Assembly (NCBI GenBank): GCA_025934395.1
Contig: JAICYC010000001.1
Coordinates: 1 to 64,000, forward strand
Direction: 5' to 3'
Origin: Solirubrobacteraceae bacterium
Lineage (GTDB): Bacteria; Actinomycetota; Thermoleophilia; Solirubrobacterales; Solirubrobacteraceae
Length of the DNA: 64,000 bases
A program made the translations under genes and the position numbers. Positions within the stretch are counted from its first letter, which is position 1; the number at the start of each line of letters is the position of its first letter. The notes beneath the pieces are model-generated. The model did not search any database and was not told the origin of the DNA. It saw nothing but the letters and a program-made list of their open reading frames with translations. Shown here piece by piece: positions 1-64,000 of this stretch.

Positions 1-310
<310 letters not shown>

Positions 311-311
311 C

Positions 312-355
312 TAAAATCTGAGTCAGATTATGGCAGATTTTATGCCCCGCTTCAA
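312..355 (-). promoter_or_regulatory. dnaK promoter overlapped by a 9-bp inverted repeat
   Basis: On the minus strand TTGAAG (350-355) and CATAAT (327-332) are separated by exactly 17 bases. The -10 box lies inside a perfect inverted repeat TAAAATCTG (312-320) / CAGATTTTA (334-342), which contains a second one, AATCTGA-G-TCAGATT (315-329). The stretch is strikingly A/T-rich for this genome. The layout suggests a repressor operator. It is neither the CIRCE sequence nor the HspR HAIR consensus (CTTGAGT-N7-ACTCAAG). Confidence 0.7.
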
Positions 356-416
356 GCAGGCAAAAGCCCTGCAAACGGGGATGACGCGATGAGATCGGGA
401 GGAAGGGCTCGGCGGA

Positions 417-437
417 AGGGCCCGCCCGGAGGGCCCT
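417..437. terminator. Hairpin between the IS element and dnaK, possible terminator
   Basis: Perfect 7-bp arms AGGGCCC (417-423) and GGGCCCT (431-437) with a 7-base loop and no T-tract. Before the IS insertion this lay about 60 bases past the PucR-family stop codon and ahead of the dnaK promoter. I see nothing else between 356 and 494. Confidence 0.3.
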
Positions 438-494
438 GTCTCGCGGCGCGACGCCGGCCGCCCCGGGCGGAGACCGCGTCCCGGGCGCCCGCCG

Positions 495-529
495 GCTAGC
501 TGTAGTTCCTGAGCACGTTGTTCATCCGG
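495..529. repeat. Left target duplication (495-500) and left terminal inverted repeat (501-529) of the IS element
   Basis: GCTAGC at 495-500 is repeated directly at 1547-1552. The element starts TGTA and its first 29 bases match the reverse complement of 1518-1546 at 22 of 29 positions; the longest shared blocks are GAGCA and GTTGTTCA. Confidence 0.88.
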
Positions 530-1546
530 TCCTCCTTGGAGGCTGGTGGTGTCGAAGCCCCAGTACCAAGGAGAAACCGGATGAAGCTGCACGGTAATGC
601 TGCTCTGTCATTTAGGCAGCGGGAGCGGATGGTTCGTCGCGTTGTCGATCAGGGGTGGTCGTTGAGGGAGGCTGCCTTGGCGGCTGAGGTCAGCGTTCGC
701 ACGGCGGGGAAGTGGGTGGCGCGTTATCGCGCCGAAGGGTCTAGCGGGCTGTTGGATCGCTCCTCGGCGCCGCTTTTCGTTGCCAATCGCAGCGATGAGC
801 AGCTGGTGGCGGCGATCGTGGCGTTGCGTCGGTTGCGGTTCACGGGCCCGGAGATCGCTGAGGTGTTGGGTCGGCCGGTCTCGACGGTGTCGGGGATCTT
901 GACCAGGATCGGGATGGGCCGCCTGGGCCGGCTGGGACTCGAGCCCGCTGAGCGCTATGAACGCTCGGTCCCGGGAGAGCTGATCCACATTGATGTCAAG
1001 AAGCTCGGCAGGATCCAGGGCGAGCGGGCAAGCGGATCACCGGCGTCAAACGAAACCATGAGCCAAGGCGAACCGACCGGGACGGGATCGAACGCCGGAT
1101 CATCGGCTGGGAGTGCGTGCACATCGCGATCGATGACGCCACCCGCCTCGCCTACGCAGAGGTGCTCCCGGACGAGAAAGCCACCACGGCGATCGGGTTC
1201 CTCAAACGAGCTCTGGCGTTCTTTGCGCGCCACGGGATGAAGGTCCGAGAGCTGCTGACCGACAACGGCGCGCCCTACCGCTCGACAGTGCACGCGATTG
1301 CCTGCCGCACCCTTGGCATCCGCCACCTACGCACCAGGCCCCACCGGCCACAGACCAACGGCAAGGCCGAGCGGTTCATCCGCACCCTGCTCTCGGGCTG
1401 GGCCTACGGAGCCATCTACCGCAACAGCCAAGAGCGCACAGCGGCCCTTGACGGCTGGCTATGGACCTACAACCATCGACGCCCACACCAAGCAATCGGG
1501 CGCCAGACACCCATCACCCGCCTGAACAACCTGCTCGGGTCTTACA
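501..1546 (+). mobile_element. IS481-family insertion sequence (1046 bp)
   Basis: The element has 29-bp imperfect terminal inverted repeats beginning TGTA, a single transposase reading region and a 6-bp GCTAGC target duplication. A 6-bp duplication at NCTAGN is the known target preference of IS481. If the element and one GCTAGC copy are removed, the empty site is a 26-bp perfect palindrome with arms GCGCCCGCCG and CGGCGGGCGC around GCTAGC, which contains the stop codon of the PucR-family gene. The insertion therefore left that gene intact. The transposase stop codon (TAG, 1549-1551) lies in the target duplication and is not part of the element. Confidence 0.92.
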
Positions 1547-1551
1547 GCTAG
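581..1551 (+). pseudogene. IS481-family DDE transposase, frameshifted
   Basis: Cut-and-join transposase of the IS. From ATG 581 (ribosome site AAGGAG, 568-573) the protein has an N-terminal helix-turn-helix (SLREAALAAEVSVRTAGKW) and a DDE integrase core. First Asp: HIDVKK, residue about 138. Second Asp: TDNGAPY, codon 1261. Glu: GKAERFIRT, codon 1369. The second Asp and Glu are 35 residues apart, as in DD(35)E enzymes. Reading moves from frame 2 to frame 1 near 1018 (IQ, then GRAGKRITGV), a -1 shift between the first and second Asp. All catalytic residues survive, so this is a recent frameshift, a programmed shift or a sequencing error. No strong slippery heptamer is visible. Confidence 0.88.
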
Positions 1552-1552
1552 C
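1518..1552. repeat. Right terminal inverted repeat (1518-1546) and right target duplication (1547-1552)
   Basis: The right end finishes CTTACA, the inverse of the left TGTA end, and is followed directly by GCTAGC. That hexamer supplies the TAG stop of the transposase (1549-1551) and, on the other strand, the TAG stop of the PucR-family gene (1548-1550). Confidence 0.88.
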
Positions 1553-2723
1553 CGGCGGGCGCGACCGGCTCGTACCGGAGCGCCATCTCCAGCGCGAAAC
1601 GCTGCTCGGGGTCCTCGAGCGAGTCGCCGAGCAGCTCCCGCAGCCGCGCCATGCGGTAGCGCACCGTCTGCGGGTGCACACCCAGCTCCGCTGCGATCGC
1701 GCCCTGCGCGCCGCGCAGGCGCAGCCACTGCAGAAGCGTCGCCTCCAGGCGCGCTCGGCTCGCGGCGGTCTGGCCGTCGAGCGGCGCGAGCAGCCGCGAG
1801 CGGAGCGCGGCGACGATCTCCGGCGCGGACCCGAGCGCGATCTCCGCGAGGCGCTCCTCGGCGATCACGAGCGGCCGCTGATCGGAGGCGAGGCGCAGGG
1901 CGTGGCGCGCGAGCCGCAGCGAACTGCGCGCGTCCCCGGGCGCGACCGTGGGGCCCACCGCGACGCGCAGGCCGAGATCGGCGGCGCCGGACGCCTCGCG
2001 CTCCAGCGCGGCCGGGTCGGGGACTATGAACCCGGTCATCTCTCCCGTGCGCACAGTGAGCGCGTCGCCGCTCAGCCGCCGCCGCGCGCGCTGCGGCTCG
2101 GCGCCGTCGACCGCGAGGCACGCCACGGCGCGCGGCAGCGGCCAGCGCGCCGCCTCCGCCGCGCGCGCGAGCTCCGCGTCGGCGAGGGGGCCCCCGGCGA
2201 GCAGCATCTCCACGAGCTCGGCGCGGCGGCGGTCGAGATCGCCCGCGTCGCTCAGCTGCGCGGCGGCGTAGCCCTCCACCGACTCGCCCGCGAGGCGATC
2301 GATGTACGCGAACATCGCCTCGGCGAGGTTGCGCTGCGTCTCGGGCGAGGCGCCCGCCCCGGCGGCGACGTCGCTCATGCGCCGCCACGCCATCCGCGCG
2401 CCCACGCGGTAGGCGGCCTGCAGCGCGTCGAGGCTGCGGCCGGCGCGGTACTCGCCGGCGCCGATCCGCCGGTACACCTCGCCGGTTGCAGCGGACTGCT
2501 CCTCGCCGATGAAGCGGCGGAGCGCGATCTCCGTGCCGGCCCTCACCGCCCGGCCGAACGCGCCCTCCATCGGACGCCGGTACGCGGCGACCTCGCGCTG
2601 GATCGCCGCGACGAGCTCGTCTGCGATCGCCGGCAGCGCCGCGCGGATCCGCTCCAGCGTTGCGTCGTCGAGCCAGTTATCTGTGTTCTCGACATAGTTT
2701 TTCCAACCAATATTCGCGGCCAT
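1548..2723 (-). CDS. PucR/CdaR-family transcriptional regulator
   Basis: DNA-binding regulator of 391 residues. The C-terminal 60 residues form the PucR helix-turn-helix (LRGAQGAIAAELGVHPQTVR, then YRMARLRELLG). The centre resembles the CdaR GGDEF-like domain and the N-terminus is a helical sensor region. I chose ATG 2723 (MAANIGW) because upstream codons to 3032 read as antisense of the desaturase. It is transcribed away from the fatty acid desaturase across a 40-bp gap, so that gene is a plausible target. The final codons Pro-Ala-Gly-stop lie in the palindrome hit by the IS, and the coding sequence is preserved by the target duplication. Confidence 0.85.
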   Translation of the reverse strand: MAANIGWKNYVENTDNWLDDATLERIRAALPAIADELVAAIQREVAAYRRPMEGAFGRAVRAGTEIALRRFIGEEQSAATGEVYRRIGAGEYRAGRSLDALQAAYRVGARMAWRRMSDVAAGAGASPETQRNLAEAMFAYIDRLAGESVEGYAAAQLSDAGDLDRRRAELVEMLLAGGPLADAELARAAEAARWPLPRAVACLAVDGAEPQRARRRLSGDALTVRTGEMTGFIVPDPAALEREASGAADLGLRVAVGPTVAPGDARSSLRLARHALRLASDQRPLVIAEERLAEIALGSAPEIVAALRSRLLAPLDGQTAASRARLEATLLQWLRLRGAQGAIAAELGVHPQTVRYRMARLRELLGDSLEDPEQRFALEMALRYEPVAPAG

Positions 2724-2751
2724 CTGCCAAGAACATACCGCCGCGAGCGCA

Positions 2752-2757
2752 TATCTT
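2752..2757 (+). promoter_or_regulatory. -10 box TATCTT for the desaturase (6 nt to GTG)
   Basis: The spacing implies a leaderless mRNA starting at or next to GTG 2764. Confidence 0.5.
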
Positions 2758-2763
2758 CGCCTC

Positions 2764-3753
2764 GTGGCCGCTTCCCCCGGCACGGCGCCGATGCAGCGCC
2801 CTGCGCAACCCCTGCCTCCGAGCACGGATTCCGCTCCCACCCCCGAGCGCACGATGAGCCGCCTGGAGCGCAACGCGAACATCGCTGCGGTGGTCGTTCC
2901 GTTCCTCGCGGTGCTCGGCGGCGCGGTGGTGCTGTGGAGACACTTCCTCGGACCGCGTGACCTCGCGATCCTCGCGGTGATGTACTTGCTGAGCGCGGGT
3001 GGCGTGACCGTCGGCTTCCATCGCCTGCTCACGCACCGCGCGTTCCAGACCCGGCCGTGGCTCCGCTACACGCTCGCCGTGCTCGGATCGCTCTCGGTCC
3101 AGGGCGGGGTCATCGACTGGGTGGCCGACCATCGCAAGCACCACACCTTCACCGACGAAGACGGCGACCCGCACAGCCCCCACGCGGGCGCGGGCGCTGG
3201 GCTGAGGGGGATGCTCACGGGTCTGTGGCACGCCCACGTGGGCTGGCTGTTCGAGACGCACGGGCAGGCGTCCTCGAAACGCTTCGCGCCCGATCTCGTG
3301 CAGGACCCGGTGATGCGCCGCATCAACCGGGGCTTCCCGCTGATCGCGCTCGCGAGCCTGCTGGTGCCGTTCCTGCTGGGCTTCGCGCTGAGCGGCGGCT
3401 CGCTCGTGGACGGGGGCCTCTCGGCGCTGCTGTGGGGCGGGCTGGTGCGGATCTTCCTCGTGCACCACGTCACGTGGAGCATCAACTCGATCTGCCACTT
3501 CTTCGGCCGGCGCCGGTTCGAGACCGACGACGAGTCCACCAACGTGTTCTGGCTCGCGCTGCCCTCGCTCGGCGAGGCGTGGCACCACAACCACCACGCG
3601 TTCCCCCGCTCCGCCTTCCACGGGCTGCGCTGGTACGAGCTCGACCCGTCCGGCTGGCTGATCCTCGGACTGGAGCGCGTGGGCCTGGCGTGGGACGTCG
3701 TGAAGGTGACGCCCGAGACCGCGCGGGCGAAGCTCGCCCGCGAGCGCGTCTGA
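2764..3753 (+). CDS. Membrane fatty acid desaturase (acyl-CoA/acyl-lipid delta-9 type)
   Basis: Di-iron enzyme that puts a double bond into fatty acyl chains at the membrane. It has 329 residues and the three histidine boxes of the family: HRLLTHR (HX4H), HRKHH (HX2HH) and WHHNHHAF (HX2HH). Hydrophobic segments flank the boxes (IAAVVVPFLAVLGGAVVLW, LAILAVMYLLSAGGVTVGF, and around LIALASLLVPFLLGF). GTG 2764 is chosen from the TATCTT box six bases upstream; the Pro/Ser-rich first 30 residues are probably unstructured, so a start at the internal Met-Ser-Arg-Leu is possible. The PucR-type regulator is divergent. Confidence 0.92.
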   Translation: MAASPGTAPMQRPAQPLPPSTDSAPTPERTMSRLERNANIAAVVVPFLAVLGGAVVLWRHFLGPRDLAILAVMYLLSAGGVTVGFHRLLTHRAFQTRPWLRYTLAVLGSLSVQGGVIDWVADHRKHHTFTDEDGDPHSPHAGAGAGLRGMLTGLWHAHVGWLFETHGQASSKRFAPDLVQDPVMRRINRGFPLIALASLLVPFLLGFALSGGSLVDGGLSALLWGGLVRIFLVHHVTWSINSICHFFGRRRFETDDESTNVFWLALPSLGEAWHHNHHAFPRSAFHGLRWYELDPSGWLILGLERVGLAWDVVKVTPETARAKLARERV

Positions 3754-3793
3754 GGCCGCCCGCCCACCGGGCGCACCGGCGCTCGCGCGGCGC

Positions 3794-3799
3794 TACCTT
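3794..3799 (+). promoter_or_regulatory. -10 box TACCTT (6 nt to ATG 3806)
   Basis: Fits leaderless transcription of the hemolysin III gene. Confidence 0.45.
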
Positions 3800-3805
3800 G
3801 TCTGC

Positions 3806-4462
3806 ATGAGCGAGGCGGCGCTTCCCGCGATCAAGCCCCGGCTGCGCGGCGTCTCCCACGAGTACGCGTTCTTCGTCTCGCTGGCCACCGGCGCGGCGCT
3901 GATCGTGGCGGCCTCCGACGGCCGCGCACGCCTCGCCGCGGGGGTCTACGCGGTCGCGCTCTCCGCTCTGCTCGGCACGAGCGCGCTCTATCACCGCGTG
4001 ACCTGGCGCCCGCGCGCACGCCGCTGGATGCGCCGCCTGGACCACTCGATGATCTTCGTGCTGATCGCGGGCACCTACACGCCGGTCGCGCTGCTCGCGC
4101 TGCACGGCTCGCTGGCGAGCACGATCCTGATCGTCGTGTGGGCGGGGGCGCTGGGCGGCGCGATCTTCAAGCTCGCATGGATCGACGCGCCCAAGTGGCT
4201 GCTCGCCGCGATCTACGTCGCGCTCGGCTGGGTGTCGGTGGCGATCTTCGGCCAGCTCCCCGCCGCGATCGGGTGGCTCGGCGTGGCGGGCCTCGCCGCG
4301 GGCGGGCTGCTCTACACGATCGGCGCGGTGGTCTACGCGAGCGGCCGGCCGAACCCGTGGCCGCGCGTGTTCGGCTACCACGAGGTGTTCCATGCGCTGG
4401 TGCTCGCCGCGGCGGCGCTGCACTACGCCGTGATCGCCTTCGACGTGCTGCCGCGCGGCTGA
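3806..4462 (+). CDS. Hemolysin III / PAQR-family membrane protein (TrhA-like)
   Basis: Seven-helix membrane protein of 218 residues. It has the family's His/Ser/Asp features: GVSHEYAFFVSL at the start, LYHRVTWRP, RRLDHSMIFVLIAGTYTP in the middle, and GYHEVFHALVLAAAALHY at the end. The spaced histidines match the metal site of PAQR proteins. Bacterial members (YqfA/TrhA) are linked to membrane lipid homeostasis, which fits the desaturase just upstream. The two genes are 52 bp apart and this one has its own -10 box, so co-transcription is not required. It converges on nth. Confidence 0.9.
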   Translation: MSEAALPAIKPRLRGVSHEYAFFVSLATGAALIVAASDGRARLAAGVYAVALSALLGTSALYHRVTWRPRARRWMRRLDHSMIFVLIAGTYTPVALLALHGSLASTILIVVWAGALGGAIFKLAWIDAPKWLLAAIYVALGWVSVAIFGQLPAAIGWLGVAGLAAGGLLYTIGAVVYASGRPNPWPRVFGYHEVFHALVLAAAALHYAVIAFDVLPRG

Positions 4463-4476
4463 GCAGCGCGCCGCGC
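4453..4476. terminator. Inverted repeat at the end of the hemolysin III gene
   Basis: Arms GCGCGGC (4453-4459) and GCCGCGC (4470-4476) enclose a 10-base loop that carries the TGA stop. It is followed by no T-tract. It lies between convergent genes. Confidence 0.4.
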
Positions 4477-4519
4477 TCGGCGGGCCCACCCGCCGCCATC
4501 GCCCTACCCCCTCGTCCAT

Positions 4520-5233
4520 CTAGACGAACAGCTTGCGGCTCGGGCACATCCGCGCCAGCGCGCACGCCCTGCACTGCGGCCGGCGGGCATGGCACGTGCG
4601 GCGGCCGTGGCGGAGCAGGTTGACGTGCAGCTCGAGCTCACTGCCGGCGGGCGTGAGCGCGAGCATCTCATCGTGGAGCTCCTCGAACGGCGCGAGGGGG
4701 CGCAGGAGCTCCAGGCGCATGCCCACGCGCGAGACGTGCGTGTCCACCGGCACGTCGTGGCGGCCGTAGGCGAACAGCAGCACGCACGCGGCGGTCTTGC
4801 GCCCGACACCCGGGAGGGCCACGAGGTAATCGCGCGCCTGCACCAGCGGCGCGTCCCTCAGCCAGTCCAGCGAGAGCTCGTGCGGGGGATCGCGGGGGTC
4901 GGCGGTGATCGCGCGCAGGATCGCCTGGATCCGCTGCGACTTGACCTTCGAGATGCCGCCGGGCCTGATCGCCTCCTCGACCTCCGCGACGGGCGCGTCG
5001 CGCACCTGCTCCCACAGCGGGAAGCGCTCGCGCAGGCGCAGGTAGGCCACGTCCCGGTTGCGGTCGTTGGTGGACTGCGAGAGCACCGTGAGCACGAGCT
5101 CGGCGAGCGGATGCCCGTGGGGCGCCATCGAGGGCACGCCGTAGACGTCGATCAGCCGCTCGCGTACGCGCGCCACCCGCGCGCGCGAGGGCACGCGCCA
5201 CCGCTCGGCGGGTGTGAGCGTGCGCGCCGGCAT
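4520..5233 (-). CDS. nth: Endonuclease III (DNA glycosylase/AP lyase)
   Basis: Base-excision repair enzyme for oxidised pyrimidines, 237 residues. The helix-hairpin-helix ALPGVGRKTAACVLLFAYG carries the catalytic Lys, and DVPVDTHVSRVG carries the catalytic Asp. The C-terminal iron-sulfur motif is complete: CHARRPQCRACALARMC gives Cys-X6-Cys-X2-Cys-X5-Cys. ATG 5233 is chosen because TACGGT lies exactly six bases upstream. The gene is divergent from an alpha/beta hydrolase across 32 bp. Confidence 0.95.
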   Translation of the reverse strand: MPARTLTPAERWRVPSRARVARVRERLIDVYGVPSMAPHGHPLAELVLTVLSQSTNDRNRDVAYLRLRERFPLWEQVRDAPVAEVEEAIRPGGISKVKSQRIQAILRAITADPRDPPHELSLDWLRDAPLVQARDYLVALPGVGRKTAACVLLFAYGRHDVPVDTHVSRVGMRLELLRPLAPFEELHDEMLALTPAGSELELHVNLLRHGRRTCHARRPQCRACALARMCPSRKLFV

Positions 5234-5239
5234 CGCCCC

Positions 5240-5259
5240 ACCGTACCCGGCTATATCCT
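5240..5259. promoter_or_regulatory. Divergent -10 boxes for nth (TACGGT, minus) and the hydrolase (TATCCT, plus)
   Basis: TACGGT occupies 5240-5245 on the minus strand, 6 nt before ATG 5233. TATCCT occupies 5254-5259 on the plus strand, 6 nt before GTG 5266. The two promoters face away from each other within 32 bp. Confidence 0.5.
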
Positions 5260-5265
5260 CGCCGC

Positions 5266-6099
5266 GTGCCCGCGCCCCTCGACCCTCGGCACACGAGCGA
5301 GAACCACGGCGAGCTCGACGGGCTGCCCGTGTACTGGCGAGCAGCGCCCTCGCCGCCCGGTGAGGCCGTGCCGCTGTACCTGCACGGCGTGCCCACCAAC
5401 TCCGACGACTGGCTGGGAATGCTCGAGCGCACCGGCGGGATCGCACCCGACCTGCCCGGGTTCGGGCGCTCCGGCAAGTCCGGGTCGCGCGCGTACACGA
5501 TGGCCGAGTACGACCGCTTCATCGAGGGCTTCCTCGACATGCTCGGGATCGAGCGCGTGCGCCTGCTCGTGCACGACTGGGGCGGCGTGGGGCTCCTCTT
5601 CGCCCAGCGCCTGCCCGAGCGGATCGAGCGGGTGGCGGTCGTCAACGCCGTGCCGCTGCTGCCCGGCTACCGCTGGCACCGCACCGCGCGGATCTGGCGC
5701 ACGCGGCTGCTCGGCGAGCTCTCGATGGGCACGATCGGCCCGGTGACGCTGCGGCTGCTCTCGCGCGAGTCGAACGTCACCCCCGGGCCGATGCCTAAGG
5801 ACTGGCAGCGCAGCGTGCTCGAGCACTTCGACCAGGGCACCCAGCGCGCGATCCTGCGGCTGTACCGCAGCTCCCCGCCGGAGGCGCTCGCCGCCGCGGG
5901 CGCACGGCTCGGGACGCTCGACGTCCCCGCGCTGGTGGCCTGGGGGCTGCGCGATCCCTACATCCCCGCCCGATTCGGCCGCGCGTACGCGGAGGCGCTC
6001 CCGCGCGCGGAGCTGTTCGAGCTGGACGACGCCGGCCATTGGCCGTGGCTCGACCGGCCCGACCTGCTCGACCGGCTCGCGGCGTTCATGAGCGGGTGA
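5266..6099 (+). CDS. Alpha/beta hydrolase of the haloalkane dehalogenase/epoxide hydrolase type
   Basis: Soluble hydrolase of 277 residues. It has the oxyanion motif LYLHGVPTN, an Asp nucleophile in the elbow LLVHDWGGVG, a probable acid in WGLRDPYIP and the catalytic His in DDAGHWPWL. An Asp nucleophile points to dehalogenases and epoxide hydrolases and away from serine esterases; the substrate cannot be read from the sequence. GTG 5266 follows TATCCT by six bases. Its TGA overlaps the GTG of the next gene (GTGA), so the two are co-transcribed. Confidence 0.85.
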   Translation: MPAPLDPRHTSENHGELDGLPVYWRAAPSPPGEAVPLYLHGVPTNSDDWLGMLERTGGIAPDLPGFGRSGKSGSRAYTMAEYDRFIEGFLDMLGIERVRLLVHDWGGVGLLFAQRLPERIERVAVVNAVPLLPGYRWHRTARIWRTRLLGELSMGTIGPVTLRLLSRESNVTPGPMPKDWQRSVLEHFDQGTQRAILRLYRSSPPEALAAAGARLGTLDVPALVAWGLRDPYIPARFGRAYAEALPRAELFELDDAGHWPWLDRPDLLDRLAAFMSG

Positions 6100-7730
6100 G
6101 CAGCGCGGCGCTCAGCGCGGGTGCGGGTGCGGAGGTGAGCGCGCCGCGCGGCGCGCTCGCGTGGGTGCCCGCGTGGGCGCTCACCGCCGTGCTGGGGCTC
6201 GCCTACGTGATCGCCGCGCCGCCGGCGCCCGACCTCGCAGCCGCGAGCTACCGCAGCTGGCTGCTCTCCACCTCCGGCTTCACGCTGTGGGACAACGGCT
6301 GGTACGGCGGCCACCACCTCCCCGCCTACTCGCTGCTCGCACCGGCGCTCGGCGCGCTCGTCGGGCCGCGCCTGCTCGCCGCCGCGTCGATGGCGCTCGC
6401 GACCGCGCTGTTCACGGCCGTGATCCGCGGCCGCTTCCCCCACCGGTCGGTGCGGATCGCCTCGTGGTGGTTCGCCGTCGGCGCGTCGATCGCGCTGCTC
6501 TCCTGCCGCGTGCCGTTCGACCTCGGGCTCGCGCTCGCGCTCGGCGCGCTGCTCCTCGCCCAGCGCGGGCGGCTGCTGCTCGCCGGCGCGCTCGCCGCGC
6601 TCGCCGCGGTGGCGAGCCCCGTCGCGGGCGCGTTCCTCGCGCTCGCGCTCGTGACGTGGGGCCTGCTGGCCCCCGGGCGCAGACGCGCGCTCGCCGCGCT
6701 CACGCTCGCGGTCCTCGTGCCCGTCGGAGCGCTCGTGCTCGTGTTCCCCGAAGGCGGCAGCCAGCCGTTCGTCGCCTCCGCCTTCTACCCCGCGCTGGCG
6801 GGCGTGATCGCGATCGCGCTGCTGATCGGGCGCGCCGAGCCCGAGCTGCGCCTCGGGGCGTGGCTGTACGCGCTCGCGATGACCGCCTCCTACCTCGTGC
6901 CGAGCGCGATGGGCGGCAACGCCGACCGGCTCGGGGCGCTGGCGGCGGGACCCGTGGCCGCGTGCGCGCTCGCGGGGCATCCGGACCGTCGCCGGCGCGT
7001 CGCGCTCGCGGTTCTCGCCCCGTTCCTGCTCTACTGGCAGGCCAACGCGCCCGTGGCGGACTTCTCCAACGCCGTCTCGGATCCCGCCGTCAACGAGTCC
7101 TACTACGCGCCGCTGCTCTCGGAGCTGCGGGCGCTGCACGTCGGCTACGACGCCACGCCCGCACGCGTCGAGGTGGTGCCGAGCGCCGATCACTGGGAGG
7201 CGCGCTGGGTGGCGCCCGCCACGATGATCGCGCGCGGGTGGGAGCGCCAGCTCGACCGCTACCGCAACGGGGTCTTCTACGGCGGGGGCTCCCCGCTCGA
7301 CGCTGCGGGCTACCGCGCGTGGCTCTCGCAGCAGGCGATCGCGTACGTCGCGCTGCCCGACTCGAGGCTCGACTACTCGGCGCGTGCGGAGGCGGCGCTG
7401 CTGCGCAGCGGTCCGCCGTATCTGCGGGAGGTGTGGAGCTCGGAGCATTGGCGGCTGTTCGCGGTGCGCGATCCCACCCCGCTCGCCGCCCCGCCGGCCG
7501 AGCTCACGCGGGTGGGCCACGACTCCTTCACGCTGCGCGCGCCGCGCGCGGGCAGCTACCTCGTGCGCATCCGCTTCACCCCCTACTGGGCGCTCGGGAG
7601 CGGACGGGGCTGTGTCTCGCAGGCGCGCGGCGGCTTCACCGACGTCCGCGTGGGCGGCCCCGAGACCGTGACCGTCACGATCGCGTTCTCGCTGGGGCGG
7701 GTGTTCGATCACGGCGCCAGATGTCGTTGA
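6096..7730 (+). CDS. Polytopic membrane protein of unknown function, GT-C-like
   Basis: A protein of 544 residues with about ten hydrophobic segments in the first 310 residues and a soluble C-terminal part. The stretch LWDNGWYGGHHLPAYSLLAP followed by LGALVGPRLLAAAS resembles the first loop of polyprenyl-phosphate-dependent GT-C glycosyltransferases, but I see no clear catalytic Asp pair. GTG 6096 overlaps the hydrolase stop in GTGA, which decides the start. The C-terminal region (residues about 350-544) has beta-rich segments such as GSYLVRIRFTPYW and may face outside. Substrate and function are unknown. Confidence 0.75.
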   Translation: MSSAALSAGAGAEVSAPRGALAWVPAWALTAVLGLAYVIAAPPAPDLAAASYRSWLLSTSGFTLWDNGWYGGHHLPAYSLLAPALGALVGPRLLAAASMALATALFTAVIRGRFPHRSVRIASWWFAVGASIALLSCRVPFDLGLALALGALLLAQRGRLLLAGALAALAAVASPVAGAFLALALVTWGLLAPGRRRALAALTLAVLVPVGALVLVFPEGGSQPFVASAFYPALAGVIAIALLIGRAEPELRLGAWLYALAMTASYLVPSAMGGNADRLGALAAGPVAACALAGHPDRRRRVALAVLAPFLLYWQANAPVADFSNAVSDPAVNESYYAPLLSELRALHVGYDATPARVEVVPSADHWEARWVAPATMIARGWERQLDRYRNGVFYGGGSPLDAAGYRAWLSQQAIAYVALPDSRLDYSARAEAALLRSGPPYLREVWSSEHWRLFAVRDPTPLAAPPAELTRVGHDSFTLRAPRAGSYLVRIRFTPYWALGSGRGCVSQARGGFTDVRVGGPETVTVTIAFSLGRVFDHGARCR

Positions 7731-7810
7731 GCCCGCCGGCGCCCGGCACCGGCCCACGGCAGACCGATCGCCGCCCCGGACGACGGCCCGCGGCAGCGGG
7801 ATCGATCATC

Positions 7811-7816
7811 TAGGCT
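7811..7816 (+). promoter_or_regulatory. -10 box TAGGCT (8 nt to ATG 7825)
   Basis: One of eight exact TAGGCT boxes at this distance from a start codon in the window. Fits leaderless transcription. Confidence 0.5.
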
Positions 7817-7824
7817 TCTGCGCG

Positions 7825-8637
7825 ATGGTCGCGCGCGTCCGTTCCCTCGAGGATCGTCTGCTGCCACATGGTTGGCTGGACGCGATCCGCCAGCTCTCGC
7901 TGTTCGCGCTCGCCTACCTCGGCTACCGGCTCGTGCGCGGCTTCGCCGAGGGCTCCGCGGGCGCCGCGTTCGCACACGCGCGCGACCTGATCTCGCTCGA
8001 GCGCAGCATGCACCTGTTCGTCGAGCCGTCCGTGCAGGCGTGGGCGTCGGGCAGTCACTTCGTGATCCTGCTCGCGAGCTGGCTGTACGTGAACGCCCAG
8101 GGGCCGATCACGATCGCGGCGCTCCTGTATCTGTACCTGCGCCACAACGACAGCTTCTACTTCGTGCGCAACATGTTCATGTTCGCGATGGGGATCGCGC
8201 TCGTCGCCTACGTGGCGTTCCCCACCGCCCCCCCGCGCTTCCTGCCCGAGTGGGGCTTCACCGACACCGTTGCGAACTTCACGATCGTCAACGACACCCA
8301 CACGAGCGCGTCGGTGAGCGCCCTGTTCAACCCCTACGCAGCGGTGCCGTCGATGCACGTTGCGTTCGCGCTGATGATCGGCTGGCCGCTCGCACGGCTC
8401 GTGCGGATGCGCGCGGGGCGCGTCCTGTGGATGCTGTACCCGTTCGTGATGACGTTCGTGATCGTCGTGACCGCCAACCACTTCCTCGTCGACGCGCTGC
8501 TCGGCGCGATCACCGCCGGCATGTCCGCGTACGCGGCGAGCTGGCTCGGGCGCGCGCGCCCCGCGGTGTGGCGCTTCTCCGGGGTCTCGCGCGGGGGTGC
8601 CTCGGCGGCGCGCGCGGGAGCGCCCGCGGGCGGCTAG
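7825..8637 (+). CDS. PAP2-superfamily membrane phosphatase/phosphotransferase (Aur1/Ipt1-like branch)
   Basis: Membrane protein of 270 residues with about six hydrophobic segments. The lipid phosphatase motifs are visible: PTAPPRFLPEWG, NPYAAVPSMHVAFALMIGWP (Ser-Met-His) and TANHFLVDALLG (His...Asp). The NPYAAVPSMH form is typical of the PAP2_3 branch that includes inositol-phosphorylceramide synthases. Only 6 bp separate it from a CDP-alcohol phosphotransferase and the next gene is Ino1. I infer a role in phosphoinositide lipid synthesis, possibly dephosphorylating phosphatidylinositol phosphate; this is not proven by the sequence. Confidence 0.85.
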   Translation: MVARVRSLEDRLLPHGWLDAIRQLSLFALAYLGYRLVRGFAEGSAGAAFAHARDLISLERSMHLFVEPSVQAWASGSHFVILLASWLYVNAQGPITIAALLYLYLRHNDSFYFVRNMFMFAMGIALVAYVAFPTAPPRFLPEWGFTDTVANFTIVNDTHTSASVSALFNPYAAVPSMHVAFALMIGWPLARLVRMRAGRVLWMLYPFVMTFVIVVTANHFLVDALLGAITAGMSAYAASWLGRARPAVWRFSGVSRGGASAARAGAPAGG

Positions 8638-8643
8638 CGCGAG

Positions 8644-9312
8644 ATGGCTCCCCGGCAACGGGCCGCCACGCGCCGCGCGCGGCGCGAATCGCACAGGGCC
8701 GCGAGCAGGCGCGTGCGCTACGCGCCGATCGGGCAGGGCCAGCGGCGCGAGCACGTCCGCAACCGGCTGATCGAGTCGCGGCTGACGCCGAACACGATCT
8801 CGCTCACGGGGCTCGCGCTCAACATCGTGGCGGCGGTGCTCGTGTGGGAGCGCCTGTTCTTCCTCGGCGGGGTCGCGTTCATCGTCGGCTCGGTGATGGA
8901 CACGCTCGACGGCCGCTACTCGCGGATGTCCGGCAAGGGCACCCCGTTCGGCGCGTTCCTGGACTCCACGCTGGACCGCATCGAGGAGGGGATCGTGCTG
9001 ACCGCGGTTGCGGGCTACTTCGCGCTGCACGGCGACCGCGTCGCCGCCGCCGCCGTCGTCGTCGCGGTGCTCGCGTCGCTGATGGTGAGCTACACGCGCG
9101 CCCGTGCGGAGGCGCTCGGCGTGGAGTGCAAGGTGGGCATCGCCACGCGCCCGGTGCGCGTGGTGATCCTGTCGATCGGCCTGGTGTTCGCGCGCGGCGC
9201 GTCGCTGGGTGACTTCGAGCTGCTCCGGCCCGCCGTGTACGTGCTCGCCGCGCTCAGCGTGATCACGGTCGCGCAGCGGATCTGGCACGTCCGCAGCGAG
9301 CTGATCGTGTGA
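8644..9312 (+). CDS. CDP-alcohol phosphatidyltransferase, probable phosphatidylinositol-phosphate synthase
   Basis: Joins CDP-diacylglycerol to an alcohol in the membrane. The signature DX2DGX2[AS]RX8GX3DX3D is complete, from DTLDGRYSR through GAFLDSTLD, with Ser in place of the usual Ala. The later stretch YTRARAEALGVECKVGIATR followed by PVR resembles the actinobacterial PgsA1/PIP synthase region that binds inositol phosphate. It has 222 residues with a basic N-terminal tail of about 30 residues. It lies 6 bp after the PAP2 gene and 122 bp before Ino1, which makes the inositol phosphate substrate. Another alcohol is possible but less likely. Confidence 0.82.
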   Translation: MAPRQRAATRRARRESHRAASRRVRYAPIGQGQRREHVRNRLIESRLTPNTISLTGLALNIVAAVLVWERLFFLGGVAFIVGSVMDTLDGRYSRMSGKGTPFGAFLDSTLDRIEEGIVLTAVAGYFALHGDRVAAAAVVVAVLASLMVSYTRARAEALGVECKVGIATRPVRVVILSIGLVFARGASLGDFELLRPAVYVLAALSVITVAQRIWHVRSELIV

Positions 9313-9345
9313 CCAACCGCTCGCCGCGGAGTAGTCTCCTGCGAC

Positions 9346-9434
9346 GGTCGGGGCACCCCCGCGCCGTCCGACCCCCAGAAGAGGGGCCTCCCCGGCCCCC
9401 CACCAACGGGCTCCGCGCCCTCTTGGAGGATTAG
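9346..9434 (+). promoter_or_regulatory. Structured leader of ino1 with two stem-loops and the ribosome-binding site
   Basis: A possible -10 TAGTCT lies at 9332-9337. Downstream, GGTCGG (9346-9351) can pair with CCGACC (9368-9373), and AAGAGGG (9379-9385) with CCCTCTT (9418-9424). The second arm ends directly before GGAGG (9425-9429), so folding could limit ribosome access. No known riboswitch class is recognised. Confidence 0.35.
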
Positions 9435-10694
9435 GTGATCATGGAGCACAGCAACGGCCGCGTGGCGCGCAACGGCGCCGCCTCCAGCAACGGCGCCGGG
9501 CGCTACCAGCACGAGAAGGTGCGGGTCGCGATCGTGGGCGTCGGCAACTGCGCCTCGGCGTTCGTCCAGGGCGTCCACTACTACCGCGACGCGGACCCCT
9601 CCGAGCGCGTCCCCGGACTGATGCACGTGGACCTCGGCGGCTACCACGTGCGCGACATCGAGTTCACCGCCGCGTTCGACATCGACGCCAAGAAGGTCGG
9701 CAAGGACCTCGGCGAGGCGATCTGGGCGGGCCAGAACAACACGATGAAGTTCGCGAGGGTGCCGAAGAAGCTCGGCGTGCCCGTCCACCGCGGCATGACC
9801 CACGACGGCCTCGGCAAGTACCTCAAGGAGAAGATCACGAAGGCCCCGGGCGAGACGGCCGACATCGTCAAGATCCTCAAGGACACGCACACCGACGTGG
9901 TCGTCTCCTACCTGCCCGTCGGGTCCGAGGACGCCACCAAGTGGTACGTCGAGCAGGTGCTCGAGGCGGGCTGCGGGTTCGTCAACTGCATCCCCGTGTT
10001 CATCGCGCGCGAGGACTACTGGGAGCGGCGCTTCAAAGCCGCCGGGCTGCCGATCGTCGGCGACGACATCAAGTCGCAGGTGGGCGCCACGATCGTGCAC
10101 CGCACGCTCGCGCGGCTGTTCGCCGACCGCGGCGTGAAGATGCTGCGCACCTCGCAGCTCAACGTGGGCGGCAACATGGACTTCTACAACATGCTCGAGC
10201 GCGAGCGCCTGGAGTCCAAGAAGATCTCCAAGACCAACGCTGTGACCTCGATCATGGACGACGAGCTGCCCGCCGACGACGTGTACATCGGCCCGTCGGA
10301 CTACGTGCCGTGGCTCACCGACCGCAAGTGGGCGCACGTGCGCGTGGAGGGCCAGGCGTTCGGCGACGTGCCGCTCAACGTCGAGCTGAAGCTCGAGGTG
10401 TGGGACTCGCCCAACTCCGCGGGGATCGTGATCGACGCGGTGCGCTGCTGCAAGCTTGCGCTCAACCACGGCGTGGGCGGCCAGCTCGACGGGCCCTCCT
10501 CCTACCTGATGAAGTCGCCGCACAACCAGCGGCCCGACGATCAGGCGCGCCGCGACACAGAGGCGTTCATCGAGCGCTACGCGGGGCTGCCCGGCGCGCG
10601 CGCCCGCAAGGCCGGCGCGAGCAGACCCGCCAAGGCCGCCACGCGCAAACCCGCCAAAGCGCGGACCTCGCGGGCGCCGGCCAAGGCGAAATAG
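9435..10694 (+). CDS. ino1: Inositol-1-phosphate synthase (Ino1)
   Basis: NAD-dependent cyclisation of glucose 6-phosphate to inositol 1-phosphate, the first step of inositol lipid synthesis. The NAD motif [19 protein letters not shown], the conserved [27 protein letters not shown] and [16 protein letters not shown] are all present. It has 419 residues; the family is usually about 360 in actinobacteria. The excess is a basic C-terminal tail (10596-10691) of repeating Lys-Pro-Ala-Lys/Ala-Arg units. GTG 9435 and ATG 9441 are both possible starts behind GGAGG (9425-9429); the GTG spacing is 5 and the ATG spacing 11. Confidence 0.96.
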
Positions 10695-10717
10695 CCCACG
10701 GGCGGTCGCCGGGAGGC

Positions 10718-10723
10718 GATAAT
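10718..10723 (+). promoter_or_regulatory. -10 box GATAAT (9 nt to ATG 10733)
   Basis: A near-consensus box ahead of the GT/PHP fusion gene. Confidence 0.45.
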
Positions 10724-10732
10724 CGGGCGCAC

Positions 10733-12160
10733 ATGGCCCCCACGTTCTCGATAGCCCACGTTTCGCCGTACCCGTGGGAGGCAGAGGACGACGGGGTCAA
10801 CGCGCACATCGCGCGCATCAGCGCGGAGCTCTCACGCCGCGGCCACCGCGTGCTCGTGCTCGCGCCGTCGCGCTCGCAGGCGCGCGTCCGCGACTCGCGC
10901 CGGGCATTGCGGGCCGCGCGCGGCCAGCCGCGCGCGCTGCTGGGAGGGAGCGACGGCGGCACCCCGCGCGTGATCGCGGTGGGCGAGGTGCTCGACGTGG
11001 TGGGCGGCACGCGCCGGCGCCCCGCTGCGCTCCCGATCGACGTGGCGCGCACCGTCGAGGAAGTGCTCGGCAGCGTGGAGCTCGACATCGTCCACGTGCA
11101 CGAGCCGTTCGCGCCCAGCACCTCCGCAGCCGCGCTGCGGCACTCGCGCGCGCTGAACGTGGGCTCGTTCCACTCCTCCAGCGAGCGGCTGCTCTCGACC
11201 CTGCTGGCGCGCCGCTTCGTGGAGGGCGTCTTCGGGCGCCTCGACGCCCGCACCGCCAGCACACCCGCAGCCGCGGAGCTGATGGCGCGCTACTTCCCCG
11301 GCGAGTACCGGCTCGTCGCCGACACCCCCGGCGCGGTGGACGAGCTCGAGCCGATCTACACGTCGCTGGCGGCACGCAGGCACGACCCGCGCGGCGACCC
11401 CGAGCTCGAGCGCGCACTCGACCAGCGGCCGCTGATCGACGTGGACCTGCACATGCACACCGACCACTCCCACGACTGCGCCACGCCCGTCGAGGTGCTG
11501 CTCGCCACCGCCCGCGAACAGGGTCTCGGGGCGATCGCCGTCACCGACCACAACGAGATCTCGGGGGCGCTGGAGGCGCGCGCGCAGGCGGCAGCGGCCG
11601 GTGTGAAGGTGATCGTCGGAGAGGAGGTCAAGACCGCCGGCGAAGGCGAGGTGATCGGGCTGTTCCTGGAGGAGAAGATCCCGCGCGGGCTCTCGCTGCC
11701 GGAGACGATCGGCCGGATCCACGACCAGGGCGGCGTGGTCTACGTGCCCCACCCATTCGATCGCATGCACTCCGTCCCCGACTACGAGCACCTGCTGCCG
11801 GTGATCGACCGCGTCGACGCGATCGAGGTGTTCAACTCGCGCGTTGCGATCAACGCGTTCAACGAGGAGGCGGAGCGGTTCGCCGCCAAGTACCGGATCG
11901 CCCCGGGCGCGGGCTCCGACTCCCACGTCGCTCAGGGCCTCGGCTCCGTGCGCGTGCGGATGCGGGACTTCGACGGGCCGCGGGAGTTCCTCCAGGCGCT
12001 GCGGGGCGCGGAGATCCACACCCGGCCGAGCTCGCTGCTGTACGTGCAGGCGCTGAAGTTCCTGCAGACGCGCGCCACCCCCCGAGCCGCCCGCCAGGCG
12101 CGCAAGGCGCGGCGGGTGCGGCGGGCGCGGCGGGCGGCCACGGGCGCGCGACGCCGCTAG
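10733..12160 (+). CDS. Glycosyltransferase-4-like N-terminal domain fused to a PHP metal-dependent phosphoesterase
   Basis: 475 residues in two parts. Residues 1-220 resemble the acceptor half of a GT-B glycosyltransferase (MAPTFSIAHVSPYPWEAEDD, HIARISAELSRRGHRVLVLA, LDIVHVHEPFAPSTS, NVGSFHSSSE), but the sugar-nucleotide half is missing. Residues about 235-440 are a PHP domain with its metal motifs: DVDLHMHTDHSHDC (HXH), AIAVTDHNEISG (DH), VIVGEEV (Glu), VPHPFDR (His) and GAGSDSHVAQGLG. The tail is Arg/Ala-rich. It follows Ino1 by 38 bp. A lipid- or sugar-phosphate role is inferred from context; the actual substrate is unknown. Confidence 0.8.
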   Translation: MAPTFSIAHVSPYPWEAEDDGVNAHIARISAELSRRGHRVLVLAPSRSQARVRDSRRALRAARGQPRALLGGSDGGTPRVIAVGEVLDVVGGTRRRPAALPIDVARTVEEVLGSVELDIVHVHEPFAPSTSAAALRHSRALNVGSFHSSSERLLSTLLARRFVEGVFGRLDARTASTPAAAELMARYFPGEYRLVADTPGAVDELEPIYTSLAARRHDPRGDPELERALDQRPLIDVDLHMHTDHSHDCATPVEVLLATAREQGLGAIAVTDHNEISGALEARAQAAAAGVKVIVGEEVKTAGEGEVIGLFLEEKIPRGLSLPETIGRIHDQGGVVYVPHPFDRMHSVPDYEHLLPVIDRVDAIEVFNSRVAINAFNEEAERFAAKYRIAPGAGSDSHVAQGLGSVRVRMRDFDGPREFLQALRGAEIHTRPSSLLYVQALKFLQTRATPRAARQARKARRVRRARRAATGARRR

Positions 12161-12175
12161 CGTTCCCCGCAACCG

Positions 12176-12832
12176 ATGATGCACGGTCAAGGACAAGCCG
12201 GGGCGCCGTCTAATCCCTCCGGACCGATGCCGGTCACCGACGACCAGATCAAGGAGAAGTACCTGGAGCGCGCGATCCGCGAGCTCAACACGCTCACGCG
12301 CGAGCTCCAGTCGTGCCCGCACTGCCCCCGCGGCAACCTCATGCCTGTGCTCGGCTCGGGTCACCCCCAGGCGGACATCATGCTGGTCAAGCACTCGCCG
12401 CTGCCCTCCGAGATCGAGGAGGGCGTGGCCTTCTACGGCCGCGCCGGCAGTGCCCTGATGAAGTCGCTCAAGCGGCTGCAGATCGACCCGCTCGCCGTGT
12501 ACGGCACGCTGTGCGCGAAGTGCCCGCTCAGCGACCCGTCGCTCGCCGACTTCGCGTGCGTCTCGCGCGTGGTCGCCGAGATCGCGATCGTCCAGCCGCG
12601 GATCATCGTCGCGATGGGCCCCGACGCGCTCGTCGCGCTCGGCGAGATGGAGATCCCGCTCGCGCGCCCGCTGGCGCCCGTGCTCGGCGAGGTGCAGCAG
12701 CTCACGCCCACGATCGAGGCCCTCTACGTGCCCAACATCGACGAGTCGCTCGACGAGCAGGACGCCAAGCGCGCGTTCTGGGAGGCGTTCCGCGCACTCG
12801 GCGACTGGTACGCCTCGCAGCCCCCCTACTGA
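12176..12832 (+). CDS. Uracil-DNA glycosylase-superfamily protein lacking the usual catalytic motifs
   Basis: 218 residues with the scaffold of family 4 UDGs: a paired cysteine motif SCPHCPRGNLMPVLGSGHPQ, the stretch EEGVAFYGRAGSALMKSLKR, LCAKCPL, a fourth Cys in DFACVSRVV, and IVQPRIIVAMG. These four cysteines could hold an iron-sulfur cluster. The usual GEAPG active-site loop is replaced by VKHSPLPSE and the C-terminal HPS motif by VPNIDES, so normal uracil excision is doubtful. ATG 12176 is used; ATG 12227 (MPVTDDQIKEKY), behind TAATCC, is equally possible. Confidence 0.75.
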   Translation: MMHGQGQAGAPSNPSGPMPVTDDQIKEKYLERAIRELNTLTRELQSCPHCPRGNLMPVLGSGHPQADIMLVKHSPLPSEIEEGVAFYGRAGSALMKSLKRLQIDPLAVYGTLCAKCPLSDPSLADFACVSRVVAEIAIVQPRIIVAMGPDALVALGEMEIPLARPLAPVLGEVQQLTPTIEALYVPNIDESLDEQDAKRAFWEAFRALGDWYASQPPY

Positions 12833-12842
12833 CCGCCCCCGC

Positions 12843-13781
12843 CTAGAGGGTCAGGACGATCTTGCCGAGCTTGCCGCCCTCGGCGAAGCGGTCGTAGGCA
12901 GCCGCGACGTCGTCGAGCGGGAACGTCTCTGCGACCACCACCCGCACGGCGCCGCGATCGAACAGCGGCAGCACCTCGCGTTCGAGGCCCCGCGCGGCTA
13001 GGGCTTTCTCCTCGGGCGGCCGCGCACGCAGCGTGGAGCCGTGGATCCGCGCGCGCTTGCCCATCAGGGCGAGCAGGTTGAGGTCCGTCTTCGCGCCCGC
13101 CGCCACGCCGATCACGCTGATCCGCCCGCCCGTTGCGAGGGCGTTGAGGTTGTCGGGCATGTTCGGCGCTCCCACGAGCTCGAGGATCACGTCGAACGGG
13201 CCACGCTCCGCGAACGCCTCGGGCGCGATCGCCTCCGCCCCCAGCGCGGCCACCTGCTCGCGCCCGCCCTCGTTGCGAACCGTCGCGGTCACCCGCGCAC
13301 CCGTCACCGCGCCGAGCTGGATCGCAGCGCTGCCCACGCCGCCCGCGCCGCCGTGGACGAGCAGGTGCTCGCCGGGGCGCAGCGCGGCCTGGGTGAAAAC
13401 CGCGTCGTGCGCCGTCGTGAACACCTCCGGGAGACCGCCCGCGGCCGGCCAGTCGAGCGCGTCGGGGACCGGCATCAGCTCGCGCTCGTGCGCGAGCGCG
13501 AGCTCCGCCTGCGCGCCGCCGCCGACGATCGCCATCACGCGCTCACCCTGCGCGAACCGCGTCACGCCCGGACCCACCGCGGCGACCTCTCCGGCCAGCT
13601 CCATCCCGGGGATGTCCGGCGGCCATCCCGCGGGCGCGGGGTACAGCCCGCGACGCTGCATCATGTCGCCGCCGTTCAGACCCGCCGCGCGCACCCGCAC
13701 GAGCACCTGGCCCGCCCCGGGCTCGGGGGCGGGGTGCTCCTCCACCAGGAGCTCTCCGTCCCTGATCGTCGCCGCGCGCAT
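12843..13781 (-). CDS. NADPH:quinone oxidoreductase-type zinc-independent dehydrogenase (MDR superfamily)
   Basis: Reduces quinones or enones with NADPH; 312 residues. The quinone-reductase pattern is clear: VRVRAAGLNGGDMMQRRGLY, IPGMELAGEVAAVGPGV and the nucleotide loop LLVHGGAGGVGSAAIQLGAV. The catalytic and structural zinc cysteines of alcohol dehydrogenases are absent. ATG 13781 is preceded by TAAGCT at nine bases. It converges on the UDG-like gene. The exact substrate is not readable. Confidence 0.9.
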   Translation of the reverse strand: MRAATIRDGELLVEEHPAPEPGAGQVLVRVRAAGLNGGDMMQRRGLYPAPAGWPPDIPGMELAGEVAAVGPGVTRFAQGERVMAIVGGGAQAELALAHERELMPVPDALDWPAAGGLPEVFTTAHDAVFTQAALRPGEHLLVHGGAGGVGSAAIQLGAVTGARVTATVRNEGGREQVAALGAEAIAPEAFAERGPFDVILELVGAPNMPDNLNALATGGRISVIGVAAGAKTDLNLLALMGKRARIHGSTLRARPPEEKALAARGLEREVLPLFDRGAVRVVVAETFPLDDVAAAYDRFAEGGKLGKIVLTL

Positions 13782-13790
13782 CGCGCGCCA

Positions 13791-13796
13791 AGCTTA
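13791..13796 (-). promoter_or_regulatory. -10 box TAAGCT (9 nt to ATG 13781)
   Basis: Fits leaderless transcription. The remaining 13797-13955 holds nothing recognisable. Confidence 0.4.
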
Positions 13797-13955
13797 CGGG
13801 CCCTGTCGCGAATGGGTCCTCCACCGCGCGCCGAGCGGCGCTGGAGCCAAGCAGATCAAGGACGCAGGGAGCGCCGCGTGCTGGCCGGTTCGGGGATGCG
13901 AAGCGTCTCCCGGTTCGGCACGCAAGCGACCGAGGACGCCGAGCTGCGCAGCGCT

Positions 13956-15386
13956 CTAGCGCCGCTCGAGCAGGGCGACGCACTCGACGTGGTGGGTCTG
14001 CGGGAACATGTCGACGGGCCGGACGCGCTGGAGCGCGTAGCCGGCGGCGACCATTTCGGCGGCGTTGGGGGCGAGCGTGGTGGGGTTGCAGGAGACGTAG
14101 ACGATCCGTTTGGGGCCGGCTTCCACGATCCGGTGCACGACCTTCTTCGAGAGCCCCGCGCGCGGCGGGTCGACGACGACGACGTCGGGACGCCCGGCGC
14201 GCTCCACGAGCTCGCGCATCGCCAGGCGCGCGTCTCCGGCGAAGAAGTGCGTGTTGCCGATCTCGTTGCGGGCGGCTCCGGCGATCGCGTCGGCGACCGC
14301 CTCGGCGACGAGCTCGATGCCCCACACCTCACCGGCGCGGGGAGCGAGCGTGAGGGCGATCGTTCCGATCCCGCAGTAGAGGTCGTACACGCGCTCCCAG
14401 GACTGCAGCCCGGCGTACTCGCTCGCGACGCCGTAGAGCAGCTCGGCCATCTCGGTGTTGGTCTGGAAGAACGCGCTCGGGGAGATGCGCAGGTCGAGCT
14501 CGCCGAGCCGCTCGGGCAGGAGCTCCTCGCCGGCGAGGAGCTCCGTCTCGCCCCCGACGGTCGTCTCGGCGACGCTTGCGGACCGCGTCCACAGCACGCC
14601 CGCGACCCGCTCGCCGAGAACGTCGGTGAGCGCGGCGGCGAACGAGCCCCCGTCGAGCTCGCCTGGGGTTGTGAGGAGCCGCACCTGCACCACCCCGGTG
14701 CGCCTGCCCTCGCGCACGATCAGGTTGCGAAGGCGCGCGCGCCCGTCGGCGGCGGGCTGCGGCGGGCGCCCGCGCGGCTCGCCCGGCGCGCGCCCCCGAT
14801 CCCAGGCGGTGAGCCCCTGGGCACGGCACCACGCGAGCGCAGCCTCGCGCGCGCGGTTGCCGAGCTCGGAGGCGAGCAGGCAGTCGGAGATCGCTGCTAC
14901 CCGCTTGGCGCCGGCGGCCGCGTGGAACCCGCAGACGAGCTCACCCTCCTCGCCACCGCCCCCGAAGGAGTACTCGAGCTTGTTGCGGTAGCGCCAGCGT
15001 TCGAGCGCGGGCACGGGCTCCTCGCGCGCGTACCCCTCGAGTCCGCCGAGGCGCGCGAGCGCCTCGTGCACCTGCGCCTCCTTGATCTCCAGCTGGCGCT
15101 CGTAGGGGAGCACCTGCCACGCCACGCCCGGGTGGTCGGCGACGGGCTCGATCCGCTCGGGGCTCGGCCGCAGCACCTCCGTGGTCCGCGCGTGCCCGTA
15201 GCTGCGCTTGCGCCGGTGCAGCACCGCGCGCACGCGATCGCCGGGGATCGCGCCCGCGACGAACACGACGAAACCGCCGTCGCCGACCCGCGCGACGCCC
15301 TCGCCGCCGAACGCGAGCGAGTCGACCTCGAGCTCGAGCTCCTCTCCGAGCGCGGGGCGCCTGGCCTGACCCACCGCCTCGCTCAC
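13956..15386 (-). CDS. RNA (uracil-5-)-methyltransferase, TrmA/RlmCD family
   Basis: SAM-dependent methylation of a uridine C5 in rRNA or tRNA; 476 residues. An N-terminal TRAM domain (LELEVDSLAFGGEGVARV) is followed by the methyltransferase: VYDLYCGIGTIALTLAP (SAM), DVVVVDPPRAGLSKK and IVYVSCNPTTLAPN with the catalytic Cys; SPSAFFQTNTEMAELLY is also conserved. The CGGC-type iron-sulfur cysteines of RumA are replaced (HPGVAWQVLPYERQLEIK), so no cluster is expected. GTG 15386 overlaps the argF stop (GTGA), which fixes the start and the operon. Confidence 0.9.
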   Translation of the reverse strand: MSEAVGQARRPALGEELELEVDSLAFGGEGVARVGDGGFVVFVAGAIPGDRVRAVLHRRKRSYGHARTTEVLRPSPERIEPVADHPGVAWQVLPYERQLEIKEAQVHEALARLGGLEGYAREEPVPALERWRYRNKLEYSFGGGGEEGELVCGFHAAAGAKRVAAISDCLLASELGNRAREAALAWCRAQGLTAWDRGRAPGEPRGRPPQPAADGRARLRNLIVREGRRTGVVQVRLLTTPGELDGGSFAAALTDVLGERVAGVLWTRSASVAETTVGGETELLAGEELLPERLGELDLRISPSAFFQTNTEMAELLYGVASEYAGLQSWERVYDLYCGIGTIALTLAPRAGEVWGIELVAEAVADAIAGAARNEIGNTHFFAGDARLAMRELVERAGRPDVVVVDPPRAGLSKKVVHRIVEAGPKRIVYVSCNPTTLAPNAAEMVAAGYALQRVRPVDMFPQTHHVECVALLERR

Positions 15387-16282
15387 GGCGAGACCAGCAG
15401 CTCGAGCAGCGCCTTCTGGGCATGGCGCCGGTTCTCCGCCTGGTCCCAGATGCGCTGGCGCTCGCCGTAGAGCACCTCCGCGGTGATCTCCTCGCCGGGG
15501 TGCGCGGGCAGGTCGTGCAGCGCGAACGCATCGGGCGCGGCGGCGTCGAGCAGTGCGTCGTCGATGCGGTAGGAGGACAGCGCGGCGCGGCGCTGATCGG
15601 CGGTGGCCTCATCGCCCATGCTCACCCACACGTCGGTGTAGACCGCCTGCGCGCCGCGTACGGCCTCCCGCGCATCCTCGGTGAGGGTGACGCTGCCTGC
15701 AGCGCCCTCGGGCAGCTCCAGCGAGCCCTCCAGCGAGTACCCCGGCGGCGAGGCGATCGCGATCTCGAGGCCCGCGATCGCGCCGAGCACCGCGAGCGAG
15801 CGCGCGACGTTGTTGCCGTCGCCGACGTATGCGACCCGCACCCCGTCGAGCGTGCCGCACGCCTCGCGCACCGTGAGCAGGTCGGCGAGCGCCTGGCAGG
15901 GGTGGTGGCCGGCGGTGAGCATGTTCACGAGCGGCACGCTGCTGTGGCGCGCGAGCTCCTCCACGATCCGGTCCTCGCCGGTGCGCACGCCGATCGCGGC
16001 GACGTGGCGGCTGAGCACGAGCGCCGTGTCGCGCAGCGGCTCCCCTCGGGAGAGCTGCATCTCGTCGGAGCGCAGCACGACGGGCTGGCCGCCGAGCTCC
16101 CGCACGCCCACCTCGAAGGACACGCGCGTTCGCGTGGAGGGCTTCTCGAAGATCAGCGCCACCGCGCGCCCGCTCAGCGGGGTGGCCGCCAGCGGCTCGC
16201 GCTTCATCTGGAGGGCGCGGTCCAGCAGCGCATCGAGCTCGTCGCGGCTGAGCTCCGCGCCTGTGAGGAAGTGGCGGGGCAT
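15383..16282 (-). CDS. argF: Ornithine carbamoyltransferase
   Basis: Makes citrulline from ornithine and carbamoyl phosphate; 299 residues. FEKPSTRTRVSFEVG binds carbamoyl phosphate, LTAGHHPCQALADLLT is the HPCQ motif and DVWVSMGDE the ornithine loop. The usual HCLP loop reads ALHDLPAHPGEEI, with Asp in place of the conserved Cys. ATG 16282 (MPRHFL) is chosen because TACACT lies ten bases upstream; longer readings run into the divergent lipoprotein gene. It is co-transcribed with the RNA methyltransferase. Confidence 0.92.
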   Translation of the reverse strand: MPRHFLTGAELSRDELDALLDRALQMKREPLAATPLSGRAVALIFEKPSTRTRVSFEVGVRELGGQPVVLRSDEMQLSRGEPLRDTALVLSRHVAAIGVRTGEDRIVEELARHSSVPLVNMLTAGHHPCQALADLLTVREACGTLDGVRVAYVGDGNNVARSLAVLGAIAGLEIAIASPPGYSLEGSLELPEGAAGSVTLTEDAREAVRGAQAVYTDVWVSMGDEATADQRRAALSSYRIDDALLDAAAPDAFALHDLPAHPGEEITAEVLYGERQRIWDQAENRRHAQKALLELLVSP

Positions 16283-16292
16283 CGGAGCGGCC

Positions 16293-16302
16293 AGTGTAGG
16301 CT
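16293..16302. promoter_or_regulatory. Overlapping divergent -10 boxes for argF (TACACT, minus) and the cupredoxin gene (TAGGCT, plus)
   Basis: On the plus strand the sequence reads AGTGTAGGCT. TACACT on the minus strand covers 16293-16298 and TAGGCT on the plus strand covers 16297-16302, so they share the TA pair. Confidence 0.55.
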
Positions 16303-16310
16303 CAGCGGAG

Positions 16311-17805
<1,495 letters not shown>

Positions 17806-17809
<4 letters not shown>

Positions 17810-18981
17810 GACACGAGCTCCACGGCCGTGAGCGCGGCGGCGAAGCGCGCGGGCGAGCACGCCTGCAGCAGCTCCGGTTGGGGGGTCTCGTCGTCGCACA
17901 GGACGCCTGCGGTCAGCTCCGCGGTGAGCGGCGCGAGCAGCACGCCGTTGCGGTGGTGCCCGGTGGCCCACACGAGCCCGCCGATCGCGCCCGCGCCGAG
18001 CACGGGCGCGTTGTCGGGCGTCCCCGGCCGCAGCCCCACGGACAGCTCCTCGATCTCGAGCTCGGCGATCCCGGGAACGAGCTCGTACGCATCGCGGAGC
18101 AGCTCGTGCACGCCGCCGGCGGTCGGCGCGAGGTCGTAGCCGCGCTCCTCGACGGTGCCGCCGAGCACGTAGCGGCCGTCCTCGCGCGGGACCAGGTACC
18201 CGCGCGCGTGGCGCAGCACGGTGTGGACGAGACCGGGCCCGGCCGGGTCGCGCAGGCGCACGATCTGCCCCTTGACGGGCCGGACCGGCACCTGGGCATG
18301 CGCGGGGAGGCCGGCGAGCGCGGGCGTCCACGCCCCCGCGGCGAGCACCACCTGCGAGGCGCGCAGCTGCTCGCCGCCGGCGAGCACGAGCCCGAGGGCG
18401 CGCTCGCCGGAGGCGTCGAGCGCGACCGAGGCCACCTCGGCGCCCTCGCGCACCTCGACGCCCGCAGCCGCGCAGGCGCGCACGAGCGCTGCGAGCACGC
18501 GGCGCGGGTCCACCGAGTGGTCGTCGGGCACGTCGAGCGCGATCCGCACGCAGGAGGCCAGCGCGGGCTCCCGCTCGCGCGCCTGGCTGCCCCGCAGGCG
18601 GGTGACGGCCAGGCCGAGCGAGCTGCGGAGCTCCAGCTGGCGCCCGAGCTCGCGGGCGTCGTCGTCGTCGCGCGCGAGCAGGAGCGTCCCGCTGCGGCGC
18701 AGCCCCACGTCGAGGCCCGAGGCGTCCTCGAGCGCGGCTGCGAAGTCCGGCCACATCGCGGCCGAGCGCAGCCCCAGGTCGAGCTGCCGGCGCCCCGCCT
18801 CGCCGTACTCGACCTCGGAGACGGGCGCGAGCATCCCCGCGGCCACGCTCGAGGCGCCCGCGCCGACGCGCTCACGCTCCAGCACGCTCACGCGCAGGCC
18901 GCGCTGCGCGGCTGCCCACGCAACCGACAGGCCGACGACTCCGCCGCCCGCGACGAGCACGTCCATGTCGCTGCGAGCCAT
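17806..18981 (-). CDS. thiO: Glycine oxidase ThiO
   Basis: FAD-dependent oxidation of glycine to the iminoacetate used by ThiG; 391 residues. The dinucleotide motif MDVLVAGGGVVGLSVAWAAA is at the start, VAAGMLAPVSEVEYGE follows, and the C-terminal FAD contact is WATGHHRNGVLLAP. First gene of thiO-thiS-thiG, with TAGCAT seven bases before ATG 18981. The 38-bp divergent gap to thiE has no room for a TPP riboswitch. Confidence 0.95.
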
Positions 18982-18988
18982 GTATCTG

Positions 18989-18994
18989 ATGCTA
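18989..18994 (-). promoter_or_regulatory. -10 box TAGCAT for thiO (7 nt to ATG)
   Basis: Fits a leaderless thiO-thiS-thiG transcript. Confidence 0.5.
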
Positions 18995-19019
18995 GCCCGC
19001 AGCGTGCGAGACTTGCCCC

Positions 19020-19721
19020 GTGTCGGATGCGTCCCCAGCGAGCACCAGAGCGGCTCGGCTCGCCGCGGCGCGCCTGTACCTGGTGACCGGCGCCACGCCC
19101 GCCCGGCACACGCTTCCCGACCTGCTGCGCGCGGCCGGGGAGGGCGGCGTGGACGTCGTGCAGCTGCGCGAGAAGGACCTGCCCGACGACGAGCTCGCGA
19201 GCGTGGCGCATGCGGCGCGCACGCTCTGTGACGTGCTCGGGCTCGTGTTCGTGCTCAACGACCGGCCGCACGTGGCGGTGGAGGTGGAAGCGCACGGGGT
19301 TCACGTGGGCCAGGAGGACATGCCCCCCGCGCAGGTGCGCGAGCTCGTGGGCGAGGAGATGCTGATCGGGCTCTCCACCCACGCGCCGCAGGAGATCGAG
19401 GCGGTGGATCCCGCGCTCGTGGACTACATCGGCGTGGGCCCCGTGCACGAGACGCCCACCAAGCCGGGGCGCGCCTCGGTGGGCACCGGGCTGGTGCGCC
19501 ACGCAGCCGCCCACGCGCGGCTGCCGTTCTTCGCGATCGGCGGGCTGGACGCGTCCAACGTCGGCGAGGTGCTCGACGCGGGCGCCTCGCGCGTGTGCGT
19601 GCTGCGTGCGATCGCCGACGCGCAGGACCCGCGCGCGGCAGCCGCGGAGCTCCGCGCGAAGATCGATGCCCCGGCGGGGACCGCCACCGCACCGGCGCCG
19701 GCCGGCGAGCAGCGCCCATGA
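19020..19721 (+). CDS. thiE: Thiamine-phosphate synthase ThiE
   Basis: Couples the thiazole and pyrimidine halves of thiamine; 233 residues in a TIM barrel. Visible motifs are GVDVVQLREKDLPDDEL, LVFVLNDRPHVAVEV, HGVHVGQEDMPP, YIGVGPVHETPTKPG and FFAIGGLDASNV. GTG 19020 is the best start; no good TANNNT box was found for this gene. It overlaps the next membrane gene by ATGA. Confidence 0.95.
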   Translation: MSDASPASTRAARLAAARLYLVTGATPARHTLPDLLRAAGEGGVDVVQLREKDLPDDELASVAHAARTLCDVLGLVFVLNDRPHVAVEVEAHGVHVGQEDMPPAQVRELVGEEMLIGLSTHAPQEIEAVDPALVDYIGVGPVHETPTKPGRASVGTGLVRHAAAHARLPFFAIGGLDASNVGEVLDAGASRVCVLRAIADAQDPRAAAAELRAKIDAPAGTATAPAPAGEQRP

Positions 19722-20188
19722 GCGTGCCGCCGCCCGCCGCCCGCCCACCCTCGCGGCGCGGCGAGCAGCGCGACCGGGACGCGCGCGCGGCGCTCACCCC
19801 GCTCGCTCCCGGCGAGCGGCCGCTCCCGCTGCGGGTGGCGATCGCCGTGGCGGTCGTGCTGGCGATCGGCGTCGTCGTCGGCGCAGCGTCGGTCCACAAC
19901 CTCAGCAGGCACGGCGGCTCGCTGCCGGGCGCGGTGTTCCTCGCGGGCGTGTTGGTGACCCTGGCGGTGGGGATGTACCGGGGGCGCTACGGCGCGGTGC
20001 TCGGCTTCGAGGCGCTGCTCGCGTTTCAGGTGATCGTCACCTCGCTCGCCCTGGTGGTGGCCTCGACCGTTCGCGCAGCGGCGCTCTGCGCGCTCGCGAT
20101 CGGCCTGGGCGGCTGGCTGTTCTGGAAGCTCGTGCGCGTGATGGGCCGCATCCAGGCCGGCGAGCGGCGCGAGGCTCGCGGCGGCTGA
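19718..20188 (+). CDS. Small integral membrane protein of unknown function
   Basis: 156 residues: a charged, Pro/Arg-rich N-terminus of about 40 residues and then four hydrophobic segments (VAIAVAVVLAIGVVVGAA, AVFLAGVLVTLAVGM, LLAFQVIVTSLALVVAS, AALCALAIGLGGWLFW). The ATG overlaps the thiE stop in ATGA, so it is translated with thiE. I do not recognise a family, and a role in thiamine uptake would be a guess. Confidence 0.7.
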   Translation: MSVPPPAARPPSRRGEQRDRDARAALTPLAPGERPLPLRVAIAVAVVLAIGVVVGAASVHNLSRHGGSLPGAVFLAGVLVTLAVGMYRGRYGAVLGFEALLAFQVIVTSLALVVASTVRAAALCALAIGLGGWLFWKLVRVMGRIQAGERREARGG

Positions 20189-20222
20189 GCGGCGGCGCCC
20201 GGGCGGCCCTGGGGCGCTTCGA

Positions 20223-20228
20223 TAGGCT
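20223..20228 (+). promoter_or_regulatory. -10 box TAGGCT (9 nt to ATG 20238)
   Basis: Probable promoter of the lpdA-pdh block, leaderless. Confidence 0.5.
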
Positions 20229-20237
20229 CAGCGCGCG

Positions 20238-21608
20238 ATGGCTGAGAACTCCTACGACTGCATCGTGGTGGGCTCGGGCCCCGGCGGCTACGTCGCCGCG
20301 ATCCGCGCCGCGCAGCTCGGGCTGAAGACCGCGGTGGTGGAGCGCGACAGGGTCGGCGGCCGCTGCCTGAACTACGCGTGCATCCCCGCGAAGGCGATCC
20401 TGCGTTCGGCGGACCTCCTCACGGAGATCGAGGAGGCCAAGGACTTCGGCCTGGAGGTGCAGGGGGTGACGGTGGACTTCGCCGCGGTGCAGGCGCGCCG
20501 CGAGCGGGTGGTGCACACGCTCACCTCGGGTGTGGCGGGCCTGTTCAAGAAAAACGCGATCGACGTGATCGAGGGCTCGGGCGCGCTGACCGCCGACGGC
20601 GACGTGCGCGTGGGCGAGGACTCCTACGCGGCGGGCAGCGTGATCCTCGCGACCGGCTCGGTGCCGCGCTCGATCCCGGGGGTGGAGCTCGGCGGCCGCG
20701 TGATCGGCACCGAGGAGGCGTGGGCGCTGCCGGAGGTCCCGGGCCGGCTCGCCGTCGTGGGCGCGGGCGCCTCGGGGGCGGAGATCGCGTCGGCCTACGC
20801 GCGGCTGGGCAGCGAGGTGATGCTGCTGGAGGCGCTCGACCGCGTCCTCCCGACGGAGGACGAGGACATCTCGCGCGTGGTCGCGCGCGGGCTCAAGAAG
20901 CAGAAGATCGACGTGCGGACGGGCGCGCTCGTGGAGGGCGTCCAGGCGGGCGACGCGGCCGTGACGTTCACGATCGGCGGCGAGGCATCGGAGGCCGACC
21001 ACCTCGTGATCGCGGTCGGCCGCGGTGCCGACGTCCAGGGGCTGGGGCTCGCGGAGGCGGGCGTGGCGCTCGACGAGCGCGGGCTCGTGCAGGTGGACGG
21101 CGCGCTGCGCACCTCCCGCGGCGGGGTCTACGCGATCGGAGACCTGGTGCCCGGGCCGGCGCTCGCCCACAAGGCGTCCGACGAGGGGATCATCGCGGCA
21201 GAGACGATCGCGGGCCGCCCGACGCACCCGCTGTCCTACCCCGACATCCCCCGCGCGACGTTCTGCACGCCCAACGTCGGCTCCTTCGGCCTCACCGAGA
21301 CGCAGGCGCGCGAGCAGGGCTACGACGTCGTGGTCGGCAAGGTCCAGTACGGCGCGGTGGGCGGCGGCACCGTCTACGGCGACCGCACGGGGCTCGTGAA
21401 GATCGTCGGCGAGAGCGCCTACGGCGAGCTGCTGGGCGGCCACATCGTGGGCTCGCGCGCCACGGAGCTGATCCAGGAGCTCGTGAACGTGCGCCTGCTG
21501 GAGGGCGGCTTCCCCGAGGTGGCGCGCATCGTCCACGGGCACCCGACGCTCTCGGAGGCCGTGATGGAGGCCAGCCGCGCGGCGGACGGCTGGCTGATCC
21601 ACGGCTGA
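20238..21608 (+). CDS. lpdA: Dihydrolipoyl dehydrogenase (E3)
   Basis: Flavoprotein that reoxidises the lipoyl arm of E2 with NAD; 456 residues. The FAD motif is YDCIVVGSGPGGYVAAIRAA, the redox disulfide GGRCLNYACIPAKA (Cys-X4-Cys), the NAD motif LAVVGAGASGAEIASAYARL, and the C-terminal catalytic His-Glu lies in HGHPTLSEAVMEA. It precedes the pdhABC genes and presumably supplies E3 to that complex. Confidence 0.96.
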   Translation: MAENSYDCIVVGSGPGGYVAAIRAAQLGLKTAVVERDRVGGRCLNYACIPAKAILRSADLLTEIEEAKDFGLEVQGVTVDFAAVQARRERVVHTLTSGVAGLFKKNAIDVIEGSGALTADGDVRVGEDSYAAGSVILATGSVPRSIPGVELGGRVIGTEEAWALPEVPGRLAVVGAGASGAEIASAYARLGSEVMLLEALDRVLPTEDEDISRVVARGLKKQKIDVRTGALVEGVQAGDAAVTFTIGGEASEADHLVIAVGRGADVQGLGLAEAGVALDERGLVQVDGALRTSRGGVYAIGDLVPGPALAHKASDEGIIAAETIAGRPTHPLSYPDIPRATFCTPNVGSFGLTETQAREQGYDVVVGKVQYGAVGGGTVYGDRTGLVKIVGESAYGELLGGHIVGSRATELIQELVNVRLLEGGFPEVARIVHGHPTLSEAVMEASRAADGWLIHG

Positions 21609-21618
21609 CGCGCGCGCG

Positions 21619-22287
21619 ATGGCCCCCGCGCTGAGAACCCCCTCCGGCGCCTTCTACTTCGACCTCGCGAGCCCGCTCGCCTACCTCGCCGCCGAGCGCG
21701 CGTTGCGGGTGCTGAGCAGCGAGCGCGCCGCGGTCCAGTGGCGCCCGGTGCTCGCAGCGGGTCTCCCCGGCGGCGAGACGTTCGAGGCGTTCCGCTGCGG
21801 CACCGAGGCCGACATCTTCCGCGAGGAGGTGGAGCGGCGCGCCCGCGAGCTCGGGCTGCAGGAGCTGCGCTGGCCGGAGCCGTTCCCGTTCGACAGCGCC
21901 GCGGCGATGCGCGTGGCGACGTTCGCCGCGTCGATCGGCCGCGCGCTGCCGTTCGCGCAGGCCGCCTTCCGGCAGGCGTTCGCGGGGGGCCGCTCGCTGG
22001 AGGAGCCCGACAACGTGCTGATCGCGGCGGCGGCGTGCGAGATGCACCCGCGCGCGGTGCTCGCGGCGATCGCGCGCGAGTCGCTCCAGGCGGAGCTCGA
22101 CGCCGCCACCCGGGAGGCCGCGCTGGCAGGGGTTCGCGACGTGCCGGCGGTGCTCGTCGAACCCCCCGGGGGCGGGGCACGGCGCGTGCTCCACGGCGAG
22201 CGCTCGCTCGAGGAGGCGGGCATGCTGCTGCGGGGTGAGCCGCCCCAGCCGACCGGCGAGCACGACGCAGGGGCCGCGCACGCATGA
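21619..22287 (+). CDS. DsbA-fold protein, 2-hydroxychromene-2-carboxylate isomerase-like
   Basis: 222 residues beginning with FYFDLASPLAYLAAERAL, the signature of the HCCA isomerase/kappa-GST branch of the thioredoxin fold. The classical CXXC pair is absent, so it is probably an isomerase or glutathione-dependent protein and not a thiol oxidoreductase. It starts 10 bp after lpdA and overlaps the next small gene by ATGA. Why it sits inside a pyruvate dehydrogenase block is unclear. Confidence 0.8.
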   Translation: MAPALRTPSGAFYFDLASPLAYLAAERALRVLSSERAAVQWRPVLAAGLPGGETFEAFRCGTEADIFREEVERRARELGLQELRWPEPFPFDSAAAMRVATFAASIGRALPFAQAAFRQAFAGGRSLEEPDNVLIAAAACEMHPRAVLAAIARESLQAELDAATREAALAGVRDVPAVLVEPPGGGARRVLHGERSLEEAGMLLRGEPPQPTGEHDAGAAHA

Positions 22288-22523
22288 GGGCGCGCGACGA
22301 GTACCGGCTGATCGTCACGCGCGCGGGCCACGTGCCGGCGTGGCTGGCGCACCCGTCGCGGATCGACCACGTGGAGGTGGTGGAGGTGCGCAGCGGCGAA
22401 GTGGTGCTCTTCTGGGACCGACCCGCCGCGGAGGCGGCGCGGCTTGCGCGCGCCGTGCGCAGGGACCTGCTGTCGCTCGACGGCGGGGAGTTCATCGCGC
22501 GCTGGTCTACGGTTGATGGTTGA
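22284..22523 (+). CDS. Small conserved-looking protein of unknown function (79 aa)
   Basis: The ATG overlaps the previous stop (ATGA) and its TGA overlaps the pdhA ATG (TGATG), and third positions are G/C as in real genes, so I accept it. It is soluble and mixed in charge (DHVEVVEVRSGEVVLFWDRP). No family is recognised. An internal TACGGT (22508-22513), nine bases before ATG 22523, might give pdhA its own transcript. Confidence 0.7.
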   Translation: MRARDEYRLIVTRAGHVPAWLAHPSRIDHVEVVEVRSGEVVLFWDRPAAEAARLARAVRRDLLSLDGGEFIARWSTVDG

Positions 22524-23671
22524 TGGCCGTGCTACCCCCGACAGCGCAATCGCGCGAGTGGCTCCAGACGATGACGCTCATCCGCCGCTTCGAGGAGCGC
22601 GCGGGCGAGATGTATGCGCGCGCCCGCGTCGGCGGCTTTCTGCACCTGTCGATCGGCGAGGAGGCCACGATCGTCGGCAGCGCGCGCGCGCTGCGTGACG
22701 AGGACTACCTGATCTCCACCTACCGCTCGCACGGGCACGCGCTCGTGCGCGGCACGCCGCCCGAGAAGGTGATGGCGGAGCTGTTCGGGCGCGTGGACGG
22801 GCTGTGCCGCGGGCGCGGCGGCTCGATGCACATGTTCGACGGCGAGCGGCGCTTCATGGGCGGGTACGGGATCGTGGGCGGCAACCTGCCGATCGCGGCG
22901 GGGATCGCCCTCGCCAGCGACTACGGCGGGCGCGACGACGTGACGCTGTGCACGTTCGGCGACGGCGCCTCCAACCAGGGCACGTTCGGCGAGACGCTCA
23001 ACCTCGCAGCGCTGTGGCAGCTGCCGGTGCTGTTCATGGTCACCAACAACCAGTTCGGGATGGGCACTGCGCTCGGCCGGCACTCGGCGGTCACGGATCT
23101 CAGGCGCAAGGGCGAGAGCCTCGGCGTGCCGGGCCTGCGCTGTGACGGCATGGACGTGGCGGAGACCTTCGAGGTGATCGACGGCGCCCTCGCGCGAGTG
23201 CGCGAGGAGCGCAGGCCGCTCCTCGTGGAGGCGGTGACGTACCGCTTCCGCGGGCACTCGATGGCCGACCCGGAGCAGTACCGCAGCAAGGAGGAGGTCG
23301 CCCGCTGGCGCGAACGCGACCCGATCGTGACGTTCGGCGCGCGGCTGGTGGACGAGGGCGTGCTCACCCAGCAGGACCTCGACGGGATCGACGCGGAGGC
23401 GGTCGCGCGCGTGGACGCCGCTGTGGCGTTCGCGGAGGCCTCGCCGCTGCCGCAGCCGGACTCCCTCTACGACGACGTGTACGTGCTCGACGACGAGGTG
23501 CGCGGCTGGTACTCGGCGCACGCCGACGACCAGCGGGAGGCGCTCGGCGCGGCCGCGGCCGCGCTCGGCCCCGAGGCGGCGCTGTCGGCGAACAGCGAGA
23601 TCCCCCAGCAGCTCACCGACGCGCTCGCGGTGGGCGAGGACGCGGCGGACCAGCAGACGGAGGCGCTGTAG
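22523..23671 (+). CDS. pdhA: Pyruvate dehydrogenase E1 component, alpha subunit
   Basis: Thiamine-diphosphate-dependent decarboxylation of pyruvate; 382 residues. TDP-binding motif TFGDGASNQGTFGETLNLAA with NNQFGMGT, substrate region YRSHGHALVRG and the phosphorylation-loop-like YRFRGHSMADPEQYRS are present. The C-terminus carries about 50 extra acidic residues. ATG 22523 overlaps the preceding TGA. Its TAG overlaps the pdhB GTG by one base (TAGTG). A 2-oxo-acid other than pyruvate (branched-chain) remains possible. Confidence 0.9.
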   Translation: MAVLPPTAQSREWLQTMTLIRRFEERAGEMYARARVGGFLHLSIGEEATIVGSARALRDEDYLISTYRSHGHALVRGTPPEKVMAELFGRVDGLCRGRGGSMHMFDGERRFMGGYGIVGGNLPIAAGIALASDYGGRDDVTLCTFGDGASNQGTFGETLNLAALWQLPVLFMVTNNQFGMGTALGRHSAVTDLRRKGESLGVPGLRCDGMDVAETFEVIDGALARVREERRPLLVEAVTYRFRGHSMADPEQYRSKEEVARWRERDPIVTFGARLVDEGVLTQQDLDGIDAEAVARVDAAVAFAEASPLPQPDSLYDDVYVLDDEVRGWYSAHADDQREALGAAAAALGPEAALSANSEIPQQLTDALAVGEDAADQQTEAL

Positions 23672-24669
23672 TGGCGGAGATGCGCTACCGCGAGGCGCTC
23701 GGCGCGGCGCTGCGCGAGGAGCTCGAGCGGGACGAGCGGGTGGTGCTGATGGGCGAGGACATCGGCGTGTTCGGCGGCGCGTTCAAGGTCACCGAGGGGC
23801 TGCTGGAGCAGTTCGGCGAGCGCCGGGTGCGCGACACCCCGATCTCGGAGAACACGATCGTGGGCGTGGGGATCGGCGCCGCGATGACGGGGCTGCGGCC
23901 GGTGGTGGAGCTGATGACGATCAACTTCGCGCTGCTCGCGTTCGACCAGATCGTCAACCACGCCGCCCACATCCGCTACATGTTCGGCGGCCAGGCGAAG
24001 GTGCCGCTGGTGGTGCGGATGCCGCAGGGCGCCGGGCACCAGCTGGGCCCGACGCACTCGCATTGCCTGGAGGCGATGTTCCTGCACGTGCCGGGCCTGC
24101 TCGTCGCGGTGCCCGCGACGCCCGCGGACGCGAAGGGGATGCTCAAGACGGCGATCCGCGACGAGAACCCCGTGATCTTCATCGAGCACGAGGCGCTGTA
24201 CGGGACGCGCGGCGAGGTGCCTGACGGCGAGGACGAGCTCGTCCACTTCGGGCAGGCGCGCGTCGCGCGCAGCGGCGGGGACGTCACGATCGTGGGCATC
24301 TCGCGGATGGCGCTCACCGCCGAACGCGCCGCCGAGACGCTCGCCGCCGAACACGGCGTGCAGGCGGAGGTGATCGACCCCCGCACGCTGCGGCCGCTCG
24401 ACCTCGACACGATCCTCGACTCGGTGAAGCGCACGAACCGCTGCGTGATCGTCGAGGAGGGATGGCCGCACGGCGGCGTCGGCGCCAACCTCGCCGCGCT
24501 GATCTGCGAGCAGGCGTTCGACCATCTCGACGCGCCCGTGCAGCGGGTGACGGGCGCAGACGTGCCGATGCCGTACTCCAAGCCGCTCGAGGACGTCGCC
24601 TACCCGCACGAGGCTCAGGTCGTGCACGGGGCGCTGGCCGCGCTCGGAGTGACCGAGACGGCGCGATGA
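23671..24669 (+). CDS. pdhB: Pyruvate dehydrogenase E1 component, beta subunit
   Basis: Partner of the alpha subunit; 332 residues. Conserved segments are VVLMGEDIGVFGGAFKVTEG, PISENTIVGVGIGAAMTGLR, FGGQAKVPLVVRMPQGAG and the C-terminal VIVEEGWPHGGVGANLAA. The stop overlaps the E2 start in ATGA, so alpha, beta and E2 are translated as a unit. Confidence 0.93.
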   Translation: MAEMRYREALGAALREELERDERVVLMGEDIGVFGGAFKVTEGLLEQFGERRVRDTPISENTIVGVGIGAAMTGLRPVVELMTINFALLAFDQIVNHAAHIRYMFGGQAKVPLVVRMPQGAGHQLGPTHSHCLEAMFLHVPGLLVAVPATPADAKGMLKTAIRDENPVIFIEHEALYGTRGEVPDGEDELVHFGQARVARSGGDVTIVGISRMALTAERAAETLAAEHGVQAEVIDPRTLRPLDLDTILDSVKRTNRCVIVEEGWPHGGVGANLAALICEQAFDHLDAPVQRVTGADVPMPYSKPLEDVAYPHEAQVVHGALAALGVTETAR

Positions 24670-25883
24670 CGGAGATCGTCATGCCCCGCCTGTCGGACAC
24701 GATGGAGGAGGGCACGATCCTGCAGTGGCTCAAGAGCGACGGCGAGCACGTCGCGCGCGGCGAGGAGCTCGTGGAGATAGAGACCGACAAGGCCACGATG
24801 GTCTACGAGTCCGACGCCGAGGGCACGCTCCGGATCGTCGCCGAGGTCGGCGCGACGCTCGCGGTGGGCGAGCCGATCGCGCAGATCGGCGAGGCCGCGC
24901 ACGGTGCCCAGCCGCAGCCGCAGCCGCAGCCGGAGTCGCAGCCGCAGCCGGACTCGCAGCCGCCGCCGGAGTCGCAGCCGCAGCCGGAGTCACAGCCTCT
25001 GGGTCCGGAGGCGGAGGGCGCCGAGCGGGTGCGGGCATCGCCGCTCGCGCGCAGGCTCGCAAGCGAGCGCGGGCTCGACCTCGCCGCGATCGCGGGGACC
25101 GGGCCCGGCGGGCGCGTCGTGAAGGCCGATGTGGAGGCGGCGAGGGCGGGCGCAGCCGCCCCCGCGGCCACCGTCGAGGGCGTGGCGCGCGCAAAGGGCG
25201 AGACCACCGTGGAAGCGCTCACGCGCACGCAGCAGACGATCGCGCGCCGGATGGCGGAGTCGAAGGCGACGATCCCGGACTTCTCGATCGTGGTGGACGT
25301 CGGCATGGACGCGTGCGTCGCCCTGCGGACAGAGCTGAAGGCGCTCACCGAGGACGAGGCGCCTACGTACAACGACATGGTGGTGAAGGCGTGCGCGCTC
25401 GCGCTGCGCGAGCACCCTCGCGTGAACGGCTCCTACCGCGACGGCGCGGTCGAGCTGCACTCGCGGGTGAACGTGGGCGTGGCGGTGGCGGTCGAGCGCG
25501 CGCTCGTGGTGCCGACGGTGTTCGACGCCGACTCCAAGGCGCTCGGCGAGATCGCCCGGGAGACGCGCACGCTCGCGGCGCGCGTGCGGGACGGCAAGGT
25601 CACGCCCCCGGAGCTCGGCGGGGGCACGTTCACCGTCTCGAACCTCGGCATGTTCGGCGTGCGCAGCTTCAGCGCGATCATCAACCCGCCGCAGGCGGCG
25701 ATCATGTCGGTGGGTGCGCTCGAGCGGCGCGCTGTCGTGGCAGACGACGGCGCGGTGAGCGCGCGCAGCGTGCTCGCGCTCACGCTCGTCTGCGATCACC
25801 GCGTGCTCTACGGCGCCGACGCGGCGACGTTCGCAGCGCGCGTGCGCGAGCTGCTCGAATCGCCCGCAGCGCTGACGCTGTGA
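24666..25883 (+). CDS. pdhC: Dihydrolipoyl acetyltransferase (E2) of pyruvate dehydrogenase
   Basis: Core acyltransferase, 405 residues. Residues 1-78 are one lipoyl domain with the modified Lys in IETDKATMVYES. Residues 82-111 are a Gln-Pro-rich linker. Residues about 118-155 form the E1/E3-binding domain (RASPLARRLASERGLDLAAI). The catalytic domain follows (TRTQQTIARRMAESKATIPD) and ends LVCDHRVLYGADAATF. The active-site loop reads HRVLYGAD, not the common HRVVDGA; the same Tyr variant occurs in plastid-type E2. Lipoate is supplied by the lipB-lipA pair downstream. Confidence 0.94.
   Translation: MTEIVMPRLSDTMEEGTILQWLKSDGEHVARGEELVEIETDKATMVYESDAEGTLRIVAEVGATLAVGEPIAQIGEAAHGAQPQPQPQPESQPQPDSQPPPESQPQPESQPLGPEAEGAERVRASPLARRLASERGLDLAAIAGTGPGGRVVKADVEAARAGAAAPAATVEGVARAKGETTVEALTRTQQTIARRMAESKATIPDFSIVVDVGMDACVALRTELKALTEDEAPTYNDMVVKACALALREHPRVNGSYRDGAVELHSRVNVGVAVAVERALVVPTVFDADSKALGEIARETRTLAARVRDGKVTPPELGGGTFTVSNLGMFGVRSFSAIINPPQAAIMSVGALERRAVVADDGAVSARSVLALTLVCDHRVLYGADAATFAARVRELLESPAALTL
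24909..24997 (+). repeat. CAGCCG-type coding repeat in the E2 linker
   Basis: About 89 bp built from CAGCCG units interrupted by GAGTCG or GACTCG, encoding Gln-Pro pairs with Glu/Asp-Ser breaks. It forms the flexible linker between the lipoyl and subunit-binding domains, where such linkers are usually Ala-Pro-rich. A tract like this can change length by slippage. Confidence 0.75.
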
Positions 25884-25889
25884 CCTAGC

Positions 25890-27455
25890 TCACGAGCTTC
25901 CGATTTCTTCCAGGAACGGGACCATGTTCCGGAAGAACTTGTTGACGAAGATCCCGCCGACGGCCGGGTCGGCGCCGTTGGGATCGTTGTGGGCGTATTC
26001 GCTTTCCACGTCGATCAGCGTGAGGTTCGACCTGGGGATCCCGGACTGTTCGGCGAGGATTTCCGCAGCGATCAGCGAGTTGGCGCCGAACGCTTTGTCG
26101 AGTTCGGAGTTGATCGCGAGGATCTTCAGCGACACGGGCAGTTCGTGCCCGTGGATCGCGTGCTCGCCGAGCACTTCCTGCGCCGGGTTGGCGTTGCCGT
26201 CCGCCACGGCGCCCGTGTCGATCGTGAGCCGTTCCGGGAAGTACCACTCCGAGCCGTCCGCGTTGCGCAGCGCGGGGGCGGAGAGCATTTCCGCGTAACG
26301 GCGCAGCGGCGTGAGCGCGCCGGCGTCGTTCCAGGGGTGCACGCCGAATTCGTTGGTGAGGGCGGGTTCGACGCCTTTGCCGGCGTGGATCTGGGCGGCG
26401 ATCAGCGGCGGCGGCGAGGTGCCCACGTCGACGCCGTAGCCGAACTCGGCTTCATTGCTCACGGGCACGCGTTCGCAGCCTTCCTGCGGCAGTTCGCACC
26501 CGGGTTTGTTTTTGGGCTTCAGGCTTTCGGGGAGCAGCGGGAAGCTCTCCGCCAGCGAGGGTTCTTCGGGCGAGATCAGCGTGCCGGTGGAGCCGAGCGC
26601 GGAGAACAGGCCCAGGAACGGCGCCTGGATGCCGCCGAACGACAGCCACGCGCTGCCCGGCACGGTGCGCGAACGCAATCCGTTCAGCTCTTCTTCGGCC
26701 TTTTCAGCGGTGATCGCAGTCGGGCCGCTGCCGCCGTCGTCGTAGACGAGGCCGGAGAGCCCGTCGGCTCCGGCGTTGCCGGAGAAGTCCCAGGTGGCGT
26801 ACGCGGTGACGACCGAGCCGCCCAGCGAGTGCCCGCCGAGCACCACCTTGCCCCCGAGGCCTTTGGCGGCTTCGATGACAGCGTGCAGGTCGTTCACGGC
26901 CACGCTCATGCCCCATTCCTGGGCGAAGCGTTTGATCGCTTCGGCTTCGGCAGCGGGGATGAACAGCGGGATCAGCGGTTGGAAGTGCGGCTTGCAGCCG
27001 CCGCCCGCGAGGAAGCCGAGGTAGTAGCAGAACGTTTCCGCGGCGGTAGCCCGCCTGGACTTCGCCTTGTTGAGCTCGCGCTGGTCCTCGAGGAAGTTCT
27101 CGCGGCGTTCGACCGACCACACCTGCCAGCCGTGGGTGTGTTCCACGAGCGACTTGGCGAGCGGGACGAAGTAGCCCGCACCCGCGGAGGTGCCCGGCTC
27201 GAGCACCAGCACGTTGGTGGCGGTCTTCGGTCCCACCTCGATCACGCCCACGCGGTTGAGATCGATTTCCCGGCCCATGTGGGCCGTCTTGGGCGGGATG
27301 AACGGTTCGGGCGTTTCCGGCGCGGGCGGAGCCGGCATCAGCACGCGTTTCACAGGCACCAGCGCGCCTGCGGTGGCGGGTGCGGCGATCGCCACCGCGG
27401 CCAGCGCTAGGGCAAGGCCGATCGAACGAAGCACAGCGCTCCTCACCGCGTGCAT
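25890..27455 (-). CDS. Secreted alpha/beta hydrolase (lipase/esterase-like)
   Basis: 521 residues with a Sec signal peptide (VLRSIGLALALAAVAIAAPATAG). The nucleophile elbow KVVLGGHSLGGSVVTAYATW gives GXSXG. The acid and His cannot be assigned firmly; HPWNDAG and the C-terminal SEYAHND are candidates. ATG 27455 follows GAGAGG; a possible -10 TACGGT (27509-27514) would leave a leader of about 45 bases. Many Glu codons are GAA, unlike the GAG-dominated neighbours, which hints at acquisition. It converges on pdhC and lies after a phospholipase C-like gene on the same strand. Confidence 0.82.
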   Translation of the reverse strand: MHAVRSAVLRSIGLALALAAVAIAAPATAGALVPVKRVLMPAPPAPETPEPFIPPKTAHMGREIDLNRVGVIEVGPKTATNVLVLEPGTSAGAGYFVPLAKSLVEHTHGWQVWSVERRENFLEDQRELNKAKSRRATAAETFCYYLGFLAGGGCKPHFQPLIPLFIPAAEAEAIKRFAQEWGMSVAVNDLHAVIEAAKGLGGKVVLGGHSLGGSVVTAYATWDFSGNAGADGLSGLVYDDGGSGPTAITAEKAEEELNGLRSRTVPGSAWLSFGGIQAPFLGLFSALGSTGTLISPEEPSLAESFPLLPESLKPKNKPGCELPQEGCERVPVSNEAEFGYGVDVGTSPPPLIAAQIHAGKGVEPALTNEFGVHPWNDAGALTPLRRYAEMLSAPALRNADGSEWYFPERLTIDTGAVADGNANPAQEVLGEHAIHGHELPVSLKILAINSELDKAFGANSLIAAEILAEQSGIPRSNLTLIDVESEYAHNDPNGADPAVGGIFVNKFFRNMVPFLEEIGSS

Positions 27456-27614
27456 CCCTCTCCTCTCGTCCCTCGGTCGCCGCGCCCCCCGCAGCGACGG
27501 TCGGCAGCACCGTAACCCCAAACCCGGCCGCCCGCAAGCTCCTGCCTGCTGCACTCCCCCCGATCGGCCGGCGGGCCGGCACGCCCCGGGCGCCGTCTGC
27601 CCGCCGGGCGCCGC

Positions 27615-29195
27615 TCAGACTTTCGGACAGCCGCTGGGGTGTTTCGCGGTGCCTTTTTCCTGTTGCGGCATCGTCTGCGGCGGCGGCGGGAGCGGGTAGC
27701 CCTGCACGCTCGGGAATTCGGCGGAGCCCGTATCCGGCGCCTGGGTCGGGCAATCGCTGCCGAGCACGCGGGTGTCGGCGAGCGACGGCGCCGGGAGCGT
27801 AGGCACAGCGTTGTTCGGCGCGACCGCGAGGTTGAAGGCGGCGGTCATGTCGCCGGTATGGCCTTTGCGCCAGCGGCTGAGGTTGGGCACCGGCGGCCCG
27901 AAGCGCCGTTCGAGGAAGCGCAGCACCGAGGTGTGGTCGAAGGGCCGCGTGCACACCAGGCCGCCGCGCGTGAAGGGCGAGATGACCAGCATCGGCACGC
28001 GGAAGCCGAGGCCTATCGGCCCCCGGATGCCTTCCGCGGCGGCCGGCAACGGGTCGACGGTGAGGTACTCGCCCGCGGTGCCGGCGGGGGCCACGGGGGG
28101 CGGGACGTGGTCGAAGAAGCCGCCGTTCTCGTCATAGGTGGCGAACAGCGCTGCGCGTTCCCACACGGCCGGGTTCGACGTGAGCGCGTTCAGCACTTCC
28201 GCGAGCGCGACCTCGCCGTAGGTGACGGGCGCGGGCGGGTGCTCGCTCTCGACGAGGCTCGCGAGGATCCAGGACACCTGCGGCAGCGTCCCGGCGGCGC
28301 AGTCGGCCACGAACTCGGTGAGCGTCGGCGTCATCGCCTTCGCGAGCAGCAGCGGGTTTTCCTGGTAGGCCTTGAAGTAGGGGAGGACGTTGTCGCCGAA
28401 GTCGCCGTCGGGCGTGCCGTAGACCTTCCAGCTGATCCCCGCCGCCTCGAGCTGCTCCGGATAGGTGGGCCAGGTGAACTTGCCGAACTGTTCGGCCCGG
28501 TTGGTGACGAGCGTTTCCAGGCACGGACCGCCGTGCTTGCCGTCGGGATCGATCGTGCCGGTCATGGTGTAGCAGCGGTTCGGGTCCGTCGGGCCCAGCA
28601 CCGAGCAGTGGTAGTGGTCGCAGAGCGTGAAGTTGTCGGCGAGCGCGTGGAAGAAGGGCAGGTCTTCGCGTGTGTAGTAACCCATCGTGTTCGGCCCGTC
28701 GCGCAGGCCGTTGGCTTCCAGGTGCACGGACAGGAACTTGTCGAGGGCGCCGCCGTCCCACGCCTCGTGCATCGGTCCCCACGAGTGCGTGATGTCGTTC
28801 ACGCACTCGCCGCCGGCTTTCGTGTCGAAGTGGAACGGCAGCAGGTGGCCGCCGTACGGTTCACCCGCTTCGCCGGGGAACGGCTGGGCGAAGATCGTCC
28901 TGCCGCTGCCGTCGGGCAGGAGCAGCGCTTTTCTGTCACCGAAGCCGCGGACGCCGCGGTACGTGCCGAAGTAGCTGTCGAACGACCGGTTCTCGTTGAT
29001 GAAGATGACGACGTGTTCGATCTCGTCGAGCCCGCCACACGCCGCAGTGGTCGCGAGCGCGCGCTCGAGCACGCGCGCCGGCTCCAGCAGCGTCTGCGCT
29101 CCCGCGAGCAACCCCGCGGCGGCCCCGGCGCGAAGCACCTGGCGCCGCGTCATCTTGCGCTGCTCGGACCCCCCGGTCACCCCCTGTGCCGACAC
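27615..29195 (-). CDS. Tat-exported phosphoesterase (non-haemolytic phospholipase C/acid phosphatase family)
   Basis: 526 residues. The twin-arginine signal is MTRRQVLRAGAAAGLLAGAQ. The catalytic start IEHVVIFINENRSFDSYFGT is diagnostic of the PlcA-D/AcpA family, whose nucleophile is the Thr or Ser downstream; ITHSWGPMHEAWDGG, VLGPTDPNRCYTMTG and TYDENGGFFDHVPPP are further motifs. GTG 29195 sits six bases behind TAGCTG; a start at Met-Thr-Arg-Arg is also possible. GAA codons are frequent as in the following lipase gene. The two secreted lipolytic enzymes are 159 bp apart and probably act on phospholipids outside the cell. Confidence 0.9.
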   Translation of the reverse strand: MSAQGVTGGSEQRKMTRRQVLRAGAAAGLLAGAQTLLEPARVLERALATTAACGGLDEIEHVVIFINENRSFDSYFGTYRGVRGFGDRKALLLPDGSGRTIFAQPFPGEAGEPYGGHLLPFHFDTKAGGECVNDITHSWGPMHEAWDGGALDKFLSVHLEANGLRDGPNTMGYYTREDLPFFHALADNFTLCDHYHCSVLGPTDPNRCYTMTGTIDPDGKHGGPCLETLVTNRAEQFGKFTWPTYPEQLEAAGISWKVYGTPDGDFGDNVLPYFKAYQENPLLLAKAMTPTLTEFVADCAAGTLPQVSWILASLVESEHPPAPVTYGEVALAEVLNALTSNPAVWERAALFATYDENGGFFDHVPPPVAPAGTAGEYLTVDPLPAAAEGIRGPIGLGFRVPMLVISPFTRGGLVCTRPFDHTSVLRFLERRFGPPVPNLSRWRKGHTGDMTAAFNLAVAPNNAVPTLPAPSLADTRVLGSDCPTQAPDTGSAEFPSVQGYPLPPPPQTMPQQEKGTAKHPSGCPKV

Positions 29196-29258
29196 GCGCG
29201 CCAGCTACCCGCTCCACGCCCGGTCCAAACTCCCAACGAGAGCGCGGTGCCCGCGAGC

Positions 29259-29264
29259 TAGGCT
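29259..29264 (+). promoter_or_regulatory. -10 box TAGGCT that decides the lipB start
   Basis: It is 9 nt before ATG 29274 but only 3 nt before ATG 29268, so the later ATG is preferred. Confidence 0.5.
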
Positions 29265-29273
29265 GGAATGGCG

Positions 29274-30035
29274 ATGGATACCGGCGAGCGCCACGCCAAC
29301 GAGCTGTGGGTATGCCATCTCGGCGTGGTTCCCTACGGCGAGGCGCTCGACCTCCAGCACCGTGTCCGCGCGCGCCGCCAGGCGGGGGAGCTGCCCGACA
29401 CGCTGCTGCTGCTCGAGCACCCGCCGACCTACACCCGCGGTCGCCGCACCGGCCCGGGGGAGCTCGCGCTCGGGGAGGCGTTCTACCGCGAGCGCGGGAT
29501 CGAGGTCTTCGACGTGGACCGCGGCGGCCGCGTCACCTACCACGGGCCCGGCCAGCTCGTGGGCTACCCGATCATGGGCGTGGAGGACGTCCACCGCTTC
29601 GTGCGCACCATGGAGATCGCGCTCGTGGACGCGCTCGCGGCTGAGCTCCTCGTGGCGCACGCCCGCCCGCAGGACGGCCCCGACTACACGGGCGTCTGGG
29701 TCCAAGACGACGGTGAGGGCCAGCGCAAGGTCGCCTCGATCGGCGTGCACGTGCAGCGCGGCGTGAGCACCCACGGGTTCGCGGTGAACGTCCACAACGA
29801 CCTGGAGCCGTTCACGTGGGTGGTCGCGTGCGGGCTGCCGGACGTGACGATGACCTCGCTGGAGCGGGAGCAACCGGACGCGGACGCGGACTGCGCAGCG
29901 CGGATGCGCTGCTTCCGCAGGCGTGTGGCGGACAGCTTCGTGCGCGCCCACGGCCGTCGCCAGCGCCTCGTCACACCGGAGCGCCTGGGGATCGATGTCC
30001 CGTCGGTCACGGCGCGGGGGGCGCTCGCCCGATGA
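29274..30035 (+). CDS. lipB: Octanoyl-[acyl carrier protein]:protein octanoyltransferase LipB
   Basis: Transfers octanoate from ACP to lipoyl domains; 253 residues. Motifs: LLLEHPPTYTRGRRTG, GRVTYHGPGQLVGYPIMG, the catalytic Lys in RKVASIGVHVQRGVSTHGFA, and the catalytic Cys in VACGLPDVTMTSLE. ATG 29274 (MDTGERHANELWV) is preferred to ATG 29268 from the position of the TAGGCT box. It overlaps lipA by ATGA and serves the E2 upstream. Confidence 0.95.
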   Translation: MDTGERHANELWVCHLGVVPYGEALDLQHRVRARRQAGELPDTLLLLEHPPTYTRGRRTGPGELALGEAFYRERGIEVFDVDRGGRVTYHGPGQLVGYPIMGVEDVHRFVRTMEIALVDALAAELLVAHARPQDGPDYTGVWVQDDGEGQRKVASIGVHVQRGVSTHGFAVNVHNDLEPFTWVVACGLPDVTMTSLEREQPDADADCAARMRCFRRRVADSFVRAHGRRQRLVTPERLGIDVPSVTARGALAR

Positions 30036-31000
30036 GCGCCACCCGCTCCCGCGCGAACCCCGGTGGCATGGACGTGCTGCGGGTGCTCGGCCCCGACGTG
30101 CGGCCGCTGCGCGAGCGCAAGCCGCCGTGGTTCAAGGTGCCGCCGCCCGGCGGCGAGCGCTACCGCGAGCTGACCGAGCTGATCCGCTCGGAGAACCTGC
30201 ACACGGTCTGCCAGGAGGCCGCCTGCCCCAACGTCGGCGAGTGCTGGGAGCGCGGCACCGCCACGTTCATGATCCTCGGCGACACGTGCACGCGCCGCTG
30301 CGGGTTCTGCAACGTCAAGACGGGCAAGCCCACGTGGAACGACCCGCTCGAGCCCGCGCGCGTGGCCCGTTCGATCGCGCGCATGGGCCTGCGCCATGCG
30401 GTGGTGACCTCCGTCGACCGCGACGACCTGCCCGACAAGGGCGCGAGCGCGTTCGTGGGCGTCATCCGCCAGGTGCGAAGGCAGGCGCCCGAATGCCAGA
30501 TCGAGGTCCTCACCCCCGACTTCCAGGGCCAGGAGATGCCGCTCGCGAAGGTGATCGCCGAGCGCCCCGACGTGTTCAACCACAACGTCGAGGTCGCTCC
30601 GCGCTTGTACCCGCTCGCGCGCCGCGGCTCGGAGTTCGAGCGCTCGTGCAGGGTGCTGGCGAACGCCGCCGAGATGGGAGAAGGCGAGGTGATCACCAAG
30701 TCCGGGCTGATGGTCGGGCTCGGCGAGACGCACGAGGAGATGGTGGAGGCGTTCGCCGCGCTGCGCGCGTCGGGCGTGCAGGTGCTCACCGTCGGCCAGT
30801 ACCTGCGCCCCTCCGAGCGCCACCTGCCGGTGGTGCGCTACTGGCACCCCGACGAGTTCGCCGCGCTGGAGCGGGACGCGTACGCGCTCGGCTTCGACCA
30901 CGTCGCCGCCGGCCCGCTCGTGCGCTCCTCCTACCACGCAGACCAGCACGTCCCGCAGGGCCTGCCGGGCGTGGGCCCGCTCGCCGCCGCCGCGCGCTGA
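30032..31000 (+). CDS. lipA: Lipoyl synthase LipA
   Basis: Radical-SAM insertion of two sulfurs into octanoyl-E2; 322 residues. The auxiliary cluster motif CQEAACPNVGEC and the radical-SAM motif CTRRCGFC are both complete. The C-terminal Arg-Ser-Ser-Tyr (LVRSSYHADQH) supplies the serine ligand of the auxiliary cluster. The start overlaps the lipB TGA. Confidence 0.97.
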   Translation: MSATRSRANPGGMDVLRVLGPDVRPLRERKPPWFKVPPPGGERYRELTELIRSENLHTVCQEAACPNVGECWERGTATFMILGDTCTRRCGFCNVKTGKPTWNDPLEPARVARSIARMGLRHAVVTSVDRDDLPDKGASAFVGVIRQVRRQAPECQIEVLTPDFQGQEMPLAKVIAERPDVFNHNVEVAPRLYPLARRGSEFERSCRVLANAAEMGEGEVITKSGLMVGLGETHEEMVEAFAALRASGVQVLTVGQYLRPSERHLPVVRYWHPDEFAALERDAYALGFDHVAAGPLVRSSYHADQHVPQGLPGVGPLAAAAR

Positions 31001-31031
31001 GCCGGCGGCCCCCTCGATCGCTCGGCGCGAT

Positions 31032-31037
31032 TAGGCT
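31032..31037 (+). promoter_or_regulatory. -10 box TAGGCT (6 nt to ATG 31044)
   Basis: Fits leaderless transcription of the rhomboid gene. Confidence 0.5.
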
Positions 31038-31043
31038 CGCGCG

Positions 31044-31838
31044 ATGTTCCCCCTGCGGGACAACATCCCCCTCTCCCGCCTGCCCGTCGTCACGATCGCG
31101 CTCGTCGCGATCAACGTCGTCGCCTACCTGATCTCGATCCGCCACGGCGGAAGCTTCTTCGGCGGGCCCGCCGACGGCGTGGCGGTGCACTACGGCGCGA
31201 TCCCCTACGAGCTGACCCATCCCGGCAAGCACTGCGATCTGATCGCCGAAGGCCAGCTGAGCGGCGTCGTCTGCCAGGGCCAGGCCGGCGTGACCGGCAC
31301 GCCCGGCGCACAGCCGTCCACCGCCGAGACCGTCCTGACGTCGATGTTCCTGCACGGCAGCTTCCTGCACATCGCCGGGAACATGCTGTTCCTCGCGATC
31401 TTCGGCCCGAACGTGGAGGACCGTGTCGGGCGCCTGCGCTATCCCGTCTTCTACCTCGCTGGCGGCGCCGTCGCGCTCGCCGCGCAGGTGCTGGTCGACC
31501 CCGGCTCGACCGCTCCCACGCTCGGGGCGTCGGGCGCGATCGCCGCCGTTCTCGGCGCCTACATCGTGCTGTATCCCCGCGCCCGTGTGCTCACGCTCGT
31601 GTTCATCGTCTTCTTCGTGACGATCGTGGAGCTGCCCGCGCTGGTGCTGCTCGGCATCTGGTTCCTCACCCAGCTGTGGTTCGGCGCAGCGGGCCTCGCG
31701 AGCCCCGTCGGCGGTGGCGAAGGCGTCGCCTACTTCGCGCACGTCGGCGGATTCCTGTTCGGGCTGCTCGCGATCCGGCTGCTCGTGCGCCGCGGCGGCG
31801 CGCGCGGCGGCCCGCGGCCGTCGCGGCCGGTTTACTAG
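31044..31838 (+). CDS. Rhomboid-family intramembrane serine protease
   Basis: 264 residues with six or seven membrane segments. The catalytic Ser lies in TLGASGAIAAVLGAY, the His in YFAHVGGFLFGL, and the family motif FLHGSFLHIAGNMLFLAIFG is present. An insertion of about 55 residues after the first helix (residues 40-95, two Cys) probably lies outside. Its natural substrate is unknown. Confidence 0.93.
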   Translation: MFPLRDNIPLSRLPVVTIALVAINVVAYLISIRHGGSFFGGPADGVAVHYGAIPYELTHPGKHCDLIAEGQLSGVVCQGQAGVTGTPGAQPSTAETVLTSMFLHGSFLHIAGNMLFLAIFGPNVEDRVGRLRYPVFYLAGGAVALAAQVLVDPGSTAPTLGASGAIAAVLGAYIVLYPRARVLTLVFIVFFVTIVELPALVLLGIWFLTQLWFGAAGLASPVGGGEGVAYFAHVGGFLFGLLAIRLLVRRGGARGGPRPSRPVY

Positions 31839-31844
31839 AGACCG

Positions 31845-31931
31845 ATGCACGCGTGCACGCCCGAGGGGGCGCCCCCTCCCCCGCGCCTCGCGCGCGCCCG
31901 GCAGGAGCCACGAAGGGCTCGCGCGCGGTGA
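31845..31931 (+). other. Possible 28-codon upstream ORF with two palindromes
   Basis: ATG 31845 opens a 28-codon frame ending TGA 31929-31931, overlapping the next GTG (31928) as GTGA. The stretch contains perfect palindromes TGCACGCGTGCA (31846-31857) and GAGGGGGCGCCCCCTC (31863-31878). Translation of the peptide is uncertain; the second palindrome may be the rhomboid terminator. Confidence 0.3.
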
Positions 31932-32101
31932 GGCGGCTCGCCGTGCTGGTGATCGCGCTGCTGTTCATCGTGGGCTTCGCGGGGCTCACGATCGCGTCGA
32001 TCGCCGAACAGGGGCTCACCGCCGCCGGAGTGCTCTCGATACTGATCCTGGTGCTGTTGAGCGTGGGGATAATCGGCGCGATGCGCAACCCGCCGCGATG
32101 A
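31928..32101 (+). CDS. Small two-helix membrane protein (57 aa)
   Basis: Two hydrophobic segments (LAVLVIALLFIVGFAGLTI and VLSILILVLLSVGIIGAM) joined by a short polar loop. GTG 31928 is the first in-frame start before the hydrophobic part, and the TGA overlaps the next ATG (ATGA). No family is assigned; coupling suggests a link with the D,D-carboxypeptidase downstream. Confidence 0.6.
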   Translation: MRRLAVLVIALLFIVGFAGLTIASIAEQGLTAAGVLSILILVLLSVGIIGAMRNPPR

Positions 32102-33180
32102 GCACGTCGCCGTTCATGACCCCCACCCAGAGCCGCGAGCGACGCACGCGCGCAGCCGCACGCCGCCGCAGGCGGCGGATCGGAGCAGCGGCAGCCGCCG
32201 CCGTCGTCCTGCTCGCCGCAGGGCTCACGATGGCGCTCGCCAAAGGCAGCCCGGCGAGCCATCGCCGCGGCGCGCGCCACGGCGGTGTGAGCGCGCGCGT
32301 GTCGCATCTGCCCGCCGTCTCGGCGCTCGGGCTGCCGCTCGGCAAGCGCTGGCTGCCGGCCAGCGGTCTCGCCGACCCCGCCGCCGACCCCGTGCAGATC
32401 GCCTTCCACCACCCGCCGCGCGCGGGTCTGCTGTTCAACCTCGACACGGGGCAGGTGCTGTGGCAGCGCAACCCCACCGTGCGCCTGCGGATCGCGAGCC
32501 TCACGAAGATGATGACCGCGCTGCTGACCGTGCAGGCCGATCCCCCCGGCACGCCGGTGCTGATCACCAAGCTCGCCTACGACCAGGGTGGCTCGAAGGT
32601 GGGCGTGCTCCCGCTCGGCCACCACGTGCGCCTGGAGACGCTGCTCTACGGGCTGCTGCTGCCATCGGGCAACGACGCCGCGTACGCGCTCGCCGAGCGC
32701 GTCGCCGGCAGCGTGCACGCGTTCGTCGCGCGCATGAACGAGGAGGCCGCCCAGCTCGGGATGGGGTGCACGCGCTACTCCTCCCCCTCCGGCTTCTACG
32801 ACATGCACAACTACTCGTGCGCGATCGACCTCGCCCAGCTCGCCCGCGCCGACCTCGGCCAGCCGAGGATCGCACGCATCACGCGCACCTACACCGCCGC
32901 GCTCCCCTTCCCGATCAAGGGCGGCAAGCTGTTCCTGACCAACAACAACCCGCTGCTGATCTACCACTACCCGGGGGTCACGGGGCTGAAGACCGGGTAC
33001 ACCGTCGCCGCGGGACGCTGCCTGGTCGCCACCGCCGAACGCAACGGCGTGCGGCTCGGCGTCGTCGTGCTCAACTCGACCGAACCCGGGATCCAGGCGC
33101 GCAAGCTGCTCGACCACGCCTTCCGGGACGTCTACCACCAGGCGCCCGTCTCCGAGCAGCCGATGCCGCCGGGGGCTTAG
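32098..33180 (+). CDS. D-alanyl-D-alanine carboxypeptidase (serine penicillin-binding protein, S11)
   Basis: Trims the pentapeptide of peptidoglycan outside the membrane; 360 residues. The three active-site motifs are SLTKMMTA (SXXK), LPSGNDAAYALAE (SXN) and GLKTGYTVAAGRCL (KTG). The N-terminus has a very basic stretch and then one hydrophobic segment (IGAAAAAAVVLLAAGLTMAL), so it is either membrane-anchored or secreted. The start overlaps the preceding stop. Confidence 0.93.
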   Translation: MSTSPFMTPTQSRERRTRAAARRRRRRIGAAAAAAVVLLAAGLTMALAKGSPASHRRGARHGGVSARVSHLPAVSALGLPLGKRWLPASGLADPAADPVQIAFHHPPRAGLLFNLDTGQVLWQRNPTVRLRIASLTKMMTALLTVQADPPGTPVLITKLAYDQGGSKVGVLPLGHHVRLETLLYGLLLPSGNDAAYALAERVAGSVHAFVARMNEEAAQLGMGCTRYSSPSGFYDMHNYSCAIDLAQLARADLGQPRIARITRTYTAALPFPIKGGKLFLTNNNPLLIYHYPGVTGLKTGYTVAAGRCLVATAERNGVRLGVVVLNSTEPGIQARKLLDHAFRDVYHQAPVSEQPMPPGA

Positions 33181-33211
33181 GGCTGTCAACGCGCCCGCAG
33201 GCGGTGAGGAG

Positions 33212-33246
33212 TACCGTTGTGGGACGAGGGATTGACTGGCCAGTCA
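33212..33246 (+). promoter_or_regulatory. Promoter and TetR-type operator of the acyl-CoA dehydrogenase operon
   Basis: A -10-like TACCGT lies at 33212-33217. The perfect 14-bp palindrome TGACTGGCCAGTCA lies at 33233-33246, between the likely transcription start and the ribosome site AAGGAGG (33251-33257). A 14-bp perfect palindrome of this TGACNNNNNNGTCA form is typical of TetR-family operators near fatty-acid genes; the cognate repressor is not in the window. Confidence 0.55.
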
Positions 33247-33264
33247 GCCAAAGGAGGATGCGAC

Positions 33265-34482
33265 GTGGATCTCGATGACACACCCGACCAGGCCGCCTAT
33301 CGGGCGCAGGTGCGGGCCTGGCTCGATCAGAACAAGGGCAGCGCGCCGGTGCTGCAGGGCGAGGGTGCCCTCACCGACGAGGACGAGATCGTCGCCGCGC
33401 GCCGCGCCTGGCAGGGCAAGCTCGCGGAGGCCGGCCTCGCCGGCGTGACCTGGCCGAAGGAGTTCGGCGGGCAGGGCCTCGGCCCGATCGAGCAGGTGAT
33501 CTGCAACCAGGAGATCGCCCGCGCGAAAGTGCCCGGCATCCTCGACGCGATCGGCGTCGGCATGCTCGGCCCCACGATCATCGCCCACGGCGCCGACGAG
33601 CAGAAGACGCGCTACCTCGGCGCGATGCTCCACGGCGACGAGGTGTGGTGCCAGCTCTTCTCCGAGCCCGCAGCGGGATCCGACCTCGCCGCGGTGCAGA
33701 CGCGCGCCCGCCGGCAGGACGACGGCACCTGGCGCCTGTCGGGACAGAAGGTGTGGACCACCAACGCGCAGTTCGCCTCCTACGGCCTGCTGCTCGCGCG
33801 CACCGACGCGGACGTGCCCAAGCACAAGGGCATGACGATGTTCATCGTGCCGATGGACGCCGAGGGCGTCACCGTGCGCGGCCTGCGCCAGATCTCCGGC
33901 GAGGCCGAGTTCAACGAGGTGTTCTTCGACGACGTCGCGCTCGACGACGGCGCCGTCGTTGGCGGCGTTGGGAACGGCTGGGGCACCGCGCTGACGACGC
34001 TCATGTACGAGCGCGTGACGATCGGCCTCGGCGGCGAGGGCATGGGTTACAACTCCACGCGCTTCGCAGGCGCGATCGCGGGCGACGAGGCCGCGCGGCG
34101 CGACCCCGAGGTGCGCCACCAGCTCGGCGAGATCGCAAGCGAACTGCTCGCGGTGCGCTTCACCGGCTACCGCACGCTCACCGCGCTGCAGAAAGGCCAG
34201 ATCCCCGGCCCCGAGGCGGGGCTCGCCAAGGTCACGATCGTCAACGGCGCGATCCGCGCGGGCGACCTGATCGCCGATGTCCTCGGCCCGGACGCCCTGG
34301 ACGAGGACAGCGACTGGGCCTACATGATCTCGTTCCTGCCCGGGCTGAAGTCCGCGGGCGGGACGGAGGAGATCCTGCGCAACACCGTCGGCGAGCGGGT
34401 GCTCGGGCTGCCGCCCGAGCCGCGGCTGGACAAGGGCATCCCCTTCTCCGAGCTGCGCTCCAAGGAAGGGGCGGCAGCATGA
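33265..34482 (+). CDS. Acyl-CoA dehydrogenase, first (FAD-site) subunit of a probable heteromeric enzyme
   Basis: Flavin-dependent alpha,beta-desaturation of an acyl-CoA; 405 residues. WCQLFSEPAAGSDLAAVQTR and DGTWRLSGQKVWTTNAQFA form the FAD/substrate core, and the C-terminus has GTEEILRNTVGERVLGLP. GTG 33265 has a good ribosome site (AAGGAGG, seven bases). It overlaps a second, more divergent dehydrogenase gene by ATGA. Pairs like this form alpha2beta2 enzymes in actinobacterial steroid or bulky acyl-CoA breakdown; the substrate here is unknown. Confidence 0.9.
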   Translation: MDLDDTPDQAAYRAQVRAWLDQNKGSAPVLQGEGALTDEDEIVAARRAWQGKLAEAGLAGVTWPKEFGGQGLGPIEQVICNQEIARAKVPGILDAIGVGMLGPTIIAHGADEQKTRYLGAMLHGDEVWCQLFSEPAAGSDLAAVQTRARRQDDGTWRLSGQKVWTTNAQFASYGLLLARTDADVPKHKGMTMFIVPMDAEGVTVRGLRQISGEAEFNEVFFDDVALDDGAVVGGVGNGWGTALTTLMYERVTIGLGGEGMGYNSTRFAGAIAGDEAARRDPEVRHQLGEIASELLAVRFTGYRTLTALQKGQIPGPEAGLAKVTIVNGAIRAGDLIADVLGPDALDEDSDWAYMISFLPGLKSAGGTEEILRNTVGERVLGLPPEPRLDKGIPFSELRSKEGAAA

Positions 34483-35606
34483 ACCTCGCACTCTCCGACG
34501 AGCAGGTGTTCCTGCGCGAGGCCGCGCGCGGCGCGCTCTCGCGCTTCAAGACCGTCGAGGCCGCGCGCGAGGCGCTGGACTCCGACCAGAGCGCGCTGCC
34601 CGACCTGTGGCCGATGGCCACCGAGGCCGGGTGGCCGGGGCTTCTGATCGACGATGCGCACGGCGGCGCGGGGCTGGACGTGTTCGACGCGATGCTCGTG
34701 CTCGGCGAGTGCGGGCGCGTGCTCGCGGGCGTGCCGCTGCTGGGGCACCTGCCCGCGACGGCGATCCTCGGGAGCGCAAGCGCGGGCGGGGACCTGCTCG
34801 CACCGCTCGCGAGCGGCGAGAAGCGCGCCGCGTACCTGCCCGCCGAGCCGCCCGGCGAAATCGAGTCGGGGTGGACGTGCGACCCCGCGCGCGGGCTCGC
34901 CCGCGCCGAGCTGCCCACCGTGGGTGCCGACGGCACCGTCTCGGGCCACGTGGCGTTCGTGCCCGACGCGCCGGGCGCGGATGTGCTCGTCGGCGTCGGC
35001 CTCGAGGACGGCAGCCCGGTCGGGTTCGCCGTGGAGAGCGGCGCAGCGGGCCTCGAGGTGGAGGACGTGATGCGCTACGACGCCACCCGCAGGCTCGGGC
35101 ACGTGACGCTCAGCGCCACCCCCGCCACGGTGCTGGACGCCTCCGCGGACGACCTCGCCTCCGCGTGGTACCTCGCGCAGGCGTTGATCGCCGCGGAGTC
35201 GATCGGGAGCGTTGAAACCGCGCTCGACGTGTCGGTGGCGTACGCCAAGGAGCGGCACACGTTCGGTCGTGCGATCGGCTCCTACCAGGCCGTCAAGCAC
35301 TCGCTCACCGAGGTCCTGCGCCAGCTCGACAACGGCCGCTCGCTGCTCTACTACGCCGGCTGGGCCCGTAACGGCTCGCCCGGCGAGTTCCCGCTCGCCG
35401 CGAGCGCCGCGCGCTCGGTCTCCAGCCGGGCGCTGGACTACGCCGCGCGGGCGATGATCTCGGTGCACGGCGGCATCGGTGCCACGTGGGAGCACGACGC
35501 GCCGCTGTACTTCCGGCGCGCGCAGCTCTCGCGCAGGCTGCTCGGCGGCAGCTCCGGCGCCACGGACCGCGTCGCCGGCGAGCTGCTCGCGGGCGCTAGC
35601 GCCTGA
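34479..35606 (+). CDS. Acyl-CoA dehydrogenase, second subunit
   Basis: 375 residues, aligned to the same family through ALSDEQVFLREAARGALSRF, YAKERHTFGRAIGSYQAVKH and SVHGGIGATWEHDAPLYFRR. The middle beta domain is poorly conserved and lacks the SEPXAGSD motif seen in the first subunit, as in the partner chains of heteromeric dehydrogenases. ATGA coupling supports a fixed 1:1 ratio. Its last 11 bp overlap the transglycosylase gene on the other strand. Confidence 0.88.
   Translation: MNLALSDEQVFLREAARGALSRFKTVEAAREALDSDQSALPDLWPMATEAGWPGLLIDDAHGGAGLDVFDAMLVLGECGRVLAGVPLLGHLPATAILGSASAGGDLLAPLASGEKRAAYLPAEPPGEIESGWTCDPARGLARAELPTVGADGTVSGHVAFVPDAPGADVLVGVGLEDGSPVGFAVESGAAGLEVEDVMRYDATRRLGHVTLSATPATVLDASADDLASAWYLAQALIAAESIGSVETALDVSVAYAKERHTFGRAIGSYQAVKHSLTEVLRQLDNGRSLLYYAGWARNGSPGEFPLAASAARSVSSRALDYAARAMISVHGGIGATWEHDAPLYFRRAQLSRRLLGGSSGATDRVAGELLAGASA
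35592..35603. terminator. Palindrome GGCGCTAGCGCC containing the transglycosylase stop codon
   Basis: Perfect 12-bp palindrome centred on CTAG between convergent genes; the TAG stop of the minus-strand gene is 35596-35598. Confidence 0.35.
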
Positions 35607-36513
35607 CGGGACCCCGCTCTGTTCCGCGCGACCGCGCCGGGGGGCGCGGCGCGCGGAGCGCAGCGCGGACCGGCGCACCGTAGGCCGCTTCCACCGCGTC
35701 GATCAGGCGCGGGGACACGCCGCAGTTGATGCAGAAGCCGTGCTGGGACCAGCCGATCGCGCGGGCGAGCACCTCGTCGGCGTAGAGCACGCCGGTGAGG
35801 TCGTGGCCGTAGTAGTCGTAGGCGGCGTTCCACGCCGAGGCGTCGAGCTGGTAGCCCGCCCCGTCCGCCGAGAGCAGGTGCGCGGCCGCCATGATCGAGT
35901 CGAAGTCGTCGTAGATCGACGGGTGCCCGGCCGTCGCGTGGTCATATGAGGCCGGGCGCTGACCGAAGAGGTAGGAGCCCGACACCAGGGCCCAGGTCGA
36001 GGGCACCCGCCGGGTCCCGTTCGTCACGTTGAACTGCATCGGGCCGCCGCAGCAGTGCGCGAAGTTCAGCCCGCCGTAGATGCCCGGCGCGGTCGAGAAC
36101 GCGCTCTCCTGCCTGTGGATCGAGGCGATCAGCAGCCAATCCACCCCGAACGTGCGCTGCGCGGTGGCGTAGATCGGGTAGAAGCCCTCCATCCATCGGC
36201 GCGAGATGTGGGTCTGCGTGGCGCCGAGGAGCGCGCGCCGCTGCTCCCGCTGCTCGGCCGGCGACGGGCGTGCGACCAGCGCCCCCGCGGGCGCCGCGAC
36301 CGCGGGACCGACCGCAGCGGCCGGCACGGGCGTGCTCGCCACGAGCGGCACCGGCGGCGGCGCGACCGACCCGCGCGCGCCCACGAGACCCGTCAGCACG
36401 AGCAGCAGGAAGACCAGGCCCACCCCCGCAACGACGCACGCGAGGATCCAGGCGCGCCGTTCGGACGGCGGCGCGGGCAGGTGCGCGGCGGGGGTCTCCT
36501 CTCCAGCGGCCAC
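35596..36513 (-). CDS. Membrane-anchored lytic murein transglycosylase-like protein
   Basis: Cleaves peptidoglycan glycan strands. One membrane segment (ACVVAGVGLVFLLLVLTGLVG), a Pro/Ala-rich linker, then an SLT-like domain: FGVDWLLIASIHRQESAFST, where Glu is the likely catalytic acid, GPMQFNVTNG and WNAAYDYYGHD. Two Cys pairs (AHCCGG, FCINCG) probably form disulfides outside. GTG 36513 is chosen because TAGCGT lies eight bases upstream; GTG 36519 would be only two bases from it. Confidence 0.82.
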   Translation of the reverse strand: MAAGEETPAAHLPAPPSERRAWILACVVAGVGLVFLLLVLTGLVGARGSVAPPPVPLVASTPVPAAAVGPAVAAPAGALVARPSPAEQREQRRALLGATQTHISRRWMEGFYPIYATAQRTFGVDWLLIASIHRQESAFSTAPGIYGGLNFAHCCGGPMQFNVTNGTRRVPSTWALVSGSYLFGQRPASYDHATAGHPSIYDDFDSIMAAAHLLSADGAGYQLDASAWNAAYDYYGHDLTGVLYADEVLARAIGWSQHGFCINCGVSPRLIDAVEAAYGAPVRAALRAPRPPARSRGTERGPVRR

Positions 36514-36521
36514 TCGCACAC

Positions 36522-36551
36522 ACGCTAGCGGCGCGACCTTGCGCCTATCGT
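36522..36551. promoter_or_regulatory. Divergent -10 boxes TAGCGT (minus, 36522-36527) and TATCGT (plus, 36546-36551)
   Basis: Spacing is 8 nt to GTG 36513 and 6 nt to ATG 36558. Confidence 0.5.
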
Positions 36552-36557
36552 CGGGTT

Positions 36558-37709
36558 ATGAGAGCCGTGCGAAAGACGACAGCGATCCTGCTCGCGAGCG
36601 CCACCGCCCTCGCCTGCGGCCTGCTCGGCACGGACGCCCGTGCGATGCCCACGCTGGGCGCCGCCCAGCAGGGCTACCTCGCGCTCGCCCAGCACGGCGC
36701 CGCGCTCGCGCTCTCGCGCTGGCACGACCGGCGCCGCGGCTGGTACGACGCGCGCCTCGGCGACCGCGACCGCTATCCCCTGGCCACGATCTGGGACATC
36801 GTGCCGCTGTTCGAGACGCTCGACGCGATCGCGATCGCGCAGCCGACCGGCGCCCACAGGGCCGCGGTCGACCGCTTCGCGCACGGGGCCGAGCGCTACC
36901 TGAACCGCGGCCTGCGCCCGCTCCCCGGCTACTCCCCCTATCCCGGCGACCGCGAGCCGTCCACCGAGACGTGGTTCGACGACAACGGCTGGTGGGGGCT
37001 GGCGTTCGCCAACGCCTACCGCGCCACCGGAGAGCGCCGCTACCTCACCGACGCGATGCGCGCGCTCCGCTACATCGCCGCGGTCGGTTGGGATCCGCGC
37101 GCGGGCGGGATCTGGTGGAACACCACGCATCCCTACAAGGCGGGCGAGGCGCTCGCGTCGGCGTCGCTGCTCGCGGTGCTGATCTACGAACAGAGCCGCT
37201 CGCCGTTCGCGCTCGCACAGGCGCACAGGTTCCTCGCATGGGCCGACACGAGCGGCTTCAGCCTCCGCGACGGGCTCTACGCGGGCAGCAGCGCGGACCC
37301 CACCCCGATCGACTACATCGAGGGCCCGCTGATCTACGCCGAAGCCGCGCTGTGCCGGCTCGGCGGCGAACAGGAACGCTGCACGCGAGCGGAGTCGCTC
37401 ACCCAGACAGCGCTCGCCCGCTTCGGCTACCTGCTCGACTTCTCCCCGCAGTACGACGCGATCTACCTGCAGTGGATGCTCGCGCTCTACGGGCTCGACC
37501 ACAACCCCACGCTGTACCGCATGGCTGCCCAGAACGCCGCCGACGCCCGGGCGCGCGCGCTCGACGGCAGCGGCCTCTACCTGCGCTCGTGGAACGGCGA
37601 GACGCTGCCCCTCCGCTACGCGCGGCCGGGGATGGTGCAGACGCAGGCCGCCACCACGAGCCTGTTCGCGTGGCTTGCGGTGTACCCGCCGCAGGCGCCC
37701 GAGCTCTGA
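36558..37709 (+). CDS. Secreted GH76-family glycoside hydrolase (alpha-1,6-mannanase-like)
   Basis: 383 residues with a signal peptide ending near DARA. The GH76 catalytic Asp pair is in STETWFDDNGWWGLAFANAY, and GGIWWNTTHPYKAGEALASA is a further conserved (alpha/alpha)6-barrel segment. It may act on mannan-type polymers or mannosylated cell-wall glycans. ATG 36558 follows TATCGT by six bases. It ends inside a 22-bp palindrome shared with the convergent SDR gene. Confidence 0.85.
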   Translation: MRAVRKTTAILLASATALACGLLGTDARAMPTLGAAQQGYLALAQHGAALALSRWHDRRRGWYDARLGDRDRYPLATIWDIVPLFETLDAIAIAQPTGAHRAAVDRFAHGAERYLNRGLRPLPGYSPYPGDREPSTETWFDDNGWWGLAFANAYRATGERRYLTDAMRALRYIAAVGWDPRAGGIWWNTTHPYKAGEALASASLLAVLIYEQSRSPFALAQAHRFLAWADTSGFSLRDGLYAGSSADPTPIDYIEGPLIYAEAALCRLGGEQERCTRAESLTQTALARFGYLLDFSPQYDAIYLQWMLALYGLDHNPTLYRMAAQNAADARARALDGSGLYLRSWNGETLPLRYARPGMVQTQAATTSLFAWLAVYPPQAPEL

Positions 37710-37725
37710 GCGCGCGCGCTCAGAG
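37704..37725. terminator. 22-bp perfect palindrome holding the stop codons of two convergent genes
   Basis: Arms CTCTGAGCGCG (37704-37714) and CGCGCTCAGAG (37715-37725) contain TGA 37707-37709 (GH76) and, on the other strand, TGA 37720-37722 (SDR). It could act as a terminator in both directions, without a T-tract. Confidence 0.5.
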
Positions 37726-38571
37726 GCCCATCGCGCGCCGGAGCAGGCGGTCGAACACGTGGTCGGGCAGCAGGCGCTTCATCGCCAGCATCGCGCGCGC
37801 GTCGTTGCCCACGAGATAGCGCGCGCGCATCCGGCGGGCGCCGAGCGCGCGCTCGATCGTGGAGGCGACCGCCTCGGGCGCGACGCCGCGCTTGCCCGTG
37901 TCCTCCAGCACCTTTTCCAGCTTCGGGATCGCCTCGCCGTAGATCGGCGCGAGCTCGTCCGGCAGGGTCAGCCTGTCCGCTTCTTCGCGACCCTTGTCCC
38001 AGATCGGCGTCGCCACCGAGCCCGGCTCCACGAGCGTCACCTGCACGCCCGATGTGAAGAGCTCCACGCGCATCGCATCCCCGAAGGCCTCGATCGCGTG
38101 CTTGGAGGCGCCATACGGCGCGGTGAACGGGGTCGCCACTTTGCCCCCGATCGAGGAGATGAACACGATCCGGCCGCGCGCCTGGCGCAGCGCCGGCAGC
38201 AGCGCGCGCGTCAGCGCGATCTGACCGAACACGTTCACGTCGAACTGGCGGCGGAGGTCCTCGTCCTCGACGATCTCCACCGGCCCGCCCACGCCGATCC
38301 CTGCGTTGTTGACCAGCGCGTCGAGGCGTCCGTGGCCGCCATCGCCGCCGTTCGCGGCGCGGACCTGCTCGGCCGCCGCCGCCACGTCCGCCGGGCTGGT
38401 CACGTCGAGCGTGATCGGCCGCACGCGCCCGTCGGGCGCGCTCGCCCGGAGCTGCTCGCCCGCCTCGGCGTTGCGCACGCCCGCGAGCACCGTCCAGCCC
38501 CCCTTGGCGAGGGCCAGCGCCGTGGCCCGACCAATCCCCGTGGAGGCTCCCGAGATCACCGCGACAGGCAC
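37720..38571 (-). CDS. Short-chain dehydrogenase/reductase
   Basis: NAD(P)-dependent oxidoreductase of 283 residues. The cofactor motif is VISGASTGIGRATALALAKG, then LVNNAGIG, catalytic Ser in IVFISSIGG, and YGASK (Tyr-X3-Lys). GTG 38571 is chosen from TAGCGT eight bases upstream. The substrate is not readable. Confidence 0.92.
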   Translation of the reverse strand: MPVAVISGASTGIGRATALALAKGGWTVLAGVRNAEAGEQLRASAPDGRVRPITLDVTSPADVAAAAEQVRAANGGDGGHGRLDALVNNAGIGVGGPVEIVEDEDLRRQFDVNVFGQIALTRALLPALRQARGRIVFISSIGGKVATPFTAPYGASKHAIEAFGDAMRVELFTSGVQVTLVEPGSVATPIWDKGREEADRLTLPDELAPIYGEAIPKLEKVLEDTGKRGVAPEAVASTIERALGARRMRARYLVGNDARAMLAMKRLLPDHVFDRLLRRAMGL

Positions 38572-38579
38572 GGCACGCG

Positions 38580-38632
38580 ACGCTAACAGACCGCCGGCGC
38601 TCGCGGCGGGCCCGTCGCCCGCTCCCTAGCAT
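38580..38632. promoter_or_regulatory. Divergent -10 boxes TAGCGT (minus, 38580-38585) and TAGCAT (plus, 38627-38632)
   Basis: Both are 8 nt from their start codons (GTG 38571 and ATG 38641). Confidence 0.5.
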
Positions 38633-38640
38633 GTGCCGCT

Positions 38641-39939
38641 ATGCAGCATCCAAGCAGCAGGCCGCGGCTCGGCGCGCGCCGAGCCGTTCGTGTCTGCTGG
38701 CGTCCCGCCGCCGCGGCCGTGCTCGCGTGGACCCTCGCCGGCTGCGGCTCGGGCTCCCACGTCCTCGCCGCCACCGAAGGCCCACAGGTGAGCTGTCAGG
38801 CGACCGTCGTGGAAGACCTCGTGCGCGTGATGAGGCGCGTGTACAGCGAGGGCGTCTTCAGCGAACGCACGAAGGTCGCCAAGCGCTTCGTCGCGCGCTC
38901 GCAGGCGCTGTCGAGGGCGGTTGCCACGAACGACGGCGCCGCGGCGCAGGCGGCCGCCCAGGCGCTCGTGGCCACCGGCAAGCTCACCAACCTGCGCGTG
39001 ACCCACCACGGCACGCTGATCGCCGAGGCGGGCGGCCCTGCGATCACGCCCCTGAAGGGGTCGATCATGCCGCCCGGCGCGACCGCGGGGACGCTGCCGA
39101 TCGGCAGCTACACGACGAGCGTGTGGAGCGACGAAGGCTTCCTCGCCGAGTCCGAAGGGATCACCGGTGGGCGCGTCGCGCTGCGCCTCGGCGAGAAGAC
39201 CGTCGGCGGCTCGTTCCGGGTGCGCCGGCGGTCGCTGCCCGCCACCGGGAGCATCACGATCGACCACGTCCCGTACGCGTTCGCGTCGTTCCGCGGCACC
39301 GCGTTCCCCTCGGGCGCGCTGCGCATCTACCTGTTCCGCACCGTCCCGTCCACCGCCGAAGTGTGCGCGCGCACCCGCGAAGCGACCACGTACAAGACGA
39401 TCAGCCGGCTCGCGCGGTTGATCTACCAGGCGGAGGGCGGGCGCCGCACGCGGCCCCAGATCGAACGCGTCCAGACCAACGCGCCCCTGCTGGAAGCGGT
39501 CTCGCGCAACGACCCCGTGGCCACACGCAAGGCGGTTGCGGCGCTGCTGCACCACCACATCGTGCGCTTGCGCGTGTTCGGCGCCAAGGGGCTGCTCGTC
39601 GACGACGGCGGGCCGTACGTGCTCGCCCCAGTCACGGCGCCGCTGCGGCTGGGCGGCCGCACGATCGGCCGCTTCGTGCTCTCGATCCAGGACGACGAGG
39701 GCTACCTGCGCCTGACCAAGCGCCTCGTCGGCCTGAGCGTGCTGATGTACATGGGCGACGGGCACCCCGGCAAGGGCACGCTCGTGAAGAACAGCCTCGG
39801 GCCCGACCCCGGCGACGTCCCCGAAAGCGGGCGCTACCTGTACCGCGGCGCCACGTTCCAGGTGTACACCCTGCACGCGCAGGCGTTCCCGTCGGGGCCG
39901 CTCACGATCAACGTGCTGATCCCGGTGCCCTACCGGTAG
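38641..39939 (+). CDS. Lipoprotein with an internal tandem duplication, function unknown
   Basis: 432 residues. Lipobox TLAGCGSGSH. Two similar halves follow, about residues 55-235 and 245-432. Each begins with a helix ending in a series like LLEAVSRNDPVATRKAVAAL, then ...LRV(T/F)..G.LI(A/V)..GGP...P, a segment IGRFVLSIQDDEGYL (first copy IGSYTTSVWSDEGFL) and ends near AFPSGPLTINV (first copy AFPSGALRIYL). The pattern of helix, strand and buried aromatic residues recalls extracellular Cache/PAS sensors, but I cannot assign a family. ATG 38641 follows TAGCAT by eight bases. Confidence 0.8.
   Translation: MQHPSSRPRLGARRAVRVCWRPAAAAVLAWTLAGCGSGSHVLAATEGPQVSCQATVVEDLVRVMRRVYSEGVFSERTKVAKRFVARSQALSRAVATNDGAAAQAAAQALVATGKLTNLRVTHHGTLIAEAGGPAITPLKGSIMPPGATAGTLPIGSYTTSVWSDEGFLAESEGITGGRVALRLGEKTVGGSFRVRRRSLPATGSITIDHVPYAFASFRGTAFPSGALRIYLFRTVPSTAEVCARTREATTYKTISRLARLIYQAEGGRRTRPQIERVQTNAPLLEAVSRNDPVATRKAVAALLHHHIVRLRVFGAKGLLVDDGGPYVLAPVTAPLRLGGRTIGRFVLSIQDDEGYLRLTKRLVGLSVLMYMGDGHPGKGTLVKNSLGPDPGDVPESGRYLYRGATFQVYTLHAQAFPSGPLTINVLIPVPYR
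39930..39939. terminator. Palindrome CTACCGGTAG at the lipoprotein stop codon
   Basis: Ten-base perfect palindrome containing TAG 39937-39939. Short, so only weak evidence for termination. Confidence 0.2.
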
Positions 39940-39966
39940 CGCCCCGCCGTCGCGCAGAGTCGCGCG

Positions 39967-41082
39967 TCAGGCGGGCGTGAGCGTGGCGTACTTCTGCGCC
40001 AGGGAGTCGGTCAGCTCCGCGAACGCCTGGGAGAATTTGTCCACGCCCTCGCGCTCGAGCGTCTCGGTGACGTCCACGTAGTCCACACCAGCCGCCTCCA
40101 GCAGCTCGAACACACGCTCGGCCTCCTCGATGCCCTGCACGAGCCGTGGCTCGGGCTCGCCGTGGTCCTGGTAGGCCTTGATCGTGTCCTCGGGCACCGT
40201 GTTGACGGTGTCCGGCCCGAGCAGCTCCTCGATGTAGATCACGTCGGGGTAGGCGGGGTTCTTCGTGGACGTCGACGCCCACAGCACGCGCTGGGGGGTG
40301 GCGCCCTTGCCCGCGAGGAAGTCCCAGCGGGGACCCGAGAACGCCTCCTGGTAGTGCTTGTAGGCGAGCTTCGCGTTGGCGATCGCGAGCTTGCCCAGCA
40401 GGTCGTCGTGACCCCCGATCGCTTCGAGGCGTTTGTCGGCCTCGGTGTCGATACGGGACACGAAGAAGCTCGCCACCGACGCGACCGGGCGGGGGTCGCC
40501 GCCCTCGGCGACGAGCCGCTCGAGGCCGCGGATGTAGGACTCCGCCACCTCCGCGTAGCGGCGCAGGGAGAAGATCAGCGTGATGTTGATCGACCGTCCC
40601 TTCGCGATCGCGTCCTCGATCGCCCCGAGCCCGGGCTTGGTCGCGGGGATCTTCACCATCAGGTTCGGCCGGTCGACCGATTCGTGCAGCCGCATCGCCT
40701 CGCGGAACGTCCTCAGCGAGTCGTAGGCCAGGCGCGGGTCGACCTCGATCGACACGTAGCCGTCGCGGCCGTTGCCGGCGTCGTAGGTCGGCCGGAACAC
40801 GTCGCAGGCCTCGCGGATGTCCTGTTCGGCGAGCGCCCAGAACGCCGCCTCGGCGTCGGCGCCCGATGCGATCAGCTCGGCGAGCTGCTCGTCGTAGGCG
40901 TCACCCGCGGTCATCGCCTTCTCGAAGATCGACGGGTTCGACGTGGCGCCGACCACCGCGAAGTCGTCGATCAGCTTCTGCAGGTGGCCGCCGCGGATCG
41001 ATTCGCGCGAGAGGAAGTCCACCCACACGCTCTGGCCCAGTGCCGAGAGGCGTTGCAGGGGTTGCAGTGGATCCGCAGGCAT
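39967..41082 (-). CDS. tal: Transaldolase
   Basis: Pentose phosphate pathway, transfer of dihydroxyacetone; 371 residues, the length of the actinobacterial class. The Schiff-base Lys is in NLMVKIPATKPGL; FAVVGATSNPSIFEKAM and RVLWASTSTKNPAYPD are conserved. ATG 41082 has the ribosome site AAGGAGG five bases upstream and starts 9 bp after tkt, so it is translated from the tkt message. Confidence 0.95.
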   Translation of the reverse strand: MPADPLQPLQRLSALGQSVWVDFLSRESIRGGHLQKLIDDFAVVGATSNPSIFEKAMTAGDAYDEQLAELIASGADAEAAFWALAEQDIREACDVFRPTYDAGNGRDGYVSIEVDPRLAYDSLRTFREAMRLHESVDRPNLMVKIPATKPGLGAIEDAIAKGRSINITLIFSLRRYAEVAESYIRGLERLVAEGGDPRPVASVASFFVSRIDTEADKRLEAIGGHDDLLGKLAIANAKLAYKHYQEAFSGPRWDFLAGKGATPQRVLWASTSTKNPAYPDVIYIEELLGPDTVNTVPEDTIKAYQDHGEPEPRLVQGIEEAERVFELLEAAGVDYVDVTETLEREGVDKFSQAFAELTDSLAQKYATLTPA

Positions 41083-41091
41083 GACGCCTCC

Positions 41092-43131
41092 TTAGGTTCT
41101 CGTTTGCAGCAATGCTCGGGCGCGGGCGAGGATCCCCTCGACGTCGAACCCGAACTTCTCGAGCACGGTCGTGCCGGGCGCCGACGCGCCGAAGTGGTCG
41201 AGGCCGAGCACGTCGCCCTCGGGTCCGACCCAGCGCCACCAGCACATGCTCGCCCCCGGCTCGACCGCCAGGCGCGGGCGCACATCCGGGGGCAGCACCT
41301 GGTCGCGGTACTCCTCCGACTGCGCTTCGAACAGCTCCATGCACGGCATCGAGACCACGCGCACCGCGGCGCCGCCCTCCGCCAGGGCGCGGCCGGCTTC
41401 GAGCGTGGGACCGACCTCCGCGCCGGTCGAGATCAGGATCGCCTCGGGCTCGGGCGCCGAGTCCCACAGCACGTAGGCACCGCGATGCAGCCCCTCCGCC
41501 GCGGCGACCTCGGTGCGGTCGAGCGTCAGCACGTTCTGGCGCGAGAGCAGCAGCGCCACCGGCCCGTCGTCGCGTTCCAGCGCGGCTCGCCACGCCTCCA
41601 CGGTCTCGTTGGCGTCGCCCGGGCGCATCACCCAGAGGTTCGGGATCGCGCGCAGCGCCGCGTAGTGCTCGACGGGCTGGTGCGTGGGGCCGTCCTCCCC
41701 GAGACCCACCGAGTCGTGCGTCCACACCCACACGACGGGGATCTCCATCAGCGCGCTGAGGCGAACCGACGCGCGCATGTAGTCCGAGAACACCAGGAAC
41801 GTCGAGCCGTAGGGATGCACGATCCCGCCGTGCACAGCCGTCCCGTTGACGATCGCGCCCATCGCGTGCTCGCGGATCCCGAACGGCAGGTTGCGGCCGG
41901 CGTGCACGCGGGAGAACAGGCCCGCCCCCTCGAACAGCGTCTTGGTGGACTCGACGAGGTCCGCCGCGCCACCGATCATCGCGGGCGCGAACTCCGAGAA
42001 CGCGGCCATCGTCTTCTGCCCCGCCGAGCGGGTGGCGATCTCCTCACCGGCGGTGAACTCCGGCAGCGCGTCCTGCCAGCCGTCGCGCAGGCGCCCCGCG
42101 AGCGCGCGGTCCCATTCCTCGGCGAGGTCCGGGTTGGCCTCGCGCCAGCTCGCCTCCAGCTCGTTCCACTCGCTCTGCGCTGCGGCGCCCTGCTCGAGCA
42201 GCGACATGTGCGCGTGCACGCCCTCGTCGACCGCGAACCTCGCGTCCGGGTCGAAGCCCATCGCCTCCTTCGCCGCGCGGACCTCGTCTTCACCGAGCGG
42301 CGCGCCGTGGGCCTTTGCCGTGTCGACCGCGTTCGGCGCCGGGTAGGCGATGTGCGAGCGGATCGAGATGAACGAGGGCCGCTCCGGTTCCGCGCGCGCT
42401 GCGGCGAGCGCGGCCTGCAGGGCGTCGAGGCTCTCCGAATCCGCCACCCGCTGCACGTGCCAGCCGTTCGCCGCCATCCGCGAGGCGTGGTCCTCCCCGT
42501 CGAAGGAGATCGTCGTGCTGCCGTCGATCGTGATGCGGTTGTCGTCGTAGCAGACGATCAGCTTGCCGAGCCCGAACTGGCCCGCGATCGAAGCCGCTTC
42601 CTGGCTGACGCCCTCCATCATGTCGCCGTCCGAGCAGATCGCGTAGGTGTGGTGGTCGATCAGCTCGCAGCCGGGGCGGTTGAAGCGCTCCGCCAGGAAG
42701 CGCTCGGCGATCGCCATCCCGACCGCGTTGGCGACGCCCTGCCCGAGCGGGCCCGTGGTCACCTCGATGCCGTCAGTGTGGCCGCGCTCGGGATGACCCG
42801 GGCAGCGCGAACCCCACTGGCGGAACGCTTCGAGGTCCGCGATCCCCAGGTCGTAGCCGGTGAGGTGGAGCAACGAGTACTGCAGCACGCACGCGTGGCC
42901 CGAGGACAGCACGAAGCGGTCCCGGTTGGGCCATTTCGGGTCGGCGGGGTTCGCGCGCAGGAAGTGGCGGAAGATCGTGTAGCCGAGCGGCGCGAGGGCC
43001 ATCGCCGTCCCGGGATGGCCCGCGTTGGCCTTCTGCACCGCGTCCATCGAGAGCGCACGGATCGTGTCGATCGAGAGGCGCGCGTCGTCGGTCCCGATGT
43101 CTGCCACGCTCGCTTGCCGGGTAGCGGCCAT
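41092..43131 (-). CDS. tkt: Transketolase
   Basis: TDP enzyme moving two-carbon units; 679 residues. Motifs: [35 protein letters not shown], the TDP motif [37 protein letters not shown] with the catalytic Glu, and [23 protein letters not shown] 43131 is chosen because TAGGAT lies eight bases upstream; GTG 43134 is possible. Forms an operon with tal. Confidence 0.96.
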
Positions 43132-43139
43132 CACTCCCG

Positions 43140-43165
43140 ATCCTAGCGGCGCCAGCCGCTAGCAT
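43140..43165. promoter_or_regulatory. Divergent -10 boxes TAGGAT (minus, 43140-43145) and TAGCAT (plus, 43160-43165)
   Basis: 8 nt to ATG 43131 (tkt) and 7 nt to ATG 43173 (hydrolase). Confidence 0.5.
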
Positions 43166-43172
43166 CGCCGGG

Positions 43173-44126
43173 ATGTCCGAGGAGCTCTGCGACGTCGGCG
43201 GGGGGATCACGCTCTGTTACGAGACGTTCGGCGACGCGTCCGATCCGACCGCCCTGCTGATCATGGGGCTCGGCACGCAGATGATCGCGTGGCAGGAGGA
43301 GTTCTGCGAGCAGCTCGCCGCGCGGGGCCTGCACGTCGTGCGGTTCGACAACCGCGACGCCGGACGCTCCACGCATGTGCCGGGACGCCCCCCCACGCCG
43401 CTCCAGCTGCTCACGCGCTCTCGCTCGGCGGCGCGATACGACCTCGACGACATGGCCGCCGACGCGGCCGGGCTGCTGCGCGAGCTCGACCTCGCCCCCG
43501 CGCACGTGATCGGCGCGTCGATGGGCGGGATGATCGCCCAGACGCTCGCTGCGCGGCACCCGGGGCTCGTGCGCTCGCTCACGTCGATCATGTCGACGAC
43601 CGGCAGCCGTCGCAGCGGTCAGCCGGCGGTGGCGCTGTACCCGATCTTCCTCCGGCGCGCGCCGCGGGAACGCGACGCGTTCATCGAGCACACCGCCCGC
43701 GTGTTCGAGGCGATCGGGTCGCGCGAGATCGAGCGCGACCCCGCTGACATCCGCGAGCTCGCCGCACGCAGCTTCGACCGCGATCGCGACCCGTTCGGCA
43801 CCGGCAAACAGCTCGCCGCGATCTTGGCCTCGGGGAACAGGACGCCCGACGTCCGCTCGATCGCCGCGCCCACGCTCGTGATCCACGGCGCCGCCGACCG
43901 GCTCGTGACCCCGTCGGGCGGCCGCGCCACCGCACGTGCGATCCCGGGCGCGCGGCTGATGATCGTCCCGAAGATGGGACACGACCTTCCGCGGCTGCTG
44001 TGGCCGCAGCTGATCGACGCGATCGCCGCCCACGCCGCGGCGGCCGACGAGGCCGCCGCGGGCGCGAGCGGCGGCGGGAGCCCAGCCCTGCAGGTCCGCC
44101 CCACCGCGTCGGGCCTGCAGGGGTAG
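43173..44126 (+). CDS. Alpha/beta hydrolase, serine type (RdmC-like esterase group)
   Basis: 317 residues. HVIGASMGGMIAQTLAARHP is the serine nucleophile elbow, FDNRDAGRST follows the oxyanion strand, LVIHGAADRLVTP holds the acid and MIVPKMGHDLPR the His. The DNRDAGRST form is typical of the group containing aclacinomycin methylesterase RdmC. Substrate unknown. About 30 low-complexity residues close the C-terminus. Confidence 0.88.
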   Translation: MSEELCDVGGGITLCYETFGDASDPTALLIMGLGTQMIAWQEEFCEQLAARGLHVVRFDNRDAGRSTHVPGRPPTPLQLLTRSRSAARYDLDDMAADAAGLLRELDLAPAHVIGASMGGMIAQTLAARHPGLVRSLTSIMSTTGSRRSGQPAVALYPIFLRRAPRERDAFIEHTARVFEAIGSREIERDPADIRELAARSFDRDRDPFGTGKQLAAILASGNRTPDVRSIAAPTLVIHGAADRLVTPSGGRATARAIPGARLMIVPKMGHDLPRLLWPQLIDAIAAHAAAADEAAAGASGGGSPALQVRPTASGLQG

Positions 44127-44150
44127 GCCTCCCGCCCCCTCTGCCTCCCC

Positions 44151-44354
44151 TCACCCCTCCTGAGGCCGCCGGCTGCAGACACGCAGGCCGGCGAGCGTGT
44201 ACCGGCGCCCGCTCGGGCACCAGCACCGCGGTTGTGGCTGCACACGCACGAGCAGGTGGTGGTCGTGGCGAGCGTGCGAGCGGCGGTAGGGCCAGCGGCC
44301 ATGGAGGGCACGGAGCATCCGCTGCTCGTGGCAACCCGCTTCGCGTGCGGTCAT
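44151..44354 (-). CDS. Candidate small Cys/His/Arg-rich protein (67 aa)
   Basis: ATG 44354 has GGGAG about nine bases upstream. The peptide has Cys and His clusters (HARHDHHLLVRVQPQPRCWC, then PSGRRYTLAGLRVC). About 84 percent of third bases are G/C, above background but below neighbours. The reading frame upstream (to TTG 44483) has poor codon use and is probably leader. The strong promoter at 44543-44571 points this way. It may be a real orphan gene or chance. Confidence 0.3.
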   Translation of the reverse strand: MTAREAGCHEQRMLRALHGRWPYRRSHARHDHHLLVRVQPQPRCWCPSGRRYTLAGLRVCSRRPQEG

Positions 44355-44542
44355 CGGGCGTCGCTCCCAACTGCGCCCGTGACGTCGCGGCGGCGCCACG
44401 TGCGCCGACCCCCGTCCCCATGCTGCCGGTCGGGCATCCTGGCCGACCCTGTCCCCATCTCCATGCCTCTCCACTGCTTCCAAGCGTCACGACCACCCGC
44501 GCCTGCCCCTGCGAGTGGGCGGGTCCCTTCCCGCCAGGCACA

Positions 44543-44571
44543 TATAAATCACGATTCCGAGCGCTTGTCAA
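44543..44571 (-). promoter_or_regulatory. Strong consensus promoter TTGACA-17-TTTATA
   Basis: TTGACA (44566-44571) and TTTATA (44543-44548) on the minus strand are 17 bases apart; TATATG overlaps at 44541-44546. It is the only perfect -35 hexamer I noticed in the window. It lies downstream of the tRNA, so it is not the tRNA promoter. It would start RNA near 44536 running towards 44127. Confidence 0.6.
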
Positions 44572-44606
44572 CGAACGTGCCGCGCGCGTGTGACCCCCTT
44601 CGAAGA

Positions 44607-44702
44607 TGCGCCCGGCGGGAATCGAACCCGCGGCCTGCGGCTTGAAAGACCGCTGCTCTTTGGCTCCCCGAAGAGAACCGTTGACCACTGAGCTACGGGC
44701 GC
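44607..44702 (-). tRNA. tRNA-Glu(UUC)-like gene with an extra hairpin in the D-loop
   Basis: 96 nt. On the minus strand: acceptor GCGCCCG/CGGGCGC, TA, D-stem GCTC/GAGC, position 26 A, anticodon arm GCGGT-CTTTCAA-GCCGC with anticodon TTC, variable loop AGGCC, T-arm GCGGG-TTCGATT-CCCGC, discriminator A, no encoded CCA. The D-loop is 31 nt instead of about 8-11: after AGTGGTCAAC it contains GGTTCTC-TTCG-GGGAGCC, a 7-bp hairpin with a C(UUCG)G tetraloop, then AAA. The D-stem (C11-G24) differs from the U11-A24 expected of bacterial tRNA-Glu. Charging and function are therefore uncertain. A -10-like TAAGCT lies at 44741-44746. Confidence 0.8.
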
Positions 44703-44708
44703 GTGAGC

Positions 44709-44746
44709 TGCATCGACCTCATCGGCCGATGCACGGCAGCAGCTTA
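44709..44746 (-). promoter_or_regulatory. -10 box and leader hairpin of the unusual tRNA
   Basis: TAAGCT (44741-44746, minus) predicts a start near 44733-44734. The leader then begins with an inverted repeat TGCATCG (44727-44733 read on minus) / CGATGCA (44709-44715) with an 11-base loop, ending six bases before the tRNA 5' end. The inner CATCGGCCGATG (44720-44731) is itself a perfect palindrome. No good -35 box is visible. Confidence 0.4.
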
Positions 44747-44798
44747 GTGCAAACAGCGCGAGCCGGTGTCGGGCACGCTCCGGGCGCGCCGCTGCCGA

Positions 44799-45734
44799 TC
44801 AGGGCCCCGCGGCGGGCCTCACGAGGGCGCCGCGCGGAACCTGCGCGCGCGGTACGCCGATGCCGTCGCACAGCTTCACGCACGGCACGTACACCGGCCG
44901 GAACCCGAGGAGCTGCGGGATCGTCACGATCCTGTAGTGGCGTGCGCGCAACGCCGCGAGGATCAGGGGGTAGGCCGCGAGCGTCTGCCCGCGCGGGCCC
45001 CCGCCGTCGTGGGAGATGATGATCGATCCGGGCCGCACCTCCGCGAGCACCGTGTGCACGATCGACCGCACCCCGGGCTCCGCCCAGTCGCGCGGGTCGA
45101 CGTCCCAGAGCACGGTCGCCAGGCCGAGCGCGCGGGCCGTCGCGACGACCGAGGAGTCGGCGTCGCCGTAGGGGGGGCGGAACACGCACGGCGTGTACCC
45201 GCTGACCGTGCGGATCGCCGACAGCGTCGACTGCAGCTCGCCCCGCGCGTTGCGGCTGGTGTCGAGGTCCGGGTGGGTGAACGTGTGGTCACCCGGCACG
45301 TCGCCGTTGCGAAGCTCGCGCAGGATCATTTCGCGGTAGGTCGAGGTGACCTGGCGGCCGATCATGAAGAACGTCGCGCTGACGTGCTCGCGTTCGAGCA
45401 TCGTCACGAACGCGGGGGTGTCCGGCGCGGGCCCGTCGTCGAAGCCGATCGCAACCGCCCGCACGGGCGGGCCGCCGCGGTAGGGGCCGCCGCGGCTCAC
45501 GCACCTCACGATCCTGTACAGCTGCCCGCGGGGCCGCACGGTGCCCGTCGGGGTGAGCGGCGTCGTCGCCGTGGGCGCCGCCGCGAGCAGCAGCTCGCTG
45601 GCGGGCCGCTCCGCGCGCACCGGCTTCGCCGGCCGCCCGCCGTCGCGGCCGGCGCTGCTCGCGCTCAGGAGCAGCACGAGCGGAAGCGCGGCCGCGACCA
45701 CCAGCGCGCGGCTCCGCTTTGGGCGAGACGACAT
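44799..45734 (-). CDS. Exported polysaccharide deacetylase (NodB/CE4 family)
   Basis: 311 residues with an N-terminal signal or anchor ([20 protein letters not shown]). CE4 motifs in order: [15 protein letters not shown] (Asp-Asp), [12 protein letters not shown] (HXXXHP metal site), [20 protein letters not shown] and [11 protein letters not shown]. Probably removes acetyl groups from a cell-wall glycan. ATG 45734 is chosen because TATGGT lies eight bases upstream; the longer ATG at 45758 lies upstream of that box. Confidence 0.9.
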
Positions 45735-45742
45735 CTGCGCTG

Positions 45743-45789
45743 ACCATACAGATGGCATGGGGGTCGCTCAGCGGGTGGACGGCTAGGCT
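45743..45789. promoter_or_regulatory. Divergent -10 boxes TATGGT (minus, 45743-45748) and TAGGCT (plus, 45784-45789)
   Basis: 8 nt to ATG 45734 (deacetylase) and 7 nt to GTG 45797 (glpK). They decide both starts. Confidence 0.5.
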
Positions 45790-45796
45790 GCCCGAC

Positions 45797-47290
<1,494 letters not shown>

Positions 47291-47291
47291 C

Positions 47292-47306
47292 GCCCCTACT
47301 AGGGGC
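47292..47306. terminator. Inverted repeat between glpK and the dehydrogenase gene
   Basis: Arms GCCCCTA and TAGGGGC with one central base. It starts directly after the glpK TGA and contains the TAG stop of the convergent gene (47299-47301). Confidence 0.45.
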
Positions 47307-48333
47307 TGAGCACGATCTTCAGCGCCTCGCGGCGGTCGTAGATCGCGTACGCCTCGGGCGCGTCCTCGAGCGCCATGTGGTGGGTGACCAGCGGCGTCGG
47401 GTCGAGCACGCCCGCCGCCATCATCGCGAGCACGCGGTCGACGTGGCCGATCACGTTCGCCTGCCCGCCGCGCAGCGTGATCGCCTTCAGCCACAGCAGG
47501 CCGAGGTGGACCTCCGCGCGCTCCGCGTACACGCCGATGCACTGCACGCTGCCGCACGGGCGCGTGAGGCGCACCGCCATGTCGAGCGCATCCGGGTGGC
47601 CCACCGCGTCCACGCACACGTCCACGCCGCGCCCTTCGGTGGCCTCGCGCGCCGCTGCGCGGGGATCGTCCTCGGTCAGGTGCACGGGCACGCCCCCGAG
47701 CGCCTGCGCCACCGCCAGCCGCTCGGGCACGCTGTCGATCGCGAGCACCCGCGAAGCTCCGACGGCCCGCGCAGCCTGCACGGCGCACAGCCCCACGGGC
47801 CCGAGGCCGAGGACCGCCACCACGTCGCCGGGCTCCAGCCCGCTCGCGTGCACCGCGTGGAAGCCCGTGCCCATCACGTCGCCGGCGAACAGCGCGGTGT
47901 CGCTGCTCATCCCCTCGGGCACCTTGCGCAGCACGATGTCCGCCTGGGGGACGAGCGCCATGTCCGCCTGCGTGCCCTGCAGCGAGCCGAGCGTCGCGCC
48001 GTGGCCGAACGTCCGCGACTGCACGCAGCGGTGGTAGTCGCCGCGGCGGCAGAAGAAGCACGCCCCGCAGGCGGTGTGGAAGCAGCCCAGCACCCGATCG
48101 CCGACCGACACGCGCTCGACGGCATCGCCCGCGGCCACCACGGTGCCGACGTACTCGTGGCCGATCGTGAAGCCCGGCTCGATCTTCACGCGGCCGTGGT
48201 AGATGTGCAGATCCGACCCGCACACACCCGTGGCCTCGATGCGCACGACCACGTCGCTCGGCGCCTGGAGCTCCGGATCGGGGCGCTCCTCCACCCGGAC
48301 CTCGCCGGCCGCCTGGAAGGTGACTGCTCGCAT
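47299..48333 (-). CDS. Zinc-dependent alcohol dehydrogenase (glutathione-independent FDH/threonine DH-like)
   Basis: 344 residues. Catalytic zinc ligands in ATGVCGSDLHIYHG and FTIGHEYVGTVV; structural zinc in TACGACFFCRRGDYHRC (four Cys). The NAD loop is VVAVLGLGPVGLCAVQAARA. ATG 48333 follows TAGGCT by nine bases, and that box overlaps the end of the carbonic anhydrase gene. The alcohol or aldehyde used is unknown. Confidence 0.92.
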   Translation of the reverse strand: MRAVTFQAAGEVRVEERPDPELQAPSDVVVRIEATGVCGSDLHIYHGRVKIEPGFTIGHEYVGTVVAAGDAVERVSVGDRVLGCFHTACGACFFCRRGDYHRCVQSRTFGHGATLGSLQGTQADMALVPQADIVLRKVPEGMSSDTALFAGDVMGTGFHAVHASGLEPGDVVAVLGLGPVGLCAVQAARAVGASRVLAIDSVPERLAVAQALGGVPVHLTEDDPRAAAREATEGRGVDVCVDAVGHPDALDMAVRLTRPCGSVQCIGVYAERAEVHLGLLWLKAITLRGGQANVIGHVDRVLAMMAAGVLDPTPLVTHHMALEDAPEAYAIYDRREALKIVLSP

Positions 48334-48342
48334 CGCCGCGGC

Positions 48343-48348
48343 AGCCTA
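48343..48348 (-). promoter_or_regulatory. -10 box TAGGCT (9 nt to ATG 48333)
   Basis: It overlaps the stop codon of the upstream carbonic anhydrase gene, so the dehydrogenase has its own promoter. Confidence 0.5.
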
Positions 48349-48849
48349 CCCCAAGGGCGCGGGCCCGACCTCGCGCAGCCCGCCGGTGCTCGGGTCGTAG
48401 ACGAACCCGCGGATGTGCGCGCGCGAGACCAGCTCGGGCGCGGAGCGCAGCCGCTCGAGGCCCGCGTGCAGCGCCTCGTCGAGGTCCTGGAAGCCGCCCA
48501 GCGTCCAGGCGGGTTCGGCGCCGTCCGCAGCGAGAACCGCGGCGAACTGCTCGTCGGAGGCGCCGAGCATGCCGCAGCCCTCGTGCATGATCACCATCAC
48601 CTCCTCGGTCCCCAGCAGCCGCTGCGAGGCGCTCAGGGAGCGAAGCGCGTCGTCGCTGACCAGCCCGCCCGCGTTGCGGATCACGTGCGCGTCGCCCGGC
48701 TGCAGGCCGAGCAGCGCGTACACGTCGATCCGCGCGTCCATGCACGACAGCACCGCCACACGCCTGCGCGGCCGGGAGCCGAGCTCGGGGGTGGCGCGCT
48801 CGGCCGCGTGCGCGCCTGCGTGGGCGAGCATCTCGTCCGTCTCCGACAT
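48346..48849 (-). CDS. Beta-class carbonic anhydrase
   Basis: Interconverts CO2 and bicarbonate; 167 residues, a short form. Zinc ligands: Cys and the Asp-Arg pair in VLSCMDARIDV, then His and Cys in VMVIMHEGCGML. RNAGGLVSDDALRSL is also conserved. ATG 48849 follows TAGCAT by seven bases. Confidence 0.92.
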   Translation of the reverse strand: MSETDEMLAHAGAHAAERATPELGSRPRRRVAVLSCMDARIDVYALLGLQPGDAHVIRNAGGLVSDDALRSLSASQRLLGTEEVMVIMHEGCGMLGASDEQFAAVLAADGAEPAWTLGGFQDLDEALHAGLERLRSAPELVSRAHIRGFVYDPSTGGLREVGPAPLG

Positions 48850-48856
48850 CCGGGTG

Positions 48857-48915
48857 ATGCTAGGTCTTCGCGGCCTTCGAGGCGCCGAGGCTGCCGCCAG
48901 TCCGTCCTCTAGGCT
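48857..48915. promoter_or_regulatory. Divergent -10 boxes TAGCAT (minus, 48857-48862) and TAGGCT (plus, 48910-48915)
   Basis: 7 nt to ATG 48849 and 8 nt to ATG 48924. Confidence 0.5.
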
Positions 48916-48923
48916 CGCCGCGC

Positions 48924-49544
48924 ATGATCAGCAAGGTGAGGCTCGAGGCCTTCTCGGACGGCGTGATCGCGATCGCCATAACGCTGCTCGTCCTCAACAT
49001 CGACGTGCCACCCCACGCCGGCGGCCAGCTCGCGCATCGGCTCGGCGAGCAGTGGCCCAGCTACGCCGCCTACGCGGTCTCGTTCATCACGATCGGGATC
49101 ATCTGGATCAACCACCACGGGATGGTCTCCCGCCTGGCCGCGGTCGACCACTCGATCCTGATGCTCAACCTGCTGCTGCTGCTGTCGATCGGGCTGCTGC
49201 CGTGGACGACGGCGCTGATCGCCGAATACCTGCGCGAAGGCAGCGGGCAGCACCTCGCCGCAGCGATCTACGCGGGCAGCTTCCTGACGATGGCGAGCGC
49301 CTTCTACGCGATGCAGCGTCACATCCTCCAGAACCGCCGGCATCTGCTCACCGAGGCGTTCGACGAGGAGCGGCTGCGGGCGATCGATCGGCGCAACCGC
49401 TTCGGCCTGATCCCGTACGCGGTCGCCGCCGCGCTGGCGCCGCTGTCCGCGTACGTCACGCTCGCGATCTGCGCGGTGATCGCGGCGTTCTACGCGCTTC
49501 CCCCGCGGCCGCAGCAGGATCCGGCAGGGCACGCCGCGCCCTAG
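48924..49544 (+). CDS. TMEM175-family potassium channel (DUF1211)
   Basis: 206 residues with six hydrophobic segments. The first helix carries the family motif RLEAFSDGVIAIAITLLVLN (FSDGVXAIAXT). YAVSFITIGIIWINHHGM and the following helices match bacterial members, which tetramerise to form the pore. ATG 48924 follows TAGGCT by eight bases. Its TAG shares CTAG (49541-49544) with the stop of the convergent amidase gene. Confidence 0.92.
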   Translation: MISKVRLEAFSDGVIAIAITLLVLNIDVPPHAGGQLAHRLGEQWPSYAAYAVSFITIGIIWINHHGMVSRLAAVDHSILMLNLLLLLSIGLLPWTTALIAEYLREGSGQHLAAAIYAGSFLTMASAFYAMQRHILQNRRHLLTEAFDEERLRAIDRRNRFGLIPYAVAAALAPLSAYVTLAICAVIAAFYALPPRPQQDPAGHAAP

Positions 49545-50295
49545 TCGGTCCCCGCCGGGCAGGGCAGCCGCGCGAGCAGCGCTCGATAGCGGTTCATGTC
49601 GGTGCGGTTCCAGTCGGAGTGGGTCTGGTGCTGGAAGGCGGGCACGCGGTCGTGGTGATAGGGCGAGGACAGGCTCTCGTTGTGCCCGATCACGTTGCGC
49701 AGCGCGATCCGGTAGCGGCACTGGAGCCAGCGCGTGAGCGCTAGCGAGGCGCGCATCTGCGCGCGGTCGGAGAGGATCTCGCCGTCGGAGAGCCCCACGT
49801 TCTCGATTCCGATCGCGGTCCAGTTGAGCCCGGTGGTGTGCCTGCAGCGCTCCGTCAGCGGCACGAGCTGGTCGATCCGCCCGTCGCCCTCCACGAGGAA
49901 GTGCGCGCAGGTGTTGGGCAGCTCGTGGAACTCGTTGTCGGGCACGTCCGGGGCGAACGTGTCCCACGCCTCCTGGGCGGTGCGCGTCTCGGTGTAGTGC
50001 TCCACGATCACGTGCGGGTCGCTCAGCCGGTGGGTGTCTTCGCCGTAGTGGCGCAGCGAGTAGGCCGACATCTGGCGCCGCCGGGCGGCGCCGTAGGGAT
50101 CGGCCACCGGCGGATGCGGGGCGGGGACGGCGCTGGCGCAGTCGCGGCCGCTCCCGAGGCCGTGAGCGGTGCGGCGTCGGACGAGCCGCCGCCGCACCCC
50201 ACCGCGACCACCGCGAGCCCGAGCGACGCGAGGGCGACGGCGTGCGTGGCGATCAGGCGAGTGCGGAAAGACGCGCCGCGGTGCTGCGCTCGCAC
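49541..50295 (-). pseudogene. N-acetylmuramoyl-L-alanine amidase lipoprotein split by a frameshift
   Basis: The N-terminus from GTG 50295 has a lipoprotein signal (VALASLGLAVVAVGCGGGSS). The amidase_2/PGRP domain lies in another frame to 49541: HVIVEHYTETRTAQEAW, HTTGLNWTAIGIENVG, LRNVIGHNESLSSPYHHD, QHQTHSDWNR. Moving between frames near 50120-50130, at a CCCCGCCCC run on the minus strand, joins them as a normal exported amidase. Either one base was lost or gained there, or it is a sequencing error. It follows the aldo-keto reductase by 5 bp. Confidence 0.72.
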
Positions 50296-50300
50296 CGCGG

Positions 50301-51281
50301 CTAACCGTGCCCGAGCACGGGGTGCGGCGCGTAGGGCTCCTCCAGGCGCGCGATCTCCTCATCCGAGAGCTCGAGCTCCTCGGCGGCGAGCGCGTCCTGC
50401 AGGTGGCCGGGCTTGGTGGCGCCGATGATCGGCGCGGTCACGCCGGGCTTGTGCAGCAGCCAGGCGAGTGCGACCTGGGCAGGCGGCACGCCGCGCTCGG
50501 ATCCGACCTCCGCCACCCGATCCACCACGTCGAAGTCGGTGGGCTGGGCGTAGAGGTAGTCGCCGAACGGATCGGCACCGGACCGCGTTGTCAGGCGCTC
50601 GCCCTCGCGCGTGCGGTTGCCCGCGAGCATCCCTCGCGCGAGCGGGCTCCACGGGATCACCCCCACCCCCTCCTCGAGACAGAGCGGGATCATCTCCCGC
50701 TCCTCCTCGCGATAGATGAGGTTGTAGTGGTTCTGCATCGAGACGAACCGGGTCCAGCCGTTGCGCTCCGCGATGTGCTGGGCCTTGGCGAACTGCCACG
50801 CGAACATGCTGCTCGCGCCGATGTAGCGCGCCTTGCCCGCGCGCACGACCTCGTGGAGCGCCTCCATCGTCTCCTGCAGGGGCGTGCGTGGGTCGAAACG
50901 GTGGATCTGGTACAGGTCGACGTAGTCGAGGCCCAGCCGCTGCAGCGATGCGTCGATCGCGCTGAGCACGTGCTTGCGCCCGAGCCCCCCGCCGTTCTCG
51001 CCCGGGGTCATGGGCATGAACACCTTGGTCGCGACGACGACCTCCTCGCGCGCGAACAGCTTCCCGAGCAGGCGGCCGGTCGCGATCTCGCTCGCCCCGT
51101 GCCCGTAGGTGTCGGCGGTGTCGAAGAACGTGATCCCGCCCTCGACGGCGGCCTTCACGATCGGCTCGGCGGCGGTCTCGTCGAGCACCCACGGCCGGTC
51201 GGCGTCCTCGCCGTAGCTCATCATCCCGAGGCACACCCGGGACACGCGCAGGCCGCTGGCGCCGAGGTTGACGTACTGCAT
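50301..51281 (-). CDS. Aldo-keto reductase
   Basis: NADPH-dependent carbonyl reductase, 326 residues. Tetrad residues are visible: Asp and Tyr in FFDTADTYGHG, Lys in VVVATKVFMP, His in LYQIHRFDPRTP. GVIPWSPLARGMLAG and the C-terminal PIIGATKPGHLQDAL bind the cofactor. ATG 51281 (MQYVNLGASGLRVS) is fixed by GATAAT six bases upstream. It follows the WS/DGAT gene on the same strand. Confidence 0.93.
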   Translation of the reverse strand: MQYVNLGASGLRVSRVCLGMMSYGEDADRPWVLDETAAEPIVKAAVEGGITFFDTADTYGHGASEIATGRLLGKLFAREEVVVATKVFMPMTPGENGGGLGRKHVLSAIDASLQRLGLDYVDLYQIHRFDPRTPLQETMEALHEVVRAGKARYIGASSMFAWQFAKAQHIAERNGWTRFVSMQNHYNLIYREEEREMIPLCLEEGVGVIPWSPLARGMLAGNRTREGERLTTRSGADPFGDYLYAQPTDFDVVDRVAEVGSERGVPPAQVALAWLLHKPGVTAPIIGATKPGHLQDALAAEELELSDEEIARLEEPYAPHPVLGHG

Positions 51282-51287
51282 CAGCCG

Positions 51288-51293
51288 ATTATC
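51288..51293 (-). promoter_or_regulatory. -10 box GATAAT (6 nt to ATG 51281)
   Basis: Close to the consensus and overlapping the WS/DGAT stop codon, so the reductase can be transcribed separately. Confidence 0.5.
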
Positions 51294-52746
51294 ACGAGGC
51301 CGCCGCGGAGCGGCGGCGTCCCGCCGGCTTCTGCGCTCCCGCTGCGCCCGCGCCTCGCTTGCGAGCCCCGGCACGCTTGCGCGCGAGCGCGAGCAGGTCG
51401 TCCATGCCGCCGGCGATGCCCGCTGTGAGCACGTCCACGTCGGGTGCGCCGTCGTAATCGCCGGTGACGCCGAAGTACAGCCCGCCGTCGTAGGAGAAGA
51501 TCGCCACCACGATCCGGATCGAGCCGACGACGGGGACGAACGGATAGGACTGCAGCATGCGCCGCCCGAGCGTCTGCACGGGCACCTGCGGTCCGGGCAC
51601 GTTCGTGGTGGCCGTGTGCATGTTCAGCCGCGGCGCGCTCGTCACGAGCCGGCTGCCGAGCGCGAGCAGCAGCGGCGGCGCGAACCCTGACATCGAGGAG
51701 AGCACATCGCCCGCGACCGCCTGCTTGCTCTGCTTGATCCCGTCCATCTCGGCGCGGATCCTCGACAGCCGCCGGGCCGGATCGCCGATCCCCACGGGCA
51801 GGCTCGCGAACACCGCCGAGACGCGGTTGTTGTAGACGCCGCGCTCGCCCCTGCGTCGCACCGAGACGGGAACCATCGTGCGCACGATCCGCTCCCGCGG
51901 GACGTCCTCGCCGCGCGCGTCGAGCAGGTCGCGGAACCCGTTCGTGATCACCGTGAGCACGACGTCGTTGACCGTGCCTCCCAGCGCCGCGCGGACCTCC
52001 TTGACATCCGCGAGGCTCGCCTCGGCCCAGCTCCAGCGGCGGTGGGGCCCGATCGGCCCGTTCAGCGAGGAGGACTCGACGGGCCGCATGCTCGACGTGG
52101 AGGCGAGCGCGCTGCGCACGAACTCCTCCACCTGTCCGAGGGTGGTGCGCGGCGCGCTCACCGCGCGGCGCAGGCCCTCGAGCTGCCCCGACGGGCTCAG
52201 CCAGTGCCCGACAGTCCGCGTCAGGATCTGGATGTCGGTGGGCTCGGGCTCCGGCGACCACGGCCGCTCGGACTCCGTCGAGGTGGTGTCGGAGAACATC
52301 ACCGACATCAGGTCGGTTGCGGCTTCGCCGTCGACCATGCAGTGGTGCACCTTCGACAGCAGCGCCCAGCGGCCGCCGCCGAGCCCCTCGACCATCCACA
52401 GCTCCCACAGCGGCTTGTTGCGATCGAGGTGCCCGGAGAACACGCGCGCGGCCATCTGGCGCAGCTGCTCGTCGGATCCGGGCGAGGGCAGCGCGGAGTG
52501 ACGCACGTGGTAGTCGAGGCTGAAGTGGGGGTCGTCCACCCACACCGGCGCGCCCGCGGCGAGCGGCACGAACCTGACCTTCTGGCGGTAGCGCGGGACG
52601 ATCCCGAGCTTGCCCGCGACCATCGCGCGCAGGTCCGCGAACGGGGGGGCGGGCCCCTCGAAGATGCTCACGCCGCCGATGTGCATCGGGGTGACGTCGT
52701 TCTCGACGTGGAGGAAGGAGGAGTCCATCGCGCTCATCCATTCCAT
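51292..52746 (-). CDS. Wax ester synthase/diacylglycerol acyltransferase (WS/DGAT)
   Basis: Makes storage wax esters or triacylglycerol from acyl-CoA; 484 residues. The acyltransferase motif is VHHCMVDGEAATDL (HHXXXDG). MSAMDSSFLHVENDVTPMHI, NGPIGPHRRW, GTVNDVVLTVITNGFRDLL and TTNVPGPQVPV are family landmarks. ATG 52746 begins 10 bp after a lipase gene, so they are an operon. The C-terminus is Lys/Arg/Ala-rich. Confidence 0.93.
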   Translation of the reverse strand: MEWMSAMDSSFLHVENDVTPMHIGGVSIFEGPAPPFADLRAMVAGKLGIVPRYRQKVRFVPLAAGAPVWVDDPHFSLDYHVRHSALPSPGSDEQLRQMAARVFSGHLDRNKPLWELWMVEGLGGGRWALLSKVHHCMVDGEAATDLMSVMFSDTTSTESERPWSPEPEPTDIQILTRTVGHWLSPSGQLEGLRRAVSAPRTTLGQVEEFVRSALASTSSMRPVESSSLNGPIGPHRRWSWAEASLADVKEVRAALGGTVNDVVLTVITNGFRDLLDARGEDVPRERIVRTMVPVSVRRRGERGVYNNRVSAVFASLPVGIGDPARRLSRIRAEMDGIKQSKQAVAGDVLSSMSGFAPPLLLALGSRLVTSAPRLNMHTATTNVPGPQVPVQTLGRRMLQSYPFVPVVGSIRIVVAIFSYDGGLYFGVTGDYDGAPDVDVLTAGIAGGMDDLLALARKRAGARKRGAGAAGAQKPAGRRRSAAAS

Positions 52747-52756
52747 GCGGCGGCCC

Positions 52757-53494
52757 CTACTCGTCCAGGAAGTCGTCGAGCACGCGGTACACCTCGGGGT
52801 GCACCGACATCCCGCAGTGGCTGGAGTCGACCTCGACCTGCTCGCCGTGCGGGTCCAGGCACGCGCGCCAGTCGACGATCGCATCGCTGCGCGAGTGGAT
52901 CGCCAGCGCGCACACGTGCTCGGCGAGCGGCGCCGTCTGCTCGGCCCGGAAGTCCGCGCAGCACTCGCCCTCGTGGCAGCGCGTGGAGAACAGCCCCGGC
53001 ACGCGCAGGTCGCCGAGGCGTGCCAGCAGCCGCACCGTGCGCAGCACCGGCAGCGAGACCGCCAGCGGGTCGAGCACCGGCGAGCCGAGCGTGGCGAGCG
53101 CTGCGACGTTCCCGGGCTCGCGCACCGCGAGCGCGCGGGCCAGCGCGCCGCCCCGGCTCTGGCCGATCAGCACCACGGGCTCGCCCGCGCTCGCTGCGAG
53201 CTCCTGGACCTGCACCTGCAGGCGCGAGACGATCCGCCCCGCGCAATCGACGTTGGCGAGCATGCCCGCGCTCGCCACGCGGTGGCCGCGGCGGCGCAGC
53301 CACTCGCGCAGGATCGAGAGCGAGGAGTCGCCGGCCATGAAGCCGGGGATCACCAGCACGGGAGGCGCTTCGGCGCGGCGCCGCGGCGAGCGCAGGCCCC
53401 CGTCGGCGAGCAGCCGGGCGAGCTCGGCGCTGTAGCGCAGCTCCCCCCAGATCGGCGCGACCGGCGCCGCTGCCACGGTCCCCTCCTCGGACAT
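52757..53494 (-). CDS. Lipase/esterase of the alpha/beta fold
   Basis: 245 residues. PPVLVIPGFMAGDSSLSILR is the oxyanion region, VVLIGQSRGGALARALA the nucleophile elbow, HSRSDAIVDWRACL the acid and DSSHCGMSVHPEVY the His. A four-Cys stretch (STRCHEGECCADF) is unusual. It probably acts on membrane or storage lipids, as it heads the operon with WS/DGAT. ATG 53494 follows TACTCT by nine bases. Confidence 0.85.
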   Translation of the reverse strand: MSEEGTVAAAPVAPIWGELRYSAELARLLADGGLRSPRRRAEAPPVLVIPGFMAGDSSLSILREWLRRRGHRVASAGMLANVDCAGRIVSRLQVQVQELAASAGEPVVLIGQSRGGALARALAVREPGNVAALATLGSPVLDPLAVSLPVLRTVRLLARLGDLRVPGLFSTRCHEGECCADFRAEQTAPLAEHVCALAIHSRSDAIVDWRACLDPHGEQVEVDSSHCGMSVHPEVYRVLDDFLDE

Positions 53495-53502
53495 CGTTCA
53501 CA

Positions 53503-53509
53503 TAGAGTA
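53503..53509. promoter_or_regulatory. Fully overlapping divergent -10 boxes TAGAGT (plus) and TACTCT (minus)
   Basis: The seven bases TAGAGTA read as TAGAGT on the plus strand (53503-53508, 8 nt to GTG 53517) and TACTCT on the minus strand (53504-53509, 9 nt to ATG 53494). Confidence 0.6.
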
Positions 53510-53516
53510 CGCGCCC

Positions 53517-54311
53517 GTGGAGCTCTCCAACCGTCACGTGGTGATCACCGGCGGCGCGGGCGGGATCGGGAGCGCGCTCGCCGCGCGGATCGCCGCCGAG
53601 GGTGCGCGCGCGGTCGTGGTGGCCGATCGCGACGCCGACGGCGCAGCGCGGGTCGCGAACGGGATCGGTGGCCTGGCCGTCGAGTTCGACGCGGGGCGGG
53701 AGGACAGCGTCCAGGAGCTGGTGCGCCGCGCCACGGAGGCGAACGGCCCGATCGACATCTTCATCTCCAACGCCGGGGTGCCGGGCTCGCTGGGCGGCCC
53801 CGAGGCGCCCGACGAGACCTTCGACGAAGCGTGGCGCGTCAACGTGATGGCGCACGTCTGGGCCTCGCGGGCGCTGCTGCCCGAGATGCTGGAGCGCGGG
53901 GAGGGCTACCTCGTCAACACCGCTTCGGCCGCGGGGCTGCTCACGCAGGTGTCCTCGCTCGTCTACAGCGTCACCAAGCACGCCGCCGTGGCGCTGGCGG
54001 AGTGGATGGCGATCGAGTACGGCGACGCGGGCATCCGCGTGTCGTGCATCTGCCCGCAGGGCGTGCGCACGCCGATGCTCGAACTCGCGATGGAGGACGC
54101 GGTGGGCGCTGCCGCCCTGAGCTCCGGCGGGCTGATCGAACCCGAGGACGTCGCCGACGCGGTCGCCGCGGGGCTCCGCGAGGAGCGGCTCCTGATCCTC
54201 CCGCACGAGAACGTCGCCGGCTTCCTGGCGCTCAAGGGCTCCGACCCGGAGCGGTGGCTGAAGGGGATGCGCAAGCTGGTGCGCAACGCGCGCACCGGCG
54301 CGGCGAGCTAG
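53517..54311 (+). CDS. Short-chain dehydrogenase/reductase
   Basis: 264 residues. Cofactor motif VVITGGAGGIGSALAARIAA with VVVADRDADG (Asp favours NAD), SNAGVPGSLG, catalytic Ser in VNTASAAGLL, and YSVTK (Tyr-X3-Lys). GTG 53517 follows TAGAGT by eight bases. Its TAG overlaps the patatin stop in CTAG. Confidence 0.92.
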   Translation: MELSNRHVVITGGAGGIGSALAARIAAEGARAVVVADRDADGAARVANGIGGLAVEFDAGREDSVQELVRRATEANGPIDIFISNAGVPGSLGGPEAPDETFDEAWRVNVMAHVWASRALLPEMLERGEGYLVNTASAAGLLTQVSSLVYSVTKHAAVALAEWMAIEYGDAGIRVSCICPQGVRTPMLELAMEDAVGAAALSSGGLIEPEDVADAVAAGLREERLLILPHENVAGFLALKGSDPERWLKGMRKLVRNARTGAAS

Positions 54312-55255
54312 GCGGCGCGGGCGTAGAGCGTCGCCGCGAGCGCGCGGCCCTGCGAAAGGCCCGCGTCGATCACCGCGTCGCGCCCGCGCGGATCCATCAG
54401 GTTCGCGCCCATCGCCTCGGCCGCGCCCGGGTCCGGGTTGACGATCTGCACGTCGGCGCCGCGATGGCGCAGCGCGAGCGACTCGCCCGCGGCGATCCCG
54501 CGTGAGACCGAGCCGATCGCCCCCGCGATGCCGCGGGCCGTGCCGCGCAGCGACCCGGTGGGGTTCAGGCACAGCACCCGCTCGCCGCGCTGCACGTCGA
54601 GCGCATCGAGGTTCGTGGGGCTCCAGGCGCCGCCGTCGACGAACGTGCGCCCCGCTGCGCGGATCGGCTCGAAGACGCCGGGGATCGCGCACGACGCGCA
54701 CACGGCGGTTGCGACCTCGACCGACGGCGCGCCCGGGGCGCCGAACACCACGCGGCGGCCGCTCTGGAGCTCCACGGCGCAGACCCGCAGGCGCCCGTCC
54801 CAGCGCGCCCCGCTGCGCCGCACCGCGCTTGCGAGCTGTTCGAGCGAGCGCTCGCCGGGCCGCACGCTCCGCAGCAGCGCGCGGCGCAGGAGCGCGCCCG
54901 CGGGTGCGCTGGTGCCCAGCGCGATCGCCGCGAGCGGCGCCGCGGCGGAGCTGCCAGCGCCGACCATCGCGCCGAGCGCGCGGGTGAGCGGAGAGACGCC
55001 GTCGCCGCGCGACGCCGGCGCCGATGCGGGCTTCGCCCCCGCGGCGCGGTCCAGGCGCTCCGCAGGGGCGATCCCCGCGACGAGCGCTGCTGCCACGATC
55101 GACCCGGCCGACGTGCCGAGGTAGCCGCGACAGGCACGAGCATCGAGCGTGCCGCCCTCTTCCAGCCCGGCGAGCACCGCGTTCATCCAGGCCTCGCCGA
55201 GTATGCCCCCGCCGCCGAGCGCGAGCACGTCTGGCTGGCTGGCGGCGGACGGCAC
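54308..55255 (-). CDS. Patatin-like phospholipase
   Basis: 315 residues. Oxyanion motif LALGGGGILGEAWMNAVLAG, nucleophile Ser in GYLGTSAGSIVAAALV (GXSXG) and catalytic Asp in TFVDGGAWSPTNLDAL (DGG). Ser-Asp dyad enzymes of this family release fatty acids from phospholipids or triacylglycerol. GTG 55255 is chosen because TAACCT lies seven bases upstream; the frame stays open further upstream, but that part has poor codon use and crosses a 13-bp stem-loop. Confidence 0.9.
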   Translation of the reverse strand: MPSAASQPDVLALGGGGILGEAWMNAVLAGLEEGGTLDARACRGYLGTSAGSIVAAALVAGIAPAERLDRAAGAKPASAPASRGDGVSPLTRALGAMVGAGSSAAAPLAAIALGTSAPAGALLRRALLRSVRPGERSLEQLASAVRRSGARWDGRLRVCAVELQSGRRVVFGAPGAPSVEVATAVCASCAIPGVFEPIRAAGRTFVDGGAWSPTNLDALDVQRGERVLCLNPTGSLRGTARGIAGAIGSVSRGIAAGESLALRHRGADVQIVNPDPGAAEAMGANLMDPRGRDAVIDAGLSQGRALAATLYARAA

Positions 55256-55262
55256 GCGGCCC

Positions 55263-55268
55263 AGGTTA
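55263..55268 (-). promoter_or_regulatory. -10 box TAACCT that decides the patatin start
   Basis: 7 nt to GTG 55255. Confidence 0.45.
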
Positions 55269-55478
55269 GCGCCGGCCCTGCACCGCCTTCTCACGAAGTT
55301 TCTGCAACTCGATGTTTGAAGCTGTGCACCGACGGGTATGTCACGCCCACGCAGGGAGTTTCCGCGTGCGGGAGCACATCCTGTGAAGCAGAAAAGTCGC
55401 CCATAGATCCCCTCTACGCGCAACACTTGATCCGGTTTCTCCGGGGCCAGGTGTGTTCGGGGCGGTTTTTCGCCGGGG

Positions 55479-55517
55479 CCTGCGGCGCGCTCGATCATCC
55501 TCCAAGCGCGCCGCAGG
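55479..55517. repeat. Perfect 13-bp stem-loop
   Basis: Arms CCTGCGGCGCGCT (55479-55491) and AGCGCGCCGCAGG (55505-55517) around a 13-base loop. Read on the plus strand the loop displays CCTCC, the core complement of a ribosome-binding site; on the minus strand it displays GGAGG followed by ATG. Confidence 0.7.
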
Positions 55518-55605
55518 TACGGCACTTTCCTCGAGGTGAAGCTGCAGCGTGAGGCCCGAGCGGCCGGCCGGACGGTAGCTCCGCGCGCCGCCGGCGCGCG
55601 AGCCC

Positions 55606-55611
55606 TATCGT
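55606..55611 (+). promoter_or_regulatory. -10 box TATCGT that decides the start of the epoxide-hydrolase-like gene
   Basis: 8 nt to GTG 55620. Confidence 0.5.
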
Positions 55612-55619
55612 TCCGCTCC

Positions 55620-56510
55620 GTGGGCGAGCGGCGGGTGGCGAGCAACGGGGTGGAGCTGAACGTGCTCGACGAGGGCACGGGTCCACTCGTGGTGCTGTGC
55701 CACGGCTTCCCGGAGCTCGCGTACTCGTGGCGCCATCAGATCCCCGCGCTGGTGGACGCGGGCTACCGGGTGCTCGCGCCCGACATGCGCGGCTACGGGT
55801 CGAGCTCGATCCCCGCCGAGATCGAGGCCTACGACGTGATCTCGCTGTGTGCGGACATGGTCGGCCTGCTCGACGACGCCGGCGAGCGCGAGGCGGTGTT
55901 CGTGGGGCACGACTGGGGCGCGAACGTCACCTGGTGGCTCGCGGCGATCCATCCCGAGCGCGTCCGGGCGGTGGCCGGGCTGAGCGTGCCGTTCGTCCCG
56001 CGTGCGCCCGCGGCGCCGATCCCCATCATGCGCTCGCACCTCGGCGAGGACTTCTACATCGTGTGGTTCCAGGAGCCGGGGGTGGCCGACGCCGCGCTCG
56101 CTCGCGACGTCCACCGGACGCTCACCACCTCGCGCCAGTGGACCGCCCAGTGGGCCGAGGAGGAGCCGCACCCGCCACGCCGCGCCGAGTGGCTCAGCGA
56201 GGAGGAGCTCCAAGTCTACGTGGACGCGTTCGAGCGAACCGGGTTCACGGGCGGGCTGAACTGGTACCGCAACATCGACCGCAACTGGGAGCTCACCGCG
56301 CCCTACGCCGAGCGCCGCATCGAAGCGCCCGCGATGTTCCTGACGGGCGAGCTGGACATGGTGCGCAGCTTCATGCCCGCCGAGGCGATGGACGGCTGGG
56401 TCACCGACCTGCGCAGCACCGTGGTGGTCCCGGGCGCGGGCCACTGGGTCCAGCAGCAGTCGCCGGCCGAGGTGAACGCGGCGCTGCTGGAGTTCCTCGG
56501 CGGCCTCTAG
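55620..56510 (+). CDS. Epoxide hydrolase-like alpha/beta hydrolase
   Basis: 296 residues. VVLCHGFPELAYSWRHQIPA gives the HGXP oxyanion motif, VFVGHDWGANVTWWLA carries the Asp nucleophile, MFLTGELDMV the acid and VPGAGHWVQQQSP the His. GGLNWYRNIDRNWELT is the lid Tyr region of soluble epoxide hydrolases. GTG 55620 is preferred over the longer frame from 55536 because TATCGT sits eight bases before it. Confidence 0.88.
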   Translation: MGERRVASNGVELNVLDEGTGPLVVLCHGFPELAYSWRHQIPALVDAGYRVLAPDMRGYGSSSIPAEIEAYDVISLCADMVGLLDDAGEREAVFVGHDWGANVTWWLAAIHPERVRAVAGLSVPFVPRAPAAPIPIMRSHLGEDFYIVWFQEPGVADAALARDVHRTLTTSRQWTAQWAEEEPHPPRRAEWLSEEELQVYVDAFERTGFTGGLNWYRNIDRNWELTAPYAERRIEAPAMFLTGELDMVRSFMPAEAMDGWVTDLRSTVVVPGAGHWVQQQSPAEVNAALLEFLGGL

Positions 56511-56522
56511 GGGCCGGCGGGC

Positions 56523-58133
56523 TCAGGCCACGGCGGGCTCTGCGTCGGCGCTCGCCTGCGCGGCGGGGCCGAGCAGCGCGCGGCCGTGACGGATCAGGTC
56601 CGCTGCGCGCTCGGCGAGCGCGATCGTGGGCGCGTTGGTGTTGCCGCGCGGCACGGTCGGCATCACCGATGCGTCCACCACGCGCAGGCCCTCCAGCCCG
56701 TTCACGCGCAGCTGCTCGTCCACGACGGCGGCGGCGTCTGTGCCCATCCGGCAGGTGCCCACCGGGTGGTAGATCGCGAAAGTCGTGCGAGCCGCATGCG
56801 CGCGCAGCGCCTCCTCGCTGTCGCCCGCTGGCACGTTGAACGGATCCGCGCAGTACTTCGCGAGCGCGGGCCGGGCGCAGATGTCGAGCGCGAGCCGCAG
56901 GCCCGCGATCATCCGCTGCATGTCATCGCCCTCGCTGTAGAACGCGTTGTGCACGATCGGCTTGGCGGTGGGGTCTTTGGAGGCGAGGCGAACCGAGCCG
57001 CGGCTGCGCTCGGTGAGGAGGCACGGCGAGACCCAGATCCCGTGGGCCTCCGGGTCCTTCGCGCCCTCGTCGATGATCTGCAGCGGCACGGCGTGGAACT
57101 GGATGTCGGGCGCGGGCGCGCCGTCCCCGACGCGCGCGAACCCGCCCGCCTCGGCGAAGTTCGACGCGAACGGCCCCGTCTGCGTGGCTTCGTACTCGCT
57201 CAGCGCATCTGGTTCGAGCGCGAGCAGGAGACTCTCGGGCTCGGGCGTGGTCCACACGAGCTGCGTGGCGGGATGGTCCGAGAGGTTCGTGCCCACCGCC
57301 GGCTGGTCGAGCAGCACCTCGATTTCGCGCATGGCGAGGTGTTCGGGCTCACCGACGCCGGAGAGCATCAGCAGCTGCGGCGAGTTGTAGGCGCCCGCAC
57401 ACAGGATCACCTCGCGCTCGGCCCGCAGCTCGCGCGGCTCGCCGAGGCGGCTCGCTTCCACGCCCACGGCGCGCGTGCCGTCGAACAGGATCCGGTTGAC
57501 CTGCATGTGGGTGAGCACCTCGAGGTTGGGCCGCTCCATCGCCGGGCGCAGGTACGCCACGGCGGCGCTCGCGCGCATCCCGCCACGCTGCGTCACCTGG
57601 TACATCCCCACGCCGTCCTGAGTGGGGCCGTTGAAGTCGTCGTTGCGCGGCAGGCCGGCCTCCACGCCCGCCTCCACGAACGCGTGCGAGATGCGGTTGT
57701 GCGAGCGCTCTTCGCTGACCGGCAGCGGCCCGCCGGCGCCGTGCAGCTCGGAGGCGCCGCGCTCGTTGTCCTCGGCCTTGATGAAGTACGGGGCGAGGTC
57801 GGCCCACGACCAGCCCGCCACGCCCCATTCGTCGTAGTCGAGATGGTTGCCGCGGATGTAGACCATCGCGTTGATCGAGGAGGACCCGCCCAGCACCTTG
57901 CCGCGCGGGAGCACGATGCGGCGACCGTCGCAATGCTCCTCGGGCGCCGAGTGGTAGTCCCAGTCGACCTCCGTGGCGCCGAGCTGCAGATAGCCCAGCG
58001 GCACGTGGATGTTTTCGTTGGTGTCGGGCGGTCCCGCCTCGACGAGCAGCACCCGCACGTCGGGATCCTCGCTCAGGCGATTGGCGAGCACGCATCCCGC
58101 CGACCCTGCACCCACGATCACGTAGTCGTACAT
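56523..58133 (-). CDS. GMC-family FAD oxidoreductase (choline dehydrogenase-like)
   Basis: 536 residues. FAD loop YDYVIVGAGSAGCVLANRLS, GMC signature 1 GKVLGGSSSINAMVYIRGN, signature 2 near GAYNSPQLLMLSGVG, and the C-terminal active-site region YHPVGTCRMGTDA...NTNAPTIALAERAAD. Oxidises an alcohol; choline, a polyethylene glycol or another alcohol are all possible. ATG 58133 follows GAGGGGAG; a TATCTT at 58171-58176 would give a leader of about 30 bases. Confidence 0.92.
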   Translation of the reverse strand: MYDYVIVGAGSAGCVLANRLSEDPDVRVLLVEAGPPDTNENIHVPLGYLQLGATEVDWDYHSAPEEHCDGRRIVLPRGKVLGGSSSINAMVYIRGNHLDYDEWGVAGWSWADLAPYFIKAEDNERGASELHGAGGPLPVSEERSHNRISHAFVEAGVEAGLPRNDDFNGPTQDGVGMYQVTQRGGMRASAAVAYLRPAMERPNLEVLTHMQVNRILFDGTRAVGVEASRLGEPRELRAEREVILCAGAYNSPQLLMLSGVGEPEHLAMREIEVLLDQPAVGTNLSDHPATQLVWTTPEPESLLLALEPDALSEYEATQTGPFASNFAEAGGFARVGDGAPAPDIQFHAVPLQIIDEGAKDPEAHGIWVSPCLLTERSRGSVRLASKDPTAKPIVHNAFYSEGDDMQRMIAGLRLALDICARPALAKYCADPFNVPAGDSEEALRAHAARTTFAIYHPVGTCRMGTDAAAVVDEQLRVNGLEGLRVVDASVMPTVPRGNTNAPTIALAERAADLIRHGRALLGPAAQASADAEPAVA

Positions 58134-58223
58134 CGAAGCTCCCCTCCTCGCCGACCGTTCCCTGCTCCCCAAGATACCCGACGCCCGAGGTCGCCCGACG
58201 CCCTTGCGACCGTTCCGTGGACG

Positions 58224-59174
58224 CTAGGGCAGCCCGGGCGGCCGGGTCAGGATCGCGTACGCCTCCGGGCGGCGGGTGGACAGGAACGGGAACAGCTCGA
58301 GCCAGTCGCGACGCTGGTCGAGGTCGAGGTCCGCGACGAGGAGCGTGGGCTCCGCGCGCCCCGCCTGCACGAGCTTGCGTCCGTACGGGTCGCAGATGAA
58401 CGACGACCCGTAGAACGTCAGCGGCTCCTCGTAGCCGATGCGGTTGACCGCGACCATGAACAGCCCGTTGGCGATCGCGTTGCCCCGGATCACCGTCTCC
58501 CACAGCGGCTCGGTGTCGAACTCCGGATGGTCGGGCTCGGACCCGATCGCGGTGGGGTAGACGAGCAGGTCGGCTTCCTCGACGCTGTACACGCGTGCGA
58601 GCTCGGGGAACCACTGGTCCCAGCACGTCGGCGCGCCGACGCGGGCCTCGCCGAGCGCGAGCACCGGGAACGCGTCCTCCCCCTCGGGGCCGGGCCTGAA
58701 GTAGCGATCCTCGTGGTAGCCCGCCGTGACGGGGATGTGCAGCTTGCGCGTGCGCGCGGCGAGCTGCCCGTCGGGCGCGACCACGATCGCCGTGTTGAAG
58801 CCGAGGCCGTCGGGTGCATCGGCGCGCTCGTACAGCGAAGCGTGCACGTGGATGCCGAGCTCGGAGGCCAGCCCCGCGGCGAAGCTGTGCGTGGGGCCGC
58901 CCGGGAGCGTCTCGGGCTCCGCGCCGCCGGTCCGGGGCCCGCCGGGATCGACGGCGAAGTAGCGGCTCAGCGTCAGCTCCTGCAGGCACACGAGCTCAGC
59001 GCCCTTGCGCGCCGCGAGGCGCACCCCTGCCGCGAGGGCCGCGCGGTGCTCCTCGGGATCCTCGTGCCAGCGGTGCTGCAGCGCCGCCACCCGCAGGGGC
59101 GTGCGCGATGCGGGCCGCGTGCGCGCGGGCGAGGGCTCGATCGCCGGGGCCTCGACCAGACGGATCTCCTCCAT
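58224..59174 (-). CDS. aguB: N-carbamoylputrescine amidase (nitrilase superfamily)
   Basis: Releases putrescine from N-carbamoylputrescine; 316 residues. The Glu-Lys-Cys triad is in LVCLQELTLSRYFAVD, TRKLHIPVTAGYHEDRYF and VGAPTCWDQWFPELARV. QWFPE and PGYHE-type sequences are characteristic of this amidase. ATG 59174 follows TACAGT by seven bases. It is divergent from agmatine deiminase, the preceding enzyme of the route. Confidence 0.92.
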   Translation of the reverse strand: MEEIRLVEAPAIEPSPARTRPASRTPLRVAALQHRWHEDPEEHRAALAAGVRLAARKGAELVCLQELTLSRYFAVDPGGPRTGGAEPETLPGGPTHSFAAGLASELGIHVHASLYERADAPDGLGFNTAIVVAPDGQLAARTRKLHIPVTAGYHEDRYFRPGPEGEDAFPVLALGEARVGAPTCWDQWFPELARVYSVEEADLLVYPTAIGSEPDHPEFDTEPLWETVIRGNAIANGLFMVAVNRIGYEEPLTFYGSSFICDPYGRKLVQAGRAEPTLLVADLDLDQRRDWLELFPFLSTRRPEAYAILTRPPGLP

Positions 59175-59181
59175 GCCCGAG

Positions 59182-59205
59182 ACTGTAGGCCGCAGCGGCT
59201 ACGTT
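59182..59205. promoter_or_regulatory. Divergent -10 boxes TACAGT (minus, 59182-59187) and TACGTT (plus, 59200-59205)
   Basis: Both are 7 nt from their start codons (ATG 59174 and GTG 59213), within a 38-bp gap. Confidence 0.5.
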
Positions 59206-59212
59206 CACGCGT

Positions 59213-60328
59213 GTGAGCGAGACGCTGCACTCCACGCCCGGGCGCGACGGCTTTCGGATGCCGGGCGAGTTCGAGCCGCACAGCGGGTGCTGGATGCTGT
59301 GGCCAGAGCGCCCCGACAACTGGCGCGAGGGCGCCGCGCCGGCGCAGCGCGCCTACGCGGCGGTCGCCGCGGCGGTCGCTGCAGCCGAGCCGGTGACGGT
59401 GGGTGCCTCCGGCGCCGAGCTGCAGCGCGCCCGCGACCTGCTCGACCCCGCGGTCGGTGTGGTGGAGATCGACAGCGACGACGCGTGGATGCGCGACGTG
59501 GGTCCGACGTTCGTCGTGGACGATCGCGGCGCGCGCCGCGGCGTGGACTGGCGCTTCAACGCGTGGGGCGGGAAGGAGGGCGGGCTGTACGACTCGTGGG
59601 AGCGCGACGAGCGTGTCGCCCGACGCGTGCTCGAGCTGGAGGGCGCCGACCGGTACGCGCCGGCGCTCGTGCTCGAGGGCGGCTCGATCCACACGGACGG
59701 CCGGGGCACGGTGATCTCCACCGAAGAGTGCCTGCTCAACGCCAACCGCAACCCCCACCTGGGGCGCGATCAGATCGAGCGGCTGGTGCTCGACCATCTC
59801 GGCGCCGAGCGCATGATCTGGCTGGGTCGCGGGCTCGCGGGCGACGAGACCGACGGGCACGTCGACAACCTCGCGTGCTTCGCGCGGCCCGGCGTGGTCC
59901 TGCTCGCGTGGACCGACGACCCCGACGACCCCCACCACGACATCGTGCGCGACGCACGCGAGCGCCTGCTGCAGGCGCGCGACGCGCGCGGGCAGCAGCT
60001 GCGCGTCGTCCCGGTGCCGCTCCCGGGCGCGCTCGTCGTCAGCGAGCACGAGGCCGCGGGGGTGCAGCCCGCCGCCGGCACCCTCCCCCGGTCAGCGGGG
60101 GCGCGGATGGCGGGGTCCTACGTGAACTTCTACCCGGCCAACGGCCGGATCGTGTTCCCGCTGCTGGACCCCGCCCGCGACGAGCAGGCGGCCGCGGTGC
60201 TGCGCGCGGAGTTCCCCGGGCATGCGGTGGTGGGCGTCGCCGCCCGCGAGATCCTGCTCGGCGGCGGCAACATCCACTGCATCACCCAGCAGGTGCCCGC
60301 GCGCTCGCGCGCGCGAGATCACGCTTAG
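59213..60328 (+). CDS. aguA: Agmatine deiminase
   Basis: Converts agmatine to N-carbamoylputrescine and ammonia; 371 residues. DDAWMRDVGPTFVVDDRG, VDWRFNAWGGKEGGLYDSW, VLEGGSIHTDGRGTVISTEE, GDETDGHVDNLACFARPG and the catalytic Cys in LGGGNIHCITQQVP are all conserved. Together with aguB it makes putrescine; no arginine decarboxylase is in the window. Confidence 0.96.
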   Translation: MSETLHSTPGRDGFRMPGEFEPHSGCWMLWPERPDNWREGAAPAQRAYAAVAAAVAAAEPVTVGASGAELQRARDLLDPAVGVVEIDSDDAWMRDVGPTFVVDDRGARRGVDWRFNAWGGKEGGLYDSWERDERVARRVLELEGADRYAPALVLEGGSIHTDGRGTVISTEECLLNANRNPHLGRDQIERLVLDHLGAERMIWLGRGLAGDETDGHVDNLACFARPGVVLLAWTDDPDDPHHDIVRDARERLLQARDARGQQLRVVPVPLPGALVVSEHEAAGVQPAAGTLPRSAGARMAGSYVNFYPANGRIVFPLLDPARDEQAAAVLRAEFPGHAVVGVAAREILLGGGNIHCITQQVPARSRARDHA

Positions 60329-60346
60329 CGCTTTCTCTCGCGCGCG
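60308..60346. terminator. Inverted repeat around the aguA stop codon
   Basis: Arms CGCGCGCGAGA (60308-60318) and TCTCGCGCGCG (60336-60346), 17-base loop containing TAG 60326-60328. Lies between convergent genes. Confidence 0.45.
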
Positions 60347-60361
60347 AGGCGACGAGTGGGC

Positions 60362-61018
60362 TCAGTGGCTCGGGATCGCCCGGTGGCGCCGCTCGTAGTG
60401 CACGCCGCCGCGTCCGATCCGCGCGATCAGCCGCGATATGAGCGCGCCCACGACCAGGTACACGATCGCCGCGATGCCCCAGTTGACGATGATCGCCCGC
60501 TTCGGGTGACCCGTGAACGAGATCAGCCCGGTGAAGGCTCCGGCGAAGAAGTTGGCGCCTTCGTGGACCGCTTCCACGACCCCGTTGGTCGCGTTGGCGT
60601 CCACGACGCGCAGCACGATCGCAGCCACGATCAGCAGCGCGATCAGGACCGCCACGAGCATCACCAGCGCAGCGATCCCCAGGACCGCCGACCCGGCAGC
60701 CCCGACAGCCGCGGCTCCGGCTTCTGCCGGGCGCCGCCGGAAGCCTCGCCGACGCCGTGTTTCAGCTGCAGTCATGCCTTCGCGACCGCGGCCTCCTTCG
60801 CGTTCCGCCACCGTTCCGCCAGGCTCGCCGGCGTATCCACGTTCCTGGGCGCGGACGGGTTCACCGCGACGCGCTTCCCCGCGTCCTTCTGCATCGTTGC
60901 CCGCGAACGGTTCGTTGCTGACGCCCGGTCCGGCGGGCGCGTTCGCGACGCCCGGTTCGGCGGGCGCCCGTTCCGGCGCGGTCCTGCGTCTGCGCAGTCC
61001 GAGCATGTGTGGCTTCAC
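60362..61018 (-). CDS. Membrane protein of unknown function with a disordered N-terminus
   Basis: 218 residues. The first 100 are rich in Arg, Glu, Gly and Pro; the rest holds two hydrophobic segments (AALVMLVAVLIALLIVAAIV and VNWGIAAIVYLVVGALISRL) separated by a loop (NGVVEAVHEGANFFAGAFTG). GTG 61018 has AAGGGA just upstream. A shorter start at ATG 60775 is possible. No family recognised. Confidence 0.65.
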   Translation of the reverse strand: MKPHMLGLRRRRTAPERAPAEPGVANAPAGPGVSNEPFAGNDAEGRGEARRGEPVRAQERGYAGEPGGTVAEREGGRGREGMTAAETRRRRGFRRRPAEAGAAAVGAAGSAVLGIAALVMLVAVLIALLIVAAIVLRVVDANATNGVVEAVHEGANFFAGAFTGLISFTGHPKRAIIVNWGIAAIVYLVVGALISRLIARIGRGGVHYERRHRAIPSH

Positions 61019-61157
61019 CGTCCCTTCGGTTGTCCGCCCCGCGGCCCTTCCCGCGGGCGCAAGGAAGCGCTACCCGCGTTGCGGGCGCCCAACCCGCCCG
61101 GCAGCACACGTTGCAGGCCCGAGGGCACCTGCGGCCACGGCCCTCGAGAAGCGGGAC

Positions 61158-61922
61158 TCAGGTGCGCATCGCCACGCTCAGGCCTCCGTCGACGACCAGC
61201 CCGTGGCCTGTGATGTAGCTCGCTTCGCCGCTCAGCAGGAACGCGGCGCAGCGCGCCACCTCCCACGCCGACCCTTCGCGTCGCGCGGGGATGTGAACCT
61301 TGCCGCGCGCGGGGTTCATCTCGGTGGCACGGCGTCCGAGCGAGGTGTCGATCAGCCCGGGGACGAGCGCGTTGACGCGGATCCCCGGTGCGCCCTCCAC
61401 TGCGGCGTTGCGGCACAGCGCCTCCAGCCCCGCCTTCGAGGCGGAGTACGCCGGCAGCGGCATCGCCTCGCGCCCCGCCACCGACCCCACGAGCACGATC
61501 GAGGAGCCCTCCGCGAACGTCGCGAGCGCGCGGCGGCAGCCGAGGAAGTGCGAGCGGAGGTTGACCGCGAGGACGCGGTCCCAGTCCTCCACGCTCGTGC
61601 CCCGCACACCCAGTCCCGCGCCGATCCCCACGTTCATCACGAGGCCGTCGAGGCCACCGAGCGACGCAGCAGCCTCCACGAAGAAGCGCTCCACGTCGGC
61701 CTCCTGCGCGGCGTCGCCCACAGCGACCACGGCGGTTCCGCCGGCCTCCGCGACCAGCTCCGCCGTCCGCGCGGCGCTCTCCTCGTGGAGGTCGGCGAGG
61801 GCGACGGCAGCTCCCTCGCGGGCGAGCTGGACCGCGATCGCGCGACCGTTGCCGACGGGCGGGTCCTGGAGCCCGTAGTCCTGCTGGCCCGCGCCGACGA
61901 TCAACACGCGGCGCCCGTCCAT
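61158..61922 (-). CDS. Short-chain dehydrogenase/reductase with an expanded glycine loop
   Basis: 254 residues. The cofactor motif is stretched: VLIVGAGQQDYGLQDPPV then GNGRAIAVQLA, instead of TGXXXGXG. VALADLHEES suggests NAD. MNVGIGAG, catalytic Ser in VLVGSVAGRE and YSASK (Tyr-X3-Lys) follow. ATG 61922 (MDGRRVLIVG) has GAGGG close by; TTG 61937 behind AAGGAGG is the alternative. 61019-61157 holds nothing recognisable. Confidence 0.88.
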   Translation of the reverse strand: MDGRRVLIVGAGQQDYGLQDPPVGNGRAIAVQLAREGAAVALADLHEESAARTAELVAEAGGTAVVAVGDAAQEADVERFFVEAAASLGGLDGLVMNVGIGAGLGVRGTSVEDWDRVLAVNLRSHFLGCRRALATFAEGSSIVLVGSVAGREAMPLPAYSASKAGLEALCRNAAVEGAPGIRVNALVPGLIDTSLGRRATEMNPARGKVHIPARREGSAWEVARCAAFLLSGEASYITGHGLVVDGGLSVAMRT

Positions 61923-61976
61923 GCGTCCCTCGCCCAACAGCCCTCCTTCCGACCTGTGGCGGCGCAGGCTACAGGC

Positions 61977-63959
61977 TCAGCCGCGCGGCGGGCGGGGCGC
62001 CGTGAAGACCACCCCTGCGGCTTCGCAGGCGGCGCGCCAGTCGGCGCTGCCGTGCTCCAGCGCGTCCGCGACCACCTGCTCGGCCCACGGATCCTCGCCG
62101 GCCGCACGCGCGCGGCTCGCTGCGGCGAACGCAGCCGCGGCCGCAGTGCTCGGGGACGCGCCCCCGGGTGCCACGGGCTGCTCCAGCGTGGGCGGGGACT
62201 CGCCGCCCACGGGCCCGAACGAGACCAGGTCGACGCCGCCGTCGGCGGGCGGCGCGGGCTCGACCGGCATCAGCACCTGCCTGACTTCGAGGTGTGATTC
62301 GGCGGGAGCCTCGACCGGCAGCGGCTCCGCGGCGACGGCGGGCTCCGGGACGGCCACCTCGGCGTGGTCGGCCTCGACCGGCTCGGGCGCGACGGCGTAC
62401 CGGAACTGGCCGCTCTCGTCGGTGACCCAGAACGCCTCGCCCGCGGGCGTGCTCTCGTGCAGGATCGAGCGGTCGTAGTGCTCGGCGATCCGCACGAGCG
62501 ACTCGATGTCGGCGACGTCGATGACGGCCACCCCGGGCAGCTCGCGGACGCGCCCGACGGGCACGATCAGGCGGCCGTAGCGGCTGCGGATCTCCTCGCC
62601 CGCTCCGCGACGGCGCGAGCGCGGGCGCGCGAACGGGAACGCGAGCGCGAGCAGGATCGCGATCACCACGGTGGCGATGCCGCCCAGCGCGACCCGCCGG
62701 GCGCCCGCGACGGACGGCTTGGCGATCCCGAGCGACAGGAACAGCGGCTCCCAGCGAGACCCGTTGACGGTGCCGCCGGCCTGCGGAGTGAGGGGGTTGG
62801 CGCCGTGGCCGCCCGCGGTTCCCAAGGAGGCGCCGTCGCCGGGGACGAGGGGCCGGATCTCGGCGGGTTCGACGGAGAACCGGATCTGGGGTGCGAACGT
62901 GCCGCGGAGGGGCACGCCGGCGAGTCGGCCGGTGGTGCTGACGTGCGGCACCACCGCGAGCGTGTAGGTGCCGTTGGCGGCGGTGGCGATCTGCACCCGT
63001 TTGAGCAGCGCGAGCATCGAGCCGACGTCGAGCGTGGCGTCGATCGACGCACGGTCGCCGTGGAACGCGGCGGGGCGCGCGAGCGTGATCGTGCGCTGCC
63101 AGCCGCTCGTCGAGGTGAGCTGCGCTGCGAGCGAGATCGCGCCGGCGAGCGCGTGGGGTTCCTTGCTGGAGAACGCGTAGGCGAAGTGGAGCTGCGCGCT
63201 GCCGATCACGTGCGTGAACAGCGGTTCGCCCGTCACGGCCTCGCCGTGCTGATAGGCGGGACCGGGGGTGGTGGCGGCGGTGTAGCTGAGCGAGCCGCGC
63301 TGGTGGTAGCGCACCTGGTAGGGCGTGCGCTGGCTCGTCTCGCGCGTGAACGCGAGCAGCGCGAGCAGCAGGAACGGAGCGAGCGCGACCGTGCCGGCCA
63401 GGAGCACTCCGAGCACCGGCCCGGGGGGCGGGGCGGCGCCGGCGGCGATCGCGGGCGCCCGCGCGCCCTCGCGCCGGTGGCGCTGGCGGCGACGCCGCTT
63501 GCGCACCATCGCGCCCGCGTACAGCAGGACGCCGAGGCCGATCAGGGCGGCGACCAGCAGCGGCGAGCCGATGGACGCGAGCGTGCCGCCCACCGCGGGC
63601 ACGTGCAGCCACAGGGCGCCGATCAGCTGGCTTCGCGCGGGGTGCTCGAAGTCGACGAAGTTGTTGTTGTCGCCCTTGAAGACGTAGCGATCCCCGGCCA
63701 TCCCGATGATGCGGTGCAGGACGACCGTGTGGAGGACGTCGCTGTTGTAGGCGACGACCTCACCGACGTGATAGCTGCCCTGCTTGCGCACCACGGCGAG
63801 GTCGCCGGAGTGGAAGCGGGGCTGCATGCTCACGCCGTGCGTGACCACGTAGCTGTTCGAGCCTCCGAGGGTCTGCGGCGCGAGGTAGAACCACGCCGCC
63901 GCGAGTGCGACCACGCCGAGGAGCGCGGAGAGGAGCTTCCTGGTGTGGCGCGGTCGCAT
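61977..63959 (-). CDS. ER/archaeal-type signal peptidase I fused to a DUF5305-like ectodomain and long cytoplasmic tail
   Basis: 660 residues. Residues 1-130: one membrane helix (LLSALLGVVALAAAWFYL) and a SipW-type peptidase with catalytic Ser in VVTHGVSMQPRFHSGDLAVV, His in VVLHRIIGMAGDRYVFKG and Asp in KGDNNNFVD. Two helices follow (SPLLVAALIGLGVLLYAG; VLLAGTVALAPFLLLALLAF), then an outside domain of about 220 residues resembling DUF5305 (SQRTPYQVRYHQRGSLSYTA), another helix (VALGGIATVVIAILLALAFP) and a cytoplasmic part of about 230 residues, Pro/Ala/Glu-rich at its end. ATG 63959 is chosen as the last start before the first helix. Confidence 0.85.
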   Translation of the reverse strand: MRPRHTRKLLSALLGVVALAAAWFYLAPQTLGGSNSYVVTHGVSMQPRFHSGDLAVVRKQGSYHVGEVVAYNSDVLHTVVLHRIIGMAGDRYVFKGDNNNFVDFEHPARSQLIGALWLHVPAVGGTLASIGSPLLVAALIGLGVLLYAGAMVRKRRRRQRHRREGARAPAIAAGAAPPPGPVLGVLLAGTVALAPFLLLALLAFTRETSQRTPYQVRYHQRGSLSYTAATTPGPAYQHGEAVTGEPLFTHVIGSAQLHFAYAFSSKEPHALAGAISLAAQLTSTSGWQRTITLARPAAFHGDRASIDATLDVGSMLALLKRVQIATAANGTYTLAVVPHVSTTGRLAGVPLRGTFAPQIRFSVEPAEIRPLVPGDGASLGTAGGHGANPLTPQAGGTVNGSRWEPLFLSLGIAKPSVAGARRVALGGIATVVIAILLALAFPFARPRSRRRGAGEEIRSRYGRLIVPVGRVRELPGVAVIDVADIESLVRIAEHYDRSILHESTPAGEAFWVTDESGQFRYAVAPEPVEADHAEVAVPEPAVAAEPLPVEAPAESHLEVRQVLMPVEPAPPADGGVDLVSFGPVGGESPPTLEQPVAPGGASPSTAAAAAFAAASRARAAGEDPWAEQVVADALEHGSADWRAACEAAGVVFTAPRPPRG

Positions 63960-63974
63960 CGCGGAGACGGGAAG

Positions 63975-64000
63975 CGGGGCGGCCAATCGGGGCCGCCCCG
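63975..64000. repeat. 10-bp inverted repeat at the window edge
   Basis: Arms CGGGGCGGCC (63975-63984) and GGCCGCCCCG (63991-64000) with a 6-base loop, just upstream of the signal peptidase gene. It may be the terminator of a gene outside the window, or a leader structure. Confidence 0.5.

What the first reader, a model, noticed from the sequence alone, without database searches (positions are those of the whole stretch)
44607..44702. tRNA with anticodon UUC and an inserted C(UUCG)G hairpin in the D-loop
Every canonical tRNA element can be paired in order, yet the D-loop is 31 nt and contains an 18-nt self-complementary hairpin with the extra-stable UUCG tetraloop. Known bacterial tRNAs have variable-arm or acceptor variants, but I know of no class with a structured D-loop insertion. 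The D-stem lacks the U11-A24 pair used as a Glu identity element in E. coli, so the RNA may be a specialised tRNA, mischarged, or used outside translation (for example in tetrapyrrole or peptide synthesis).
Basis: partly seen in the sequence, partly recalled or inferred. Interest (0 to 1): 0.85.

Follow-up and report, generated by a model that had tools for sequence, protein, structure and literature searches.

The report
Glutamate tRNA with an extra arm
Some soil bacteria of the order Solirubrobacterales, and several phages, read the glutamate codon GAA with a tRNA that carries an additional conserved hairpin in its D-loop; in these bacteria it has replaced the ordinary glutamate tRNA, so a "fifth arm" appears to be part of everyday translation.

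Summary
Window 44607-44702 (minus strand) is a full cloverleaf tRNA (Rfam 66.6 bits, anticodon UUC) whose 31-nt D-loop holds a 7-bp hairpin. It is neither a dead copy nor a side-job RNA. Twenty-one of 24 genomes of its genus carry it, as do two genera of another Solirubrobacterales family and at least 12 phage contigs. The hairpin stem is rewritten by compensatory changes in 6 of its 7 pairs, and its place and size hardly change. In the most complete relative (97%) all 45 tRNAs were typed and this is the only one that can read GAA. Sister genera keep an ordinary tRNA-Glu(UUC) that this group lacks. GAA still means glutamate: 56 of 57 GAA codons at fully conserved columns sit on Glu. The body looks like tRNA-Arg(ACG) rather than tRNA-Glu, and the insert lies at position 20, where ArgRS reads A20. 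My reading: a remoulded, essential five-armed tRNA-Glu that spread between phages and bacteria. What the arm does is inferred only; keeping ArgRS off is slightly favoured over resistance to tRNA-cutting enzymes or neutral retention. I found no description of such a tRNA in the literature searched.

The parts
44607..44702 (-). tRNA gene, anticodon UUC, 96 nt with a D-loop insert
   Evidence: Rfam RF00005 66.6 bits, full length; identical or homologous in 21 of 24 same-genus genomes
44696..44702 (-). 5' strand of the acceptor stem, GCGCCCG (pairs with 44608-44614); 44607 is discriminator A73
   Evidence: pairing 100% of cells over 24 relatives; same 7-bp stem as tRNA-Arg(ACG) and (CCG) of this genome
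44608..44614 (-). [quoted passage not shown]
44690..44693 (-). D-stem 5' strand GCUC (pairs with 44655-44658, GAGC); C11-G24 instead of U11-A24
   Evidence: invariant in 24 relatives
44655..44658 (-). D-stem 3' strand GAGC
44659..44689 (-). 31-nt D-loop: invariant AGUGGU-N-AA before and AA after the hairpin; G18G19 kept, position 20 is U
   Evidence: invariant columns of alignment A1
44662..44679 (-). inserted hairpin GGUUCUC-UUCG-GGGAGCC, the extra arm
   Evidence: 6 of 7 pairs changed on both sides in relatives, 97% paired; nearly all distinct homologous D-loops fold alone as a hairpin at this place
44644..44646 (-). anticodon UUC within loop CUUUCAA (A37)
44632..44636 (-). 5-nt variable region AGGCC (residue 47 present, unlike ordinary tRNA-Glu)
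44615..44631 (-). T-arm, 5 bp, loop UUCGAUU

Best explanation
It is the working, essential glutamate tRNA that reads GAA (and GAG by wobble) in this genus and in two genera of a second Solirubrobacterales family. [quoted passage not shown] The body looks like a tRNA-Arg remoulded to a Glu anticodon, and it has replaced the ordinary tRNA-Glu(UUC); phages carry it and may have moved it. SHOWN by sequence: conservation, covariation, being the only UUC tRNA, GAA = Glu, nearest body tRNA-Arg, phage copies. INFERRED: charging by the single GluRS through U34-U35-C36-A37, orientation of the arm, direction of transfer. Most likely role of the arm (about 0.35, inferred): it occupies the spot where bacterial ArgRS reads A20, so it helps keep an Arg-like body from being charged with arginine.
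For: Real tRNA. Same insert-bearing tRNA in 21 of 24 same-genus genomes at 84-100% identity; the three without a full match are only 58-74% complete. In a class-wide sample of 399 genomes it occurs only in genus g1 (family f1) and genera g37/g38 (family f3). A pattern scan of 84,980 species genomes gives 54 stretches, of which 38 are this tRNA, nearly all titled Solirubrobacterales or Actinomycetota; the rest do not form a cloverleaf. Hairpin covariation. G018 (97% complete): all 45 tRNAs typed, one ordinary Glu(CUC), this tRNA the only UUC. None of 24 g1 genomes shows an ordinary UUC tRNA; most other genera of f1 and f3 do. GAA at fully conserved reference columns: 38 of 39 Glu in g1, 18 of 18 in g37/38, with nearly the same residue profile as in genomes with ordinary tRNAs. 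Insert-stripped body is nearest to tRNA-Arg(ACG) for f3 members (61/74; ordinary Glu tRNAs 47-54) and to tRNA-Arg(UCU) for the window's own copy (58/74). A20 as main Arg determinant: PMC9976931; here the position is U in the 24 aligned relatives.
Against: No expression, charging or structure data. Several E. coli Glu determinants are missing (U2-A71, U11-A24, U13-G22:A46, absent 47), so recognition by GluRS is assumed. GluRS shows no residues shared by both insert-bearing lineages and absent elsewhere. The Arg ancestry rests on about 72 nt with weak tree support, and for the window's copy the margin over tRNA-Lys is small. Against the Arg-blocking role: phages L455/L456 hold the same body and arm with an Arg anticodon (CCU) and L457 with an Ala anticodon (UGC).
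Confidence: 0.75

Rival explanations
1. The arm is a shield: the tRNA is a working tRNA-Glu(UUC), but the hairpin exists to stop a tRNA-cutting defence nuclease or toxin that grips the D-loop or elbow. Phages carry it to survive host tRNA cleavage, and some bacteria adopted it for the same protection.
For: At least 12 phage contigs carry homologous copies, three of them beside their own Glu(CUC) and without another UUC tRNA. One such array lies near an RNA ligase gene (L448). Phage tRNAs evade tRNA-cleaving defences (PMC10264068, PMC11555353), and the nuclease AriB is modelled to contact the D-loop, where a U16C change impairs cleavage (PMC12409363). Other phage tRNAs with D-loop hairpins exist.
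Against: The bacterial genera keep the arm throughout, in a chromosomal setting without phage genes in the window. Phages with full tRNA sets may simply copy what their host uses.
Confidence: 0.27
2. The arm has no special job. An insertion was fixed once and is kept because it must fold compactly to be tolerated; stem sequence drifts freely under pairing.
For: Stem sequence is free, only pairing and flanks are kept. The D-loop variable pocket is the place most tolerant of extra residues (general tRNA knowledge).
Against: Total length is 96 nt in 24 of 31 distinct sequences and within 1 nt in all but one of the rest; a neutral insert should shrink or vary more across two bacterial families and many phages. 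The bases on both sides (GGU-N-AA and AA-GAGC) are invariant in the 24 aligned sequences.
Confidence: 0.25
3. A specialised RNA for tetrapyrrole or peptide synthesis, or a mischarged tRNA.
For: Missing canonical Glu determinants in the D-arm (PMC9976931).
Against: It is the only possible GAA reader, GAA codons are used and sit at Glu positions; flanking genes are ordinary metabolism (transketolase, transaldolase, FGGY kinase, polysaccharide deacetylase).
Confidence: 0.03
4. Decaying copy, or a duplicate left by an integrating element.
For: 3'-half fragments of the gene lie elsewhere in several genomes, the usual scar of elements that integrate at tRNA genes.
Against: Full copies are intact with compensatory changes in four of the five helices, the fifth (D-stem) being invariant, and are near universal in the genus; only the fragments are broken.
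Confidence: 0.01

Closest known systems
Ordinary bacterial tRNA-Glu(UUC)
   Same: Anticodon UUC, A37, loop CUUUCA; decodes GAA as glutamate by inference
   Different: Arg-like body, C11-G24 and C13-G22, residue 47 present, G1-C72 where ordinary Glu tRNAs of this order have G1-U72, and the extra D-loop hairpin
tRNA-Arg(ACG)/(CCG) of the same genome
   Same: Identical 7-bp acceptor stem, same D-stem, similar anticodon arm and variable region in f3 members (61/74 to ACG)
   Different: Anticodon UUC, A73 not G73, U not A at position 20, 24-nt insert there
Alloacceptor tRNA remoulding (mitochondrial and eukaryotic cases, PMC4783518, PMC3923123)
   Same: A tRNA body of one family appears to take another family's anticodon and replace the original gene
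   Different: Here in bacteria and phages, and combined with a new structural arm
(9/3) and (8/4) allo-tRNAs and tRNA-Sec (reviewed in PMC7609411)
   Same: Natural bacterial tRNAs with an unusual cloverleaf
   Different: Their oddity lies in acceptor/T-stem lengths, the D-stem and the variable arm; here these are standard (7/5) and only the D-loop is changed
Class II tRNAs (Leu, Ser, Tyr)
   Same: A hairpin arm added near the elbow
   Different: Their arm is the variable arm; this one sits in the D-loop

Membership tests
tRNA (Rfam RF00005) | Score above the curated threshold with full-length cloverleaf | tested here: met
   66.6 bits against 29, positions 1-71 of 71
tRNA (Rfam RF00005) | Elbow contacts possible: G18G19 and T-loop UUCGA | tested here: met
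   GG and UUC-A of the T-loop invariant in 24 relatives; the contact itself was not tested
tRNA (Rfam RF00005) | Expressed, processed, charged RNA | not testable with these tools
   no RNA data
bacterial tRNA-Glu | Anticodon UUC with A37 (strong determinants, PMC9976931) | tested here: met
bacterial tRNA-Glu | U11-A24, U13-G22:A46 and absent residue 47 (E. coli set) | tested here: not met
   C11-G24, C13-G22, 5-nt variable region in all 24 relatives
bacterial tRNA-Glu | Decodes GAA as glutamate | tested here: met
   only UUC tRNA; GAA at conserved Glu columns 56 of 57; evolutionary inference, no proteomics
bacterial tRNA-Arg | A20, C35, U/G36, A/G73 | tested here: not met
   U20, U35, C36; only A73 compatible
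allo-tRNA (9/3 or 8/4) | Acceptor/T-stem of 9/3 or 8/4 bp | tested here: not met
   7/5
class II tRNA | Long variable arm | tested here: not met
   5-nt variable region
[quoted passage not shown]
   Arg above Glu; original absent; short sequence, weak tree
archaeal-type tRNA intron | Bulge-helix-bulge and splicing endonuclease | not tested
   by eye no 3-nt bulge / 4-bp helix / 3-nt bulge around the insert; endonuclease not searched

The most novel reading that the evidence does not exclude
A natural class of five-armed tRNAs that circulates between phages and bacteria, in which a D-loop hairpin replaces canonical identity elements or shields the tRNA from cutting, and which has taken over an essential codon in two bacterial lineages through phage-borne transfer.
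Probability: 0.3. Interest if true: 0.88.

Novelty: new variant of a known kind. Interest (0 to 1): 0.77.

Why it matters
tRNA outline is among the most conserved in biology because one ribosome must fit all of them. A bacterial lineage that reads a sense codon only through a tRNA with an extra arm would show that the elbow can carry a fifth arm in normal translation, give a natural test of how GluRS works without its known D-arm determinants, and offer a natural scaffold for engineered tRNAs. The phage copies make the role of phage tRNAs in evasion or gene transfer directly testable. A standard gene finder misreads it (ARAGORN gives no amino acid, or Pro, Ala or Arg), so genomes of this group can look as if they lacked a GAA-reading tRNA.

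Tried and rejected
RNAfold's own minimum-energy pairing of the D-loop: rejected, no compensatory changes. GAA reassignment to Arg or another residue: rejected (a first larger run was polluted by antisense frames and is not used). A second GluRS dedicated to this tRNA: one full-length gltX per insert-bearing genome examined, none found in G009 (incomplete); a second, sub-threshold hit occurs in G014 and in several genomes with ordinary tRNAs. Co-transfer of GluRS with the tRNA: its tree follows the species, g1 with f1 and g37/38 with f3. Shared GluRS changes: none convincing. Same tRNA in named phage or plasmid records: none. Acidobacteria hits of the genome scan: chance matches without a cloverleaf. 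The tRNA-only tree is too weak to tell the direction of transfer. Literature: no paper on such D-loop inserts found; the library lacks most subscription journals.

Full report
WHAT IS THERE. Window 44607-44702, minus strand, is a complete tRNA: Rfam RF00005, 66.6 bits, positions 1-71 of 71. ARAGORN calls it 'tRNA-???' with a false anticodon. Read 5' to 3': GCGCCCG UA GCUC AGUGGUCAAC GGUUCUC UUCG GGGAGCC AAA GAGC A GCGGU CUUUCAA GCCGC AGGCC GCGGG UUCGAUU CCCGC CGGGCGC A. Anticodon UUC, A37, no encoded CCA. The neighbours are ordinary metabolic genes: transaldolase, transketolase, polysaccharide deacetylase, FGGY kinase, aldo/keto reductase.

IS THE HAIRPIN REAL. In one sequence it is not striking: 796 of 20,000 shuffles of the insert reach a 7-bp helix, and RNAfold of the whole RNA pairs the D-loop differently. 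Relatives decide. Twenty-four distinct homologues of 96 nt align without gaps. For the hairpin, 97% of cells pair, 6 of 7 pairs have changes on both sides, 43 cells are double changes (shuffled mean 11.3) and covariation is 0.84 (shuffled 0.28, 0 of 500 shuffles as high); sliding the partners destroys it. The RNAfold alternative has no double change and scores like the shuffles. Nearly all distinct homologous D-loops, bacterial and viral, fold alone as a hairpin at this place; one (L172) prefers a different pairing. The loop sequence varies; the flanks GGU-N-AA and AA-GAGC do not vary among the 24 aligned sequences.

WHERE IT OCCURS. Full-length matches in 21 of 24 genomes of the same genus (84-100% identity); the three without are 58-74% complete. 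In 399 genomes of the class it appears only in this genus (g1, family f1) and in genera g37 and g38 of family f3. A scan of 84,980 species genomes for UUC tRNAs with an enlarged D-loop gave 54 stretches; 38 are this tRNA, nearly all from records titled Solirubrobacterales or Actinomycetota, and the rest are chance matches. Viral contigs: 13 hits, 12 of them clearly homologous with strongly diverged but paired hairpins; some lie in arrays of 14 to about 30 tRNAs, and L448, L449 and L452 also hold a separate Glu(CUC) and no other UUC tRNA in the stretch held. Terminase, portal, tail-like and other phage families confirm that several of these contigs are phages.

WHAT IT DOES. In G018 (97% complete) all 45 tRNAs were typed: there is one ordinary Glu(CUC), and this tRNA is the only UUC. 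A C34 anticodon does not read GAA, so this tRNA must. No g1 genome shows an ordinary UUC tRNA, while most sister genera do. GAA is used, and at columns fully conserved in genera with ordinary tRNAs it falls on Glu in 38 of 39 (g1) and 18 of 18 (g37/38) cases, with nearly the same overall residue profile as in control genomes (five gene families including rpoB, rpoC and gltX; an earlier rpoB/gltX count is). So it is a housekeeping tRNA-Glu. This is inference from codon use, not a measured charge.

HOW IT MAY HAVE ARISEN. With the insert removed, f3 members are nearest to tRNA-Arg(ACG) (up to 61/74) and the window's copy to tRNA-Arg(UCU) (58/74, with a small margin over tRNA-Lys); ordinary Glu tRNAs rank lower. 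The acceptor stem equals that of Arg(ACG) and Arg(CCG) in the same genome. It lacks U11-A24, U13-G22:A46 and the absent residue 47 of E. coli tRNA-Glu but keeps U34, U35, C36 and A37, the strong anticodon determinants (PMC9976931). The insert sits at position 20, the main Arg determinant, which is U here. This suggests a tRNA-Arg body remoulded to Glu, with the arm where ArgRS would read A20. The GluRS tree, and the RpoB tree in broad outline, follow the species, so the patchy presence in two families needs transfer of the tRNA gene alone or many losses. Phage copies are more diverse than bacterial ones and are a plausible vehicle, but the tRNA tree cannot give a direction.

WHAT THE ARM IS FOR is open. 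(a) ArgRS exclusion fits its position, but phage versions with the same body and arm carry CCU (Arg) and UGC (Ala) anticodons. (b) A shield against tRNA-cutting defences fits phage carriage, the RNA ligase gene near one array and the D-loop contact of AriB (PMC12409363), but no nuclease was identified. (c) Neutral retention fits the free stem sequence, but not the nearly constant length. I rank them about 0.35, 0.27 and 0.25, with the remainder for other roles.

NOVELTY. No described class found in the searched library has a structured D-loop arm. It remains a tRNA doing a tRNA's job, so I file it as a new variant of a known kind.

LIMITS. Most genomes are draft assemblies from metagenomes; patterns require a GCUC D-stem and a common T-loop; no RNA or protein data; genus names are hidden by the tool.

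Noticed in passing
L409 (G321:C18:27136-27226), also L179: A second tRNA with anticodon UUC and a smaller D-loop hairpin (GGCC-CACA-GGCC) in a genome that also has the main form; different body (GCCCCCA), 49.6 bits.
   Followed up: partly
L455, L456, L457 (viral contigs): The same body and D-loop arm with other anticodons: CCU (L455, L456) and UGC (L457), the latter without the G3-U70 pair expected of tRNA-Ala.
   Followed up: partly
L458, L460, L464, L466, L467, L469, L470, L472, L475, L482, L491, L492, L496, L505 (viral contigs): An unrelated group of phage tRNA-like genes (mostly GGTATT...GATACCA) with a D-loop insert around GGGAUUUAUCUCCC and odd anticodon arms; anticodon unclear.
   Followed up: no
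L468, L485, L499, L503 (viral contigs): Single phage tRNAs of other apparent types (Phe, Arg UCU, Gly UCC, one unclear) with their own D-loop hairpin inserts: such inserts seem to arise repeatedly in phages.
   Followed up: no
L442 5560-5654: A phage UUC tRNA with a D-loop hairpin closed by a GCAA loop and shifted by about two bases, possibly an independent insertion.
   Followed up: no
L072 (G012:C70:48052), L073 1735-1781 (G019), L135 near 2608 (G014), L162 (G021), L252, L263, L265, L268, L269, L271: Fragments of the 3' half of this tRNA away from the gene in many genomes, as left by elements integrating at tRNA genes; integrases were not looked for.
   Followed up: no
L448 9978-10700: RNA ligase gene (phrog_548, PF09414) next to a phage array of about 30 tRNAs that includes the armed tRNA; possibly tRNA repair.
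   Followed up: partly
L449 5452-5539 and 6699-7089: A phage tRNA array that also holds a tRNA-Sec and a tmRNA (Rfam RF01852, RF00023).
   Followed up: no
L107, L110, L115, L146 and other ordinary tRNA-Glu loci: Ordinary tRNA-Glu genes looked at in this order begin with a G1-U72 wobble pair, whereas the armed tRNA has G1-C72.
   Followed up: no
L213, L218, L222: Contigs titled Acidimicrobiaceae, Chlamydiae and Alphaproteobacteria carry this tRNA; probably mislabelled or contaminated bins.
   Followed up: no
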